This document shows, in pieces, positions 1 through 64,000 of a stretch of DNA of 64,000 nt. The notes under the pieces are model-generated. The model did not search any database, was not told the origin of the DNA, and saw nothing but the letters and a program-made list of their open reading frames with translations. Source of the stretch: Spiroplasma chinense (GTDB lineage Bacteria > Bacillota_I > Bacilli_A > Mycoplasmatales > Mycoplasmataceae); contig NZ_CP043026.1 in NCBI RefSeq assembly GCF_008086545.1, positions 1,240,001 to 1,304,000 of the forward strand. The letters run 5' to 3'. The number at the start of each line of letters is the position of its first letter. The stretch's first letter is position 1. Both the position numbers and the translations under genes were made by a program.

Positions 1-29
1 GCTGTTTTAATAAGTGTAGTTTGTTTCAT
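1..29 (-). CDS. Possible gene start cut by the left edge
   Basis: An ATG at 29-27 opens a frame (M-K-Q-T-T-L-I-K-T-A) that runs off the window. It is preceded about ten bases upstream by a good Shine-Dalgarno stretch (GAAGGAG, near 38-46) and by a well-formed promoter at 75-104. Too little is present to name the product. The short leader is GC-richer than its surroundings. A competing plus-strand frame ending at about 65 is noted among the rejected items. Confidence 0.35.
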
Positions 30-74
30 GTGCTTTTTCTCCTTCGCTTCCGGGGCTTGTGAGTAAGCAAATAT

Positions 75-104
75 ATTATATATTAAAAAATAGGTTTAGG
101 ACAA
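75..104 (-). promoter_or_regulatory. Promoter for the left-edge gene
   Basis: On the minus strand a -35-like TTGTCC (104-99) is separated by 18 bases from a perfect TATAAT (80-75). This is the sigma-70 type arrangement. It lies directly after the stop of the upstream remnant and about 45 bases before the ATG at 29. Confidence 0.5.
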
Positions 105-108
105 GGGT

Positions 109-396
109 TTATGATTTTTTTAAATAAAAAAGTGAATAATAAGCATTATGTCCTAAAAAAATAAAAAAATATTGCTTGTTAGATTTAGCTGCAAATCACA
201 TAAACTTAAAATATTTCAAGCTAAAATAGTACAATTTTTGCTTTAAAATATGCACTCGAGTTTCTTCTATTGAATCAAAGAAGTTTAAATTATCATAACT
301 ATATTTAATTCTTGTGAGTTCTGTATTAATATAAATCCATAAGTTCTTTCTTTTACTGTTTTTCGGTCAAAAATCTTTTAACTTTTGTAAACAATT
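109..396 (-). pseudogene. Start-less open frame, gene remnant
   Basis: About 95 codons stay open on the minus strand from 396 to a TAA at 111-109. They contain several Trp codons written TGA and aromatic-rich runs (YYFSLKYFKFMWFAAK). No ATG precedes it: a TAA lies just upstream at 399-397. In DNA this AT-rich such a run could arise by chance, but the composition looks protein-like. It is probably the 3' end of a decayed gene. Product not recognised. Confidence 0.25.
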
Positions 397-445
397 TTAT
401 AATTTTCTTAATTTATTTTATACACAACAGCGACTCAATTAAACA

Positions 446-470
446 AAAAGAAGATTTATCATCTTCTTTT
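446..470. terminator. Bidirectional hairpin terminator
   Basis: The ten-base arms AAAAGAAGAT and ATCTTCTTTT flank the loop TTATC. The stop codon of the leftward lipoprotein gene (477-479) precedes it, and T-rich DNA follows on both strands. Confidence 0.7.
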
Positions 471-476
471 CTTTTT

Positions 477-1201
477 TTATTCTTTATCAAAATCACTTCT
501 GTTAAAGTAAATACCTGGATCACCATTTTCTTTTGGTTTTGCTATAAAGAATCTTTCAAAGTTTTCTCCTTCTTCAGGTTTAAGATTTCAAATAAAGGAA
601 TCTTGATATACTCTAACTTCTAAATAACCAAATTCTTGAAATGTTAAAATTGTATCCATTTCATATGCATTTCAAATTGTAAAAGCAGATTTTTTTCATC
701 TCCTACATTTTTATAGTCATTAAAAATTAAGGGATTAATTTTTTCTTCCACTGCAGAGTTTAACCCTCCGGTGTAACTTCCTTCGTTATAAACTACATTA
801 AAAATGTTTTTTTCATTCTTATCTTTAATGTCATAATTATATTCTCGATTTCTTTCATAACTTTGCGTTGCGCTATCTATGTAATCGCGAACGTCTTCAA
901 AATTATATGTCATAAAAGTTATTAACGTTTTTGTATAAATTTCTTCTAATTTTTTACCACTTAAACCTTTTAAATCATTATTATAAATATAAGCCGATGT
1001 TAGCGTATGATTTTTTAAATTTGCTTTTAAGTAATCAATTGCACTGTCAAATTTTTGGATTTCATAGTCTTGTCATCAAAAAGTTTCTTCAGGTTCTGGT
1101 TCAGATGGAACATTATGTTTTGGATCTTCGCACGAAACCGCCAAACTAGTTGGGACCGTTAACACTGTAGCGCTTAGTAATTTTAATAATATTTTTTTCA
1201 T
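477..1201 (-). pseudogene. Lipoprotein gene with a one-base frameshift
   Basis: The product starts with a lipoprotein signal peptide (MKKILLKLLSATVL...VSC, lipobox Cys at about residue 24), so it would be a diacylated surface protein. The frame is open through a Pro/Glu-rich linker and a Trp-Trp pair (one TGA). It then breaks at a run of seven A (690-696 on the plus strand): as written it stops at 644, but adding one A restores a continuous frame to TAA at 479-477 through an acidic C-terminus ending FDKE. The total length of 725 nt is one base short of a multiple of three, as expected. It starts three bases after the stop of the 1204-1827 gene, so the two are probably co-transcribed. The change may be true decay, slippage or an assembly error. 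Function unknown. Confidence 0.6.
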
Positions 1202-1203
1202 TT

Positions 1204-1827
1204 TTAATCTCCTTTGTTTATTAGCGTAAAAATTTTGCTAACAACTTCTTTCATTTCTTCTTCTGTTGACCAGTAGAATGTTATTAATTCTTTTCCAGTA
1301 TTGTAAACATAAACTCTTCTACTTCTGTAAATGGTTTTTACACCTGTTATGAGATTTATATTATTTTTATATGCATTTAATGCATTTTCATAATTATTGA
1401 AATAAAGTGTTCTATTTTCAAATGAGAAACTATATACATTATATTTTCCATTTGAAATTAAATCATCAAAGTTAGTATATTCGTTTTCTAAATTATTCAA
1501 CTCTTTTTTGTTTATAAAGTTTTCTTTTACATTTATTGTCGAAGTTAAATAACTTAAAGCATTTTCTTCGTTATAATCTTCAGATATTATTTCTCCATTT
1601 GGATTATATAAGTAAAACTTTTTATAAAGTATTGGTGATTGTTTGTCAAATTGTATTTTTTTAGCACCTTCAATGGTTGTAGATATATTTACACCTATAT
1701 TATCAATAAAGGTGTAAGGTGTTGAACCTGAATCTGATATAAACCATCAAGCATTTAGGATATTATCTCCTTCACTTGGATAGTCCAAATACGTAAAGTT
1801 ATTTTTTCACTTGTTTTTTATTTGTTT
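1204..1827 (-). pseudogene. Unknown protein, 5' end damaged
   Basis: A frame of 207 codons ends at TAA 1206-1204 and contains TGA-coded Trp residues (for example the Trp-Trp of LNAWWFISD). Two periodic-looking stretches with YNPNGE and YFNNYENALNAYKN resemble the aspartate/tyrosine-rich repeats of mollicute surface proteins. No convincing start is present: an in-frame TAG at 1830-1828 interrupts what reads like a Lys-rich amphipathic N-terminus, and other ATGs nearby are in the wrong frame. The gene is therefore probably inactive or relies on an unrecognised start. It is followed at once by the lipoprotein gene 477-1201. Product not recognised. Confidence 0.45.
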
Positions 1828-1921
1828 CTATATTCTTTCATTCCTCTTCTTTTTTTCCTTTCTTATTCATTTTTATATTAACAAATTCTAAAATTAATTT
1901 CCATTTATTTATTTGATTTTA

Positions 1922-2150
1922 GAAATAAATTTATTTGTTTTCACAATCTCTTTCTTCTATCCAAATTTTTGCATCCAGATTTTCAATTATCTTTTTTAAA
2001 ATAAGGGTATTTATATTAGATTTAATACTATTATAAGAACACTGAAAAATAAACTAATAGTCAAGAATAAATTGCTTTAAGGTTCAAAAAAACAAACGTT
2101 CCTCATGATCATTCAAATGCAATTTTTTTTATTCTTATATTTTGATACAT
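1922..2150 (-). pseudogene. Degraded small membrane-protein gene
   Basis: An ATG near 2150 begins a 39-codon frame with a strongly hydrophobic segment (FLNLKAIYSWLLVYFSVFL). It stops at a TAA, but the next frame continues open for about 35 more codons (IENLDAKIWIEERDCENK). That is the pattern of a single-frameshift remnant. No clear ribosome-binding site is present. It lies between the IS element and the damaged gene at 1204-1827 and may be part of the same decayed locus. Nothing else is visible in 1828-2188. Confidence 0.25.
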
Positions 2151-2188
2151 AGTTACTTATTATTAAGAAATAAAAAAATAAAACAGTT

Positions 2189-2212
2189 TGAACATCTAAA
2201 ATAAAATTGACA
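2189..2212 (+). repeat. IS left terminal inverted repeat
   Basis: Begins TGAACATC and ends AAAATTGACA. It matches the reverse complement of 3424-3447 at the first four and last ten positions. Confidence 0.75.
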
Positions 2213-2261
2213 ATAAAAAGATACTTTTATTGTTAATTTTATTAATAGGTGTTCTTTTACT

Positions 2262-3423
2262 ATGGCAAAACAATATACAAAAGATGAAAAACTTAACATT
2301 TTAAAAGAGTGTGTGGATGCTTCAATAACAAATGTATCTGTAAATTTGACCTGAGCCCTTCGACAATTAAACGTTGAAGAAGAGAATTTAAGGAAGAAGG
2401 AGAAGGTGCCCTTGAATGAGGGAGAGGTTCAAGTGCAAAAAGTCACGAAAAAAAATTCAAAAATCAAGATTGAATTTTAAAAGAACCTGATGACATGAAT
2501 ATTGATGAACTTAAAGAAACTTTAAGAATGGAGAGAGTGCTAAAAAAGTATTTGGCGAAGACAACTGGAGAAAAGTGCTTCGCCATTTTAGAGTTAAAAA
2601 ACCTATTTTCCTTACAAAGTCTTTGTTTATATCTTGGAGTTTCTAGACAAGGTTTTTATGATTGATTAAATAGCAGTAAACCAAAATACAAAAACTTGGA
2701 TAATGAGGTTGCCGATCTCATAAATAAACTTTATTTTAAATTTAAAAGAAAATATGGATATCAAATGCTTACATTATTTCTTAACAAGTATTTTGGAAAA
2801 AATTTAAAACCATGAGTGGTATATAGGTATATGAAAATATTAAAAATCATAGCTGTTAGAATAAAAAAGTGTCTGATAACGACAAGTCTGGACCGTTAAG
2901 ATATCCAAATTTATTAAACAGAAATTTTGAATCAAATAAATTGAATGAAAAATAAAAAACAGATGTTACTTAGATAAAAACTTCCACTGGAGTTGCTTAC
3001 TTATCTGCGATAAAAGATCTTACAAGTTCAGAAATTGTAGATTGAAAGCTTTCAAGAAACCCGAACAACGAATTATCTCATGGCAATTTATTGTCTGCTA
3101 TTAAAAAAAGAGGAGTTCCAAAGTTAATGCATTCAGACCAAGGTGGTCCATATACTAACGATACGTGAAAAGAAATTTGTGGTTCAAACGGTATAAGAAT
3201 ATCAATGTCTAAAAGAGGGAATTCGCCCGACAACTGGTCTTGTGAATCATTCTTTAGTAGCATAAAAAATGAATGCATTTACACCTACAAAGTTTCTCAA
3301 CTCAATTTTTCAAATATATATAAGATAATTTTTGACTATATAGAATTTTACAATTATGTAAGAACTAGATTAAAAGATAAAAAAACTCCATACGAAATTC
3401 GTATGGAGAAAGTCTCACTTTAA
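2262..3423 (+). pseudogene. IS3-family transposase, multiply interrupted
   Basis: The N-terminal part (MAKQYTKDEKLNILKEC, then IKRWRREFKEEG) is an OrfA-type helix-turn-helix region. It is followed by an OrfB region with the three catalytic positions of the DDE integrase core: TDVT near 2962, HSDQGGPYT near 3130 and ESFFSSIKNE near 3245. Inactivating changes are a frameshift near 2345, another near 2865, TAA at 2953-2955 (where family members have Trp) and TAG at 2971-2973 next to the first catalytic Asp. The reading runs OrfA into OrfB without the usual separate frames. The last 72 codons are intact and end at TAA 3421-3423. Confidence 0.85.
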
Positions 3424-3447
3424 TGTCAATTTTAGTTAACAACTTCA
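3424..3447 (-). repeat. IS right terminal inverted repeat
   Basis: The reverse complement starts TGAAGTTGTT and ends AAAATTGACA. It begins directly after the transposase stop codon. Confidence 0.75.
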
Positions 3448-3462
3448 TATAGTCTTTTTTTG

Positions 3463-4086
3463 TTAACTTTTAATTCATTCATTTACATTAGATGTTCCAA
3501 ATGGGTTAGTTTTGATTCAATCTAACAATTGTGATCAATAAGCTTGTATTAATTTATAAAGATCCTTATAAGACTCAGAAGGTTGGTACTCAGCAATGTT
3601 TGTGTTTTCTTCTATAAGTTCATCTTCAAAAAACTTAATGCTATCAAATTCTGGTGAATGTTTGGTAAAAGTTTTATAATTTTCCTCTGTCGCTTTATCG
3701 GAATATATTAAGAACTGCATTTCTTTAAAATAATAAGCATTCATAAGTGGATACATAAACATAAATTCTTGGAATTTTTCAACTTCTACCAACTGTTTAT
3801 AAGCTTCATTTATTTCTTCATCTGTTGAATCCTTACTATATATGATGTCAAATGATTCTTTATATTCTTCCCTTAAAAACTTGTACAGTTCTCCATATTT
3901 TTCTCCCATCTTAGATGCAACTTCATCTAACTCCTTAAACATTACACCCTTTGAAACTTGTTCTGGTATTATAGCAAACTTATGAATTTGCTTGTCTTCG
4001 TTTGGGCTATCGCCACATGCTACAACTGTAGCCCCTGTTGAAACAACAAGATTTGCTGCTCCTAAAAAACTTAGTAATTTTTTCAT
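3463..4086 (-). CDS. Lipoprotein of unknown function
   Basis: About 207 residues with a classic mollicute lipoprotein signal (MKKLLSFLGAANLVVS...VVAC, Cys near residue 24), so it is predicted to be anchored to the outer face of the membrane. The mature part is acidic and helical, rich in Glu, Lys and Tyr, with no recognised domain. The start at 4086 is supported by GGAGAAAG upstream and by the signal peptide; longer upstream frames are not needed. TGA codons near the end are Trp (YWSQLLDWIK) and the true stop is TAA at 3465-3463. It has its own promoter at 4157-4185. The decayed IS lies 16 bases beyond its stop. Confidence 0.8.
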
Positions 4087-4156
4087 TTTTTCTTTCTCCG
4101 TATTCCTACAAAAGAATTTTAGCAAAAACAAGAAATAATTTCTATAATAAATAATA

Positions 4157-4185
4157 ATTATATTATTTTTTCCAGCAATATACAA
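4157..4185 (-). promoter_or_regulatory. Promoter of the 3463-4086 lipoprotein gene
   Basis: Minus-strand -35 TTGTAT (4185-4180), a 17-base spacer and a perfect -10 TATAAT (4162-4157). It sits about 70 bases upstream of the ATG. Confidence 0.65.
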
Positions 4186-4205
4186 CACTTTTTAAAGAAA
4201 ATAAA

Positions 4206-4228
4206 AAAACTAGGTAGAACCTAGTTTT
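4206..4228. terminator. Hairpin terminator
   Basis: ACTAGGT and ACCTAGT form a seven-base stem extended by A/T pairs, with a three-base loop and T-runs. It probably ends the leftward 4426-5727 transcript. The 190 bases between it and that gene's stop show no gene. Confidence 0.7.
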
Positions 4229-4425
4229 GTGACTATTTAAGTAACTTTCAATTATTATTAACCTTTCCCTTATCACTCAAAGAGCTTATCCAAAAAAGCT
4301 TAAGCAATAGCTGCCAGTTACTTTGTTAAAAATGACGTTATTTAACTTTCCTATTAAAATAGCCACAAATAAATAATACACTCTTTAAATGCAAAATGCA
4401 AATAACTGGTTTTTAACTTTAATTA

Positions 4426-5727
4426 CTAAATGACATTAACTGTAAATGTTAGAACTTTAAAGTAGTTTTTAACACCCTCTTTGTCAGTTCCTCTTTGTTG
4501 AAATTTAACAGAATACGTTTTTCCTTTTTTAGGTTCAGTTATTGCAAAAATAGCTCAATCTCCTTGAATAAATGCAACAGAGAAATCATTTTCAAACTCC
4601 TTATATATAACCAATTGAGGTCTGCTGTTAAGCACTTTAGCCCTGTAATTAAACCATTTATTTTCTTCACCTTCTAAAACCTTATATTCTATAGGTTTAA
4701 TTATTTCTTGATTAGTATCTTTGTCAAGTAAAGCTACATCATCTGGACATATTATTAAGGTTTGTATACCGATAGGGAATTTGTAATTCTTTGGTACTAT
4801 CCTAATTATTAAATAAATTGGTTTAGTCAATTTTTCATCAGTTTGATAAATTAATTTAATATCTTTACCATCATTTAAAAATTGAGCTTTTAAATTTTTA
4901 TCAGAACTTTCAATTGCTTCAACCCCTTGTACTTCATCGTTATTTTCTACACTTCACAAGAATTCAGTGTTTTCTGGATAAATAAAATCTTGAACTGAAT
5001 CATCTTTTAAAATAACTTCTAGTCCAGTGTTTTGACTATTACTTACTTTTATTTCATTTCCCCAAAAACCTTCACCATTAATTGGTTTGGCTCTTAAATA
5101 AATAGTTTTTTCAAAATTAGAGTGTTTGGTAATTACTTTAACTTCATTATCTTCAACATACACCTTAACCAAATCAGAATCTATTTGTTGTTTGAAATCT
5201 TCAAAAGGATCCAAAGAAAATTCTAATTGTTCCAAATCTGACATGTTTGAAACTTTTATAGCACTTTGGTCACCACTATTTGTGTTTAAAGCAACTTTAT
5301 CTAAATAGATACTTTCCTTCATTACACCATAGTTAATATTTATTGTAGATTGGCTACCCAATACAGACATATCCCCTCATTTATCATTTCATCATTCAAA
5401 AACCTCTACCCTGTATTGTCTTTCATATCTATTGACAATTCCTAAATCATTTAGATTTACATAAACTAAATTTTTTGAACCTTTTTTATCTTTATCTAAA
5501 GTAGCTTTAAATTTACCAAATGAATACTCTTCTACAAAACCTTTAAAAGCTTCTTCAACTTCTTGTTCATTAACAAATAATTTTTTAGATCTTCTATAAC
5601 TTGATTTAATGTGAATAAAAAAATCTTTTCATTTTCCAGTTAAAGAAACCACTTCACAAGACACAACATTTACTGCCAATGGAGAAACTATAGAAAGTCC
5701 CCCTAAAAATGCAATTAACTTTTTCAT
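4426..5727 (-). CDS. Large lipoprotein of unknown function
   Basis: 433 residues. The signal peptide (MKKLIAFLGGLSIVSP...VVSC) has its lipobox Cys near residue 24, so it is a predicted surface lipoprotein. The mature protein is about 410 residues, mostly short beta-type stretches separated by polar turns, and contains TGA-coded Trp at several places (FEWWNDKW). No domain is recognised. The ATG at 5727 follows a purine-rich GGGGGTAA. It is preceded by the truA terminator, so it forms its own transcription unit, ending in the hairpin at 4206-4228. Confidence 0.75.
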
Positions 5728-5804
5728 ACAAAATTACCCCCGACTGTATTTCTATGATTGCTAATTTATATAATATAATTATAAACGTTTTTATCAAAAA
5801 AACA

Positions 5805-5828
5805 AAAAGTCCACGTTAGTGGACTTTT
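5805..5828. terminator. Terminator of the ecf-truA operon
   Basis: A perfect ten-base stem (AAAAGTCCAC / GTGGACTTTT) with a four-base loop. It overlaps the truA stop codon. Confidence 0.85.
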
Positions 5829-6564
5829 AGTATTGAATATTATATAAAGTTAAACCTTTAGCTTCTGCCATAAAAGGTAATTTTTCACGCTTACAATTCA
5901 AAACATCTTTTACTGTGTTTAAATCTGTTTTTCCTGTAGCATAAGCTAAAGCAGCACCCATCATCATTCTGATTTGATATCTAATAAAGCCTTTTGCTTT
6001 AAAAACTATTTTTACCAACTCACCAATTGTTACAATTTTTATTTCATCAACTATTCTTTTTGACTCTATAATATTAAATTCTTCACCTTTTAATCCAGAA
6101 AAGTTTTTAAAATCATGATAGCCAACAAAAAGTTCTAAACAATCTGTTAGTTTATCTAAATCTATATGGTATTTTGGTTTAAATCAGTAACGATTTTTAA
6201 ATACATCATCATCTCCAAAATTTAAATTATAATGATAAGTTTTTTGAATACAGTTTCTTACACGATAACTTTGTTCTATTTCTTTTGCATTTTTTATATT
6301 TATCCCAAGTGGTAATGCATTATTTAATGCTTTTAAAAAACCTGGTAGATTTGGTTTAAAATCCAACTCCACTCAGGCTTTTTGATCATTTGCATGAACT
6401 CCAGAATCTGTTTTGCTAGCACCCACAACTCTAAAGGTAGAATTTCTAGCCACTCTTGATAAAGCGCTTTCAATTTCTCCTTGAATAGTTGATTGTCCTT
6501 TTTGTTTGGCTCAACCGCAAAAATCAGTTCCGTCATATTCAATTGTAAATAAGTAATAGTTCAT
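5827..6564 (-). CDS. truA: tRNA pseudouridine(38-40) synthase TruA
   Basis: 245 residues, normal for the family. TruA converts uridines 38-40 of the anticodon arm to pseudouridine in the cytoplasm. The catalytic aspartate lies in the signature RVVGASKTDSGVHA near residues 47-60, and the C-terminal FKAKGFIRYQIRMM motif of this family is present. The frame contains several TGA Trp codons, so it looks broken under the standard code. Its ATG overlaps the last base of the ecfT stop (TAATG), showing translational coupling. The ecfA1-ecfA2-ecfT-truA order is the usual Firmicute/Mollicute arrangement. Confidence 0.95.
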
Positions 6565-7472
6565 TAAATGTTTAAGATAGCATCAATTCTTGGGATTTGA
6601 ATTTGACTTAATACATTAATATAAGGATAACAGAATAAAGATACTGCAATTGCCATATAGAATGCAAATACTACTCAGTCAACAAATCTAAATTTAACTT
6701 GTCTGTATCTTGTTCTTTTAGCATGAGGGTCGTAACCCCTTGAATCCATAGCATATGCTAAGTCTTCTGCTTTTTGGAAAGCAGAAACTAAAAGTGGAAT
6801 TATTAAGGAAGTCATAGATTTTATTTTATCCTTCATCTTACCGTTTTTAAAGTCAATTCCTCTTGAAGATTGTGCTTTCATAATTCTTCCAGCTTCATCA
6901 ATTAAAGTTGGTATCATTCTTAAAGCAATAGAAATAATTGTTGAGAAAATATAAACTGGTATTCCTATTAGTTTTAAAGGTCATAATAAATCTTCAATTG
7001 CTAAAGTTAACTCTAAAGGTTGAGTTGTTCCAGTTAATATTGTTGTTAAAGTAATCATAAAGAAGATTCTCATTGTCATGTATATAGCTCTATAAAAAGC
7101 TTGTTCTGAAAATCAAAGGAATTTTCAGTTTAATACATAACCAAATTGAGTAGTTTCTACTCATCTAGCACCACTTCCCAAATCATTTCATTGATCTGGT
7201 TGAACAGTTGGTTTTAACATAAGAATATTTATAAGTATTAGCATAAAAAAGATAAGTGAAATTGGTGTAAATAATTTAATAAGCATTTTGAAACTAAGTT
7301 TACTAATTGAAAACATTACTAAAATTGATGTTCCAATTAATGCAAAACCTGTAAATCCTATTGGGAAAAATACAGCCACAATTAAACTTATTATCATAAA
7401 CAATTTAACTCTTGGGTCCATTTTATGAATCAAAGAGTTATAGGGCATGTATCTACCAAATACCATTCTCAT
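6564..7472 (-). CDS. ecfT: ECF transporter transmembrane subunit EcfT
   Basis: 302 residues. EcfT couples the two EcfA ATPases to interchangeable substrate-binding S proteins for uptake of vitamins. It has an N-terminal motif (GRYMPYNSLIHKMDPRVKL) typical of EcfT, about five membrane segments, and the two C-terminal coupling-helix signatures with Ala-Arg-Gly or variants (AQSSRGIDF and AMDSRGYDP) that contact the ATPases. AGGAAG lies about eleven bases ahead of the chosen ATG. No S component is encoded beside it, so this is a shared group II module. Confidence 0.95.
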
Positions 7473-7487
7473 ATTTATTCCAACTTC

Positions 7488-8705
7488 CTATTTTTTATTT
7501 TCTTTAATGACTTGCGCCATTTCTTTAACATTTCTAAACTTATGTTTAGTAATATCTATACCTTTTTCTTTTAATTTATATGCTAATTTGTATAATTTTG
7601 GAGGTTCTATTTCAATTTTTTTCAATAATTCTTCATTACCAAAAATTTCAAATGGATCTCCTACGGCAATAATTCTTCCTTTATGCATAACAATAACTTC
7701 GTCTGCAATTTGTAAAACATGATCCATGTTGTGAGTTACAATTATTATTCTTTTTTGTTTTTCTTTATTTAAATTATAGAAGAGATTCATAAAATCTTCT
7801 TCTCCTTGCGGGTCCAATCCACCAGTAGGTTCATCAAGAACTAATGTGTTTCCATCCATTGCAACAATTCCTGCAATAGCAACACGTCTTTTTTGACCCC
7901 CACTTAAATCAAATGGACTTCTTTTGGCATAATCTTCTGGTAAATCAACCATTCTTAAAAGTTCTGGTATTCTTTTAAATGTGTCTTCTTTTTCTGCACC
8001 AAGATTTATAGGTCCAAAAGCAATATCTTTTTCAATTGTGTCCTGGAATAATTGATATTCAGGAAATTGGAATACCAGTCCAATTTCTCTTCTCAAATCT
8101 TTTACTTCATTGATTTTTTTCATTGAAGCAAAGATAGGATAATTACCAACAATTGTTCTTCCAGTTTCTGTCACCATTAATCCATTAGTAAGTTGGATTA
8201 ATGTTGATTTACCACTACCTGTCATTCCAATAACAGCTGTGATTTTTCCTTTTTTTATTGTTATATCTGTTCCATCTAATGCTCTAAATTCAAAGGGTGT
8301 ACCTTTTGCATATGTATAAGAAACGTTTTCAAAATGGATATCTCCAGTGAAATCAAATTCTGCTGATTGAGCTTTTTTTAGCATTTTTTTATAATGTTTA
8401 TTTACTGATGGTGTTTTTTCATCAATATTTAAGTATCATTCTTTTGCTTTTTCTACTCTTTGTGCACTATTTTTTTTACTTTCAGCTTTAAATGCTTCAA
8501 ATTCTTTTTTAAAAACTTTTTGATTTGGCTTATCTGCTTTGATTATTTTAACTATTTCACTATGTCTTTTTTTTCTTTTTTTAGTTTCTTTGCGTTGAAT
8601 CTCTGCAAGTTCTTTCATATGAGCTTTTTGTTTTGCTTTTTCAACTTTTTTAGCAATAACAAGTTCTGCTCTTTTTTCTGCAGGTGTTTGACTTATTTTT
8701 GACAT
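7488..8705 (-). CDS. ecfA2: ECF transporter ATPase EcfA2 with N-terminal extension
   Basis: 405 residues, about 110 longer than the usual 280-300. Residues 1-107 are a Lys/Glu-rich, probably coiled extension ([20 protein letters not shown]...). The remainder is a complete ABC ATPase: Walker [11 protein letters not shown]-loop FQFPEYQLF, signature LSGGQKRR, Walker [10 protein letters not shown] and the switch His in VTHNMD. The extension is joined to the ATPase through a TGA Trp codon, so under the standard code it looks like a separate gene. The start at 8705 overlaps the end of ecfA1 by 13 bases. It energises vitamin uptake with EcfA1 and EcfT on the inner membrane face. Confidence 0.93.
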
Positions 8706-9895
8706 ATTTTATTCACCAACTCTTCCAAACTATCACTGTGATCTAGTTTTATTCCAACATCAGCTAAAGCCTCTTCAACTTGAGCTACAAAAGGAATGTC
8801 CAAGTGTATTGAACGTAAGAAGTCTTTATCTGCCAAGATTTCTTTTGGTGTACCAAATTTTACAAGTTCACCTTTGTTCATAACCATAACTTTATCTGCA
8901 TTTAAAATCTCATCCATGTCATGAGTGATTGAGAAAATAGTTTTTTGACGAGTGTTTTTTAACTCAACCATAATGTTTTTAACTTCACTTTTTCCTTTTG
9001 GATCAAGCATACTTGTAGCTTCATCGAAAATCAAAATATCTGGTGATAAAGCTAATGCAGAAGCAATTGCAACACGTTGTTTTTGACCTCCACTAAGCAT
9101 TAATGGTTCGTGGTCTAAGAAATCAAACATGTTAACTTTTTTTGCAGCATTTTCAATAATTTTACCCATTTTTGATGGTTCAATTCTTCTGTTTTCAAGT
9201 CCAAAAGCAATATCATCTCTAACAGTAGAACCAATAAATTGGTTATCTGGGTTTTGGAAAACAATACCTAAGAATTTTCTTACAATATTGATGTTACTTG
9301 AGGTAACCTTATTTCCATAAACTTCCATTGAACCACTTGTCGGTCTAAGAACTCCAATTATTAATTTTGATAGAGTTGATTTACCACTACCATTATGTCC
9401 AATGATTGTTACATATTCTCCGTGATTTACTTCAACGCTAACTCCGTTAACTGCAAAAGGAAAATCTTCTTTATATTTAAATTTGATGTCTTTTAGTTTA
9501 AGAGCTGTATTGTTTAATTTTGATAACTCTCCACCATGACCTCTATCTTTAACTGCTATTTTAGCTTCTTTCAATAAAAACTGAGCTAATTTTAGTTCTT
9601 CAAATAGTTTTCAATATTCGTCGCTGCCTTTTTTAGTTTGTCCTAAGTTCTGTTGTGCTTTTTTTACGTTTTCCACAAATTTAGAAATATTTGCAATTGA
9701 TTTAAATTCTTGTTTCATTGCTTTATATTCATTATCACATTTTATTACATAATCTTTTTCCACTTCTCTTTTAGAATATTTTGATTTTGCAATAATCGAA
9801 ATTTGACTAGAACGAACTAATTTATCGTTATATTCATTAAGTAACAACTTAAATTCATTTAAATCTTCAGTTGTTAGTAATACATGTTTTTCCAT
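8693..9895 (-). CDS. ecfA1: ECF transporter ATPase EcfA1 with N-terminal extension
   Basis: 400 residues, about 115 longer than typical. The first ~115 residues ([20 protein letters not shown]...) are helical and charged. They link through a TGA Trp (DEYWKLFEEL) to a standard ABC ATPase with Walker [11 protein letters not shown]-loop FQNPDNQFI, signature LSGGQKQR, Walker [10 protein letters not shown] and switch His ITHDMD. The ATG at 9895 has AGAGGA upstream and a strong TATAAT at 9923-9928, while the internal TTG near 9574 has neither, so I take the long form. First gene of ecfA1-ecfA2-ecfT-truA. Confidence 0.93.
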
Positions 9896-9922
9896 TTATA
9901 ACTAGTCCTCTCATACTATAAA

Positions 9923-9928
9923 ATTATA
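9923..9928 (-). promoter_or_regulatory. -10 element of the ecf operon promoter
   Basis: A perfect TATAAT preceded by TGG (extended -10 type) on the minus strand, about 28 bases before the ecfA1 start. The -35 match is weak. Confidence 0.45.
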
Positions 9929-9988
9929 CCAAATATCATAATGAAAACTTTTTTTATTTACACCTAAATTATAAAAAATATAAATAAA

Positions 9989-10008
9989 AAAAGACATAAA
10001 TGTCTTTT
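9989..10008. terminator. Terminator after the coiled-coil gene
   Basis: AAAAGACAT and ATGTCTTTT form a short stem that overlaps the stop codon at 10007-10009, followed by T/A-rich sequence on the minus strand. Confidence 0.65.
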
Positions 10009-10507
10009 AAATAAGGTTATGAGCTCTTAAAATAGCTGTTAATCTTTCAACTTCAGCTTCAAGTTCAGCAATTCTTTTTTCGTACATCACTATTATTGCC
10101 GCTTGGTCTGCAAGTTTTTTCTCATACATAGCTGCTTGGTCTGCAAGTTTTTTTTCGTACATATCTTTTTGATCAGCAAATTTTTTCTCATATTTTTGAG
10201 CTTGTTCAGCCAATTTTTTTTCAATTAATGCTTCTATCATTGCTCAATCTTGAATATCAGCTTCTTTGATTTCATTAAACAAGTAATTTTTAGTGGTGTT
10301 TCTCACGGTACTTTTCAATTTTACATTTCCTTTCTTTAATTTTTCATTACTATTTAATACCAATGCTATTTTATCATATAATTCTTTGCCCTCTGGGCTG
10401 TTTCTATCTAATATGATTTCTGTAAATGGTCTGACTTCTTTGCTAGAAACTAAGACACCAGTGATAAATAGGTAAGCTTTCACTACGTCTTTTTCGTCTT
10501 TTGACAT
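10007..10507 (-). CDS. Coiled-coil protein with 11-residue repeats
   Basis: 166 residues, cytoplasmic by composition. Residues 1-85 form a small domain of unknown type (AYLFITGVLVSSKEVRPFTEI). A TGA Trp joins it to an almost pure coiled coil, built of near-identical 11-residue units around MYEKKLADQAA (three clear copies, then a diverged one). It ends in AELEAEVERLTAIL. The repeat is also visible in the DNA. GGAGGTG precedes the ATG at 10507. It sits alone between terminators at 9989-10008 and 10566-10595. A scaffold or cytoskeletal role is only a guess. Confidence 0.8.
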
Positions 10508-10565
10508 TATTTCACCTCCAATATAACCATCGTCATACTTTTGAAAAAAATGTACAAAAAAATAA

Positions 10566-10595
10566 AAAAACTTAAAAGTTTTCTTTCAAGTTTTT
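10566..10595. terminator. Terminator after the dehydrogenase gene
   Basis: AAACTTGAAAG and CTTTTAAGTTT on the minus strand form a stem (one G-T pair) with an AAAA loop and a following run of seven T. Confidence 0.75.
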
Positions 10596-10609
10596 TAAAA
10601 ATCAAAATA

Positions 10610-11599
10610 TTAAATTTTGTTTTTGCAATCACCAGTTGTTGAGTACTCTTTTAAATTCTCAAAACTAGTTTCTACCATGTTTTTTACAGCTTCATCTGTA
10701 AAACTTCCAATATGTGGAGTAAATAAAACTCTTGGTTTTAAGTTGTATAGTTTTTCATATACATCATTTGGTAATGCTCCATCATGTTTTTTGAAGAATA
10801 CTTGTCCTTCATTTTCTAAAGTATCAAGAGCTACTTGTCTTACTTTTCCACTTACAAGAGCATCATATAAATCTTGGTGATTTATTAATTCTCCTCTAGC
10901 GGCATTAACAATTACAAGACCATCTTGTGCTTTAGATAATAATTCTTTGTTAATCATGTGATCATTTTGACCTTTGATATATGGAGTGTGAAGTGAAATT
11001 AAATCTGATTTAGAAATTAAATCTTCTAAAGTAGTGTATTCAATAACTCCTTCTGCGTTTGGATTTGGGTATGGGTCATAACCAATAACTTTTGCTCCCA
11101 TTCCTTTTCAAGCTTTAGCGGCTTCAAAACCAATTCTTCCAGTTCCAATGATACCAATTGTAGATAATCTAACTTCTTTTGCAAACATATTTGAGTCTAC
11201 TGTAAAGTCTTTTTTATCCATTTTGTCATACATGTAAATTACATTTCTTAACATTCCAAGTCCCATTGAAAATGCAAGTTCACTTACAGCGTTAGGTGAG
11301 TAAAATGGAACGTAAGCCAATTTAAATCCTAACTCTTTTGCAGCTTCCACATCAATGTGATTAGTACCAACAGTTCTTGTGAACATGTATTCGATACCAT
11401 AGCTTTTCATTTTTTCTAGGTTAACTTTGTCAGCTGCACAGTTTGCTCTAAGCAAAACAGCATCATGCCCTTTTGTTACTTCTACATTGTCGTGAGTTAA
11501 TAACTCAGGCAATAGAGTCATTTCAAAACCAAATTTTTCATTTACTTTTTCAAAAATTGGTTTTTCTACATCTCTAACTCCAAAACATATAATTTTCAT
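10610..11599 (-). CDS. D-lactate dehydrogenase-like 2-hydroxyacid dehydrogenase
   Basis: 329 residues, the normal size for NAD-dependent D-isomer-specific 2-hydroxyacid dehydrogenases, which interconvert pyruvate (or another 2-oxoacid) and the D-hydroxyacid. The Rossmann motif GIIGTGRIGFEAA lies near residues 148-160. The catalytic Arg is in AARGEL, the Glu in DTLENE and the His in TPHIGS. The close match to the D-LDH branch (VGTNHIDVEAAKELG, PFYSPNAVSE) favours D-lactate, but substrate cannot be proven by eye. A TGA Trp splits the frame under the standard code. It follows the AEC permease by 26 bases, suggesting production and export of the acid from one transcript. Confidence 0.88.
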
Positions 11600-11625
11600 A
11601 AATGTATACCTCTATTTATTTTCTA

Positions 11626-12876
11626 CTATCCAAAGATAGGTAGTGCTCCAACTGCTGTTACAATAACAACTCAAACTGGTAATGTAACAACTGAAAGTAA
11701 TGTTGAAAGTGATGTTAAGTTTGAAGCTTCTTTAGCTCCTTTTTCATAGGAAATTGCATAAGCTACAACTACATTAGCTGGAGGTGCCGCTGTCATAATT
11801 ACCATTACAGACATTGCTGTTTTTCCAATGATAGTTGTACCCTCATCTACGATTAATGATCCTATTCCTGCTACACCACAAATTAAAATTAATATAATTG
11901 CAGGTGCTACTAATACTTTAATTGAAGCTGCATATCAAAGTTTTTTATCTTTCATAGCTTCTTTAATATTACCTTTAGCCATTGTCATACCAATTGCCAA
12001 TCAAGCAAGTGGAGTACAAATTGCAGCTAATGCATTTAAAATGGTTGCTGAAGGTGGGAATAGTTTATCTATTCTTAATGGTGAATAATAAACTGTATCT
12101 ACATAAGAAATGCTTCCTTCGTAGACATTATTATTAGCATCTACACCAATCACTCCTGATTTAGTTTTAGTTTCAACAACAGCAAGTACATCAATACCTG
12201 GAATTAATTGTGTTACTCAAATGATTAATCCAACAAATGTTGCAATTAAAATTGGGTTAACAAAGATGTTTTTTAAAGCTTGTTTTTTTACTTTTTTACT
12301 CTGTGCTAAATCCTCAACTGTCATTTCAGATTTTTTTATTTTTGCTACAACATTCCCATTGTTTGTTGCAGCCATTGGTTTTTTACTCATTATCATAAAT
12401 GCCAATGAGTATAAGAACACTCTATACGGAACATTAAAAATATTTGCCGGAATTTTTGCATCTCCATAAATCGCAGTTACAATTGGTGTTCCAAAGAAAG
12501 TTGTTGATGCAAGTGCTATACACATTGCAAAAGTATCTTGTAAATCCTTATCATATTTTAGGAAAAAATATTTTGAGATAAGCATCATTAAAGCATAAAA
12601 TGCAAAACCAATTAATAAAACCGCTAATTGGTCAATTAAATCTTTAACTGTTATGTTTGTTAGGAAACCACTTAATGCTAAAGAAGGAAGTCCTACAACC
12701 ATTACCACTTTAATAAAAACTTTATCTCAGTCTTTGTTTAAAATATTTTTTAAAGTTAGGAAGAACCCTAACCCAATAACAGAAATTGTTGCGATGATAG
12801 CCGATCACATTCCTCATCCACCTAAAGTTTCTTTAAGTGCATCACCAATTTCTGAACCTACACTGTATAAATTCAT
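11626..12876 (-). CDS. AEC-family transporter (malate/lactate permease-like)
   Basis: 416 residues with about ten hydrophobic segments. The C-terminal half has AEC-family hallmarks: a Pro-containing segment ALAAICTPLAWLAIGMTMA, and AAPPANVVVAYAISY near residue 370. Members export auxin-like or small organic acids, and bacterial ones are often annotated as malate permeases. GAGAGGT precedes the ATG at 12876. It is followed by the D-hydroxyacid dehydrogenase, so organic-acid export is a reasonable inference. The 97-base gap upstream contains a TATAAT-like hexamer and may hold its promoter. Confidence 0.85.
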
Positions 12877-12973
12877 ATTTTGAATTACCTCTCTATATTT
12901 TGTTAAATTTTACTAAATTATTATAACTTTTTTTTATAAAAAAATAGTGAAAAAAAGTACCATAATATGTCTT

Positions 12974-14557
12974 TTAAAGGTCAATTATTCTATCAAACAA
13001 CCCTAAATAATATCCGTCTAATTTGTGACTTACCATAATTACAGTTTTATGTTTATCTTTTAAGAAAATATCTAAAACTTTTTTGGCATTTTCCTGGTCC
13101 AGGGCTGAAATTATTTCATCAACAAAGTATCAATCTTTATTGGAAATCAAAGATCTTATAATTGAAAGTCTTTGTCTTTCTCCTCCAGATAATGTCAAAG
13201 CATTATCTGCAATTTGAGTTTCTAGACCGTGAGGTAATTCTTTTAAGAATTTACCTAGACCTACCATTTCAAAATATTTTTCGATTTCTTTTTGACTCAA
13301 TTCTTGGTTAGCTACATTAATGTTTTCTAAAATACTTCCCTTGTTCAAAATACTATCTTGACTTATAAAAGCTACTTTATCTCTTAAATCAACATTATGA
13401 ACTAAAATATTATTCAAGAAAATGGTTCCACTATCAAGTCCAACGGGGTTGAATAAATGTTTGATAAGCATAGTTTTACCACTACCACTTTCTCCTCTAA
13501 CCAAAACTTTTTCACCTTCACGAATTTTAAGGTTGAAATTTTTTAATGATTTATTATTTTCTTCACCATATTTAAATGCTAAATTTTTATACTCAATTTT
13601 ATGTATGTGATGTATTCTTGTTTTATGATAATCATCATGTGCAAGTTTTTTATAGTCTTGTTTTATTACTTTATCGTGTGCCAATATTTTGGTAAATGCC
13701 ACAATACTGTCATTACCAAAAAACACATAAGTAGCTCCAATTGTGTTTAAAGTTGCAATAATACCAGTTCCTTCTAAGAAATTTAAATATCTATAATAAC
13801 TAAAAATAATAACCATAGAAACTTGTCCAAAAACTAGAACTGATCTGTTTAGGAATTTATTCAAAGACATAACGTTTTTCATATCTTTGTTTTTTTTCTC
13901 CAAAACTCTAGAACCCTCTGTCATTTGGTCGACAAGTTTTTCAGTAATATTTAAACTTCAAAATGTTCAATATGAATTGAAGGCATCCTTTGCATGTTGT
14001 AAAAAATTATCATTTTCGAAGTTTGCAACTTCAACTGCTTTTTGGTTTTTTTTCGTCATAATCATAGGAACTACAACAACAAAAACCGAAAAGCATAAAA
14101 CAGTTACCAGAGAAAGTCAACTAATGTAAATTAATAACGCAAAACTTGCACAAATTCCTAATAAGCTTTTTGTTAATAAAAATGTATTTCTAAAATAATT
14201 TCTCTCTAGTAAATTTATTTTGGTAGCACTCAAGTTTAGAAATTGTCCTGAATCTATTTTTAAATCATATTTATCTCTAAAGATATTGTAAGCAACAATA
14301 TCTCTTAATAAAGTGTTTAGAATTTCTAAAGAATGATTCAAAATTAGTTCCCCAACAAATTCTGATATTAAATGTATTACAAGAAAAATGCAGGCACAAA
14401 TTGAAGCTATCAAAAAGATTTGATAGTCCCCTTCAATTGCTTTGTTTATAATATAGGAAAAAGAATAGGCCATTGCAAGATAACTCACATTTCCTATTAG
14501 GGTTAATATAGTATATACAAAATAATTAATCCACACTCTCCTTGTAAAATATTTCAT
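12974..14557 (-). CDS. ABC exporter, fused membrane and ATPase domains
   Basis: 527 residues: six N-terminal membrane segments (residues ~15-290) followed by an ATP-binding domain. The ATPase shows Walker A RGESGSGKT, Q-loop ISQDSI, signature LSGGERQRLS, Walker B FVDEIISALD and switch His VSHKLD. This is the half-transporter layout of MsbA/CydCD/peptide exporters, which act as dimers. A dedicated substrate protein or peptidase is not adjacent, so the cargo is unknown. RBS AGGTGAAAG precedes ATG 14557. It starts about 70 bases past rplQ, beyond the superoperon terminator. Confidence 0.88.
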
Positions 14558-14597
14558 ACTCTTTCACCTATACTTTTATTATATATAAAAATAAAAA

Positions 14598-14615
14598 AAT
14601 ACCCATTTGGGTATT
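14598..14615 (-). terminator. Terminator of the ribosomal superoperon
   Basis: AATACCC and GGGTATT form a tight hairpin with a long T-rich tract on the minus strand, just after rplQ. Confidence 0.85.
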
Positions 14616-14627
14616 ATTTATTTGGTC

Positions 14628-14987
14628 TTAAACTAGCTCAATGATACACATTGGAGCATTATCACCACGACGGTTATCAAGTTTTAAAATTCTTGTGTAT
14701 CCACCGTTTCTTGTTTTAAATCTTTTTCCTAAAGTATTAAACAATTTTTGTAATGCTGTTTCTTTTTCAGATGCATCGATGTGTCTTAATCATGCAGAAG
14801 CTTGTCTTCTTGCGTGTAAGTCACCGCGTTTTGCAAGTGTAATCATTTTATCAAAGTGCTTTCTTAACTCTTTAGCTCTAGTTTCAGTAATTTCTAATTT
14901 TTCTGAAATGATAAGTTCTGTTGTTAAGTTTCTCATTAAAGCGACTCTTCAAGCTGTGTTTTTTCCTTGTTTTTGTATGTATGACAT
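14628..14987 (-). CDS. rplQ: 50S ribosomal protein L17
   Basis: 119 residues. Family features are present: N-terminal [19 protein letters not shown], the basic [11 protein letters not shown] and C-terminal [18 protein letters not shown] Trp in the first residues (TAWRVAL) breaks the frame under the standard code. It is the last gene of the superoperon, 18 bases after rpoA, and is followed by a strong hairpin. Confidence 0.96.
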
Positions 14988-15005
14988 ATTCAACTACACC
15001 TCTTT

Positions 15006-15959
15006 CTAGTCTTGTTTAAAAGTTAGTCCTAATTGAACAACTTTATCTTTGATTTCTTTTAGTGATTTTCTTCCCAAGTTTCTAATTTCTTGGATTTCAT
15101 CTTCAGTACGTGAAACTAGATCACGTAAAGTGTTGATATTTGCTCTTTTTAAACAATTTAAACTTCTTTGTGTGAAGTCTAAGTCTTCAATTAATCTATC
15201 TAATTCTTTTTCATCTTCTTCACTTGTTACACCAATTATACTTAGTTCATTAATTTCGTCGTTTAAGTTTACAAAGAATTGTAAATGTTCAACTAAAATT
15301 TTTGAAGCAGTTGCTACAGCATCGCTAGCTGTAATTGTTCCATCAGTTTCAACTTGTAAAATTAATTTTTCTAAGTCAACTGATTTTCCAATTTTTGTTG
15401 CATCAACTTCATATGAAACTCTAACAATTGGTGAATAGTTTGAATCGATTGTTATTGCATCAGCAGTTAATTTTTCTTTTTTATTGTCTTTAAAAGATCT
15501 GTACCCTCTAGAGTTTTTTGCAAACATTACTAGGTCTAAAACCCCTCCATCAGCTACTGTACAAATTTCTAAATCTTTGTTTACAATTTCTACACCTGTT
15601 GGAACTTCAATGTCTCCTGCAGTTACAACACCTTCAGTTGTTGTTTTAATTGCTATTTCAACAACTTCGTCGTCTGCAAATATTTTTGAATCAATTCTTA
15701 ATGCTAATTTTTTTAGGTTTAAGATTATTCTACTTACATTTTCAACAATCCCAGGGATTGATGTAAATTCATGAGCTGCTCCAGCAATTTTGATTGCATA
15801 AACCGCTGCACCTGGTGTTGAACTTAATAAAGTTCTTCTTATAGCATTACCTAAAGTAATACCAAAACCTCTTTCCAAAGGTTCTACTTTGAATTCCCCA
15901 TAATTTCTGTTTTTTTCTTCTTTTAATAAAGTAAATTCGGGTCTTGCGAATTGTTTCAT
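15006..15959 (-). CDS. rpoA: RNA polymerase alpha subunit
   Basis: 317 residues. The N-terminal dimerisation domain shows EPLERGFGITLGNAIRRTLLSS, and the C-terminal domain (from about residue 240) contains the LNCLKRANINTLRDLVSRTED helix-hairpin-helix that binds UP elements and activators. It assembles the core polymerase. It lies between rpsK and rplQ as in other Firmicutes and Mollicutes. No TGA codon occurs in it. Confidence 0.98.
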   Translation of the reverse strand: MKQFARPEFTLLKEEKNRNYGEFKVEPLERGFGITLGNAIRRTLLSSTPGAAVYAIKIAGAAHEFTSIPGIVENVSRIILNLKKLALRIDSKIFADDEVVEIAIKTTTEGVVTAGDIEVPTGVEIVNKDLEICTVADGGVLDLVMFAKNSRGYRSFKDNKKEKLTADAITIDSNYSPIVRVSYEVDATKIGKSVDLEKLILQVETDGTITASDAVATASKILVEHLQFFVNLNDEINELSIIGVTSEEDEKELDRLIEDLDFTQRSLNCLKRANINTLRDLVSRTEDEIQEIRNLGRKSLKEIKDKVVQLGLTFKQD

Positions 15960-15968
15960 TAAATTATA

Positions 15969-16361
15969 CTAACCTCTTGGGCGTTTTCTAGGACGCACAC
16001 CATTATGAGGAATTGGTGTTGTGTCTTTGATTGATGTAATTTCAAGTCCGATACCTTGTAAGCTTCTTACAGCAGCATCTCTACCTGGACCAGGACCTTT
16101 AACTTCAACAGAGATTGTTCTAACCCCGTTATCCATTGCCCCTTTTCCTGCAGCTTCTGCGATCATTTGAGCTGCATATGGTGTTGATTTTTTGCTTCCT
16201 TTGAAACCTAAAGCTCCAGCACTTGATCATGATAATACATTACCTTGTTCATCTGAAACAGTAACGATTGTGTTATTGAAAGTTGAGTGAATGTGAGCTA
16301 TACCTTTAGCAATATTTTTTTTAACTTTTTTACGGTTATTTTGTTGTTTATGATTTGCCAT
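15969..16361 (-). CDS. rpsK: 30S ribosomal protein S11
   Basis: 130 residues. Hallmarks are [46 protein letters not shown] and the basic tail [11 protein letters not shown]. It is part of the platform near the mRNA exit. Trp codons written TGA (LSWSSAG) shorten the standard-code frame. It lies between rpsM and rpoA. Confidence 0.97.
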
Positions 16362-16377
16362 TTGTTCTAACTCCTAA

Positions 16378-16743
16378 CTATTTTTTCTTGTTAGCTACAG
16401 TTTTTCTAGGACCTTTTCTAGTACGAGCGTTAGTCTTAGTAGATTGCCCTCTTACTGTAAGTCCTTTTCTGTGTCTCATTCCTCTGTAACTTCCAATTTC
16501 CATTAATCTTTTAATGTTTAATGCTGTTTCTCTTCTTAAATCTCCCTCAGTTTTAATTTTTGAAATTTCTTGAGAGAGTGTTTTTATATTATCTTCTGAT
16601 AAATCTTTAACTCTGATATCTTCGCTAACGTTTGCAGCTTCTAAGATTTTTTGTGATGTCGATAAACCAATACCATAAATGTAAGTTAGAGCGATAACTA
16701 CTCTTTTTTCATTAGGTATTTCTACCCCATTAATACGAGCCAT
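16378..16743 (-). CDS. rpsM: 30S ribosomal protein S13
   Basis: 121 residues. The start [18 protein letters not shown], the central [18 protein letters not shown] and the Lys-rich tail are diagnostic. S13 contacts P-site tRNA and the 50S head bridge. It sits between rpmJ and rpsK in the usual order. Confidence 0.98.
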
Positions 16744-16793
16744 TATTCATTTCCTTTCTAAATAAAATTAAAATATGTATTTAAAATTATTAA

Positions 16794-16907
16794 TTAACCT
16801 TGACGTTGTTTATGTTTTGGTTGTTCACAAATAATCATTACACGGCCTTTACGTCTAATTACACGACATTTGTCGCATATTTTTTTGACAGATGATCTTA
16901 CTTTCAT
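16794..16907 (-). CDS. rpmJ: 50S ribosomal protein L36
   Basis: 37 residues. It is a zinc-ribbon protein: the C+ form has [19 protein letters not shown] and [11 protein letters not shown], giving Cys-Cys-Cys-His ligands. GGAGG precedes the ATG. It sits between infA and rpsM. Confidence 0.97.
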
Positions 16908-16958
16908 CTTTCTAACCTCCTGATTTTTGTTTCTAAATTAATTTATAAAATTAAATTA

Positions 16959-17186
16959 CTATTTACCACCTTTAAAGCGGTATGTAATTCTTCCACGCGT
17001 TGGATCATATGGTGAAATTGCCACAGTTACTTTGTCACCTGGTAAGATGCGAATGTAATTCATACGGATTTTACCAGACACGTGGGCGTCTATAACTATT
17101 TCGTTTTCTAATTTCACCTTGAATGTAGCATTAGGTAAAACCTCAAGCACAGTTCCTTCAACTTCTAAATAATCTTCTTTTGCCAT
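16959..17186 (-). CDS. infA: Translation initiation factor IF-1
   Basis: 75 residues forming a single OB fold: [36 protein letters not shown] and [15 protein letters not shown] are family signatures. It occupies the 30S A site at initiation. Its ATG shares one base with the map stop (TAATG), and its GAGGAGG binding site lies inside map, so its translation is coupled to map. Confidence 0.97.
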
Positions 17187-17959
17187 TATTTAATTTCCTC
17201 CTCTGGTTTATGTAATGTTAATATTTCTGGATCTCCATTTGTAACCAAAATTGTATGTTCAAAGTGAGCTGTCATGCTACCATCAGCAGATGATACTGTT
17301 CAATCATCATCGCCTACCACGGTTTTTGCAGTACCTATTTGTACCATTGGTTCAATGCAAATTGTCATTCCAGGAATTAATCTCATTCCTGTATCTTTTA
17401 CTCCTACATTAGGAACAAAAGGGTCTTCGTGCATTTCTACCCCAATACCGTGACCTGAATAATCTGTTGGCAATTGAAAACCATTTTCTTCAACATAAGT
17501 TTGAACAGCAGAAGAAATGGTTCCGATGCGCACACCGGCTCTTACCTGTTCAATCGCCAAATATAGTGACTTTTCAGTCACCTCTACAAGTTTATCATAC
17601 TTTTTATCAAATTTGTCACCACAAATTAAAGTAAATGCAGAATCTGCATGATAGCCATCAAAAATGCACCCGGCATCAATTGAAACAATATCACCCTCTT
17701 GAATTACTCTATTTTGAGGAATTCCGTGGATCAATTGTTCATTGATTGAGATGCAAATATGTGCTGGATAACCGTAATAGTTTTTGAAATTACTTTTACA
17801 TCCTTTTGAAGTGATGTAATCAATGAAGTATTTATCTAATTCTAAACAATTAACACCTGGTTTAATCATTTGTTTTAGATTATACATTGCATTACCAAGT
17901 ACTTTTCCAGCTACTTTCATTTTTTCGATTTGTTCTGCATTTTTAATTGTAATTGCCAT
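17186..17959 (-). CDS. map: Type I methionine aminopeptidase
   Basis: 257 residues. It removes initiator Met from nascent proteins. The five metal ligands are recognisable: the two Asp in [16 protein letters not shown], His in [13 protein letters not shown], Glu in CIEPMVQ and the last Glu in [11 protein letters not shown]. The last part is reached through a TGA Trp. It overlaps adk (upstream) and infA (downstream) by one base on each side. Confidence 0.97.
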
Positions 17960-18594
17960 TAAATTCCTAAACTTTCAACTATTAATTCAAATACTTCTTG
18001 TGGTGTTTTACCATCACTTGGTATTTTAACTAATTTATCTTCGTAGAAACTAATTAATGGTGCAGTTTGATTGTTATAAACTTCTAATCTTGTTTTGATT
18101 TTATCTTCTTGGTCGTCTGGTCTAGTTACAAGTTTTCCTCCGTCAAAGTCACAAATGCCTTCAACTGCAGGTTTTCTTGTTACTACATGATAGCTTCTTT
18201 TACAAATTTCACAAACAACTCTTCCAGTTAATCTTGACATTAAGACACTATCATCCAAGTCAATGTAAACCACTTTGTCTATTACTTTATCGTATTTTGC
18301 TAACATTAAATCAAGCTCTTTTGCTTGATCTACAGTTCTTGGATAACCATCAAAAATTAATCCTTCATGGTTACTTTCAAGATAATCACCAACCATTTTG
18401 TTAGTAACATCATCTGGTACATATAAACCTTGATTCATATAACCTTGTGCTTCTAATCCTAATGGAGTTTTATTTGCAATATTGTTTCTAAATAAATCCC
18501 CTGTTGATAATTGTGTAAATGATTTTTTTTCACATAGAACTTCTGATTGAGTTCCTTTTCCGCTCCCTGGAGCTCCTAGTAAAATAATATTCAT
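17959..18594 (-). CDS. adk: Adenylate kinase
   Basis: 211 residues. The P-loop GAPGSGKGTQ is at residues 7-16, the AMP-binding GYPRTVDQA near 84, and a zinc-type lid has CEICKRSYHV...ICDFDGG (three Cys plus Asp), as in Gram-positive enzymes. It catalyses ATP + AMP to 2 ADP. It sits between secY and map, the normal place in the spc operon, with a one-base overlap to map. Confidence 0.97.
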   Translation of the reverse strand: MNIILLGAPGSGKGTQSEVLCEKKSFTQLSTGDLFRNNIANKTPLGLEAQGYMNQGLYVPDDVTNKMVGDYLESNHEGLIFDGYPRTVDQAKELDLMLAKYDKVIDKVVYIDLDDSVLMSRLTGRVVCEICKRSYHVVTRKPAVEGICDFDGGKLVTRPDDQEDKIKTRLEVYNNQTAPLISFYEDKLVKIPSDGKTPQEVFELIVESLGI

Positions 18595-18611
18595 TTCTAT
18601 TTTTCCTTTTT

Positions 18612-20021
18612 CTATCAGATGTGAGAAGTTTGAACACTTTCATCTGAGAATTTTTCTTGTTTTTTATCAATAAATGATTGTTGAATCAATCTACCTTTTA
18701 ATTGTTGAGTAGTTTGAATTGCAACAGAGATCAAGATTATCAATCCTGTTCCCCCAATTGCAAGTGAACTTGGTAGATCTGTTAATTTACTAATTATGTA
18801 AGGTAAAACCGCAATTCCTGCTAGGAAGAATGCTCCCATGAAACTTAATCTATTGATTGTTCCTGTTAAGAATTTTTCTGTTTCCTTACCTGGTTTAATT
18901 CCAGGAATAAATGTTCCTGATTTTTTAAAGTTTTCAGCTATTTTTTCAGGATTAATTTGTACCTGTGCATATAGGAATGTAAATAGAACTGTCATAACTC
19001 CATAAATTCCTATACCTCATCATGTTCCAAATGATAAATATGTTTGAGTAAATAAGTAGAATCCACTATCTTCTCCAACAATTTGTGCAATTGTAACTGG
19101 TGTTGAAATAATCGCTGAGGCAAAAATAACTGGAATAACCCCTGCATTGTTTAATTTCAATGGTAAATGTGGTGTATGGTCTTTAGTATCTACAAGACCA
19201 CTACCTGTTTGTTGAATTGGAACTTTTCTGTCTGCTTCATTCATCAAAACAACGATGAAGATAACAAACACAAAGGCAACAATGTAAATTAAGAATTTCA
19301 TAATTCCGTCAAATAAAATTACATTGTCTTCTCCAGCTTTAATTCAGAATTTAAATGTATTTATAAAGTTTCCTGGCATTCCTGAAACGATTCCAGCAAA
19401 AATTATAATTGAAACTCCATTACCTATTCCTTTAATTGTAATTTGATCTGCTATTCATAACATCAAGAATGTTCCTGCCAACATAACTGTTGGCACTAGA
19501 ATGTAATAGAATCAACTAAAATCTGATGAACCTCATTTTGGAGTGATAAGTCCACTAGATTGCAATGTGAAAATTGTTGCAGTTGATTGCATTAGAGCAA
19601 AAGGAATTGTAAGAACTTTGTTTAATCTATCAAGTTTTCTTCTTCCTCTTTCTCCTGATTTACTTCATCTTGTCAATACTGGAATAACATCTGTTGATAA
19701 CAATTGTACGATAATTGATGCAGTAATATACGGTGAAACCCCAAGGGATAATATTGAAAATTGACCAATAGTTCCCCCTCCTAGAGTTGAAAGAAGTTGG
19801 AAGAACTCTTGTCCATCAACACCTTCTCTAAACCCTGGATTTAATTGTATACCCGGCACTGTTAGTAGTGAACCAACCCTAATTAATATTAGTACTATTA
19901 AAGTAAAAACGATTCGTTTTACAAGGTCTTTATTTCTAATAAAGAAATTACCTTTAGCGAATTCGTTTTTCTCTTTAGTTTTTCGGTTGGCACCTTTAAT
20001 TTTTTTAATTTTAGCAGCCAC
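18612..20021 (-). CDS. secY: Preprotein translocase subunit SecY
   Basis: 469 residues with about ten membrane segments, the channel of the Sec translocon needed for all the lipoproteins in this window. Family motifs are the plug/TM2 region [29 protein letters not shown], and [14 protein letters not shown] near residue 350. Several TGA Trp codons split the frame under the standard code, and the final residue before TAG is TGA Trp. The N-terminus is unusually long and Lys-rich. It begins one base after rplO ends. Confidence 0.96.
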
Positions 20022-20459
20022 CTAAATCACCTCTATTGTCCCTCCGACAGCTTTAATTGCTTCTTGGGCGCTGTTTGATACTTTGTTAACTTTAACATTA
20101 ACAGCTTTTGTAATTTTACCATTTCCTAGTACTTTTACTAGTGTTTTTTCTGATTTAATTACTTTTTTCTCAATTAAAGTTTTGTGATTAACATCTGTTA
20201 ATCCCAATTTTTCAATTGTGTCTAGATTTAATATTGTAAATTCTTTTCTGTTTAAGCTTGTAAATCCAATTTTTGGTAATCTTCTGAATAAAGGTGTTTG
20301 TCCCCCTTCGAATCCAGGTCTTACCCCTCCTCCTGAACGTGAGTTTTGTCCTTTGTGTCCTCTAGTTGAAGTTTTCCCTTTTCCAGAAGCCATACCACGT
20401 CCAACACGTGTAACTTCTTTCTTACTTCCTGGTGTATATTTTAATTCATGTAATTTCAT
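20022..20459 (-). CDS. rplO: 50S ribosomal protein L15
   Basis: 145 residues. The diagnostic Gly/Arg-rich N-terminus ([38 protein letters not shown]) and FRRLPKIGF are present. It follows rpsE by 16 bases. The rpmD (L30) gene, which separates these two in most bacteria, is absent. Confidence 0.97.
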
Positions 20460-20475
20460 AAACTAGTACCTCCAA

Positions 20476-21126
20476 TTAAGCTTGTTTTGCTTCAACTTTC
20501 TTTTCAACTTGAGAAGTTCCTCTTAATCTTGCGATTTGTTCAGGGGTTTGCATTTCTTTTAATCCTTCTAATGTAGCTCTAATCATATTGATTGGTGTAT
20601 TTGATCCAAGTGATTTTGTATAAACATCTGAAATTCCAGCTAATTCGATAACAGCACGAGCAGGTCCCCCAGCAATAACTCCTGTACCTTTTTTAGCCGG
20701 TTTAATTAGAACTCTACCTGACCCGAAGTGTCCGATAACGTCATGTGGAACAGTAGTTCCTGCTAATGGTACTCTTACTAAAGATTTTCTAGCTTCTTTG
20801 ATAGCTTTTTTAATAGCATCTGGAACTTCATTTGCTTTTCCAGTTCCTAATCCAACTCTTCCTTTTTTGTCTCCGATAACTACAACAGCTGCAAATCTGA
20901 ATCTACGTCCACCTTTTGTAACTTTTGTAACACGGTTAATTGTTACAACTTTTTCTTCAAATGGATTTTCTTCTTTGTTTCTGTTAAATCTGTTGTTATC
21001 TCTTTTTGGACGGTCTGAGTTAGGTTTAAAATCTCTTTTACCTTGAGTTTTTGGTGCTGATTGATCTTTTTTTGCTTCTGGTGTTGCAACTTTTTCAGTA
21101 GCAACTACTTTTTTTTCTTCTGCCAT
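20476..21126 (-). CDS. rpsE: 30S ribosomal protein S5 with charged N-terminal tail
   Basis: 216 residues, about 50 more than Bacillus or E. coli S5. The first ~50 residues are Lys/Glu/Asn-rich low complexity. The core contains [51 protein letters not shown] and [11 protein letters not shown], so ribosome function (decoding fidelity, mRNA helicase ring) is expected to be normal. Confidence 0.97.
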
Positions 21127-21145
21127 TTTTCTTATTCTCCTTTAA

Positions 21146-21496
21146 TTAGAATTTCAATCCGTTTTCTTTTGCAGTGTCTGCAAATGCTTTAACTTTTCCA
21201 TGGAATAAATACCCACCACGATCAAATACTACATTTTCGATTTTTTTTGCTTTAGCTTTTTCAGCAATGTCTTTAGCTACTGCTTTAGCAGCTTCAATAT
21301 TACATCCACTTTTTAATCCCATTTTAATTGATGATGATGATACTAATGTAACTCCATTTGTGTCATCGATGATTTGTGCATAGAAGTATGTGTTTGATTT
21401 AAAAACGTTCAATCTTGGTTTAGCGCTAGTTCCAGATACTTTAGTTCTAACTCTATAGTGTCTTCTTTTTCTTGCTTCTGCTTTAGTGTATTTCAT
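21146..21496 (-). CDS. rplR: 50S ribosomal protein L18
   Basis: 116 residues. It carries [28 protein letters not shown] and [18 protein letters not shown], the 5S rRNA-binding L18 signatures. It is placed between rplF and rpsE. Confidence 0.97.
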
Positions 21497-21519
21497 AATT
21501 ACCTCGTCTTAGCAACAGC

Positions 21520-22059
21520 CTACTTACCAGCTGCTTTACCTTCTTTTCTAATGATTTTTTCGTTTTTGTATTTAACCCCTTTACCTTTGTAAGGTTCAGG
21601 TCTTCTATATCCTCTAATGTTTGCAGCAACTTCACCAACTAATTGTTTGTCGATTCCAGAAATTTTAATTTCTGTTGGTTTTGGGATTTCTACAGTTATT
21701 CCTTGAGGAACAATGTATTCTACTGGGTGTGAGAACCCAAGTGATAGGTTGATTTTGTTTCCTGCTAATGCAGCACGGTAACCAACCCCAACGATTTCAA
21801 GTTCTTTTACAAATCCTTCACTAACACCAGTTAGCATTCCTTGTAATAATGAATTTGTTGTTCCGTGTAATTGTTTTGTATGTTTAACTTCATTTTTTCT
21901 AGTAGTTTTTAATTCACTACCTTCAACGATAATATCGATTAATGGTGAAAATTTTTGAGTTAATTCACCTTTTGGACCTTTAACTGTTACAACGTTTGAA
22001 TTGTTCTTAATTTCTACTCCAGCTGGAATTGTTAATATTCTGTTTCCTATACGTGACAT
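21520..22059 (-). CDS. rplF: 50S ribosomal protein L6
   Basis: 179 residues in two similar domains. It has [38 protein letters not shown] and the C-terminal [16 protein letters not shown] signature. It lies near the sarcin-ricin loop and GTPase centre. Standard spc-operon position after rpsH. Confidence 0.97.
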
Positions 22060-22075
22060 ATATTAAAACCTCCTA

Positions 22076-22465
22076 TTATCAAACAAATGCAAGAACTTCT
22101 CCACCAGTGTTTTGGTGACGAGCTTCTTTATCTGTCATAATTCCTGTTGATGTAGATACGATAGCAATTCCTAACCCATTAAGAACATTTGGGATTTCGC
22201 TTGCAGGAGAGTAAACTCTCAATCCAGGTTTTGAAATTCTTTTTAAGCCTTTAATAACTCTAATTTTCCCTTTGTATTTTAAGCTGATTGTGATGTCTTT
22301 TCTAAAGTCATCAGATACTTTGAAGTCTTCGATGAATCCTTCTTTTTTCAAGATTTTTGCTATTTCAAGTTTAGTTTTGCTTCCTGGGATCATAACTTCT
22401 TTATGGAATCTTTGGTTGGCATTTCTAATTCTTGTAAGCATATCTGCTATTACGTCTGTTGTCAT
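22076..22465 (-). CDS. rpsH: 30S ribosomal protein S8
   Basis: 129 residues. The start [17 protein letters not shown] and the C-terminal [13 protein letters not shown] are diagnostic. The last residue is Trp encoded by TGA followed by TAA, which extends the gene by one residue beyond a standard-code reading. S8 binds 16S helix 21 and can repress the spc operon in other bacteria. Confidence 0.97.
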
Positions 22466-22484
22466 ATTTATCTATTTCCTTTCA

Positions 22485-22670
22485 CTATCATGATGCTTTT
22501 TTAATACCTGGGATTTGTCCTTTGTATGCTAAATCTCTGAAGCATACACGGCATAAATTGAATTTTCTTAAAACTGAATGTGGTCTACCACAATTTCCAC
22601 AACGTGTGTATTCTCTAACCTTAAATTTTTGAACTTTAGCTTGTTTTACTTTTAATGATTTTTTTGCCAT
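22485..22670 (-). CDS. rpsN: 30S ribosomal protein S14, zinc (type Z) form
   Basis: 61 residues. It has the two Cys pairs of the zinc form (RCGNCGRPH and LCRVCFR) and ends KKASW, with the Trp written TGA before TAG. It lies between rplE and rpsH. Confidence 0.97.
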
Positions 22671-22682
22671 TATTCTAACTCC

Positions 22683-23237
22683 CTACTTAACGAAAGGCAT
22701 TCCTAATTTTTGGATTAGTGAGAATGCGTCGTCCTTGTTTTTTGCTGTTGTAACGATTGTTATGTCCATCCCACGAACTTTTTTTACTTTGTCGTAATCG
22801 ATTTCTGGGAAGATGATTTGTTCTTTAACACCCATTGTATAGTTACCTTGTTTGTCAAAGCTTGTTTTAGATACCCCTCTAAAGTCACGTACACGTGGTA
22901 ATGCAACTGAGATTAATTTATCTAAGAATTCATACATTTTTTTACCTCTTAAAGTAACTTTTGCACCAATTGGCATACCTTCACGCAATTTGAATGCTGC
23001 TAAAGATTTTTTAGCTTTTGTTACAAGAGGTTTTTGACCAGTAATCAAAGCTAACTCTGCTACTGCGTCATCTAATCTTTTAGAATCTTGAACTGCGTCC
23101 CCGATTCCTTGATTAACTACGATTTTTGTGATTTTTGGAACTTCCATTACTGATTTGAATTGTTTTTCTTTAAACAATTCTGGGACAATTTTATCTTTGT
23201 AAAGTTTTTCTAATCTATTAACGTTTGCTTTTGCCAT
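22683..23237 (-). CDS. rplE: 50S ribosomal protein L5
   Basis: 184 residues. The hallmarks are [50 protein letters not shown] and [12 protein letters not shown]. It is a 5S rRNA-binding protein of the central protuberance. Confidence 0.98.
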
Positions 23238-23255
23238 AATAAACTATTTCCTTTC

Positions 23256-23573
23256 CTATTTAAGATCTGCTTTTGATTTTTTAGCAAATCTTACTTTTTG
23301 TCCGTCAGTAATTTTAAATCCAATTCTTGATCCTGCATCTTTATTTTTAGGATCTTGAATTGCAACATTTGATGCATCAACTGAAACTGGAATTACTCTA
23401 ATTCCACCTTCTTGATCAGTTTGACTTGGTTTGAAGTGTTTAGTTCCAGTAACACCTTCAACTCAAACTCTTTTTTTATCTTTTGATAATTTTGATACTG
23501 GTCCAATTGTTCCTTTGTGGCTTCCGGCGATAACTTTTACAACGTCACCTTTTAAAATTTTAGATTTATTCAT
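23256..23573 (-). CDS. rplX: 50S ribosomal protein L24
   Basis: 105 residues. The N-terminal KOW motif (KGDVVKVIAGSHKGTIGPV) initiates 23S folding. A TGA Trp (RVWVEGV) hides the gene under the standard code. It lies between rplN and rplE as expected. Confidence 0.95.
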
Positions 23574-23584
23574 AAAAGTTCCTC

Positions 23585-23953
23585 CTATAACACTTCTGGA
23601 GCAAGTGATGCGATTTTTGCAAATCCTGCATCCTTAACTTCTCTTGCAATTGGGCCAAAGATACGAGTTCCTCTTGGAGACTTGTCATCTTTTACGATTA
23701 CAGCTGCGTTTTCTGAGAACTTGATGTATGTACCATCAGCTCTTCTTAAACCTCTAACTGTTCTTACGATTACTGCTTTAACAACTTGACCTTTTTTAAC
23801 TGCACCACCAGGTGCTGCTGATTTAACTGTAGCTACAACTATGTCACCAATATTTGTGAATTTTCTTACACTTCCACCTAAATTTCTAATAACTAAAATT
23901 TCTTTAGCACCAGAGTTATCTGCGACTTTTAATCTTGATTCTGTTTGTATCAT
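23585..23953 (-). CDS. rplN: 50S ribosomal protein L14
   Basis: 122 residues. It has [34 protein letters not shown] and [12 protein letters not shown], which are diagnostic. It forms intersubunit bridges with the 30S. Confidence 0.98.
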
Positions 23954-23981
23954 GATCTATTCCTCTTAACTCTCTAACTAA

Positions 23982-24239
23982 TTAAATAATTGATTTTTCA
24001 ACAACTCTAACTAGTCTAAAGTTTTTAGTTTTACTTAGTGGACGTGTTTCCATGATTTCAACTTTGTCTCCCATTGCTGCTTGACCGTTTTCATCATGTG
24101 CTTTGTATTTTTTAGAATACTTAACACGTTTTTTGTAAGTTGGGTGATTTTTGTAAGTTTCAACTAATACAGTGATAGTTTTGTCCATTTTATCTGAAAC
24201 AACTCTACCAGTATATGTTTTTCTTAAATTTCTTTCCAT
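23982..24239 (-). CDS. rpsQ: 30S ribosomal protein S17
   Basis: 85 residues forming an OB-fold: [20 protein letters not shown] and [21 protein letters not shown]. It starts two bases after the end of the unusually long L29 gene. Confidence 0.97.
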
Positions 24240-24241
24240 AA

Positions 24242-25306
24242 TTATTTAGCTCCTTCTTCAGTTTTTTTAGTTGTTTTTTTAGCAGCTTGCTTTTTGTTAG
24301 CTTCATCGATTTGTTTTTTAGCTTCTTCTGCATTTGATCCAAATACATAAGTTTTAGCTTCTTTTGGTTTTTTTGAAAGTTTTAAATCAATACCTTCAAC
24401 ATTTTCACCTTTAACTGCATCAACTTTTAAAGCTTTAACTTTAGTTTCACCTAATGCAGCTTTTCCTTTACCTGTTGCTTTTGCTTCCCCAACTTCAATG
24501 TTAGGTACTTCAACTTCTTTAACAGCTTCTGGTTTTTTAACTTGAGCTGTTGTTTTACCTAGAGCAACTGGTTTAGGTTCTTCAGTTTTTTTAGTTGTAG
24601 CTTTTTTAGTTGCAGGTTTTGCATCCATTATTGCTTCAACTTCAACTTCAGCTTTTTTAGCAGTAGTTTTCTTTGCAGCTGGTTTTGCTTCTACTTCAGC
24701 ATCAGCTTTTGGTGCTGCTGCTTTTTTAGTAGTAGTTGCTTTTTTAGCTGCAGGTTTTTCTTCTGCAGGTTTTTCAGCTTTAGGAGCTGCTTCTTTTTTA
24801 GGAGCTGCTTCTTTTTTAGCTGCAGGTTTTTCTTCAGTAGTTGCTTCAGCTTTTGGAGCTGCTTTTTTTGCAGCTGGTTTTGCTTCTACTTCAACTACTT
24901 CTGGTGCTTCTTCATCAGCTGTTGCTGCTGCCATAGCTGCTGCTATTGCATCATCATCAACACTTGATCCTGCTCCGAATTGTTCAGCTTGTAATTGTTC
25001 AATCATTTCTCTTTGTTTTTGACGAACTTCTTTACCAGCTTTTTCAGCGTTTTCCACAGCTTTTGCGTAATCAGCTTTAATAGCTTTATTAACGTTTTCA
25101 CCTGCGATTTTTTTCTCATTTAATAATAATTCTATACGTGCAATTTCCCTTTTTAGTGATCTAATTCTGTGAGTTTGTTCTAAACTACCTACGGCAGCTT
25201 GGAATTTTAAAGCAAATAATTCTGCTCTACGATCTTCACCTAATTTGATTAAGTCTTCTACAGATTTAACTCTTAAATCCATCATTAAGTCTACTGTTTT
25301 AGACAT
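24242..25306 (-). CDS. rpmC: 50S ribosomal protein L29 with a very long Ala/Lys/Glu tail
   Basis: 354 residues, where L29 is normally 60-70. Residues 1-70 are L29-like ([29 protein letters not shown], then [22 protein letters not shown]). After a helical linker to ~115, the rest is low complexity: repeated blocks of KPAAKKA and APKAE type, much like histone H1 or a bacterial HU tail. The last ~90 residues are less repetitive ([23 protein letters not shown]) and may be a small folded piece. The frame is uninterrupted and coupled to rplP by TAATG, so the tail is truly translated. L29 lies at the tunnel exit where SRP and trigger factor bind, so the tail would extend into that site. Confidence 0.93.
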
Positions 25307-25719
25307 TATTCATCACCTCTCTTAACGATTTTGCAACGTACTGGCAATTTATGCATTGCAAGACGTAGAGCTTCACGAGCAACTTCTTCAGATACTCCTG
25401 CAATCTCAAACATGAATTGACCAGTTTTAACTACTGCCACTCATTCTTCTGGTGATCCTTTCCCAGACCCCATACGTACTTCCAATGGTTTTTTTGTTTT
25501 TGCCATATGTGGGAAGATTCTAATTCAAACTTTACCAAAACGTTTCATGTAACGAGTCATAGCAATACGAGCAGATTCGATTTGTCTTGCAGTGATTCAA
25601 GCACCGTCTAATGACATTAATCCATATTCACCAAATGCGATGAAACTTCCACCTTTTGCTTTTCCTTCGTAACTCACTCTGTGAGGACGACGGTATTTTA
25701 CTCTTTTAGGCATTAACAT
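25306..25719 (-). CDS. rplP: 50S ribosomal protein L16
   Basis: 137 residues. The start [14 protein letters not shown] and the internal [24 protein letters not shown] and [16 protein letters not shown] are diagnostic, with TGA Trp codons at several places. The stop overlaps the rpmC ATG by one base. The family start MLM fixes the ATG at 25719 rather than the one six bases later. Confidence 0.96.
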
Positions 25720-25721
25720 AA

Positions 25722-26432
25722 TTATTTAGCCCCCTTTGAAACTTTTTCTACTTTTTTATCAGCGATCATTTTGTTTTGGTTTTGTTGAGTAGGTCTCCCT
25801 AAAATTTCCCCATGGTTAATTCAAACTTTAACTCCGATTTGACCATAAGTTGTTCTTGCTTCATATAAAGCGTAATCAATATCACTTCTCAATGTTGATA
25901 GTGGTACTGAACCTTCTAAATATCCCTCAGTACGAGCCATTTCAACTCCACCAAGTCTTCCTGAAACAGAAGTTTTAATTCCTTTTGCTCCAGCTTTTAA
26001 TGCTTTTCTAATTGCAAGTTTTTGAACTGTTCTAAAACTTGCACGGTTTGTAATTTGTTCTCCGATGAATTGAGCAACTAATCTTGCATCAACATCAGGG
26101 TTTTTAATTTCAATTACATTTACTTTAACAGTTGCGTTTCTATCTTTGATAGTTTTTTTAACTGTTAATGCGATATTTTCAACGTTTTTACCTTCTTGTC
26201 CAAGAACTATAGCTGGACGTGCTGAACGAATAATTAAGATAATTTCTTTTTTAGTTCTTTCAATTTCAATTTTTGAAACTGCTGCATTTTTTAATAATTT
26301 TAATACTGCGTTTCTAATTTTGATATCTTGGTGTAATCACTTTACGTATTCACCTTTTTCAGCATATCATCTGTTGTCTCAAGTTCTAATGATTCCTATA
26401 CGTAACGCATTAGGAGATACTTTTTGTCCCAT
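25722..26432 (-). CDS. rpsC: 30S ribosomal protein S3
   Basis: 236 residues. It has [26 protein letters not shown], a KH-type domain ([10 protein letters not shown] region) and [24 protein letters not shown]3 forms the mRNA entry helicase ring with S4 and S5. TGA-coded Trp codons ([18 protein letters not shown]) break the standard frame. The C-terminus is Lys-rich. Confidence 0.96.
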
Positions 26433-26449
26433 ATTCTATAATTCCTTTC

Positions 26450-26785
26450 TTATCTTTCGTCACTTACAACGATAGTAATGTGACTTGTTCTTTTCAAGAT
26501 TTCGTATGCTCTACCGTGAGCTCTAGGTCTAAAACGTTTTAATGTTGGTCCTTCGTTAACATAAATTGATTTAACGATAAGTTGGTCAGCTTCCATACCA
26601 TTGTTGTTAACTGCGTTAGCAACTGCTGAGTTTAATAATTTTAATACTGGTTCTGAAGATCTTTTGTCTTGGTTTTGTAATATTGCTACAGCTTCTGAGA
26701 TTTTTTTACTTCTGATTGAGTCGACTACTAATCTAACTTTTCTTGGTGATATTCTAATCATTGTTAATTTTGCTTTTGCTTCCAT
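26450..26785 (-). CDS. rplV: 50S ribosomal protein L22
   Basis: 111 residues. It has [20 protein letters not shown] and [22 protein letters not shown], the extended hairpin region that lines the exit tunnel and is the macrolide-resistance site. Usual position between rpsS and rpsC. Confidence 0.98.
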
Positions 26786-26811
26786 ATTGTTTTAAAAACT
26801 CCTCTTAATGA

Positions 26812-27081
26812 CTATTTTTTCTTTTTCTTATCATCACCATGTCCACCGAACTTACGTGTCGGTGAAAATTCTCCAAGTTTGTGTCCAACCATATCTTCTG
26901 TAACGTATACTGGTATAAAGTCTTTTCCGTTGTAAACTCCAAATGTGTGACCTACGAAATTAGGGAAAATTGTTGATCTACGAGATCAAGTTTTAATTGT
27001 TTCTTTTTTTCCATCCATTGCTTCCACTTTTTTTGCTAAGTGGTCATCAATGAAAGGACCTTTTTTAAGTGATCTTGCCAT
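26812..27081 (-). CDS. rpsS: 30S ribosomal protein S19
   Basis: 89 residues. It has [39 protein letters not shown] and [15 protein letters not shown], ending in a run of Lys. A TGA Trp breaks the standard-code frame, so it is easily missed. Confidence 0.96.
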
Positions 27082-27094
27082 TATCTAATTCCTC

Positions 27095-27934
27095 CTATTT
27101 TGAATTTCTTCTTCTTACTATTAATTTAGTAGAAGCCTTTTTCTTGTCACGTGTTTTAACCCCAAGAGCTTTTTTACCTCATGGTGTTAATGGCGCTTTA
27201 CGCCCAATTGGAGCACGACCTTCTCCCCCTCCGTGAGGGTGATCGATAGGGTTCATAACTGACCCACGAACTGTTGGTCTAATTCCTCTTCAACGGTTTC
27301 TTCCAGCTTTTCCTCAGTTTACTAAGCTATATTCTTCATTTCCAACTTCACCGATTGTTGCATAACAATCAGCAAGTACTTTTCTAACTTCTCCAGATCC
27401 AAGTCTTAGGATAACGTATTTTCCGTCATCTTCTTTACCTAAGATTTGAACTTTGCTTCCTGCACTACGTGCAATTTGTCCACCTTTACCAGGTCTTAAT
27501 TCAACGTTGTGAACTAATGTTCCTTCAGGTATGTTTTTTAATGGTGCTGAATTTCCAATTTTGATATCAGCGTTTTCTGATGCTATAATTTCTTGTCCTA
27601 CTTGCATTCCTTTTGCAAATAAGATGTATCTTTTTTCTCCATCAACGTAGTTAATTAAAGAAATGAATGCGTTTCTGTTTGGATCGTATTCAATTGTTGC
27701 TATTTTTCCAACAATGTCTCTTTTGTTACGTTTGAAATCAATTATACGGTACTTTCTTTTGTGTCCTCCACCTTTATGGCGAGTAGTAATTTGACCGTGA
27801 TTATTTCTACCAGCTTTTTCATTAATTTTTGATAATAATGATTGTTCTGGTTTTGATGTTGTAAGGATACTGTAATCTAAGCTAGTCATGTTTCTACGAC
27901 CATTAGTCGTAGGCTTATATTTCTTGATTGGCAT
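27095..27934 (-). CDS. rplB: 50S ribosomal protein L2
   Basis: 279 residues. It has [41 protein letters not shown] and, after a TGA Trp, [19 protein letters not shown] with the conserved His needed for peptidyl-transferase-centre assembly. It lies between rplW and rpsS. Confidence 0.98.
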
Positions 27935-27990
27935 AATTATCCTCCTTGTATCGCCTTATCCCATAACCTTATATATAGTTAAGTTCTATT

Positions 27991-28275
27991 CTATAAGTCT
28001 GATAGGATATCTAGTGTTTCACCATCTTTTAAAACGATGATTGCTTTCTTGAATGAATTTGTTTTACCAACAAATTTACCCATTCTTTTATCTTTTCCGT
28101 CGTAGTTCATTGTTCTTACTGTTTCTACTTTAGCTTGGAAAATTTCTTCAAATGTTTTTTTAATTTGAGTTTTGTTCGCTTTTTTATCAACGATGAATGT
28201 GTATGCACCATTTTGTTGACCTAAGTAAGTTTTTTCAGTTAACAATGGTTTTTTAATAACTTCTGTTAAATGCAT
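27991..28275 (-). CDS. rplW: 50S ribosomal protein L23
   Basis: 94 residues. It has [25 protein letters not shown] and the Lys-rich loop of L23, the docking site for trigger factor and SRP at the tunnel exit. Its first base overlaps the rplD stop. Confidence 0.97.
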
Positions 28276-28901
28276 TATGCATACACCTCCTCAATACGAT
28301 TTACTGCGTCTTCAGTTACAACTAATTTAGTTGCGTTTAATAAGTCAAAAATATTCATTTTTTGGAAATCTAATGTTTTTACTCCAGGAATGTTTCCTGC
28401 TGATTTAACAACAACTTCTTCGTGATTTCTTGTCACGATTAATGTTTTTTGATTATCAATTTTAACATTTTTCATTACTGTCAACATTTCTTTTGTTGAT
28501 GGTTTTGAAAATGCGAATTTGTCTAATATTACTAGGTTTGACTCTTTAGCTTTTAAGCTTAATGCACTTCTAATTGCTAATTGTCTAACTTTTCTATTAA
28601 CTGCTTTTTTGTAGTTAATGTTTGGTGTTGGACCAAATGCGATCCCTCCACCTCTTCATTGTGGAGCTCTAATAGATCCTTGACGGGCACGTCCTGTACC
28701 TTTTTGTCTTCAAGGTTTTCTACCTCCACCTCTTACTTCGGCTCTTGTTTTAGTTTTTTTAGTTCCTTGTCTTAATGCTGCTTGTTGAGAAATTACTGTA
28801 TCGTAGATTGCTTGTTGGTGTGGTTCAATTCCTCAAACGTTATCACTAATTGTAATTTCTTTTACCGATGAACCGTTAACATCTAACACTTGTGCTTTCA
28901 T
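28275..28901 (-). CDS. rplD: 50S ribosomal protein L4
   Basis: 208 residues. The family motif [20 protein letters not shown] near residues 58-77 and [18 protein letters not shown] are present. Trp codons are TGA. In E. coli L4 also represses its own S10 operon; no such evidence is direct here. It overlaps rplW by one base. Confidence 0.97.
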
Positions 28902-28917
28902 GTTAATATACCTCCAA

Positions 28918-29634
28918 TTATTCTGCAGCTGGTGCTGCTTGTTCTACTTCTTTTACAGCAGCAGCTGGTGCTGCTTTTGCATTTCTACTTAATAAGTTTG
29001 CAGCTTCAGTTGTTTTGACACCTTTAGCATTTTGCTTAATGATTACAAAACCTTTTCTTGGACCTGGAACTGATCCTTTAACTAAAACTAAGTTTCTTTC
29101 GCTATCAACTTTGATTACCTCTAAGTTTTGGATAGTTACTTGTTCATGACCCATATGTCCAGCCATTTTTTTTGATTTAAAAATCCTGTTAATAATAGCT
29201 CCCATTGAACCAATCCCACGGTGATAACCTGATCCATGACCCATTGGTCCTCTTGAATAGTTATGACGTTTGATTGCTCCAGCGAAACCTTTACCTTTTG
29301 ATATACCAGTTACATCGACAAATTCACCAGCGTTGAATACGTCTGCAGCTTTAATTTCAGCTCCAGTTTCGTATCCTTCCATATCTCTGATTTCTTTAAC
29401 GAAGCGCTTAGGTTCTGAGTTAGCTTTTTTAAAGTTACCCATTTCTGGTTTGTTTACTAAGTTAGCTCTTTTGTTGATAGTTCCTAGTTTTAATGCTGAA
29501 TATCCGTCTTTTTCAACTGTTTTTACTTGTAAAACTGTGTTAGTTTCAACAGCAATAACAGTTACAGGGATAAGTTTTCCAGTTTCACTAAAAACTTGTG
29601 TCATCTCTAACTTGCGTCCTAAGATTCCTTTCAT
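28918..29634 (-). CDS. rplC: 50S ribosomal protein L3
   Basis: 238 residues, about 25-30 longer than usual. It has [48 protein letters not shown] and GRKMAGHMG-like core motifs. The C-terminus adds an Ala/Glu-rich tail ([21 protein letters not shown]) similar in style to the tail of L29. Confidence 0.97.
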
Positions 29635-29683
29635 GTGATATTTCCTCCTGAATTATGATAATCATGTATACTTTGCTAAATTC

Positions 29684-29992
29684 TTATAATTTGATTTCGA
29701 TATTAACACCACTTGGCAATTGAACTCTAGTTAATGAGTCCATTGTTTTTGGTGTTGGTTCAACGATTTCAAGTATTCTTTTGTGTGTTCTCATTTCGAA
29801 CTGCTCTCTACTATCTTTGTATTTATGAGTAGCTCTTAATACTGTAATAATTTGTTTTTCTGTTGGTAATGGAATTGGTCCACGTACTTTAGCTCCTGTT
29901 GACTCAGCCGCTTCAATAATTTTAGCAATTGATTGGTCAACAATGGCGTGATCGTAACCTTTAAGTTTGATTTTAATTTTTTGTTGAGCCAT
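29684..29992 (-). CDS. rpsJ: 30S ribosomal protein S10
   Basis: 102 residues, exactly the family length from the ATG at 29992, which is preceded by AAGGAGG. An in-frame upstream ATG would add residues unlike any S10. It has [27 protein letters not shown] and [12 protein letters not shown]. First gene of the superoperon, with a promoter at 30066-30094 and a structured leader. Confidence 0.98.
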
Positions 29993-30011
29993 TTGGTCCT
30001 CCTTACACATT

Positions 30012-30047
30012 GACAACCCCTCTTAGTGTGTTGTCTTATTGAACACA
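30012..30047 (-). promoter_or_regulatory. S10 leader with two competing hairpins
   Basis: In the rpsJ 5' leader, TGTGTT pairs with AACACA (30042-30047 and 30027-30032) while GACAAC pairs with GTTGTC (30030-30035 and 30012-30017). The arms overlap at 30030-30032, so the two hairpins exclude each other. The second lies near the ribosome-binding site. This could allow autoregulation; inference only. Confidence 0.35.
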
Positions 30048-30065
30048 AAATATACATGCCTTTCA

Positions 30066-30094
30066 ATTATGTCATAATCAATAGAGCAATACAA
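30066..30094 (-). promoter_or_regulatory. Promoter of the ribosomal superoperon
   Basis: Minus-strand -35 TTGTAT (30094-30089), a 17-base spacer, and -10 CATAAT (30071-30066) preceded by TATGA. It lies about 75 bases from the rpsJ start. Confidence 0.6.
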
Positions 30095-30120
30095 GTTATT
30101 TACAGTTTTTTTATAAAAAA

Positions 30121-30147
30121 AATAAACCCCATAAATAGGGGTTTATT
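30121..30147 (-). terminator. Terminator after the PAP2 gene pair
   Basis: AATAAACCCC and GGGGTTTATT form a ten-base stem with a seven-base loop, followed by eight T on the minus strand. It separates the membrane-protein genes from the ribosomal promoter. Confidence 0.88.
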
Positions 30148-30163
30148 TTCATATATTTTAAAG

Positions 30164-31303
30164 TTATTTTGCACTTTTAGCTACATTAATTTTGTTTTCT
30201 CTTTTATTGATAATTGCATCAATTAACTTGTGTGTTGCATAAAACATAATAATTCCAACAACTATTGAAAATGATGTATCTGACAGTCAATGTCAACGCA
30301 TAACTACCACTGCAAAGCTCATACTTAGTGTTGAAAATAGCAATCAAATTAGTATTAGATATCTTTTTAGATCTAATTCTCTATTTAATTTTTTATCATA
30401 AAAAACATAATAAATTGAAGCTGTACACAAACATGCATTTACATGCCCTGAAGGAAAAGCGTAATCTAGGAAGGTTTTATTTGTATATCCTTCCCCCCTC
30501 ATTCAGACGTTATTTACAGTTCATCAAGGTCAAACCCCTTCAACATTTTGAGTAAAATTACCATTTCCATCATTATTTCCAAAGAAGAATTCTCTATGTT
30601 CTATGTAATATTTTTGTCTTTCTTCTGGAATCTTTTCAAAAAGATCACCAAATATCACGTTGTAGTAGTAAGGTCTTGCTCCAAAAACCTTAATAAAGAC
30701 AACATACGCATAGGTTAGGAGTGTAAAACTCATCCCTTTAATAGCTCCAGACATATATTTGTAGTGAAATTCTTTGTCTGCTTTTGGCAACTTAACAACT
30801 AAAAATCATGAAGCATAATAAACAATTGGGATTTGATAACAAATAACCAATATTTTTCCTACAAATTTGTATTTATAACTGTCTAATAGTTCTGCATCAA
30901 ATCCAGGTCCAAATCCTGAACTACCATATTTTAGTTTAACTAACTGAAAAATATGAATACCTGTTCAAATTGCACAAAAAATAATAACGCAAACTTGAAT
31001 TAAATATTTATTGGTATAAAAGAAACCGGTTTTTTTATTTTCTATTCCTCTATATTTTAATGATTGAATTGTTAAAAGTAATAAAATGTAAAAAGTTATA
31101 ATCAGCTCTGTATTTCCAGCAACTGCATAAAATTGACTTCAGTATTTTCAAATTTCATAATTTAGTGCATCGTCTGCAACTTCAGCTATTTTTAAATCAA
31201 CATTATAAATTGAAGTTGCAATAAAGAAAGCTAAATATATAAAGAAAACCGTAATTATCGGACCATACAGGTATCATATTGATACTTTATTTTTACTAAA
31301 CAT
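30164..31303 (-). CDS. PAP2-family membrane phosphatase
   Basis: 379 residues, about six membrane segments. The three PAP2 motifs are visible: KVFGARPYYY near residue 207, FPSGHVNAC near 290, and MRWHWLSDTSFS near 340 with the catalytic His and Asp. PAP2 enzymes remove phosphate from phosphatidic acid, undecaprenyl-PP or similar lipids on the membrane surface; the real substrate is unknown. Many Trp codons are TGA. Its ATG overlaps the end of the 31296-32138 gene by eight bases, so they form an operon. Confidence 0.85.
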
Positions 31304-32138
31304 TTTGTACACTCTGCTTTCTTGCTAAAAAATAAGTACCTATGAAATATAGGGTTTGGGTTGTTGAAAATAAAATAATTGCTAAAAATCATTGTGATAA
31401 TGGATTTAAAAATCCTAAATTAACTCTTGTATTTGCCTTTGTCATGTCTAAAAAGTCATAAACGTAGTGACCTGTTGATGACATATCTGCAAAAAACGGA
31501 AATGAATTAGTCGCTTGACTAATTGCTCCTGTTATTGTGAAAAAAACTAAGTAACCACTAACTACAGCTACAGTTTCTGCTCACAAAATTGCTATTTGTT
31601 TTTTGTCTCTTGTAACATTTACTTTTTTGTAAAATACTAAAAAGTAAATTACCATAGAAAATTGCGGTATTGAATGCTCTGTCAATCAACTTACATATGT
31701 ATATCATTTCATAACTTTTATAGCTCCAGTTACTGATAGTGATAAGTTATAGAAGAATGCTATTCAAAGTATTCCTCCCATAATCATGATTCCATATCTA
31801 TAGTTATCAAATCTTCCGCTTCCTTCTTTACTATGATTTTTAATTGAATAAATTCAAAAGCATGATGAAGCAACATTTATCATTGTGGTAAATGTTAAAA
31901 AGTTTCTACAAAACAAAAATAATAATTTTTCCCCAACATTTCAACTTGTAAGCTTTTCAAAAAAATTATCTTCAAATAAATCCTTTCTGTCTAAAACACT
32001 TTTTACTCAAAAAGTATCTGGGTTTGAAAATAGGTCAATACTTTGACCAATTGCAAATACCACTATCCCGATTAAAGGGGTAATTGCAAAGAAATATTTA
32101 AACCCAAGTTTTATATTCTCTATTGTTTCTTTTTTCAT
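31296..32138 (-). CDS. Polytopic membrane protein, function unknown
   Basis: 280 residues with about six to seven hydrophobic segments, several of them aromatic-rich (GILWIAFFYNLSLSVTGAI, ETVAVVSGYLVFFTITGAI). No PAP2 motif is present. A polar loop between segments contains MSSTGHYVYDFLDMT. It may belong to one of the mollicute membrane families of unknown function, but I cannot assign one. It overlaps the downstream PAP2 gene by eight bases, so it is co-translated with it. A PAP2 paralogue lies directly upstream, which suggests a shared lipid-related role. Confidence 0.7.
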
Positions 32139-32193
32139 AATAACTATATAGTAATTTAAAATCACTTAAAAAACAATCCAAACACCGACAAAA

Positions 32194-32219
32194 AAGAACA
32201 ACCTAATTAGGTTGTTCTT
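32194..32219. terminator. Terminator of the second PAP2 gene
   Basis: AAGAACAACCT and AGGTTGTTCTT form an 11-base stem with an AATT loop. The PAP2 coding region runs into it: the stop (TAG at 32205-32203) lies inside the structure. Confidence 0.75.
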
Positions 32220-33530
32220 GTCATTTTATCACTTCTTTTGGTTCACTTTTAACATGGAAGTAATGCTTCATTTTCTTATCCATTTTTTCTTGTTTATTTT
32301 TTCCATATAGGAAGAAATCAACTTTAACTGGATATTTTTCAGAATTTGTATATAAATCAAATCCTAATTTTTTTTCAACAACAAATCCAGTTAAAGCTTT
32401 TTTGAACATTTTAGCTTTAATTAGGTTTGTTCATCAACGTAAGTGTTTATCCACAAATTTTGGAACTAGTGGGAAAATCGCTATACAAAAGATTGTTGAA
32501 AAGTCCAGATCTGTTCATCAATGGAAACGATAAACAATTAATGCAAACTTCATTGAATTTAAGTGTAAGAATCACAATGCAATAATTACAATTTTTTTGT
32601 TTGTCAATACTCTTCCTTTTTGGGGGTTTATAAATAAGTACATTATTGTAATAGTACAAAATGTTCCTGATGTATGTCCTGAAGGAAAGGCTCTATTTCA
32701 TCACCCTGTAGTATTGGTATCTTTAGCTCCACTTACTGAACCTCACTCTTTTAGGTTATCTAAAAAGTGGTTGGGTTGCCATCATTCGTAATATGGCATA
32801 TTTTGAGTACCGTCACCAGTACCTCACATTACAGCTCCAGAATATTCTCAACCTCTAGGAGTTGCTTCATTTTCTATAATTTGATTAAAAATAGTACTGT
32901 AATAGAATGGTCTTCCCATTCCTCATTTTAAAACAAAGATCATTGTATAACAATAACCAATATAAACTAAACCTTTTAAAGAATCTACTCAATATTCTTG
33001 TTCTAAAACATCGCTTCTCTTATGGAAAAGCACTCTTAGGTATATTGTTGCATATAACATTATTGCAAATTCTGTTGATTTAATAATTCAATATGCAACA
33101 ATTCTATATGTAGTAGTTTCCATAAGTTTTGCATCAATTCCTTGACCAAAACCTGTGTCTTCATAAACTCTCATATACCCTTGATAAATAACTATTCAAA
33201 AGAAAAATCCATAAGCTACAATATAATAAAAAATACCTATTCAAGAATAATCTCTAATAACATCTTTTTTACCAAATTTGATTTGATAATGAATGAAACT
33301 TTCTCAAATAACTGCACAAAATACAAAGATTGCAGGAAGAAATTGAAATAATCCAAGTTCATCCATAAAGACAATTCATATTTTTACTCACTTGTAGTAG
33401 AACCCCTGAGCAAAATACTCTTGTATTTGTCTATCATAAAATGATGCGACAATAAAGGTTGCGCAAGTTAAAACCAGAACTACTAGAGCTGGTAAAAATA
33501 AAAATGTATACTCCCTACTTTTTTTCTTCA
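32203..33530 (-). pseudogene. PAP2-family membrane phosphatase with a 5' frameshift
   Basis: About 442 residues when one base is supplied. The body is intact, with PAP2 motifs LKWGMGRPFYYS, AFPSGHTSGTFC and VYRFHWWTDLDFS, and a hydrophilic, Lys-rich cytoplasmic tail of about 70 residues that the paralogue lacks. The ATG at 33530 (MKKKSREYTFLFLPAL, RBS-like purines upstream) is in a different frame from the body: the shift lies between about 33470 and 33490, after AALV/TSSS. The length, 1328 nt, is one base short of a multiple of three. The N-terminus aligns with the paralogue at 30164, so a single base deletion (or assembly error) is the best explanation, and no downstream start keeps the first membrane segment. 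Confidence 0.75.
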
Positions 33531-33632
33531 TTTTTTATTCCCCTAACTTATTGATTTTATCAAAACTAACACCAAAATAAAAGTGAGATTATTGCTAAAA
33601 ATGCCTAAAACATTGATTTGTTGTAGAAATTA

Positions 33633-33655
33633 AAAATACCTTTTGAAGGTATTTT
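33633..33655 (-). terminator. Terminator of alaS
   Basis: AAAATACCTT and AAGGTATTTT form a ten-base stem with a three-base loop, overlapping the alaS stop codon. Confidence 0.8.
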
Positions 33656-36329
33656 ACAATATTTTCCCTTGAGCAAAAGTTGGATTACCCCCACCTTTTA
33701 CAGAGAATTCGCTTGTTGATTTAAATATTTCAATTGCACTATGTGTTTTTGAAATATTTTCAGAACTGCTTACAATATAAATTTTCAGTTCTGTGTTAAT
33801 TAGTTTTACCACAAGACTGTCAAATTTATTTTGATAGTAATCTGAAAGAGCTTTCATTTCTTTCATTTCAAGATCTGTTGTTTTAATTTCTAAAACTTTA
33901 ACTCCGTCTTGTTCAACTGGTTCATAATTTTTGTAATTTTTTAATTTTTCTTCAACCATTACTTCTTCAGTTGCTTTTTGATATAACTTAAATGCATTTT
34001 TAAATTCATTTACTTTAATTTTAATTTTAGGTAAATTCTCTCTTAAAACTGGCATATTCATAATTTCACCAATAGCATTTTCAATTTCTTTATTTTCAAT
34101 AATAAATTTAGCTTTGTTAAATTTATCTATTGCTGGTTGTATTTCATGTTTTTGTTTTGCAAATTGCTCTTGCAAGAATGAAGACACTTCTTTGTGACTT
34201 GTAACTGCATGGAAACGATAAACTCCACTTCCTTTAGATTCAATTTCTGTAATATAAATATCTTCTACATCTTTTGAACTTGCAACGTGTGTTCCTCCAC
34301 AAAGTTCACAAGAATAAGTTCCAAATTTTATAATTCTAACCAATTCTCCATATTTTTCAGTAAATAAAGCTAAAGCGTTGTGAACTTCAATAGCTTCTTC
34401 AAGAGTACAATAAATTATTTCTCTTGGAATAGCATTTTCGATTTCTCTTTTAACAGATGCGTGAATTGCATCAACTTCTTCTTGTACTGGCATTCTATTA
34501 AATGAAATATCAATTCTTAAACCGTTTTCATCATTATAACTTCCTGCTTGTACTGCATTTTCTCCAAGAACTTCTCTAATTCCAGCTTGTAATAAGTGAG
34601 TTCCTGAGTGGTTTTTCATAGTGTAATATCTTTTTTCACTATTTATTTTTGCACTAACTTTTTGTCCTACTGACAATGTTCCATTTACATGAACTTTGTG
34701 AATATGTTGTTTATTTGGTCCTTGTTGTACATCTAAAACTTGGTGGTTAACTCCGTTTTCATCAACAAGTACTCCATTATCTGCAGCTTGTCCACCTTTT
34801 TCTGCATAGAAAGGTGTTTGTTTTAAAGTTAAAAATACAATTTCATCACTTGAAGTTGAAATTTCTTTATCATCTTTAAACATAAAGTTAATTTCAGTTT
34901 CATTTTCTTCAGTTTCATATCCTGTAAATTCACTTTCAACAGATAAACTTGTTAAAATTGCAGATTGTTTATTTCAAGCTTTATCATCTTTTCTAGAATT
35001 TCTAGCAACTTCTTTTGCTTGTTCTAATAATTGCTCATATGCTTTAACATCTACTTCAACATTTAAGTCTTCTGCAATTTCTTTAGTTAATTCAATTGGG
35101 AAACCAAAAGATTCAAATAATAGTAAAGCATTTTTACCACTAACTGTTTTTTCTTTTTGTATTATATTTTCTAAGTGTTCATATCCTTTTGATAGGGTTT
35201 GTAAAAATCTGTTTTCTTCAATTTGAATAACTTCTTTTACAGTATCTTTTTTATCAATAATGTAAGGATAAAATTGGCTCATAGCTTCAATTACATTGTC
35301 TACTAACTCAAATAAGAACGCTTTATTGATACCAAGTTTTCTTCCATACACTGAACTTCTTCTGATCAATCTTCTAATAATATATCCTCTATCTTTATTT
35401 CCAGGAAATACACCATCACTTATTGCAAAAGTTACAGCTCTTATGTGATCTGCAATAACTTTAAAAGCAGTATTGATTTTTGTTTGTTCTGGATTTTCAT
35501 TAAAGTAATTATCAATAGAATACTTAAATTTAGAATCACACATTTGTTCAATTTTTTGAATTGTTGGCATAAATAAGTCTGTTTCAAAGTTTGTTGGTGT
35601 TTCTTGAAAAATTGACACCATTCTTTCTAATCCAGCACCCGTATCTATATTCTTTCTTGGCAATTCTGCATAATTATTGTTTCCATCGTTATTGAATTGA
35701 GAAAAAACTATATTTCAAATTTCTATGTATCTATCATTTTCAATATCATCTTTTAACAATCTTGGTCCGATATTTTCTAGATCTCATTTTTCTCCACGGT
35801 CAAAAAAGATTTCAGTATTTGGTCCACAAGGTCCTTGTCCTACATCTCAAAAGTTTGTATCTCTTGTCCCTTTGAAAATATGATCTTCTTTGATACCTAT
35901 TTCTTTAGTTCAAATATCATAAGCGTCAACATCTTCTTCAAAAACAGTGATATATAAAAGGTTTGGGTCCATATCGAATCATTCTTTACTTGTTAGCAAT
36001 TCTCATGCCATGTGAATTGCTTCTTTTTTAAAGTAATCTCCGATTGAAAAGTTACCCAGCATTTCAAACATTGTTTGGTGACGCGCAGTAACTCCAACAT
36101 TTTCAATATCATTTGTTCTAATAGATTTTTGAGAGTTTGTAAGTCTTGGAGCTGGTGGATTCATTCTTCCATCAAAGTAAGGTTTTAGTGTAGCAACACC
36201 AGAATTTATTCAAAGTAAACTTGGGTCATCAATTGGTACTAAACTTGCAGGTTCCAAGAAATAGTGTTGTTTAGACTTAAAAAAGTCTAATCACATATTT
36301 CTTATTTGATTTGAACTTAGTTTTTTCAT
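33654..36329 (-). CDS. alaS: Alanyl-tRNA synthetase
   Basis: 891 residues, close to the bacterial norm. Class II catalytic motifs ([45 protein letters not shown]), then the editing domain with [11 protein letters not shown] and the Zn-binding [11 protein letters not shown], and a DHHA1-type C-terminus ending [11 protein letters not shown]. It attaches alanine to tRNA-Ala and hydrolyses mischarged serine and glycine. Many TGA Trp codons split the frame under the standard code. It is a single-gene unit flanked by terminators (36401-36434 and 33633-33655). No T-box is evident in the short upstream gap. Confidence 0.97.
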
Positions 36330-36400
36330 AGTTTTATCTCCTCTTTAAAATTAACAAAGTTATTTTAACATATACAAAACCACTTTATTTACAATATAAA

Positions 36401-36434
36401 GACAAAAAAACTCTTTATTTAGAGTTTTTTTGTC
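36401..36434. terminator. Very long perfect hairpin terminator
   Basis: A perfect 14-base stem, GACAAAAAAACTCT / AGAGTTTTTTTGTC, with the six-base loop TTATTT. It ends the leftward ABC operon above alaS and could also serve the opposite strand. Confidence 0.85.
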
Positions 36435-36446
36435 TTTATAAAATTC

Positions 36447-38129
36447 CTATTTATACATTTTTGTTTTATAAACAAAATAGGCACCCACCATGATTAGAAT
36501 GGGTAATAATAAGGCTATTGAATACATAATACCTCTATTTGGGCCTACATAATTATAATCTTGTAATTCTACTTTGTTGTTCTCAAGTTTAGTATAAGTT
36601 ACTTCATAAAACTGATAAGTCATAAACAAACCATTAGATTGTGCTGCAACAACAGTTTCAAAGTCAAGTTTTATTGTTCCAAAAGCTCTTGTTACATCAA
36701 ATCAAAGGAACGGGTTTAGATACATTTCAATTCTTTGTTTTTTTCTAGAAACTCTATTTGTAGGTTTGTTCTCCCCTAAAATTATTGATTCTTGCTGAAT
36801 TATGCGAAATAATACAGCCTTATACAATAATTTCTCATATGACATTTGTCTATTGATGTCAATTGATTCCATAAGTTCATGATCAGTATTATCTGGTTTT
36901 AAATATTTGGGAATAATCTCATTATAAATTGTTGGTTCAACAGAATAATAGTTACTCATATAGAAATCATTTTTAAAGTAATTCAAAATAACATCACTCA
37001 TTTTTTTTCATGATTTTTTATTTGATTCTAAACTATTTATAAATGAAGTTGAGAAATTTGAAATATTTTTTGTGGTATTAAAACTGTTTAGATCAAAAGA
37101 ACTACTTAAATTATATTTTTCATTATTAAATTCTATATCTACATTTAATAATATTTTTTGAAAACTTGATAATTTAGTTTGGTCATATTTAATTTCTCTA
37201 AAATCTACTTCAAATTTGTTACTTCCTCAATTCTTATTAAAAGCATTTATTCAATTTATAAGTTCTAAACCTTCACCAAATTTAAATAAGTTTTTCTCTT
37301 GTAGATTTTTAATTACTTCTGCATAATATGATTTGGATTCCTTTGACAAATTATCTTCCTCAACAAATAAAGTTGCTAAAACTTCATCAGTATTTTCTTT
37401 TAATGATTTAATTTCATTAAATATAACATCAAAATCTTTGTCTTTTGAAATTTTTTGATTCAAGTAATAATAGTAAACTTTATCTGATGATCATGTTCCA
37501 ATTGTTTCACCGTCTCCATCTTCTTTTGTTTCATCCATAGTTGAAAAAAATGTTTCTACCAATGTAGGACTTAACCCAAGAACTGAAATTATAATAGAAC
37601 AAGTAATTAAAACAGTTTTTTTAAGATTAAATGAAGTTAAAACAGCTGCTATTGAAGGTACAATTAGTGAAATATATAGTAACCCATACAAATTTACTGT
37701 GTAAATTTGTATAATTCTTGTATTATCCAAGAAAAATAAAGTAGTGATAATTAATATTAAAGTTGCATAAGCTAAAATCAATATAAAAGTGAATACTAAT
37801 ACAACCAAAACTTTAGCTAAATAAATTTGGTATGGTTTTAACCCACTTTTTATTTCCATCATTTTAATACCATTATTTCTTTGTGTACCTAGAAAATCAT
37901 AAATAAACACAGCAGAAATTACAGTGAAAAAAGCTCATAACATACAGTAGTTTACAGTATGAATTTCAGCAAAGCTGAATGATGAATAATTTTTAGCTCT
38001 CAAAGCTGCATATGAAATTGTGTTAAATAACACAAAGAAAGCAAACGCTACAATGTTTGAAATAATAAATTGTTTAGTAAATAAAATAGATTTAGCTGAA
38101 TACTTTGCACATATATAAAACTTATTCAT
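36447..38129 (-). CDS. ABC transporter permease with a large external domain (copy 1)
   Basis: 560 residues. An N-terminal membrane segment (~15-45) and a cluster of five more up to ~210 are followed by a long hydrophilic region (~215-515), and one final membrane helix at the C-terminus ends in a Lys-rich tail (YFVYKTKMYK). This is an ABC-2-like permease with a large presumably extracellular loop. It is a clear paralogue of 42855-44576: shared motifs are NYCMLW near 65, NGIKMMEIKSGLKPYQI near 95, and LNPFLWFDVTRAFG / YVGPNRGIMYSI near the C-terminus. Its ATG overlaps the ATPase stop. Substrate unknown. Confidence 0.75.
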
Positions 38130-38869
38130 TATTTTACTTCCTCTCCAAAATTAGTTAAATTACCAAACTTATCTTCTGCTTTTTTAGAGTCAGTGTGCAT
38201 AAAGTATATATCTTCTAGTTTTTCTTTTTTATTATCAAATTTTTTATCATAAACAATTTTGCCCTCTTTTAAAACAACAGCATGATCTACAATGTTTTGT
38301 AACTCATCAATTATATGACTTGTTATTACAATTGTTTTTCCTTCATTTTTCATTTGTTGTAATAAATTAATCATAGCTCTTCTAGACTCTATATCTAGAT
38401 TAGCTGTTGGTTCATCTAAAAAAATACATTCAGGTTCATTTATTAATGAAGCTGCTAGCATTGCTTTTTTTTGCATTCCAGCAGAAAGAGATGCAAAAGT
38501 TTTTTTTGCATACTTGCTTAATTCTAATTTATCAAGTAAATACTTTGTTCTCTTTTTAGCTTCATTTGGTTTAACACCAACCAATTCTGCAGTATATCTA
38601 CAAAAGAATTCAATTGCAACACCTTTTGGGAATAAACTTTGGTCAGTAAAAAAACTAAAATTATTTAAATAATTATCAGTTTGATTATTAAAAGTTATTT
38701 CCCCAAAATTAGGTATATATTCTTTAAATATTGTTTTTAATAATGTGGATTTCCCTGCTCCATTTGGCCCTAAAATGGCACAAATTTCACCTGGATTAAT
38801 TGATAGGTTAATATTTTTGATACCTGCTCCATTTTTGAAAACCTTTGATAAGTCTTTGATTTCTATCAT
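38129..38869 (-). CDS. ABC transporter ATPase (copy 1)
   Basis: 246 residues. Walker A is GPNGAGKSTLLK, the signature LSAGMQKKAML, Walker B CIFLDEPTANLD, and the switch His ITSHIIDEL. It is nearly identical in layout to the ATPases at 44576 and 62367 and pairs with the permease that begins in its stop codon. The LSAGM signature is typical of ABC-2 exporter ATPases (antibiotic or bacteriocin type). Ribosome-binding site GAGAGG lies upstream. A 5' (AAT)6 repeat at 38920-38937 sits in the promoter. Confidence 0.9.
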   Translation of the reverse strand: MIEIKDLSKVFKNGAGIKNINLSINPGEICAILGPNGAGKSTLLKTIFKEYIPNFGEITFNNQTDNYLNNFSFFTDQSLFPKGVAIEFFCRYTAELVGVKPNEAKKRTKYLLDKLELSKYAKKTFASLSAGMQKKAMLAASLINEPECIFLDEPTANLDIESRRAMINLLQQMKNEGKTIVITSHIIDELQNIVDHAVVLKEGKIVYDKKFDNKKEKLEDIYFMHTDSKKAEDKFGNLTNFGEEVK

Positions 38870-38904
38870 ATATTTATAACCTCTCTATTTATTTTTACCC
38901 AATT

Positions 38905-38937
38905 ATTTTAACATTTCTAAATAATAATAATAATAAT
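38905..38937 (-). promoter_or_regulatory. ABC operon promoter with a triplet repeat
   Basis: A minus-strand -10 TAAAAT (38910-38905) preceded by TGT has no canonical -35. The -35 and spacer region is occupied by six ATT units ((AAT)6 on the plus strand, 38920-38937). A change of repeat number would change the promoter spacing. Confidence 0.4.
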
Positions 38938-38949
38938 GGCAAAAAGAAT

Positions 38950-38979
38950 AACAAAAAAGAGCTTTCGCTCTTTTTTGTT
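38950..38979. terminator. Terminator of the secreted-protein gene
   Basis: AACAAAAAAGAGC and GCTCTTTTTTGTT form a 13-base stem with a TTTC loop. It precedes the (AAT)6 repeat and the ABC promoter. Confidence 0.85.
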
Positions 38980-38980
38980 A

Positions 38981-39760
38981 TTATCCTAAAATACTAATAG
39001 ATAAGTTTATATTAAATACAGCATAACCAGTAAGTCCTTTTGAATTACCATATACATTTGAGTAAAGAACTATTGTTACAGGTAAAGTTTCACCACTAAC
39101 AACCAAATCATTTACATCTGTTTGAGTTAACGCTACATATTCATTTGATTCTTCATCGAATTTTTGAATTGCAGTTCAATCTGCTCCACCCATGTATGCA
39201 AAGAAAATAGCATTATCTACTGTATAAACTACAGTGTCCATCAAAACTTCTCTTGCATAATTATTTATTCCAATTACTGTTGTGTAATAAGTTGGTAATT
39301 CTAAAGTCTGAGCACTTAAAGTTGACAGATCTCCAGCTTTAAAGATTAGATTAACTTTAATAGTTGCTTGACCTACTAAACCATTTTCCAATCCTTCTTG
39401 TGTTGCACTTACTTTAATATTTCAAACTTCTGAACCCGCTCCATTTGCCATTCCAGAAATATCTTGGTTTGAAATTTCTCTTCCATCAACATCACTTACT
39501 ACATCACTAAGTGATAATCAACTTGATTCTACTTGTACACCTTCATTTTCAAAGGCTTCAATTGCAAATAATTCTGCAATTGATATGAAACTATTGTAAT
39601 TGTGAGTTGCAAAACTACTTTGAAAGTCTTTTTCAAACCCATCAATCATTGAAATATCTATAGATTCTTTTGCTTGAACACTTTGAATCCCTTGAACATT
39701 TGCAGCAATTGGAGTTACTCCCATTGTTGCACTTGCCAATAAACTTAATAATTTAATCAT
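38981..39760 (-). CDS. Secreted protein, lipoprotein-like signal without cysteine
   Basis: 259 residues. The N-terminus (MIKLLSLLASATMGVTPIAANVQ) looks like the local lipoprotein signals but has no Cys. It offers a signal-peptidase I-type site near residue 30 (VQA). The mature part is rich in Val, Thr and Ser with alternating beta-strand patterns (TIKVNLIFKAG, GYAVFNINLSI). One TGA Trp starts a conserved-looking segment (WTAIQKFDEES). GAAGGA precedes the ATG. A small basic gene (39804-40055) lies 43 bases upstream. No family is recognised. Confidence 0.7.
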
Positions 39761-39803
39761 TCATACATCCTTCATCAACAACCCAACCGTCCACCAATTT
39801 ACA

Positions 39804-40055
39804 TTATTTGTTGTTAACTATATTTCTAAATTCATAGCTTTTAACCATACTTTTTCAACATAAAGGTACATTATTTGAATTTGCTATTCTTTTCAGTTTG
39901 TTTAAATATGCAATTTGTTTATTATCATCTAGTTGTTCAAAACGAATTTTTCTATATTCTATTTCATATTCACTTAAAACTTTTTGTATTTTTTCTATAA
40001 AGCAAATTCTTTTTTCTCTGTCTAAAACAGACTTTGCCTCATTAGTTTTCAACAC
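39804..40055 (-). CDS. Small basic protein of unknown function
   Basis: 83 residues, rich in Lys, Arg and Glu, mostly helical, with no signal peptide. The start is GTG at 40055, with AGGAAAGG upstream; the next in-frame Met codons are much later. A TGA Trp near residue 67 (CWKSMVKSYE) extends it beyond a standard-code reading to TAA at 39804-39806. It ends 43 bases before the secreted protein gene. A nucleic-acid-binding role would fit the charge, but this is a guess. Confidence 0.5.
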
Positions 40056-40174
40056 ATCACCTTTCCTAAATCATTTCTTTCGCACAGAATTTTTTTAATT
40101 AAAATTCTTAAATTAATTATATTCTTATAAATAATGTATACTACACACAATCAATGTGAGTGCCCTGTTTACGC

Positions 40175-40190
40175 AAAAAAAAAAAAAAAA
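40175..40190. repeat. Run of 16 A after a lipoprotein gene
   Basis: A homopolymer of exactly 16 A follows the terminator hairpin at 40187-40210, so on the transcript it is a 16-U tract. A second run of 16 A lies at 41202-41217, at the other end of the same gene. Confidence 0.9.
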
Positions 40191-40210
40191 TAAGTGAAAT
40201 CACTTATTTT
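40187..40210 (-). terminator. Terminator of the poly-A-flanked lipoprotein gene
   Basis: AAAATAAGTGA and TCACTTATTTT form an 11-base stem, then a run of 16 T on the minus strand. Confidence 0.85.
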
Positions 40211-40222
40211 ACAGTTTTCTAA

Positions 40223-41164
40223 TTAAACTAGTTCTTTAATTTCTTTAACTGTTTTCTTTTCATTTCCTTGGTTTTCAAAGTAGTTATTTTCAGCATAATT
40301 TACAGTAACTTCGGATTCAGGTTTGAATGCATTACTTTCCAATTTATCAAATTTTACAGTTTCGGTGGTAAAAATATCTACCAATGGTCCTCTCTTTTGA
40401 TTTTCACTATATCATTTTAAATTATTAAAGAATGAATCCGCTCCGTTAGATGTGAATAAATTACTTGCATACTGTTTAAATAAATAGAAAGCATCAGCTT
40501 TATTTTCCATTTTAATTGTAATTTCACTATCTTTATATGAACTTGTGTTTGGATCAACAACAAGCTTAATTTCACTACCAACTTGAATATTGCCTTTTTC
40601 ATCCAGGTTTGTTGCACTAATTTCTTTAAAATCAGATGTAAATGCCCCTTTAAATAGTGAAGACACTATTACATCTTTTGCAGACTCAAAGTTTGTTGCA
40701 GCTACAAATGCTCATTCATTAGCTGTATCTCCAAGATAAACCTCGTTAAGACTTACTTTTTCAAACTCAAATTGATAACTTCCTTTAAAATATTTATTTG
40801 CTTTGAATGATTCAATTTTATAGCTTTGACCTGCTCTTATGATATCTTTACTTAACATTGCATCTTTACTATTATTTTCATACACCTTTATATAATAAGT
40901 ACCATCAGTATAGTTGATATCATTATCAACATCTTGTGATAAATATTTTGCTACTTCTTTTTGTAAATTTGTAATTGTAATTCCTGGTTCTAGAAAATCT
41001 CAATCTTTTGGTAGACTTGCCAAATCCAAAGCTTTACTTTGGTCTACTTGTTGTTCTTCTCCATTTCCACTCCCTGTTGAAGGAGTTGAATTACAAGCTA
41101 CAACCGTTGAACCAACACTTGTAACCATTCCTGTGATTGCTAACATTGATAATAATTTTTTCAT
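40223..41164 (-). CDS. Lipoprotein, probably phase-variable
   Basis: 313 residues. The signal peptide MKKLLSMLAITGMVTSVGSTVVAC has its lipobox Cys at 24. It is followed by a Ser/Gly/Glu linker and a mature part with beta-type and coiled stretches (TWKDWDFLEPGIT begins after a TGA Trp). ATG 41164 has GGGGAGG upstream. The promoter contains a run of 16 T between its -10 and the expected -35 (41202-41217), the classic mollicute phase-switch layout, so expression may vary within a population. It resembles surface lipoproteins such as spiralin in general style only. Confidence 0.8.
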
Positions 41165-41193
41165 AATAATTACCTCCCCGTAGTAATACACTA

Positions 41194-41217
41194 ATTATAT
41201 GAAAAAAAAAAAAAAAA
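41194..41217 (-). promoter_or_regulatory. Promoter with a 16-base homopolymer spacer
   Basis: On the minus strand a perfect TATAAT (41199-41194) is directly preceded by CA and a run of 16 T (41217-41202), so the homopolymer fills the -35 to -10 spacer. Length changes in this run would reposition the -35 (TTATTTC-like) relative to the -10. Confidence 0.6.
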
Positions 41218-41337
41218 GAAATAAGATTTGTACAATTTATTGCTATTTTAAGTTTAAAAGCACTATATTTTTAAAAACTAGCATTTATTGGCAATTTACT
41301 TTAAAATAAAACTATCGATAAAAAGGAAGTGGTATCA

Positions 41338-42210
41338 ATGAAATTACAACATTTAGATAAAAAAAGATTAATACTAATTGACTTGGATGGAACTGCTTTA
41401 AAAGCAAATGGTGAAGAAATTCACCAAAAAACAAAAGAAGTTTTGATTAAAGCAAGAGAAGATGGACATCATGTTTGTATAATCACAGGACGTCCACATA
41501 GAGCAAGTATTCGTTTTTACAAAGAATTAGGTTTAACTACTTTATTAACTAACTTTGATGGGGCACATATTCATGATCCATTAAAAAGACGTTTTAAAAG
41601 AATAGTTTTACCAATAAGCGAAGACATTGTTCAAGGTATTATTCATAATCCAATAATTAAAGATGCTTGTCAAAACATCTTAATTGAAAACTATAACAAA
41701 GCTGTTGTAAGTAAAAAAGATGAATTTATTGAGAAATTCTTTCATTTAGATGATGTTGAAGATGATGATTACTTTATCTCTAATGTCTATGAAGCTTGAG
41801 AAGGTCCATCTACTAACGTTGTTTTATTTTTGAAAGATGATAAACAAAAGGATGAAATTTTCAGACAACTTGAAAAATTCAAAAACTCAATTAAAATTCA
41901 ATCAGGAAATGTATATGGAAACATGAGCCAAGAGGCAGTTTCTATGATTACTTTAACTAACAAAATCGTAAACAAAGGTTTTGTTTCTGATATTTTAGCT
42001 CAATACTATAACACAGATATTCGTGACGTAATTGCATTTGGAGATCAAATGAACGATTATGAAATGATTAAGAGAGTTGGTTATGGTGTAGCTATGCAAA
42101 ATGGTAGTGATGACTTAAAAAGTGTTGCTGCAGGTATTACACAACTTTCTAACGATGAAGGTGGTCTTGGTTATTACTTAGAAGCCTTGCTTGAAGGAAA
42201 AGAAGTTTAA
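41338..42210 (+). CDS. Cof-type HAD hydrolase
   Basis: 290 residues. The catalytic Asp pair is in LIDLDGTALKANG (residues ~15-27), motif II Ser/Thr is in CIITGRPH, and the C-terminal Asp motif is in AFGDQMNDYEMI near residue 238. This is the Cof/IIB subfamily, which dephosphorylates sugar or nucleotide phosphates and flavins; its substrate is not predictable. The ATG at 41338 follows AAGGA by ten bases, while the upstream GTG is less likely. It reads rightward, divergent from the lipoprotein at 40223. A TGA Trp (EAWEGPS) breaks the standard-code reading. Confidence 0.9.
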
Positions 42211-42236
42211 AAAATAGAGTTATATAACTCTATTTT
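42211..42236. terminator. Bidirectional terminator between HAD and fragment gene
   Basis: AAAATAGAGTT and AACTCTATTTT, a near-palindrome with an ATAT loop. It serves the plus-strand HAD gene and the minus-strand gene that ends at 42245. Confidence 0.85.
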
Positions 42237-42244
42237 TTTGTTCT

Positions 42245-42852
42245 CTAAAAGAAATATGCATAATGTAATTTTATACCAACATAAGCTGCATGAACATATG
42301 AAGAATTATTTCCATAATTTAGTGAAGCAACTACTTTTAATCCAAAATCAAATACATCTCTAGTTATTCAATTGATATTAAATTGAATTCTAGCAACATG
42401 TCTAGAAGCTGATGTGTGTTGGAAATAACCATCAATAACAGTATTATTAGAATCTCCTGAAGTTAGGGTTATCATATCTGCGTCATAGCCTGGTGTCCCC
42501 ATGTTGACCCCATCTTTACTGTGAGTTCATGAATTATTACCATTATTTGCAAAATTATATCCATAACTATATCTAAAATATGCGTATCTATATTTGTTCA
42601 GAAATTCCAATTTATCATTTGCTCCATAATCTCTAATATAAACTCTACTCATTGGTCTATCTATTCCAAATAGTTTTTCTCTCTGCTCTTTTGAGATTTC
42701 TTCAAATACGTCTAATGACTCCTTAAAATCTTTTGGCTTTCCAATTTTACCAGGATATCTGGATAGAATTGTTCTTTGATATACATCAGTAAAATAAAGT
42801 TGTAAATAATTTGAATATTTTTCAACTTCAATGTCATTTTTTTATCTCCCAT
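42245..42852 (-). pseudogene. Unknown gene after the ABC permease, one-base frameshift
   Basis: An ATG at 42852 starts two bases after the permease stop (42855-42857). It reads MGDKK into a run of seven A (42837-42843) and then goes out of frame. If one A is added, the frame stays open for about 200 codons to TAG at 42247-42245. The downstream part has a beta-rich aromatic pattern (RYAYFRYSYGYNFANNG, INWITRDVFDFGLKVV) with TGA Trp codons. The length (608 nt) is one base short of a multiple of three, so a single deletion fits. It is in the ABC operon and could encode a partner protein. No family is recognised. Confidence 0.5.
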
Positions 42853-42854
42853 TC

Positions 42855-44576
42855 TTATTTATAAATATTTTTTCTATAAATAAAATAACTTCCCGCGATT
42901 ATTAAAAATGGTATAAACAAAGTTATGGAATATAAAACTCCTCTACTTGGACCTGTATAGTTATAACTTAATATTTTGATCTCTTGTATCAAAGATTCTA
43001 TATCCTCAACAAATTCATAATCAACTTTATAAAAATTATATGTGTTGAACAATCCGTGAGTTTGAGCCAAAACAACCGTTTCAAAATCTAGGCTAATAAA
43101 TCCAAATGCTCTTGATACATCGAACCACATAACGGGATTTAAATAAATACCCATTCTTTCAGGTTTGGTTGCATAATATGTTTCAGGAGTATTTTGTTTG
43201 GACATAATAGATTTTTGATTCATCATTTTAAAGAGTGCAGATTGATATTTTTTCTTACCAACAGAATCAACTCAATCATCTCTAATTAACAAATCTAATT
43301 CAAATGGATCATTATATTTTGGCAATATGCCTGAGTTTTCGTTTACTATAGATCAATCAATAGGGAAAAATAAACCCATTGAGTTTATATGCCATGAAGT
43401 ACCTTTGAAATAGAAGTCTTTTTTAAATGTATCAACTATTTTTTTGTTGACTTTTTTTCATTCTTTTTTATTTGAATCTAAATTATTTTCAAATAAATTT
43501 GCAAATTCTTCCACTTCTTTTACTACATCATGACTATTAAAGTAATTATATGCACCAATATTTTTTTGATTTCTTTTAGATTGTTTTGTATTTAATAATT
43601 GCTCTTGAACTGTTGTTAAATTTGGTTTTGTATACTTAATTTCTTTATAAGCACTTGGCAACAATTTAAAATTAATTTTGTTTATAAAGTCAATAATTTC
43701 AACATCCACACCAACCTTATAAAAATCTATTCTTTTTAAGTAATCAATAGTTTTTCTATAATAATTCTGTTGAAAATCATTTAGACCCTCTTCATTCTCA
43801 AGGTGTATTGTTTCTTTCATCATATCTATATTTTTAGTTATATTTTCAATTTCATTGAAAATCACCTCGAGACTTGAATCTGTTTTAAGTTTTTTATATA
43901 AATAATGGAAATAAATGCTGTTTGCACCACCACTCAAATTGAAATCGCTTCCTCCTGAATTTGAATTTTTAGCCTTAAGTCGCACTGGGCTGAAAAACAT
44001 TTCAGCCAAAGTTGGAGACAAAGCCAATAAAGAAATTATTATTGAACATACTATCAATACTGCTTTTTTCAAGTTTAAGACTGACAGAAGTAGAGCTATT
44101 GAAGGGACAATTAAAGATAAATAAAGCAAACTGTAAAGATTTATTGTAAAAGTGTTTACAATGTTATTATTTGAACTAAAGTAAATTGAAGTTAATACTA
44201 CTATATAAGTTGCGTAAAATAAAATAATTGTAACAATAAGAGCTGTAACTACAAATATTTTTGCTAAAAATATTTGATAGGGTTTCAGACCACTTTTTAT
44301 TTCCATCATTTTTATTCCATTAGTTCTTTGTGTTCAAAAAAAGTCGTACATAAAGATTATCCCAATTATTCCGAAATGAACTCATAACATACAATAATTT
44401 ACAGTATGAATTTGAGCAAAACTAAAATCAGTTAAATTATTTTTTAATATTAATGAGTTAGCAACGGTATTAAATATTGTAAAGAAAGAAAAAGCTACTA
44501 GATTTGCAATTCAAAAGGGTTTAGAAAATAATACAGTTTTTGCAGAATATTTTGTACATACCAAAAAACTTCTCAT
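42855..44576 (-). CDS. ABC transporter permease with a large external domain (copy 2)
   Basis: 573 residues with the same architecture as the copy at 36447: membrane segments to about residue 215, a large polar region, and a final C-terminal helix ending in FIYRKNIYK. Shared motifs are NYCMLW, NGIKMMEIKSGLKPYQI, LNPVMWFDVSRAFG and YTGPSRGVLYSI. The external region differs most (many Asn, Lys, Tyr and Ser residues; LSGGANSIYFHY), so the copies may handle different cargo. It begins with one-base overlap (TAATG) after the ATPase. Confidence 0.75.
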
Positions 44577-45316
44577 TAATTTATTTCCCCCTCAAAATTT
44601 GTTAAATCACCGTATTTTTGTTCTAAACCTTTTGAATCTATATAATTAAAGTACAAATTTTCTAATTGTTCTTTGTCTTTATCAAAAGGTTTATCATAGA
44701 CAAAAACACCGTCTTTTATAATTGCAACATGATCTACTATATTTTGTAACTCATCTATTATATGACTTGTTATGATTATAGTTTTTCCTTGGTCTTTTAA
44801 CTGTTTTAATAAATTTAGCAATGCTCTTCTAGATTCAACATCTAGATTTGCAGTGGGTTCATCTAAAAAAATACACTCTGGCTCATTTATTAATGTGGCA
44901 GCTAGCATAGCTTTTTTTTGCATTCCAGCAGATAATGAAGCAAATGTTTTTTTAGTATATTTTTCTAATTCTAAGGTCTTTAACAAATGTTTCGTTCTTT
45001 CTTTAGCCTTAGAAGCACTTATCCCCACCAACTCTGCAGTGTACCTGCAGAAAAAACCGATACCTATTCCCTTAGGAAATAAACTTTGGTCTGTGTAGAA
45101 ACTAAATTTTTTTAAAAAACCTTCTGTTTCACCATTAAAAGTTATTTTTCCTTCATCGGGTAGGTACTCTTTGAATATGGTTTTTAAGAGAGTTGATTTT
45201 CCAGCTCCATTTGGTCCAAGAATAGCAAAAATTTGACCTTCTTTTATTGATAGGTCTATTTTTTTAATTCCTGCTCCGTTTTTAAAAACCTTTGACAATT
45301 GTATTATTTCAATCAT
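44576..45316 (-). CDS. ABC transporter ATPase (copy 2)
   Basis: 246 residues from the ATG at 45316, matching the length of copy 1 exactly; a further ATG 12 bases upstream is less likely. Walker A GPNGAGKSTLLK, signature LSAGMQKKAMLA, Walker B CIFLDEPTANLD and switch His ITSHIIDEL. The sequence is strongly similar to copy 1 (MIEIIQLSKVFKNGAGIKKI). A TATAAT at 45371-45366 may be the promoter. Confidence 0.9.
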   Translation of the reverse strand: MIEIIQLSKVFKNGAGIKKIDLSIKEGQIFAILGPNGAGKSTLLKTIFKEYLPDEGKITFNGETEGFLKKFSFYTDQSLFPKGIGIGFFCRYTAELVGISASKAKERTKHLLKTLELEKYTKKTFASLSAGMQKKAMLAATLINEPECIFLDEPTANLDVESRRALLNLLKQLKDQGKTIIITSHIIDELQNIVDHVAIIKDGVFVYDKPFDKDKEQLENLYFNYIDSKGLEQKYGDLTNFEGEIN

Positions 45317-45365
45317 TTTAAACCCCATTTCTAATTTGGTTTTTAAAATTTATAATTGTTATTTT

Positions 45366-45371
45366 ATTATA
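45366..45371 (-). promoter_or_regulatory. -10 element for the second ABC operon
   Basis: A perfect TATAAT on the minus strand about 50 bases from the start at 45316. The -35 region is not clear. The rest of 45317-45513 is AT-rich with no gene. Confidence 0.35.
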
Positions 45372-45513
45372 ATTACATCAGATAGATATTGTACTTTTTT
45401 TAATTGTTATACTTTAATTATAGTTAAATAAATTTTATAGTTTATTTCTTATCTTGCTAAGTTTCATTTTTTTATTTTTCATAATATGTTAGAATTTGTC
45501 TAGGAGGAAAATT

Positions 45514-45978
45514 ATGAAACTAGTTGACCACTTATATTTTTTAGATACAGGTGAAAAAGTTCACCTCTCATCATTATTGGGACCACGTGGAATGGTATTG
45601 TTTTTTTATCCAAGAGCAAATACTCCTTGATGTACTGAAGAAGTTAAAGAGTACACAAAGAGATTAAATGAATTTGAAGAACTTGAATTCACAGTTGTTG
45701 GAATCAGTGATGATACAAGTGAAGATCAAAATGAATTTGCATGTGATTTTTCACTAGATTTTCCTTTAATAGCAGATACTGAAAAAGACTTAGTACACAA
45801 ACTTGATGTTTGAGGAAAAGTTAATTGACCCGACGGAAGCATAACTGACGGAGTTAGAAGATGTACTTTTATTTTAAACACTGACTTAGAACCTGTGTTT
45901 GATTTTCAAAATGTACATCCAACACATCACATTGATGATGTTTTGAAAACTATTAAGGAAAACCCAACTAAATTCTAA
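45514..45978 (+). CDS. bcp: Peroxiredoxin, Bcp/PrxQ type
   Basis: 154 residues. The peroxidatic Cys is in PRANTPWCTEE, where the usual Gly before Cys is a TGA Trp, and the supporting Arg in VRRCTFIL. The resolving Cys five residues downstream that PrxQ enzymes use is absent (TEEVKEYT). Another Cys is in EFACDFS. It should reduce hydroperoxides with thiols. AGGAGG lies just upstream of ATG 45514. It converges on pepF with a shared terminator. Confidence 0.88.
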
Positions 45979-46022
45979 AGACTGTAAACAAAGGATGATA
46001 ATCCTTTCTCAATAGAATATTT

Positions 46023-46046
46023 AAAAAGCCCCTTTCGGGGCTTTTT
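46023..46046. terminator. Convergent terminator of bcp and pepF
   Basis: AAAAAGCCCC and GGGGCTTTTT form a ten-base stem with the loop TTTC, a typical two-way terminator. A weaker hairpin, AAAGGAT / ATCCTTT, lies just before it at 45990-46007. Confidence 0.9.
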
Positions 46047-46049
46047 ATT

Positions 46050-47825
46050 TTATAACAAACTTTCCAATTCGCTATTAAGTCTTTTAATTTCATTTATTAA
46101 AGGCATGTAAGTGTCTTCTTTTTCAAAGTCAACACCACATTCTTTTAGGATTTCAAGAGGTTTTTTTGAACCTCCTTTTTTTAAGAAATTTATAATTGCT
46201 AAATTATCTCCACTTTTAAAGTCATCAAATAATTTGAAACTTGCAACTAAATCAACTGCATATTTATATACATAAAATGGTGAGTGGAAAAAGTGAGAAA
46301 TGTATGGTCAATGATACACTTCTCTATCTTTATCATCAAACACGTCATATCCATATTCATTTTCAACTTCTCTAAATAATTCCATTAAAATTTCACTTGT
46401 TAATGGTTCTTTATCTTCTACAAGTTTATGTGCTCTATATTCAAAATCTGCAAATTGAATTTGTCTGTAAAATGTTGATATTAAATCAAAAATTCTTTGT
46501 TGTAGTAAATAGATTTTTTTATTTTTGTCATTTGTTGTACTGTATAAGAAATCAAATAATACATGTTCATTAAAAGTTGATGCAACTTCAGCTAAGATAA
46601 TTGGATAATCACTTAAAGGATATTTTTGTTCTTCTTCAGAAAATAAAGTATGTACTGAGTGTCCAACTTCATGAGCTAATGTACTTAGAGATGAAAGTTT
46701 ATCATCTCAGTTCATTAAAATTATAGGTTCTACTCCAGTTCCCCCAGAAGAATATGCTCCACTTACTTTATTGGTATCTTCAAAGTAATCAATTCTATTA
46801 TCAGAAAAAGCTATGTGTAATTTTTTAAAATACTCTGGTCCAAGTTCTGATAAAGCAGTTTTTACAGTATCGATTCCAGTTTCAACATCAAACTTTTCAT
46901 TATATTCTGAAACTAACTTTAATTCTCTATCTGTTGTATAAAAATTATCTAGTTTATTTTTTTTCTTAATTAATAAATAATAATCTTTTAAAGGTTGAAT
47001 ATGTTTCTTTCCAACTTCTAATAATTTTTTATAGATATCAACACTAACTCCATCATTAAATAATGCTTGTTCAAGTACTGAATCATAGTTTCTAACTTTT
47101 TTGTCTTCAACTTGTTTTAAAATAATTGATTCATATATTTTTGCAAAACTATATTTTCTTTGAGTTACATTGTTAAAATATTTATCTCAAACTTCTTTTC
47201 TAAAGTTTTGATCTTCAAGTGGTCGACTATCTTCTAATGTATTTTTAAAGAAAGTTGTGTCAACCACTTCTTCTTTTCCATCAACCATTACTGTACTTTC
47301 TAGTTTATCTGCATATGATAAACTGTCATACAACATAGCTGTTGCAACTCTACTTCTATCAACTTTGCTTAATAACTCTTCTTTGTGATTTTCAAGTATA
47401 TGTTTTTCTTTCTCAAAAATACTTTCAAATCTATATTTAAATTGTTCATAATCTTTATTATTTATAAAAGAAAATATTTTTTCTTTACCTATTTTTAAAA
47501 CTTCAGGAATTACAAAACTTGTTTTAACTCCAGTTTCTTGTAATACATTTGTAAATAGTGAATCTAATTCTTGAAGTTCACTATCAGTTTGGTTTATATC
47601 ATAAAGATGTATGTACTGATTTAATTTTGCCATTTTAAAGTCAGCTTCAACATCTAGGTCTAAGTAATTTTGAAAGTTTTTTTCTTCTCCTAGCTTTCCT
47701 TTTAAATCTGAAATTTTTGTTATGATATTTTCAAATTCTTCAAGGTCTTTCTTTCATTGCTCAGTATTTTCATATAGGTGGGAAAAATCCCATTTATATT
47801 CATTTTGTGCTTGTGTTCTTTTCAT
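46050..47825 (-). CDS. pepF: Oligoendopeptidase F
   Basis: 591 residues, the normal size. The zinc site HEVGH is in TLAHEVGHSVHTLF near residue 385, and the third ligand Glu is expected in ILAEVASTFNEH about 28 residues later. M3-family enzymes cut peptides of 7-17 residues in the cytosol, so this supplies amino acids from imported peptides. The ATG at 47825 begins MKRTQAQNEYKWDFSHLYEN as in other PepFs. It contains many TGA Trp codons. Neighbour of leucyl aminopeptidase, a likely functional partner. Confidence 0.95.
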
Positions 47826-47864
47826 ATATTTATATTAGCATATTTTGATTTGCTAAAACAAAGT

Positions 47865-47889
47865 AAAAACACCCTTTAAGGGTGTTTTT
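47865..47889. terminator. Terminator of the pepA gene
   Basis: AAAAACACCC and GGGTGTTTTT form a ten-base stem with a TTTAA loop, then T-rich DNA. It lies directly after the pepA stop. Confidence 0.85.
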
Positions 47890-47896
47890 AAATTTT

Positions 47897-49234
47897 TTAT
47901 TTATTTAATAATTCAAACATTGTTCTTGTCATTGGTGCTCTACCACGTCTATTTCTGTCAGCAGTTGCTGCAATATCCAAGTGAATGTATGATTTTTCTT
48001 CTGCAAATGAATTTAAGAATGCAGCTGCAGTTGATGAACCAGCTTCTCTTCCTGGTTCTGAGTTAACAAGATCTGCAACTTGTGAACATTGCATTGCTTT
48101 TAAATGATCTGCTATCATTGGTTGTCTTCAAACTGGTTCTTGTGCTGAATCTGCAGCACTTTCAAATTCTGAGTAGAATTGGTTGTCTGAAGCAAATGTT
48201 CCAGTAAATCATCTTCCTAATGCAACAGCAATAGCTCCTGTTAAAGTAGCTACAGTAATAACTCTTTCAGCTTTTTCATTTCTTACAGCGTAAGTAATTC
48301 CATCAGCCAATACTAATCTACCTTCAGCATCAGTGTTTGTAATTTCAACTGTTTGTCCGTTCATTGATGTTAAAACAGATTCTGTTAAAGTTGCTTTTCC
48401 ACCAATTCTGTTATCAGTTAATAGACCAACTGAAACTACATTACATTTTGCACCTTTTTTAGCTAAAGCCATAACTGTTGAAGAAACAATTGCAGCTCCT
48501 GACATATCAAATTTCATGTTTTCTAAGAAGTTAGCAGGTTTTAAGTTATATCCTCCTGAGTCGAAAGTAATTCCTTTTCCTACTAAAGCAGTTCTTTTAG
48601 CACTTGGATCTCCAACGTATTCTAAAACAACAACTCTTGGGTCAACATAACTTCCAGCATTAACTCCTAAAAGTAATCCCATTTTCATGTCTTCAATTTG
48701 TTTTTTATCGTAAATTGTAATTTTTACACCATTTACTGTTTTTGCTTTTTCTTCAATTCTTTTTGCAATTTCAACTGATGTACCAACGTTTGGTGGTAAG
48801 TCTTGTAAGTCTCTTGCAAAGTTTACAAATTCCATTTTAATTTCTGAGTCTTTGAAGATTGTTTCAAATTTTGCATCAAAAATTAAGTCATAATTTTTTT
48901 GTTTTTTAACTTCTTTTTTCATTTCGAACACTTGGTGTGATCAGAACATAAAACTTTCAGTTAAAACTTGGAAAACTTCTTCTTTGTTTTCAAAAACTTC
49001 AACAAATGAGTTTAAGTCTACGTTTAAATCATATTTATTATTTGCTACGAATCCCTCAACTAATTTTTTTAAAGCTTCTAAGTCAGCTTTTGCATCTACA
49101 CATAAGTAGATTGTTTTTTCTTCAGCTACTAAAGTTGAAACTCCTGCTTCTTTTAAAACAACAGAGTTAACGTTTGAATCTTTAGTACAAGCTTTCAAAG
49201 TTAATTCATAAGTATTTTTATTACTTGTAATCAT
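47897..49234 (-). CDS. pepA: Leucyl aminopeptidase (M17)
   Basis: 445 residues. The signature NTDAEGRL is intact, and metal and catalytic residues are visible in GKGITFDSGGYNLKP, MKFDMSGAA and TDAEGR. It removes N-terminal residues from peptides and is typically a hexamer. The start at 49234 lies 12 bases after GAGGAG; the ATG at 49246 is directly adjacent to GAGGAG, leaving no room, so the shorter start is preferred. Two TGA Trp codons interrupt the frame (FMFWSHQ, GRWFTGT). Confidence 0.93.
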
Positions 49235-49279
49235 TTTTTGTGTCATCTCCTCTATATATATAAGTATCTTACCACTTTA

Positions 49280-49873
49280 TTAATTAATTAAAAATTTATT
49301 ATCACAAATTTTATTTCTACATGTTCCATATATGTACATTTCAAAATATGGTTTATCTTTATGGTAAGTTAAAAATGTTCGTTTAACTCCATGACCATTT
49401 TCACATCTCATTTTTCTATTTGCTAATTTAGTATTTGTATTTGTGAACTTAGATCTTAAAGCATAAATATAATAAGTTTCTTTTTTAAGTCTTAAGTTTT
49501 GGTCTTCAATTTCACTTAAAACTAAAAATCTTAAGTTTTCTAGTTTCTTTTCTTTTTTTCTGAATTTTGAAGACTCTTTATTTTCTTTTTTAAAATTATA
49601 AATATGAGTTTTTCATCTTTGCAATATATTTATAGATTCACCAATATAAGAAAATTTTAAGGTTTTATCTTTTTTAAAAGAATATATTAAATAAACTCCA
49701 GATATTTTTTCAGGCAAGTCTTTAATGGTGTCAACATTATAGACTTGCCTTGTTTTTTCAAGTTCAGTAACAAATTTAGTGCAATATTCACTACTCGTTT
49801 GTTTGTATTTTACATCTCTACTTGTTTTTGTTTTTCAAATATATTTATATTGCTTTTCAAAATCTTTATTCAT
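49280..49873 (-). CDS. GIY-YIG nuclease domain protein
   Basis: 197 residues. It shows the GIY-YIG core: GVYLIYSFKKDKTLKFSYIGESINILQRWKTHIYNF near residues 62-95, with the catalytic Arg, and a catalytic-type Glu in LKKETYYIYALRSKFTNTN near 135. These are usually metal-dependent DNA endonucleases of repair, homing or phage origin. The N-terminus has a helical region, and a C-terminal Cys pair (CRNKICDN) may bind metal. TAGAGG precedes the ATG at 49873. It sits directly ahead of pepA with about 34 bases between. Target unknown. Confidence 0.75.
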
Positions 49874-49925
49874 GATTACCTCTAAATGTAATTATATCTT
49901 TTTTTAAATATCTATGTTAGAAAAT

Positions 49926-49950
49926 AAAAACACGTCAGTGACGTGTATTT
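49926..49950. terminator. Terminator of the lipoprotein array
   Basis: AACACGTC and GACGTGT form a stem with a short AGT loop flanked by A and T runs. It ends the six-gene leftward transcript. Confidence 0.7.
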
Positions 49951-51338
49951 TAATAATCTAAAATTGCTATCAAATAAAGAGCTTTACCTTCATCCACATA
50001 ATCTGAATTTCTTTTTCCTAACAGTTGTAAAGTATCTGCCAGTTCAAGTGTATCTGTTGGCAATAAAGGTTCTAAAACTAATTGATTGTTTTTTGACACT
50101 TCTCTAAAAACATCAAAGTCTTTGTAGATATCTAAAAATGGAACTTCATTTTTTAATTGCACATTTGCGGCATCTAAAACTTCTTTGTAACTTCCAATTT
50201 TAATATTAAAAGCATTGTAATCATCAAAAGATGTAATGTTAACATCTAGTTCTAATGTTTCTATGTTTTCATTTTTAACAATTAATTTATTTAATGCTTG
50301 AGTTTTTTTAATGTAATCTGGAGCATTAGTTAAATCAATATTGATATCAGAATCATTTAAAATTAAATCTACATCAGCTTTTTTTAATTGTTCATTTAAG
50401 CTTTTTAAAAGTTCTGCCTTAACATCTTGTTTTTTAGTTCCTGCCATAATTGTTGGACTTAATTTAAATTCACTTAAATCTCCTGGCATCACAGTAGTTT
50501 TAACTTTATTTTCATAAAGAGTATTTCCACTAATTGCTTCTATTAAAAACTCATCCCCTGGTTTTGAAACGTATTTAGAATCAAAAACAACTTGATCATT
50601 ACCTCTGTAAACAATTATTGAAACGTTTCCGTAGTAATTTGGTAGTTCATTTTTGATAGCTATTCTAACTCTTTCTATATCAAGAAAGGCTTTAATTTTA
50701 ATATTGATATTTGAAATATCTAATTTTTTAATTGTGTAAGTAGTTTTATAACTACCTGTTAGTGCTCTTGAATCCTCAGAAGCTTTTACTTCTATTACAG
50801 CTCCATCAACAATATAACCAGACATATAGTTAAATCTGTCTGAATTTTCTCCATCAACTAAAACTATAAAATCACTTTCTGAGAAGAACCTTGGATTTAA
50901 ATCATAAATTTTGTCAGATATCATTCTTTTTAAATCAGTATATCTAATCTCTTCATCAAATGATAATTTAAGTTTTGAAAGATCTGCTCTTGTATCAAAA
51001 ATTTGAAATTCAGTATCTGCAAATCTTCTAAATTCTGTATCTAATACTTTAATATGAATTACATCACCATTCTTAATAATGTAATCATCAGTTAGTTTAG
51101 TTTCTTTAGAATCTTTTTTAATGTAAACTTCGTACTCACTCATTAATAAGAAATAATTTGTGCTAGCATAAGAATCTCAGATTTTATATTTAACTTGTTT
51201 ACCATTATCCCCAACAAAAATATTTGAAACTTCTGGAAGTGTGGCAAAACCCATTTTTGGTTCACCACAAGAAACCGCTAACGAAGATGAACTTGCAGCA
51301 ATTGTAAAAGATCCTAATAATTGTAAAATTTTTTTCAT
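49950..51338 (-). CDS. Long-type (A) tandem-module lipoprotein, cassette 3
   Basis: 462 residues with Cys at position 24 of the signal peptide (MKKILQLLGSFTIAASSSSLAVSC). The mature part is about five copies of an ~85-95 residue module. Each copy has a helix, then a strand, a turn with an Asp, and a pattern such as DDYIIKNGDVIHIKVLD and GYIVDGAVIEVKASED. It pairs with the short-type gene 51350-52315 upstream, eleven bases away. The frame runs through a TGA Trp (KIWDSYAS). Predicted extracellular, membrane-anchored; function unknown. Last gene of the array, followed by the terminator 49926-49950. Confidence 0.82.
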
Positions 51339-51349
51339 TTCATCATCAC

Positions 51350-52315
51350 CTAATACCTTACCATTTTAATTGCAACTTCTGCTTCTTCAAAAATGTTTCC
51401 CATTGTTTTAACAACAACCTGGTCTCCAGTTTGCAGAGCATTTAAATTGTCATCTCATGCTAAAATTTCTGTACTTCCATCTTTGTGGGTTCTAATAACT
51501 TCTTTGACTTTTCAATCTTCATTTTCTATAGTTGAAGATACTTGAAAATAATAAGACTCTAATAAATTTTGTAATCCATATTCAAAACGGTCTACAAATA
51601 ATTCTTTATCGTTTTGACCAGTCATGTTAGCCATTTCTATTACAAATGGTTTTAAATTATATTTTCTAAATTCATTTTCCAAAATTTTAGATCCTGAAAA
51701 CATTTCTGCACCTTTTTGTGCAACCATTTTAATTCTATTACCAGCACCAATTTGTGTAGTTAGATTAGTGTCGTCAATTAAAACAAAACCTTGTTTTGTT
51801 TCGGCATAAACATCTACTTTTGGATCTGGACCGTCACTGTATCTTTCTATTTCTTTAATAACCTCTTCTTTTAAAGTCTTATATGTGTTTGTAAAAAACA
51901 TTCTCTTGCCATCCAATATATAAGAAAAATTAGACATTCCTAGATCAGTACCTTTCGCTCTTGCTCATGTTGTGAAATAACCTCCATAAGGATCTGCACT
52001 TCTTTTTGCAGCAACAAGAATTTTATCGTCGTATTCAGCTATATAATCATCATTAAAATCTATCATCACTTCATTTCTTACCATGTAGACATCAACACTT
52101 CGTATAGAAAGTCTTCTTCCAAAATCACTTAAAGCTTTGTCTAGGTTTTCTAAAATCTCTTCTTTTGTTTCATTAACATACATTTTAAAATTTATTTGAC
52201 TTATATTTTTTCCCGGGAATTGCTCACCCACCGAGGTAAATGTACCGCAAGCAGTTGTTAATGCTGGCGTTGCAATAATACTTACTGCACCCAATAAACT
52301 CAATATTTTTTTCAT
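51350..52315 (-). CDS. Short-type (B) tandem-module lipoprotein, cassette 3
   Basis: 321 residues; lipobox Cys at 23 (MKKILSLLGAVSIIATPALTTAC). It has a module with SVDVYMVRNEVMIDFNDDYI, then ILVAAKRSADPYGG and two more module-like stretches. It is a paralogue of 53748-54680 and 56099-57040. ISQINFKMYVNETKEEILENL corresponds to ISYIEFSLRLEATQKEVLEDL in the first copy. It ends eleven bases before the long-type gene with GGTGATG before the next start. TGA Trp codons occur in the frame. Confidence 0.82.
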
Positions 52316-52347
52316 TTATTTGTCCTCTCTCTCATTCATACTCTTTT

Positions 52348-53736
52348 TTAAATAAAAGTTATTTTAGATTGTTTCACGTTGTATGCAAGAAATTCTGCAC
52401 CATATGCACTATCAAAATAAATTGTTTTGCCAGAAAGATTTGTAAAATCTGTTGGTTCTAGCAAACGTCTTCCTTCTTCATTTAGGAATTCCAATTCTTT
52501 TGTAATATCAAAGAATGGGAAATCTGCATGTATTAATTCTTCAAATTGTTTCATAAAAGTTTCATAATCATATCAATAAAGTACATAGTTCTTAAATGGT
52601 AAATCGATTCTTTGTATATATAATCTTTGTTCCAAGTTTTTTCCGTTTGTGTACTCATTATTTATAAACGCAAAAAGACCATCATTTGCTTTAACTGTAT
52701 AATCATCCTCAAATCCAGTTTCATCTGCATAGTATCTGATTACAATATCACTAGTTTTAAAAGTAATATTGTAATTATTATTTTTAAAATATGAATTGAA
52801 AGTTTCTACTATCATTTTTTTAGCTTCACCAACAGTCTGACCTGCATTAATTTTAAAAGTTGAATAATTTACAAACGTAGTATCCATTCCAAGAACATTT
52901 CTTTGTAAAGATCCTTTATATAAATTACTGTTAGGTTTTGCATCAAAACTAATTATGTCTCCTTCAACTGATTCGTACTCTTCATTAAATTCAACTAAAG
53001 TTCCATTTCTTTTAACAGTAATATCAATGTTATCTTCTCATCCTGGGAATAAAAAGTTTAATTCTTCTGCTATTCCTTGGTGCGTTTGATTTTTAAAGAT
53101 TGTAGCTTTAAAGTCCTTAAGGTCTTCTACTCCTAAAATAACTTTTGTTTCATAACTTCCAACTAATCTAGTTGAAGTTGGCACAGCTTCAATCTTTACA
53201 GTGTCTCCTTCTTTAACGAAGTCTTTACCATTTAAGTCTAAAATATTTTTATTATTTATAAAAATTTCAAAATCTTCTTTTATATAACTAGAAGGATAAG
53301 ATCTGTTCAATCTTTCTATAGCTATTTCTAAAATTTTTTCAACTGAATATAATTTTTTATAAGTTAAACGAATGTTTCCTATTTTTGTTCTTTTTTCAGA
53401 AACCACTATCCTTAAATCTTCATACTTTCTTAATTCTTTATCTTTTGGTGTCATTATGATTACATCATTTGCTTTAATTATGTAATCATCTTTTAACTCC
53501 ACTCTCTCTTCATTAACTTCTAGGAAAAATTCTAAAGCAGAAAATGCAAAGTGAGCAGATATAGCTGTTTGGTCTTGTCAAAGAATTATTTTTGCTTCAA
53601 GACCAGTATGACCTATTCTAATTTTTCCTGAGTTATAAAAATTTCTATTATAGAATGTATCTTGACAAGATACAGTTGTAGCTGCGGTTGACGCTACAAC
53701 AGTCAATGAACCAATAAGTCTTAACAATTTTCTCAT
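52348..53736 (-). CDS. Long-type (A) tandem-module lipoprotein, cassette 2
   Basis: 462 residues, the same length as the cassette-3 copy. The signal peptide is MRKLLRLIGSLTVVASTAATTVSC with Cys at 24. Tandem modules are visible with DDYIIKANDVIIMTPKD, EDFEIFINNKNILDLNG and KEGDTVKIEAVPTS. Compared with the other A proteins, Asp-Tyr-Ile and Gly-Asp motifs recur at 85-95 residue spacing. It follows the short-type gene 53748-54680 by eleven bases. Confidence 0.82.
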
Positions 53737-53747
53737 TTTAATTCCCC

Positions 53748-54680
53748 CTAACCTGATATTTCTATTTCTTGTGTTTCTTTGTTAAAGAAGTTTCCCATGA
53801 AATTAACAGTGATTTTATCTTTAATAGTTAATTGGTCAACTTCACTTCAAGGTTTGTCTTCACCATTAAAGCTCATCTTTTCAATAGTTCAATCTTGGTC
53901 TAATGAAACATTTATATCGTTCAAATATTTCTTTGAAACAAATTCATTTAATTTTTCTGATAAGAAGTTTTCAAAAGCCTCTTTATCTTTTCCAAGTCCA
54001 AGATTGAAGAAAGAAACTTTTGGCATTTTCATAACATCAACTTTTTTTGAATGGTATGTATATTCTAAGTTTCCTGTAATTTCAAACGAATCTTGAGTTG
54101 TTTCAATTTTTATGACATCTTTGTCTTTTAAAATTGTGTCTAAATTTTCTTGTCCTATTTTATTTTTGTTTATGTAAATTGAAAATTTACTTCCTTTATA
54201 TTTTTGACCTAAGAAATTATCTATTGAACTTTTTACATCTGAATAAGTACTATCTGGAGCTAAAATTTTACCATCAAAAACTCTATCTCATCCCAGCCTT
54301 CCAATATCATCTCTTCCTTCTTCGGCTAATGCAGTGATAGTTCCTCCAAGTGGATAATAATCAAATTTTAAAGTAGCCACTAAGTAATCACCTTCTCGAA
54401 CAATATAGTTATCTGTAAAGTTTACAAAGTCATAATTTCTTAATATCGAAATATCTAATGAATCTATAGACAGGTCAATATTAAAATTTTTCATTAATGT
54501 ATCTAATTCTGTTTTTATAGTCTTTCCGGTTTTACCAATTAAGAACTTGTAGTTAATTGATGTTATATCATTATGATCTTTTATATAGTCTTCATAGTAG
54601 TTTTGTGAAAAACAAGAAACAGTAGCTGTTGAAGAACTTACAAGTGAAATACTTGCTAAAGTCATTAATATTTTTTTCAT
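53748..54680 (-). CDS. Short-type (B) tandem-module lipoprotein, cassette 2
   Basis: 310 residues; Cys at 23 (MKKILMTLASISLVSSSTATVSC). Module core: LDISILRNYDFVNFTDNYIVREGDYLVA, then DYYPLGGTIT. It shares this pattern with the other two B proteins, so it is part of the same duplicated unit. The C-terminus ends EIEISG. Unknown function; predicted surface-anchored. Confidence 0.82.
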
Positions 54681-54712
54681 AAATATTCCCCCTTTTTATT
54701 TATTTTGTTTTA

Positions 54713-56086
54713 TTACAATTGGCATTTTTTGCCTTCAATTATATATTTAGAACTCGTTAGAGTTTTAAGTATTAAATAATCTTGACCTTTTTCTCCAAAG
54801 TCTGGAGTATAATCTGCTGTAATTTTCTCATCTTTTTTATTTGTTATTTCATATTCTCTATCCATTTCAAAATCAGGAAAATTACCTTTAATTGTAGTTT
54901 CAATTTCTTGGATTAAAGTTTCGTAATCACTTCAAATAAAACCAGAACTTAAACTTAATTCACCAAGCGAAACATCAATTATACTTACTCTTGCATTTAC
55001 ATTAGAAGTTAAACCGTTGTTTATGTAACTACAATAAACATTTGTAGAATCTTTTGTTATATATGTATCATTTTTTAAACCAGTTATTTGAAGATCTTTT
55101 TCACTAACTGTTATACCAATTTTTTCCTTTTCAAAGTAGGCGTTCATTTTATTTGCAAGAGCTTGCAATGAATCTGATGTTTTTTTTCCTAAAGTTAAAG
55201 TTAAATAAAGATTTGCAAAGTTAACTCTTCGTTTAACAATTGTTGCCTGAAGTTCTCCTTTAAGAACTTTGTTACCCTCAATAGATTTAATTACAAATTT
55301 ATCATTCTGTTCAACAATGTAATTGCTATCAAATTCTATTTTTTTACCATCTCTTGTTATAGAAATTTCAGCATTGCCTTCTCAATATGATAATTTATTA
55401 TTTATTTCACTTAACACTTCGTCATAAAGACTAAAACTATTAAGTTCTAAATAAAGAAGTGAAATGTTAAATCTTGGTAAAATAACTTCCAGATTTATAG
55501 ATCCTTTTAAAATTTGAGAAAACTCTAATGCTTTAATTTCTACATGTGAGTATTCTTCTACAATATAGCTTGAATCATATTCTTCATAGTTTTTTCCATC
55601 AATTAATACTTCATAATCAGTTTTAAAAATTGCCATTGGCGCTAAATCTGTTATGGTTTTTGAAACTTTTTCAAAAACTTCTTTAACTGTTAATTCTCTA
55701 TCAAGTGTTATTTTTAATTTGTCTAATTTTTTTCTGTTATCTTTTACTACAAAAGACATATCTCTATAACGATTAACAGATTTGTCCAATATTTTTATAA
55801 ACAAAGTATCTTCTGGTTGAATGACATAATCATCTTTCAATAAAATCTTTTCATTTTGAGTTTGTAAATAAACTTCATAATCATCTAATGTTAAATAAAT
55901 TCTGTTATTTAAAAACTCATTTCAAATTTTGTACTTTACTTGTGCTCCTGTATCAAATATTTTAATACTATTAAATTCAGGCAATGAAATTGAACTACCT
56001 TCAGAAGTTGTTTTACAAGCAACAACACTAGTTGCTGTACTGGTTAAAGCGGTGAGAGACAGTGTTAGTTTTAATAATTTTTTCAT
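54713..56086 (-). CDS. Long-type (A) tandem-module lipoprotein, cassette 1
   Basis: 457 residues; Cys at 24 (MKKLLKLTLSLTALTSTATSVVAC). Module motifs DDYVIQPEDTLFIKILD, KTDYEVLIDGKNYEEYDSS and DSNYIVEQNDKFVIKSIEG recur. It shows the same arrangement as the A proteins of cassettes 2 and 3, and is likewise followed by a B gene. Starts with a purine-rich RBS (AAGGAGG) before ATG 56086. The C-terminus ends KKCQL. Confidence 0.82.
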
Positions 56087-56098
56087 GTCCAAACCTCC

Positions 56099-57040
56099 TT
56101 ATTGTTCTATAATTACAAAAATAGTTTCATTAGATTGAAGTGTTTCTCCTTTAAAGTCCACACTTATAAAAGCCATATCTGGTATTGTTTCTACTTCATC
56201 TCAATTAACTATAATATTCTCTGGATCTTTATATTCTTCAAGACCTTTAATAACTCAATCAATACCTTGAACCAAATTTATTTGTCCAAAATAGAACGAT
56301 GATGCTCTTTGATTAACAGTAGCACTTAATCAATTTTCAAAATCTTGTTTTGAATTACCTCCCATATCTTTAAAAGAAGGGGGTTGAAAATCTGAATCCA
56401 TTTTTTCAAACTTGTGTTTTATTTCTTTATAACCTTTATATTTTTTTGAATTTTCTGGAGCATCAATTCTAATAATCGCTTCATTTCCTATTAATGTATT
56501 TTCATTTTCTTGTGTAACTTCTTTATCATTAATTGTTATTTTGAAACCTTCTTCTTTCAAGTTTCCAGAAATTCTTGTATTCATATCATTATATATATCT
56601 TTGTATGTTGTTGAAAAGTGAATATTTGATGTTGTAAGGAAAAGACTTTGTCTTAAATCTTTAAGGTCTTCTCTTAATTCTTCAGCAGTTCTTCTTAAAA
56701 CACCTTTATAAGGATCTGCTTCTTTTTTTGCCATTACAACTATTTCATCATTTTCTTGAACTATATAGTTTTCATCAAAGGATACAAATTGTTCATTTCT
56801 AACAATTTGTATAAATAAGTCTTTAACCCTTAGACGTGTTGAAAAAATTTCAACTGCATTTTCTAAGTCTTCTAACACTTCTTTTTGTGTTGCTTCAAGT
56901 CTAAGACTAAATTCTATATATGATATATTTTTATCTGAAGGAAGATAATCATTTGTTACAGTTACTCCTCCACAAGCAACAACTGTTGCACTTGAACCAA
57001 ACATTGATATAGCTCCCACTAAACTTAATAATTTTTTCAT
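56099..57040 (-). CDS. Short-type (B) tandem-module lipoprotein, cassette 1
   Basis: 313 residues; Cys at 23 (MKKLLSLVGAISMFGSSATVVAC). Module core: FIQIVRNEQFVSFDENYIVQENDEIVVMAKKEADPYKG. It is first in the array on the transcript. Stop TAA at 56101-56099 lies 12 bases before the next gene's ATG. The upstream intergenic region (57041-57309) contains two inverted repeats and presumably the operon promoter. Confidence 0.82.
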
Positions 57041-57120
57041 CCCGCAACCCCTTATCTAGTTTTATTGCTACTGATAATTGGTAATTTGTTTAATAAATAA
57101 ACATTTGACACATGTTTTGA

Positions 57121-57182
57121 GTAATTATTATTAATTACTTACTTATCTTTTTTTATTTTTAAACAGTATTCCCGTACTGTTT
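57121..57182. promoter_or_regulatory. Intergenic inverted repeats between array and acetyltransferase
   Basis: Two inverted repeats lie in the divergent intergenic region: GTAATTA-TTAT-TAATTAC (57121-57138) and AAACAGTA-TTCCCG-TACTGTTT (57161-57182). Neither has the T-tract of a terminator. They may be operators for the lipoprotein array. The rest of 57041-57309 shows no gene. Confidence 0.4.
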
Positions 57183-57275
57183 ATACTTGTAAATCTTTAA
57201 TACCTTTCTATAAAGAAATTATATATTATATTGCACCAATTTGAAACAGAGCAACCAGACTTTTTTATCTTATTT

Positions 57276-57285
57276 TGTGTATAAT
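57276..57285 (+). promoter_or_regulatory. Extended -10 promoter of the acetyltransferase gene
   Basis: TGTGTATAAT: perfect TATAAT at 57280-57285 with an upstream TG at 57276-57277. The -35 is weak. It is about 25 bases ahead of the ATG. Confidence 0.5.
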
Positions 57286-57309
57286 TCATATATACGAAAG
57301 GAGATTTAT

Positions 57310-57801
57310 ATGTATATAAAATTTGACAAAGCTGTTTTATCAGATTTGGATAAGATATACCAAATAGAGGTTGAAAATTTTGTTCCCCAAGAAGTACTTT
57401 CAAGAGAGACTTACAAAGAGAGAATAGAAAAGATATCTTCTTCATTTATAGTTGCTCGTGATGAGCTAGGTAAAGTTATGGGATTTATAGTTGGAAAAAG
57501 TTCATCATCACTTTATCTTGAGGATGAAGTTTTTACGATTACAAAAGAAAATATTGATAGCGATCCTTATTATTGAGTAGTAACTTTAGCCGTTGACAAA
57601 GAATGTCAAAAATTTAAAATTGGTTCTAGACTTATACAAAATTTCTTAGAACAAGCCAAGAGTGAAGGCAAAAAAGCTGTTTCATTAACTTGTGTTAAGG
57701 AATTGGTCACTTATTATGAAAAATTCAATTTCAAAAATCACGGTGTTTCTGAATCTAAATTTGCAGGACATACATGATACAATATGGTATTTGAATTTTA
57801 A
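57310..57801 (+). CDS. GNAT-family acetyltransferase
   Basis: 163 residues. A GNAT fold is indicated by an N-terminal motif with VLSDLDKIYQIEVENF and the AcCoA-binding KFKIGSRLIQNFLEQAK (motif A, Gly and basic residues) near residues 105-121, followed by SLTCVKELVTYYEKFNF. It resembles the RimI or arylalkylamine-type branch; the substrate (N-terminus, amine or other) is unknown. GAAAGGAG lies upstream of the ATG at 57310. It is divergent from the lipoprotein array. A TGA Trp (YYWVVTLAV) hides its second half. Confidence 0.85.
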
Positions 57802-57803
57802 AG

Positions 57804-57835
57804 AAAAAAGCTTGAATTTAATTCGAGCTTTTTTT
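57804..57835 (+). terminator. Terminator after the acetyltransferase gene
   Basis: GCTTGAAT and ATTCGAGC form an imperfect stem (one G-T pair), followed by a run of T. It ends the rightward transcript. Confidence 0.75.
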
Positions 57836-57847
57836 AATTAAATATAA

Positions 57848-57877
57848 AAAAACTCATAACTTGCGTTATGAGTTTTT
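57848..57877 (-). terminator. Terminator of tuf
   Basis: AAAAACTCATAAC and GTTATGAGTTTTT, a 13-base stem with the loop TTGC, followed by T on the minus strand. Confidence 0.85.
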
Positions 57878-57906
57878 GTTTGTCATAAATAAATTTATAA
57901 CTTTAA

Positions 57907-59094
57907 TTATTCGATAATTGAAACAACTGTTCCAGCACCAATAGTTCTTCCACCTTCACGGATTGAGAATTTTGTACCTTGTTCAACAGCGATAGGTTTA
58001 ATTAATTCAACAACTAATTCAACGTTATCTCCAGGCATAACCATGTCTGTTCCTTCAGGTAAGTGTACTTCACCAGTTACGTCAGTTGTACGGAAGTAGA
58101 ATTGTGGACGGTATTTGTTAAAGAATGGTTTGTGACGTCCACCTTCTTCTTGAGTTAAAGCATAAACTGAAGCGTTTAATTTTGTATGAGGTTTGATTGT
58201 TCCTGGTTTTGCAAGAACTTGACCACGTTCGATGTCTTCTCTGTTAACCCCTCTTAATAATGCTCCAACGTTATCTCCAGCTTCAGCAAAGTCTAGTAAT
58301 TTTCTAAACATTTCTAATCCTGTAACAACAACTTTTTTGCTTTCTTCTACTAATCCAACGATTTCAACTTCTTCGTTAACTTTAACGATTCCTCTTTCAA
58401 CTCTACCTGTAGCAACAGTTCCACGTCCTGTAATTGTGAAAACGTCTTCTACTGGCATTAAGAAAGTTTTGTCTGTATCACGAGTTGGTTCAGGAATGTA
58501 TGCATCAACTGCAGCCATTAATTCTTCGATTTTTTCAACTCATTTTGCATCACCGTTTAATGCTCCTAGAGCTGAACCTCTAATTACAGGTGCTCCGTCT
58601 CCATCAAAGTCGTATGCTGAAAGTAAGTCTCTTACTTCCATTTCAACAAGGTCGATTAATTCTTCATCATCAACCATGTCACATTTGTTTAAGAAAACAA
58701 CGATAGCTGGAACTCCAACTTGTCTTGAAAGTAAGATGTGTTCTCTTGTTTGAGGCATAGGTCCATCAGTTGCAGCAACAACTAAGATCCCACCATCCAT
58801 TTGTGCAGCACCAGTAATCATGTTTTTAACATAATCGGCGTGACCTGGACAGTCTACGTGTGCGTAGTGTCTGTTTTCTGTTTTGTATTCAACGTGTGAT
58901 GTATTAATTGTAATACCACGTTCTCTTTCTTCAGGAGCGTTATCGATGTTTGCGTAATCTGTAAAAGTTGCTCCTCCTTTTTCAGCTAAAACTTTAGTAA
59001 TAGCAGCTGTTAATGTAGTTTTACCGTGGTCAACGTGTCCTATTGTTCCAATATTAACGTGAGGTAAACTACGGTCAAATGATTCTTTTGCCAT
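57907..59094 (-). CDS. tuf: Elongation factor Tu
   Basis: 395 residues. GTPase motifs are [10 protein letters not shown] (residues 19-28), DCPGHADYV and NKCDMVDDE, and the switch region has [14 protein letters not shown]. It carries aminoacyl-tRNA to the ribosome. The frame contains a TGA Trp (GDAKWVEKIEEL). It is a single gene with a promoter containing an inverted repeat (59125-59162), separated from fusA by more than 100 bases, so tuf can be expressed apart from the str operon. Confidence 0.98.
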
Positions 59095-59124
59095 GTTTTT
59101 TCATTCCTTTCATTTTGTGTCTCG

Positions 59125-59162
59125 GACAAAATGTCATAATAATTTTAATTACATTTTGTCAA
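59125..59162 (-). promoter_or_regulatory. tuf promoter with an embedded inverted repeat
   Basis: A perfect ten-base inverted repeat, GACAAAATGT / ACATTTTGTC (59125-59134 and 59151-59160), has a 16-base spacer. The -35 TTGACA of the tuf promoter (59162-59157) lies in the outer arm and the -10-like TATTAT or TTATGA in the spacer. The symmetry fits an operator; it is not followed by the T-tract of a terminator. Confidence 0.55.
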
Positions 59163-59205
59163 AAATACAATAGTTTTTTTTAATTGTTAGGTAAATAATA
59201 AACCC

Positions 59206-61275
59206 CTATTTACCTGCTTTTTTGATAATTTCTTCAGCGATGCTTTTTGGAGCTTCGTTGTAGTGACTGAAAATCATAGTGTAATTTCCACGTCCTTGAG
59301 TAAATGATCTTAATTCAGTAGCGTATCCAAACATTTCTGATAATGGAACTTTTGCTTTAACTGTTTGAGCATTTCCTCTTTGTTCTGAACCTTCGATTAG
59401 TCCACGTTTTGATGAAATGTTACCCATTACATCTCCGTAGTATTCATCTGGTACAGTAACTTCAACTGACATAATTGGTTCTAATAAAACTGGGTTAGTT
59501 TTTTTAGCAGCTTCTTTCAATGCCATTGAAGCGGCAATTTTATATGCCATTTCGTTTGAGTCGACATCATGGTATGATCCATCAACGATAGTTGCTTTAA
59601 CATCTATCATTGGGAACCCTGCAACAACTCCGTTTTGTAGGGCATTTTCCAGCCCAACTCTTGCAGCGTTGATGTATTCTTTTGAGATTTTACCCCCAAC
59701 AATTTTGTCAACTCATTCAAACCCTTTGTCTGGGTTTGGTTCGAATTCAATCACAACGTGACCATATTGTCCACGTCCCCCTGATTGTTTAACGTATTTT
59801 CCTTCAACTTTTGCAGCAGCACGAATTGTTTCACGGTATGAAACTTGAGGTGCCCCTACGTTAGATTCAACTTTGAATTCACGTTTTAAACGGTCAACAA
59901 TGATATCTAAGTGAAGTTCACCCATACCAGCGATGATTGTTTGTCCAGTTTCTTCATCAGTATATGTTCTGAAAGTTGGATCCTCGTCTGAAAGTTTGTT
60001 TAAAGCAATTCCAAGTTTTTCTTGGTCAGCTTTTGTTTTTGGTTCAAGAGCTAAGTGGATAACTGGTTCTGGGAACACCATTGATTCAAGAACAATTGGG
60101 TGTTTTTCATCAGTTAAAGTATCTCCAGTTGTTGTATCTTTTAATCCAACAGCTGCTGCGATATCTCCAGCATAAACTTCTTCAATTTCTTCACGGTTAT
60201 TTGCGTGCATTTTTAGAAGACGTCCAACTCTTTCTTTTTTGTCTTTTGTAGCATTTAAAACATAACTACCTTTGTTTAATACTCCAGAGTAAACTCTAAA
60301 GAATGTTAATTTACCAACAAATGGGTCTGTCATAATTTTGAAAGCTAAAGCTGAGAAAGGTTCACTATCATCAGCTTTTCTTACATCTTCACTACCATCT
60401 TCTAAAGTTCCTTTAATAGCTGGAACGTCTAATGGTGAAGGTAAGTAATCAACAACTGCGTTAAGTAATAATTTAACACCTTTGTTTTTGAAAGCAGATC
60501 CAGCTAATACTGGGAAGAATTCTGCTGAAAGAACACCTTTACGGATAGCTCTTTTTAATTCTTCAACAGTGATTTCTCCACCATCTAAGAATTTCATCAT
60601 TAATTCTTCGTCATATTCAACCGCACTTTCGATTAATTGCATTCTTAATTCTTCTGCTAAATCTTTTAAGTCAGCAGGAATTTCAATTTCTTTTGCAATT
60701 TCATCAGCTGCTCCATCAAATCCTCATGCTTGCATTTCTACTAAGTCAATGATTCCTGAGAATTGATCTTCTGCACCAATTGGTAATTGAATTGGTGAAG
60801 CTTTTGCTCCCAATCTATCTCCAATTGATTTAACTGAGTATATAAAGTCTGCCCCAGTTTTATCCATTTTGTTAACGAATACGATTCTTGGTACTTTATA
60901 TGTTGTAGCTTGTCTTCAAACAGTTTCTGTTTGAGGTTCAACTCCACTTTGTCCATCAAGAACAGCAACAGCACCATCTAAAACTCTAAGTGATCTTTCA
61001 ACTTCAACTGTGAAGTCAACGTGACCTGGAGTATCGATAATGTTGAAACGGTGGTCTGCTCAGAATGCTGTTGTAGCAGCAGAAGTAATTGTAATTCCAC
61101 GTTCTTGTTCTTGTGCCATTCAGTCCATTTGTGATTCACCTTCGTGAGTTTCACCAATTTTATGAATTTTACCAGTATGGAATAAAATACGTTCTGTTGT
61201 TGTTGTTTTACCAGCATCAATATGAGCCATGATACCAAAGTTACGAGTCATATCTAAACTAAATTCTCTTGGCAT
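59206..61275 (-). CDS. fusA: Elongation factor G
   Basis: 689 residues. Motifs: [41 protein letters not shown]; domain III-V regions SLRVGDVFP-like and [28 protein letters not shown] and [13 protein letters not shown]. It drives translocation. TGA Trp codons break the frame (QMDWMAQEQ, FEWVDKIVG). It follows rpsG by 27 bases. Confidence 0.97.
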
Positions 61276-61302
61276 ATTCTATTTCTCCTATAAATCTTTC
61301 TA

Positions 61303-61770
<468 letters not shown>

Positions 61771-61827
61771 TGTTATTGCTCCTTTCTTTTATTTAATTGA
61801 TACTTGTTTTAATGTGATATTACACTC

Positions 61828-62247
61828 TTATTTTTTTTCTTTAGGTCTTTTTGTTCCGTATAATGAACGAGATTGCATTCTACCGTTAACTCCAGTAGTA
61901 TCAAGTGTTCCACGAATAATGTGGTAACGTACCCCAGGTAAATCTTTTACCCTTCCCCCACGGATTAAAACAACACTATGTTCTTGTAGGTTGTGACCTT
62001 CTCCTGGAATATAAGCTGTAACTTCCATTCCGTTTGTTAATCTAACCCTTGCATATTTACGTAGCGCAGAGTTAGGTTTTTTAGGTGTCATAGTTGCAAC
62101 CCTTGTACAAACTCCTCTTTTTTGAGGTGAAGAAATTTTAGTAACTTTTTTTAATAAAGTGTTAACTCCTCTGTTTAAAGCGGGTGCTTTAGTTTTTCAA
62201 GTTTTTGCTTTTCTTGGTTTTCTAACCAATTGGTTAATTGTTGCCAT
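61828..62247 (-). CDS. rpsL: 30S ribosomal protein S12
   Basis: 139 residues. It has [35 protein letters not shown] (streptomycin-site Lys and neighbouring residues) and [19 protein letters not shown]. It monitors decoding in the A site. First gene of the str operon. Upstream are a promoter (62300-62329) and two overlapping hairpins (62265-62295). Confidence 0.97.
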
Positions 62248-62264
62248 GTCAGTTTCCTCCTTTC

Positions 62265-62295
62265 CACAATACCGAGTGTATTGTGTTCACACAAT
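62265..62295 (-). promoter_or_regulatory. str operon leader with competing hairpins
   Basis: CACAATAC / GTATTGTG (62265-62285) forms an eight-base hairpin with a five-base loop. ATTGTG / CACAAT (62280-62295) forms another. They share bases 62280-62285 and exclude each other. The first lies close to the rpsL ribosome-binding site. Confidence 0.4.
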
Positions 62296-62299
62296 ATAT

Positions 62300-62329
62300 A
62301 TTATATAGAATTAGTGCAAAAAAAATCAA
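62300..62329 (-). promoter_or_regulatory. rpsL: Promoter of the str operon
   Basis: Minus-strand -35 TTGATT (62329-62324), an 18-base spacer and a perfect -10 TATAAT (62305-62300). The -35 lies inside the descending arm of the upstream terminator. Confidence 0.6.
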
Positions 62330-62352
62330 TATTTTTTAAAAATATTGATTTT
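62322..62352 (-). terminator. Terminator of the right-edge ABC operon
   Basis: AAAATCAATATTTTT and AAAAATATTGATTTT form a near-perfect palindromic hairpin with a T-tract. It overlaps the -35 of the str promoter. Confidence 0.75.
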
Positions 62353-62366
62353 ATTGTATTTGTAAA

Positions 62367-63104
62367 TTAACTAGAAAATACATCTAATATATTTTTCATA
62401 CCCTTTTGCTCACCATTTGCTTTTGTAAATTTCTTATAAATATCTAGAATATTGTCATTTTGAGCAAGATATTGCCCAAAAACCAATTCTCCTTCTTTTA
62501 TAATAATCAATTTATTAATTAAACCTTGTAGTTCGTTAATGATATGACTAGTTATCAAAATTATTTTATCTTGTCTTGCAAGTTTTTTGATCAACTCCAT
62601 AAATTCAACTCGTGTAGAAACATCTAAATTTGCAGTAGGTTCATCAAAAATTATAATATTTGGGTCTGAAACCATAGTAATTGCAAGCAAAGCTCTCTTT
62701 TGCATACCTGCAGATAATTTTTTAAATGTCTTATTTCTATATTCAACCAATCCTAGGTATTTTAACAATTGATCTGTTCTTACTTTTGATTCTTTATTTT
62801 TTAAACCAGAAAGAATACCAGAATATAGACAAAAATTTTTAACAGTTATATTGTTTGGATACAAACTTTGATCCGGGAAGAAAGACGCTTCTTTAAAAAG
62901 AGTTTTTTTCATTGGTACACCATCATAAAATAATTCACCTGAGTCTTTTTTATATTCATTGAATATTGATTTAATAATGGTTGATTTTCCAGCTCCATTA
63001 TCTCCAACCATCCCAACAATATCTCCTCTTTTTATTGTAAAAGAAATATTTCGTACACCATTCCCGTTAAAAAATGTCTTTGTGAGTTTCTTTACTTCTA
63101 TCAT
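62367..63104 (-). CDS. ABC transporter ATPase (copy 3)
   Basis: 245 residues. Walker A GDNGAGKSTIIK, signature LSAGMQKRALL, Walker B IIIFDEPTANLD and switch His LITSHIINEL. It is the third paralogue of 38129 and 44576, but diverged (Gly-Asn in GNGVRNI, FFNG). GGAGGG precedes ATG 63104. Here the permease precedes the ATPase, unlike copies 1 and 2. Confidence 0.9.
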   Translation of the reverse strand: MIEVKKLTKTFFNGNGVRNISFTIKRGDIVGMVGDNGAGKSTIIKSIFNEYKKDSGELFYDGVPMKKTLFKEASFFPDQSLYPNNITVKNFCLYSGILSGLKNKESKVRTDQLLKYLGLVEYRNKTFKKLSAGMQKRALLAITMVSDPNIIIFDEPTANLDVSTRVEFMELIKKLARQDKIILITSHIINELQGLINKLIIIKEGELVFGQYLAQNDNILDIYKKFTKANGEQKGMKNILDVFSS

Positions 63105-63122
63105 ACATCTTGCCCTCCATTT

Positions 63123-64000
63123 TTAAGGTCTTAACTTTCTAATATAAATCAAATACCCTATAAAGATGAAGCTAAAACCAAGGATTAAATAGCTCATGTA
63201 ATAATAAATAGGATTAAAAGCTAATTTTGTATTTTCAAAACTTTGAATTGGTAATTCATCCTTGTCTTTAAAGGATCATTTATCTCTTTCAATATAATCT
63301 TCATTTTCAAACATAGCCAGGTCTTGAATTGCAGGTCCCGGCATCAAAGTTTCCATCAAGGCATTGTTTACTTCGGGTTTTTTTGAAATCTTTGTAAACA
63401 AATACATATATGGAAGGCTAAGAACGGGATTGGTTAGAAATATTTGTCTTCTTTTCTTTCAATCGTTATAAACAAAATTATATGCAAAATCTTTTTTAAC
63501 GTTTTCTCCAGTATTGGGAACTAAAACACTTGTTTGAAATATAAAGTTAGACATAAGTATTATAAAAAGTTGATTTCCATCTTTAAGTCCATAATCATCA
63601 TTTATTGAACTAAAAAAATAGTTAGCAAATTCTGACACATCATAAAAATCAAAACTTTTTTCAAAGTAACCAACATTATAAACTCTAGAACCTGATTCAG
63701 CTTTTATTCCAAATCTTTGATAGTTTCAATAATCAAGAAATAAATCTTTTAAAGTTTTAATTTCTGTTTTTAGATTTTTTATAGAATAATTGTCCTCTAA
63801 ATTTTTAATCATACTTTCTGTAGTTAAAAAATCCATATAGTCGAACAGTTGATTTTTACCCTTCAATTGTTCCATACTTTTATCTGAAATAAAAATATTG
63901 TTAGGTTTAAATTCTTCTTGTTCAATTTTTGTATCATTAAAAAAATTAAACAAGTCACTATTTTTATAATTGTCGGTAATAGAGAATTTTAAATATTTAT
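63123..64000 (-). CDS. ABC permease, C-terminal part (start beyond window)
   Basis: An open frame enters from the right edge and ends at TAA 63125-63123. It contains several TGA Trp codons. Most of the visible ~290 residues are hydrophilic (acidic, aromatic), followed by a final membrane segment and a basic tail (FIFIGYLIYIRKLRP). This architecture (large polar region then one C-terminal helix) matches the permeases at 36447 and 42855, so it is the probable partner of the ATPase downstream. It ends 18 bases before the ATPase start. Confidence 0.7.

Follow-up and report, generated by a model that had tools for sequence, protein, structure and literature searches.

What do six lipoprotein genes that alternate regularly between a short and a long form encode, and how did they come to stand together? 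The stretch of Spiroplasma chinense DNA analysed here (64,000 nucleotides; the window) carries such an array at positions 49950-57040, where six consecutive leftward ORFs encode a short (A) and a long (B) lipoprotein in turn. Read with genetic code 4, the genes in transcription order, all on the minus strand, are A3 (313 aa; 56099..57040), B3 (457 aa; 54713..56086), A2 (310 aa; 53748..54680), B2 (462 aa; 52348..53736), A1 (321 aa; 51350..52315) and B1 (462 aa; 49950..51338). All six are intact. The lengths and coordinates given in an earlier note on this DNA are reproduced under this table, as is its placement of the lipobox cysteine, which is residue 23 in all three A proteins and residue 24 in all three B proteins. 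The NCBIfam model LP_plasma scores over its cut-off of 24 in B1 (30.3), A1 (27.3) and B2 (25.2), and below it in the other three.

The genes are closely spaced, as had been claimed; the gaps in array order measure 12, 32, 11, 32 and 11 bp, which gives 11-12 bp within a pair and 32 bp between pairs. The sole hairpin-like match within the array lies inside A1, and its T tail is poor. Directly after B1, at the array end, there is an intrinsic-terminator-like hairpin (49930..49946, minus strand); a further terminator-like hairpin (57848..57877, minus strand) follows tuf and parts it from the array. Upstream of A3, the promoter-like site TTCAAA-16-TATAAT (57218..57245, minus strand) matches the consensus, a kind of match that is no commoner than in shuffled sequences. 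Given the tight gaps, the lack of a convincing internal terminator and the hairpin after B1, the six genes are likely to share one transcript, which is what the earlier note had thought probable. Between tuf and A3, a GNAT acetyltransferase gene (57241-57801, plus strand) runs in the opposite direction; a relative described below, G032, lacks it at the equivalent locus. Rfam gave no match in the 64-kb window.

Both types of protein are built from tandem copies of one module of about 85 residues, with about five copies in B and about three in A. In B3 the modules span residues ~37-116, 117-204, 205-287, 287-372 and 374-457; in A3 three spiralin-like modules span residues ~36-119, 124-213 and 214-313. 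A module HMM was built from B modules 2 and 3 plus one two-module lipoprotein of a relative from outside the array, with no A sequence included. It identifies five module positions in B, and modules 1 and 2 are clear in A; A module 3 is detected by this HMM only in the A protein of G032 and is placed by alignment elsewhere. Divergence is greatest in B modules 4-5 and A module 3, each of which is weak in the HMM on its own. With the signal peptide removed, the HMM scores 24.5-194 bits across all six proteins and 24.5-51.5 bits on A alone, against a maximum of 11.6 bits in 2000 shuffled sequences; the proposal that A and B are built from a common module therefore holds.

The earlier note did not recognise this module, and regarded a known family that explained it as evidence against its own reading. 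Such a family was found: Pfam Spiralin (PF05215) matches B3 in three stretches (E 1.2e-8, 35.8 bits; gathering cut-off 25) and explains the module. The other five array proteins are individually below the cut-off (A1 scores 7.4 bits), as is the B protein of G032 (19.2 bits), and the A proteins are tied to the spiralin family solely via B-derived profiles. Outside the array, the best matches of the B profile include two-module lipoproteins of relatives, which score 80.6 bits with PF05215. By profile comparison, then, the module is the Spiralin domain, over threshold in B3 and joined to it by profile in the other proteins. Spiralin proper (NCBIfam equivalog NF038030) reaches at best 11.4 bits across the array proteins, against a cut-off of 140 bits; the MOLPALP lipoprotein model (TIGR04547) reaches at best 28.5 against 65 bits, mostly from the signal peptide.

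Divergent members are already included in this family. In S. poulsonii, the divergent spiralins A-C are recognised by their domain; SpiC, a protein of 15% similarity, is so named because it has retained the spiralin domain (PMC5874924). The array proteins share with S. citri spiralin and with SpiA-C of S. poulsonii a lipoprotein signal peptide, a lipobox cysteine, domains of ~80 residues and occurrence in Spiroplasma-type Mollicutes. In contrast to these proteins, which have one or two domains, the array proteins have three or five strongly diverged modules and are encoded in repeated short-plus-long pairs.

The source genome encodes further members. A separate spiralin-domain lipoprotein of 230 aa (56.2 bits) is found at approximately G000:C1:804798-805490. 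A second cluster at G000:C1:1331081-1334620 (L079 5082-8620, minus strand) carries multi-module spiralin-domain lipoproteins, one of 466 aa (PF05215 53.8 bits, about five modules) and one of 292 aa (37.9 bits, about three modules). A 369-aa ORF between the spiralin-domain genes of this cluster was considered as a module carrier and rejected, as it is not supported by the HMMs and has no family match; a 319-aa ORF at the same site of G039, also selected by eye, was likewise not supported by the HMMs.

A model of full-length B3 has a mean pLDDT of 60.1 and is reliable just for modules 2-3; a single module was therefore folded instead. The AlphaFold model of B3 module 3 (55226..55474, minus strand), made with 16 other modules from the window in the alignment, has a pLDDT of 94.6 and a pTM of 0.80. 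It contains a single main helix and some five strands, in the order strand, helix, further strands. When A, B and a two-module spiralin relative were compared by sequence with the PDB, no match appeared up to E 1. Foldseek with the module 3 model returned no significant solved structure (best E 0.019), and nothing significant was found among the viral structures of BFVD. In a second structural comparison, the top rows were nearly all ubiquitin-like beta-grasp domains (the UFD of Uba2/Uba3, ubiquitin, NEDD8 and MoaD-type proteins), at Z 3.7-5.3 over 60-76 residues and ~3 A. The strand and helix arrangement of these domains, and of the MoaD/ThiS type in general, overlaps that of the predicted module. 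Z is confined to this level, and neither Foldseek nor sequence comparison gives a significant match; the overlap carries no implication of related function. Z scores under 8 may reflect merely a common arrangement. A beta-grasp-like fold is plausible for the modelled module. A likeness of module 2 to methionine aminopeptidase (Z up to 6.3) did not recur with the module 3 model and was discarded.

The beta-grasp rows agree with sub-threshold scores of the ThiS/MoaD profile (PF02597, cut-off 22.5 bits) on three of the six proteins: A2 (22.2 bits), B2 (20.9 bits) and A3 (17.9 bits). Taken together, these results could mean that the modules are unrelated to spiralin and belong to another beta-grasp family (ThiS/MoaD/SLBB-like), the PF05215 match being a compositional coincidence. 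This is most improbable, as B3 is over the Spiralin cut-off and the two-module spiralin proteins of relatives feature among the B profile's best outside matches, whereas ThiS is never over its cut-off and the best structural Z is just 5.3. Assignment to the Spiralin domain is preferred.

The three copies are old. At the DNA level, merely short stretches are still alignable between cassettes. A1 and A3 are 29% identical over 296 aa (E 5e-36), B1 and B3 are 27% identical over 445 aa (E 1e-50), and overall identity among the A proteins and among the B proteins is 23-29%, so that the copies have diverged to ~25%. The similarity persists when signal peptides are removed: every A-A pair then scores 69-107 bits and every B-B pair 80-163 bits, all significant. 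A lack of such similarity, which the earlier note had named as counting against its reading, is thus excluded. The A and B profiles also match each other in hhalign (98.7%, E 3e-16), a comparison which included the signal peptide. Modules of the same type and position are similar in 24 of 24 pairwise tests (Z 3-26); modules at different positions within one type are mostly dissimilar. Since same-position modules match across the copies, it is whole A+B pairs that were duplicated, long ago, with no recent copying of single modules. The cassette duplication suggested by the earlier note is thereby borne out.

Quartet trees of the three copies and G032 favour the topology (1,3 | 2,G032) for both A and B. 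The AU test rejects no topology for either quartet and the preferred topology is unsupported; consequently, the order of duplication relative to the split from G032 is not fixed by the trees.

The earlier note had also suggested that A and B are partners in a fixed stoichiometry. If they were obligate partners, each cassette would encode a heteromeric surface complex of fixed composition, and the array would encode three parallel, insulated complexes. Such partners would be expected to stay together, and A and B are indeed adjacent and 1:1 in all four copies in two species, with both genes intact at ~25% identity; gaps within pairs (1-12 bp, G032 included) are shorter than the 32 bp between pairs, and the A and B trees favour the same topology. 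It is nevertheless unlikely that they are obligate partners, because the tree preference is statistically void, block duplication alone accounts for the 1:1 count, and other spiralin-domain clusters lack regular alternation. A more elaborate proposal, in which spiralin domains would be ubiquitin-like beta-grasp modules whose tandem copies build surface rods, and A+B would form a dedicated short/long host-binding heteromer in three insulated paralogous versions, is rather improbable.

PF05215 occurs in 52 of 60 family genomes, where a single genome can have as many as 75 matches; none of the 14 control genomes has a match over the cut-off. In the looser-threshold run made for the source genome, sub-cut-off signal appeared in two control genomes. 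A survey of 320 genomes of the order found full-length A and B in two: the source genome has three of each, and G032, which belongs to the same genus, has one of each. Contig searches of the genome and viral collections with B, and of the genome collection with a spiralin-like query, gave no confirmed relatives in these collections, from which close records may be missing.

In the window, the array lies between two conserved flanks: tuf (EF-Tu; 57907..59094, minus strand), and a gene for a 197-aa GIY-YIG domain protein (49280..49873, minus strand), after which comes pepA (47897-49246). The G032 locus reads tuf - A - B - GIY-YIG protein - pepA, and the gap between its two lipoprotein genes is 1 bp. 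Its A and B (313 and 464 aa) have the same locus, order and module plan as those of the array; they differ in being one pair rather than three and are ~20-29% identical to the array proteins. In a further 18 genomes of the genus, the tuf-pepA interval contains the 197-aa gene alone (~0.7 kb) or different cargo. A and B are absent from the site in the 13 of these that were read there; in the remaining five the interval is ~0.7 kb, which is too small for A/B. As A/B are limited to two genomes at a shared site, their presence is explained by lineage-specific acquisition at a variable site.

The tuf-adjacent site is an insertion hot spot, with varied cargo among relatives (L081-L086, L088) and most sites empty. 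The cargo found between tuf and pepA includes transporter genes, putative lipoproteins and, in L086, phage-like genes. G044, G036, G035, G010 and others have between two and four copies of pepA (leucyl aminopeptidase), which are tandem or dispersed.

Multi-module spiralin-domain lipoproteins, often encoded in clusters, are found elsewhere in the family and have up to 13 modules. The clusters in G036 (1146500-1166000) and G057/G058 resemble the array in having clustered genes and a tandem domain within lipoproteins, but are not at the tuf-pepA site. Regular short/long alternation was not seen in the spiralin-domain clusters of G036, G044, G057 and G058. G058 and G057 (L128, L129) also encode lipoproteins of 1080-1855 aa, with up to 13 tandem spiralin-type modules.

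Large and variable clusters in other genomes, low identity between copies, and a copy number of three in one relative and one in the other would also be consistent with a diversification or antigenic repertoire; A and B would then be independent coat lipoproteins with no partnership, shifting in copy number and sequence under host pressure. This is somewhat unlikely. Phase-variable lipoprotein systems of the Vsp/Vlp type use simple-repeat tracts or invertible promoters; in contrast, no long simple-repeat tracts and no convincing invertible segments were found between positions 49000 and 58000. In addition, the six genes are all intact and the A/B order is regular throughout.

It is probable, though well short of certain, that the array arose by expansion, within one lineage, of spiralin-domain surface lipoproteins with a coat or host-binding role, and that the pair was acquired before the split and is probably co-transcribed. 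Each cassette would yield two lipoproteins anchored in the membrane on a lipidated N-terminal cysteine, A with three modules and B with five; the modules would project from the membrane as short and long rods and be part of the wall-less cell's protein coat. The A/B pair would have arrived between tuf and GIY-YIG-pepA before this lineage and its nearest sampled relative separated, and is now present as three diverged copies. The major surface lipoprotein of S. citri is spiralin, a lectin that recognises vector glycoproteins and without which transmission is not efficient (PMC4804543). By analogy with this protein, we infer surface exposure and a coat or host-binding role for A and B, whose rods may bind surface ligands of the (arthropod) host; modules so diverged may not share the lectin activity known from S. 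citri.

In the array, a known family of surface-coat proteins has expanded on a small scale within one lineage; the system is not of a new kind, and it reveals no new mechanism. The domain family itself is already known; what is new is the diverged, paired, multi-module cassette. A named domain with no solved relative by sequence is thus extended to paired, multi-module lipoproteins, and a confident single-module model is now available for it. The four A/B pairs also provide a natural set on which to test whether surface proteins of a wall-less bacterium associated with insects co-evolve and pair.

Elsewhere in the window, a phage origin for the region at 15-30 kb was ruled out; the genes there are ribosomal-protein genes, secY, adk and rpoA. 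The ribosomal protein L29 gene (24242-25306, minus strand) encodes 354 aa, of which the L29 match is limited to residues 10-65 and is followed by an extension of ~290 residues. In Mollicutes, ribosomal proteins with long extensions are known.
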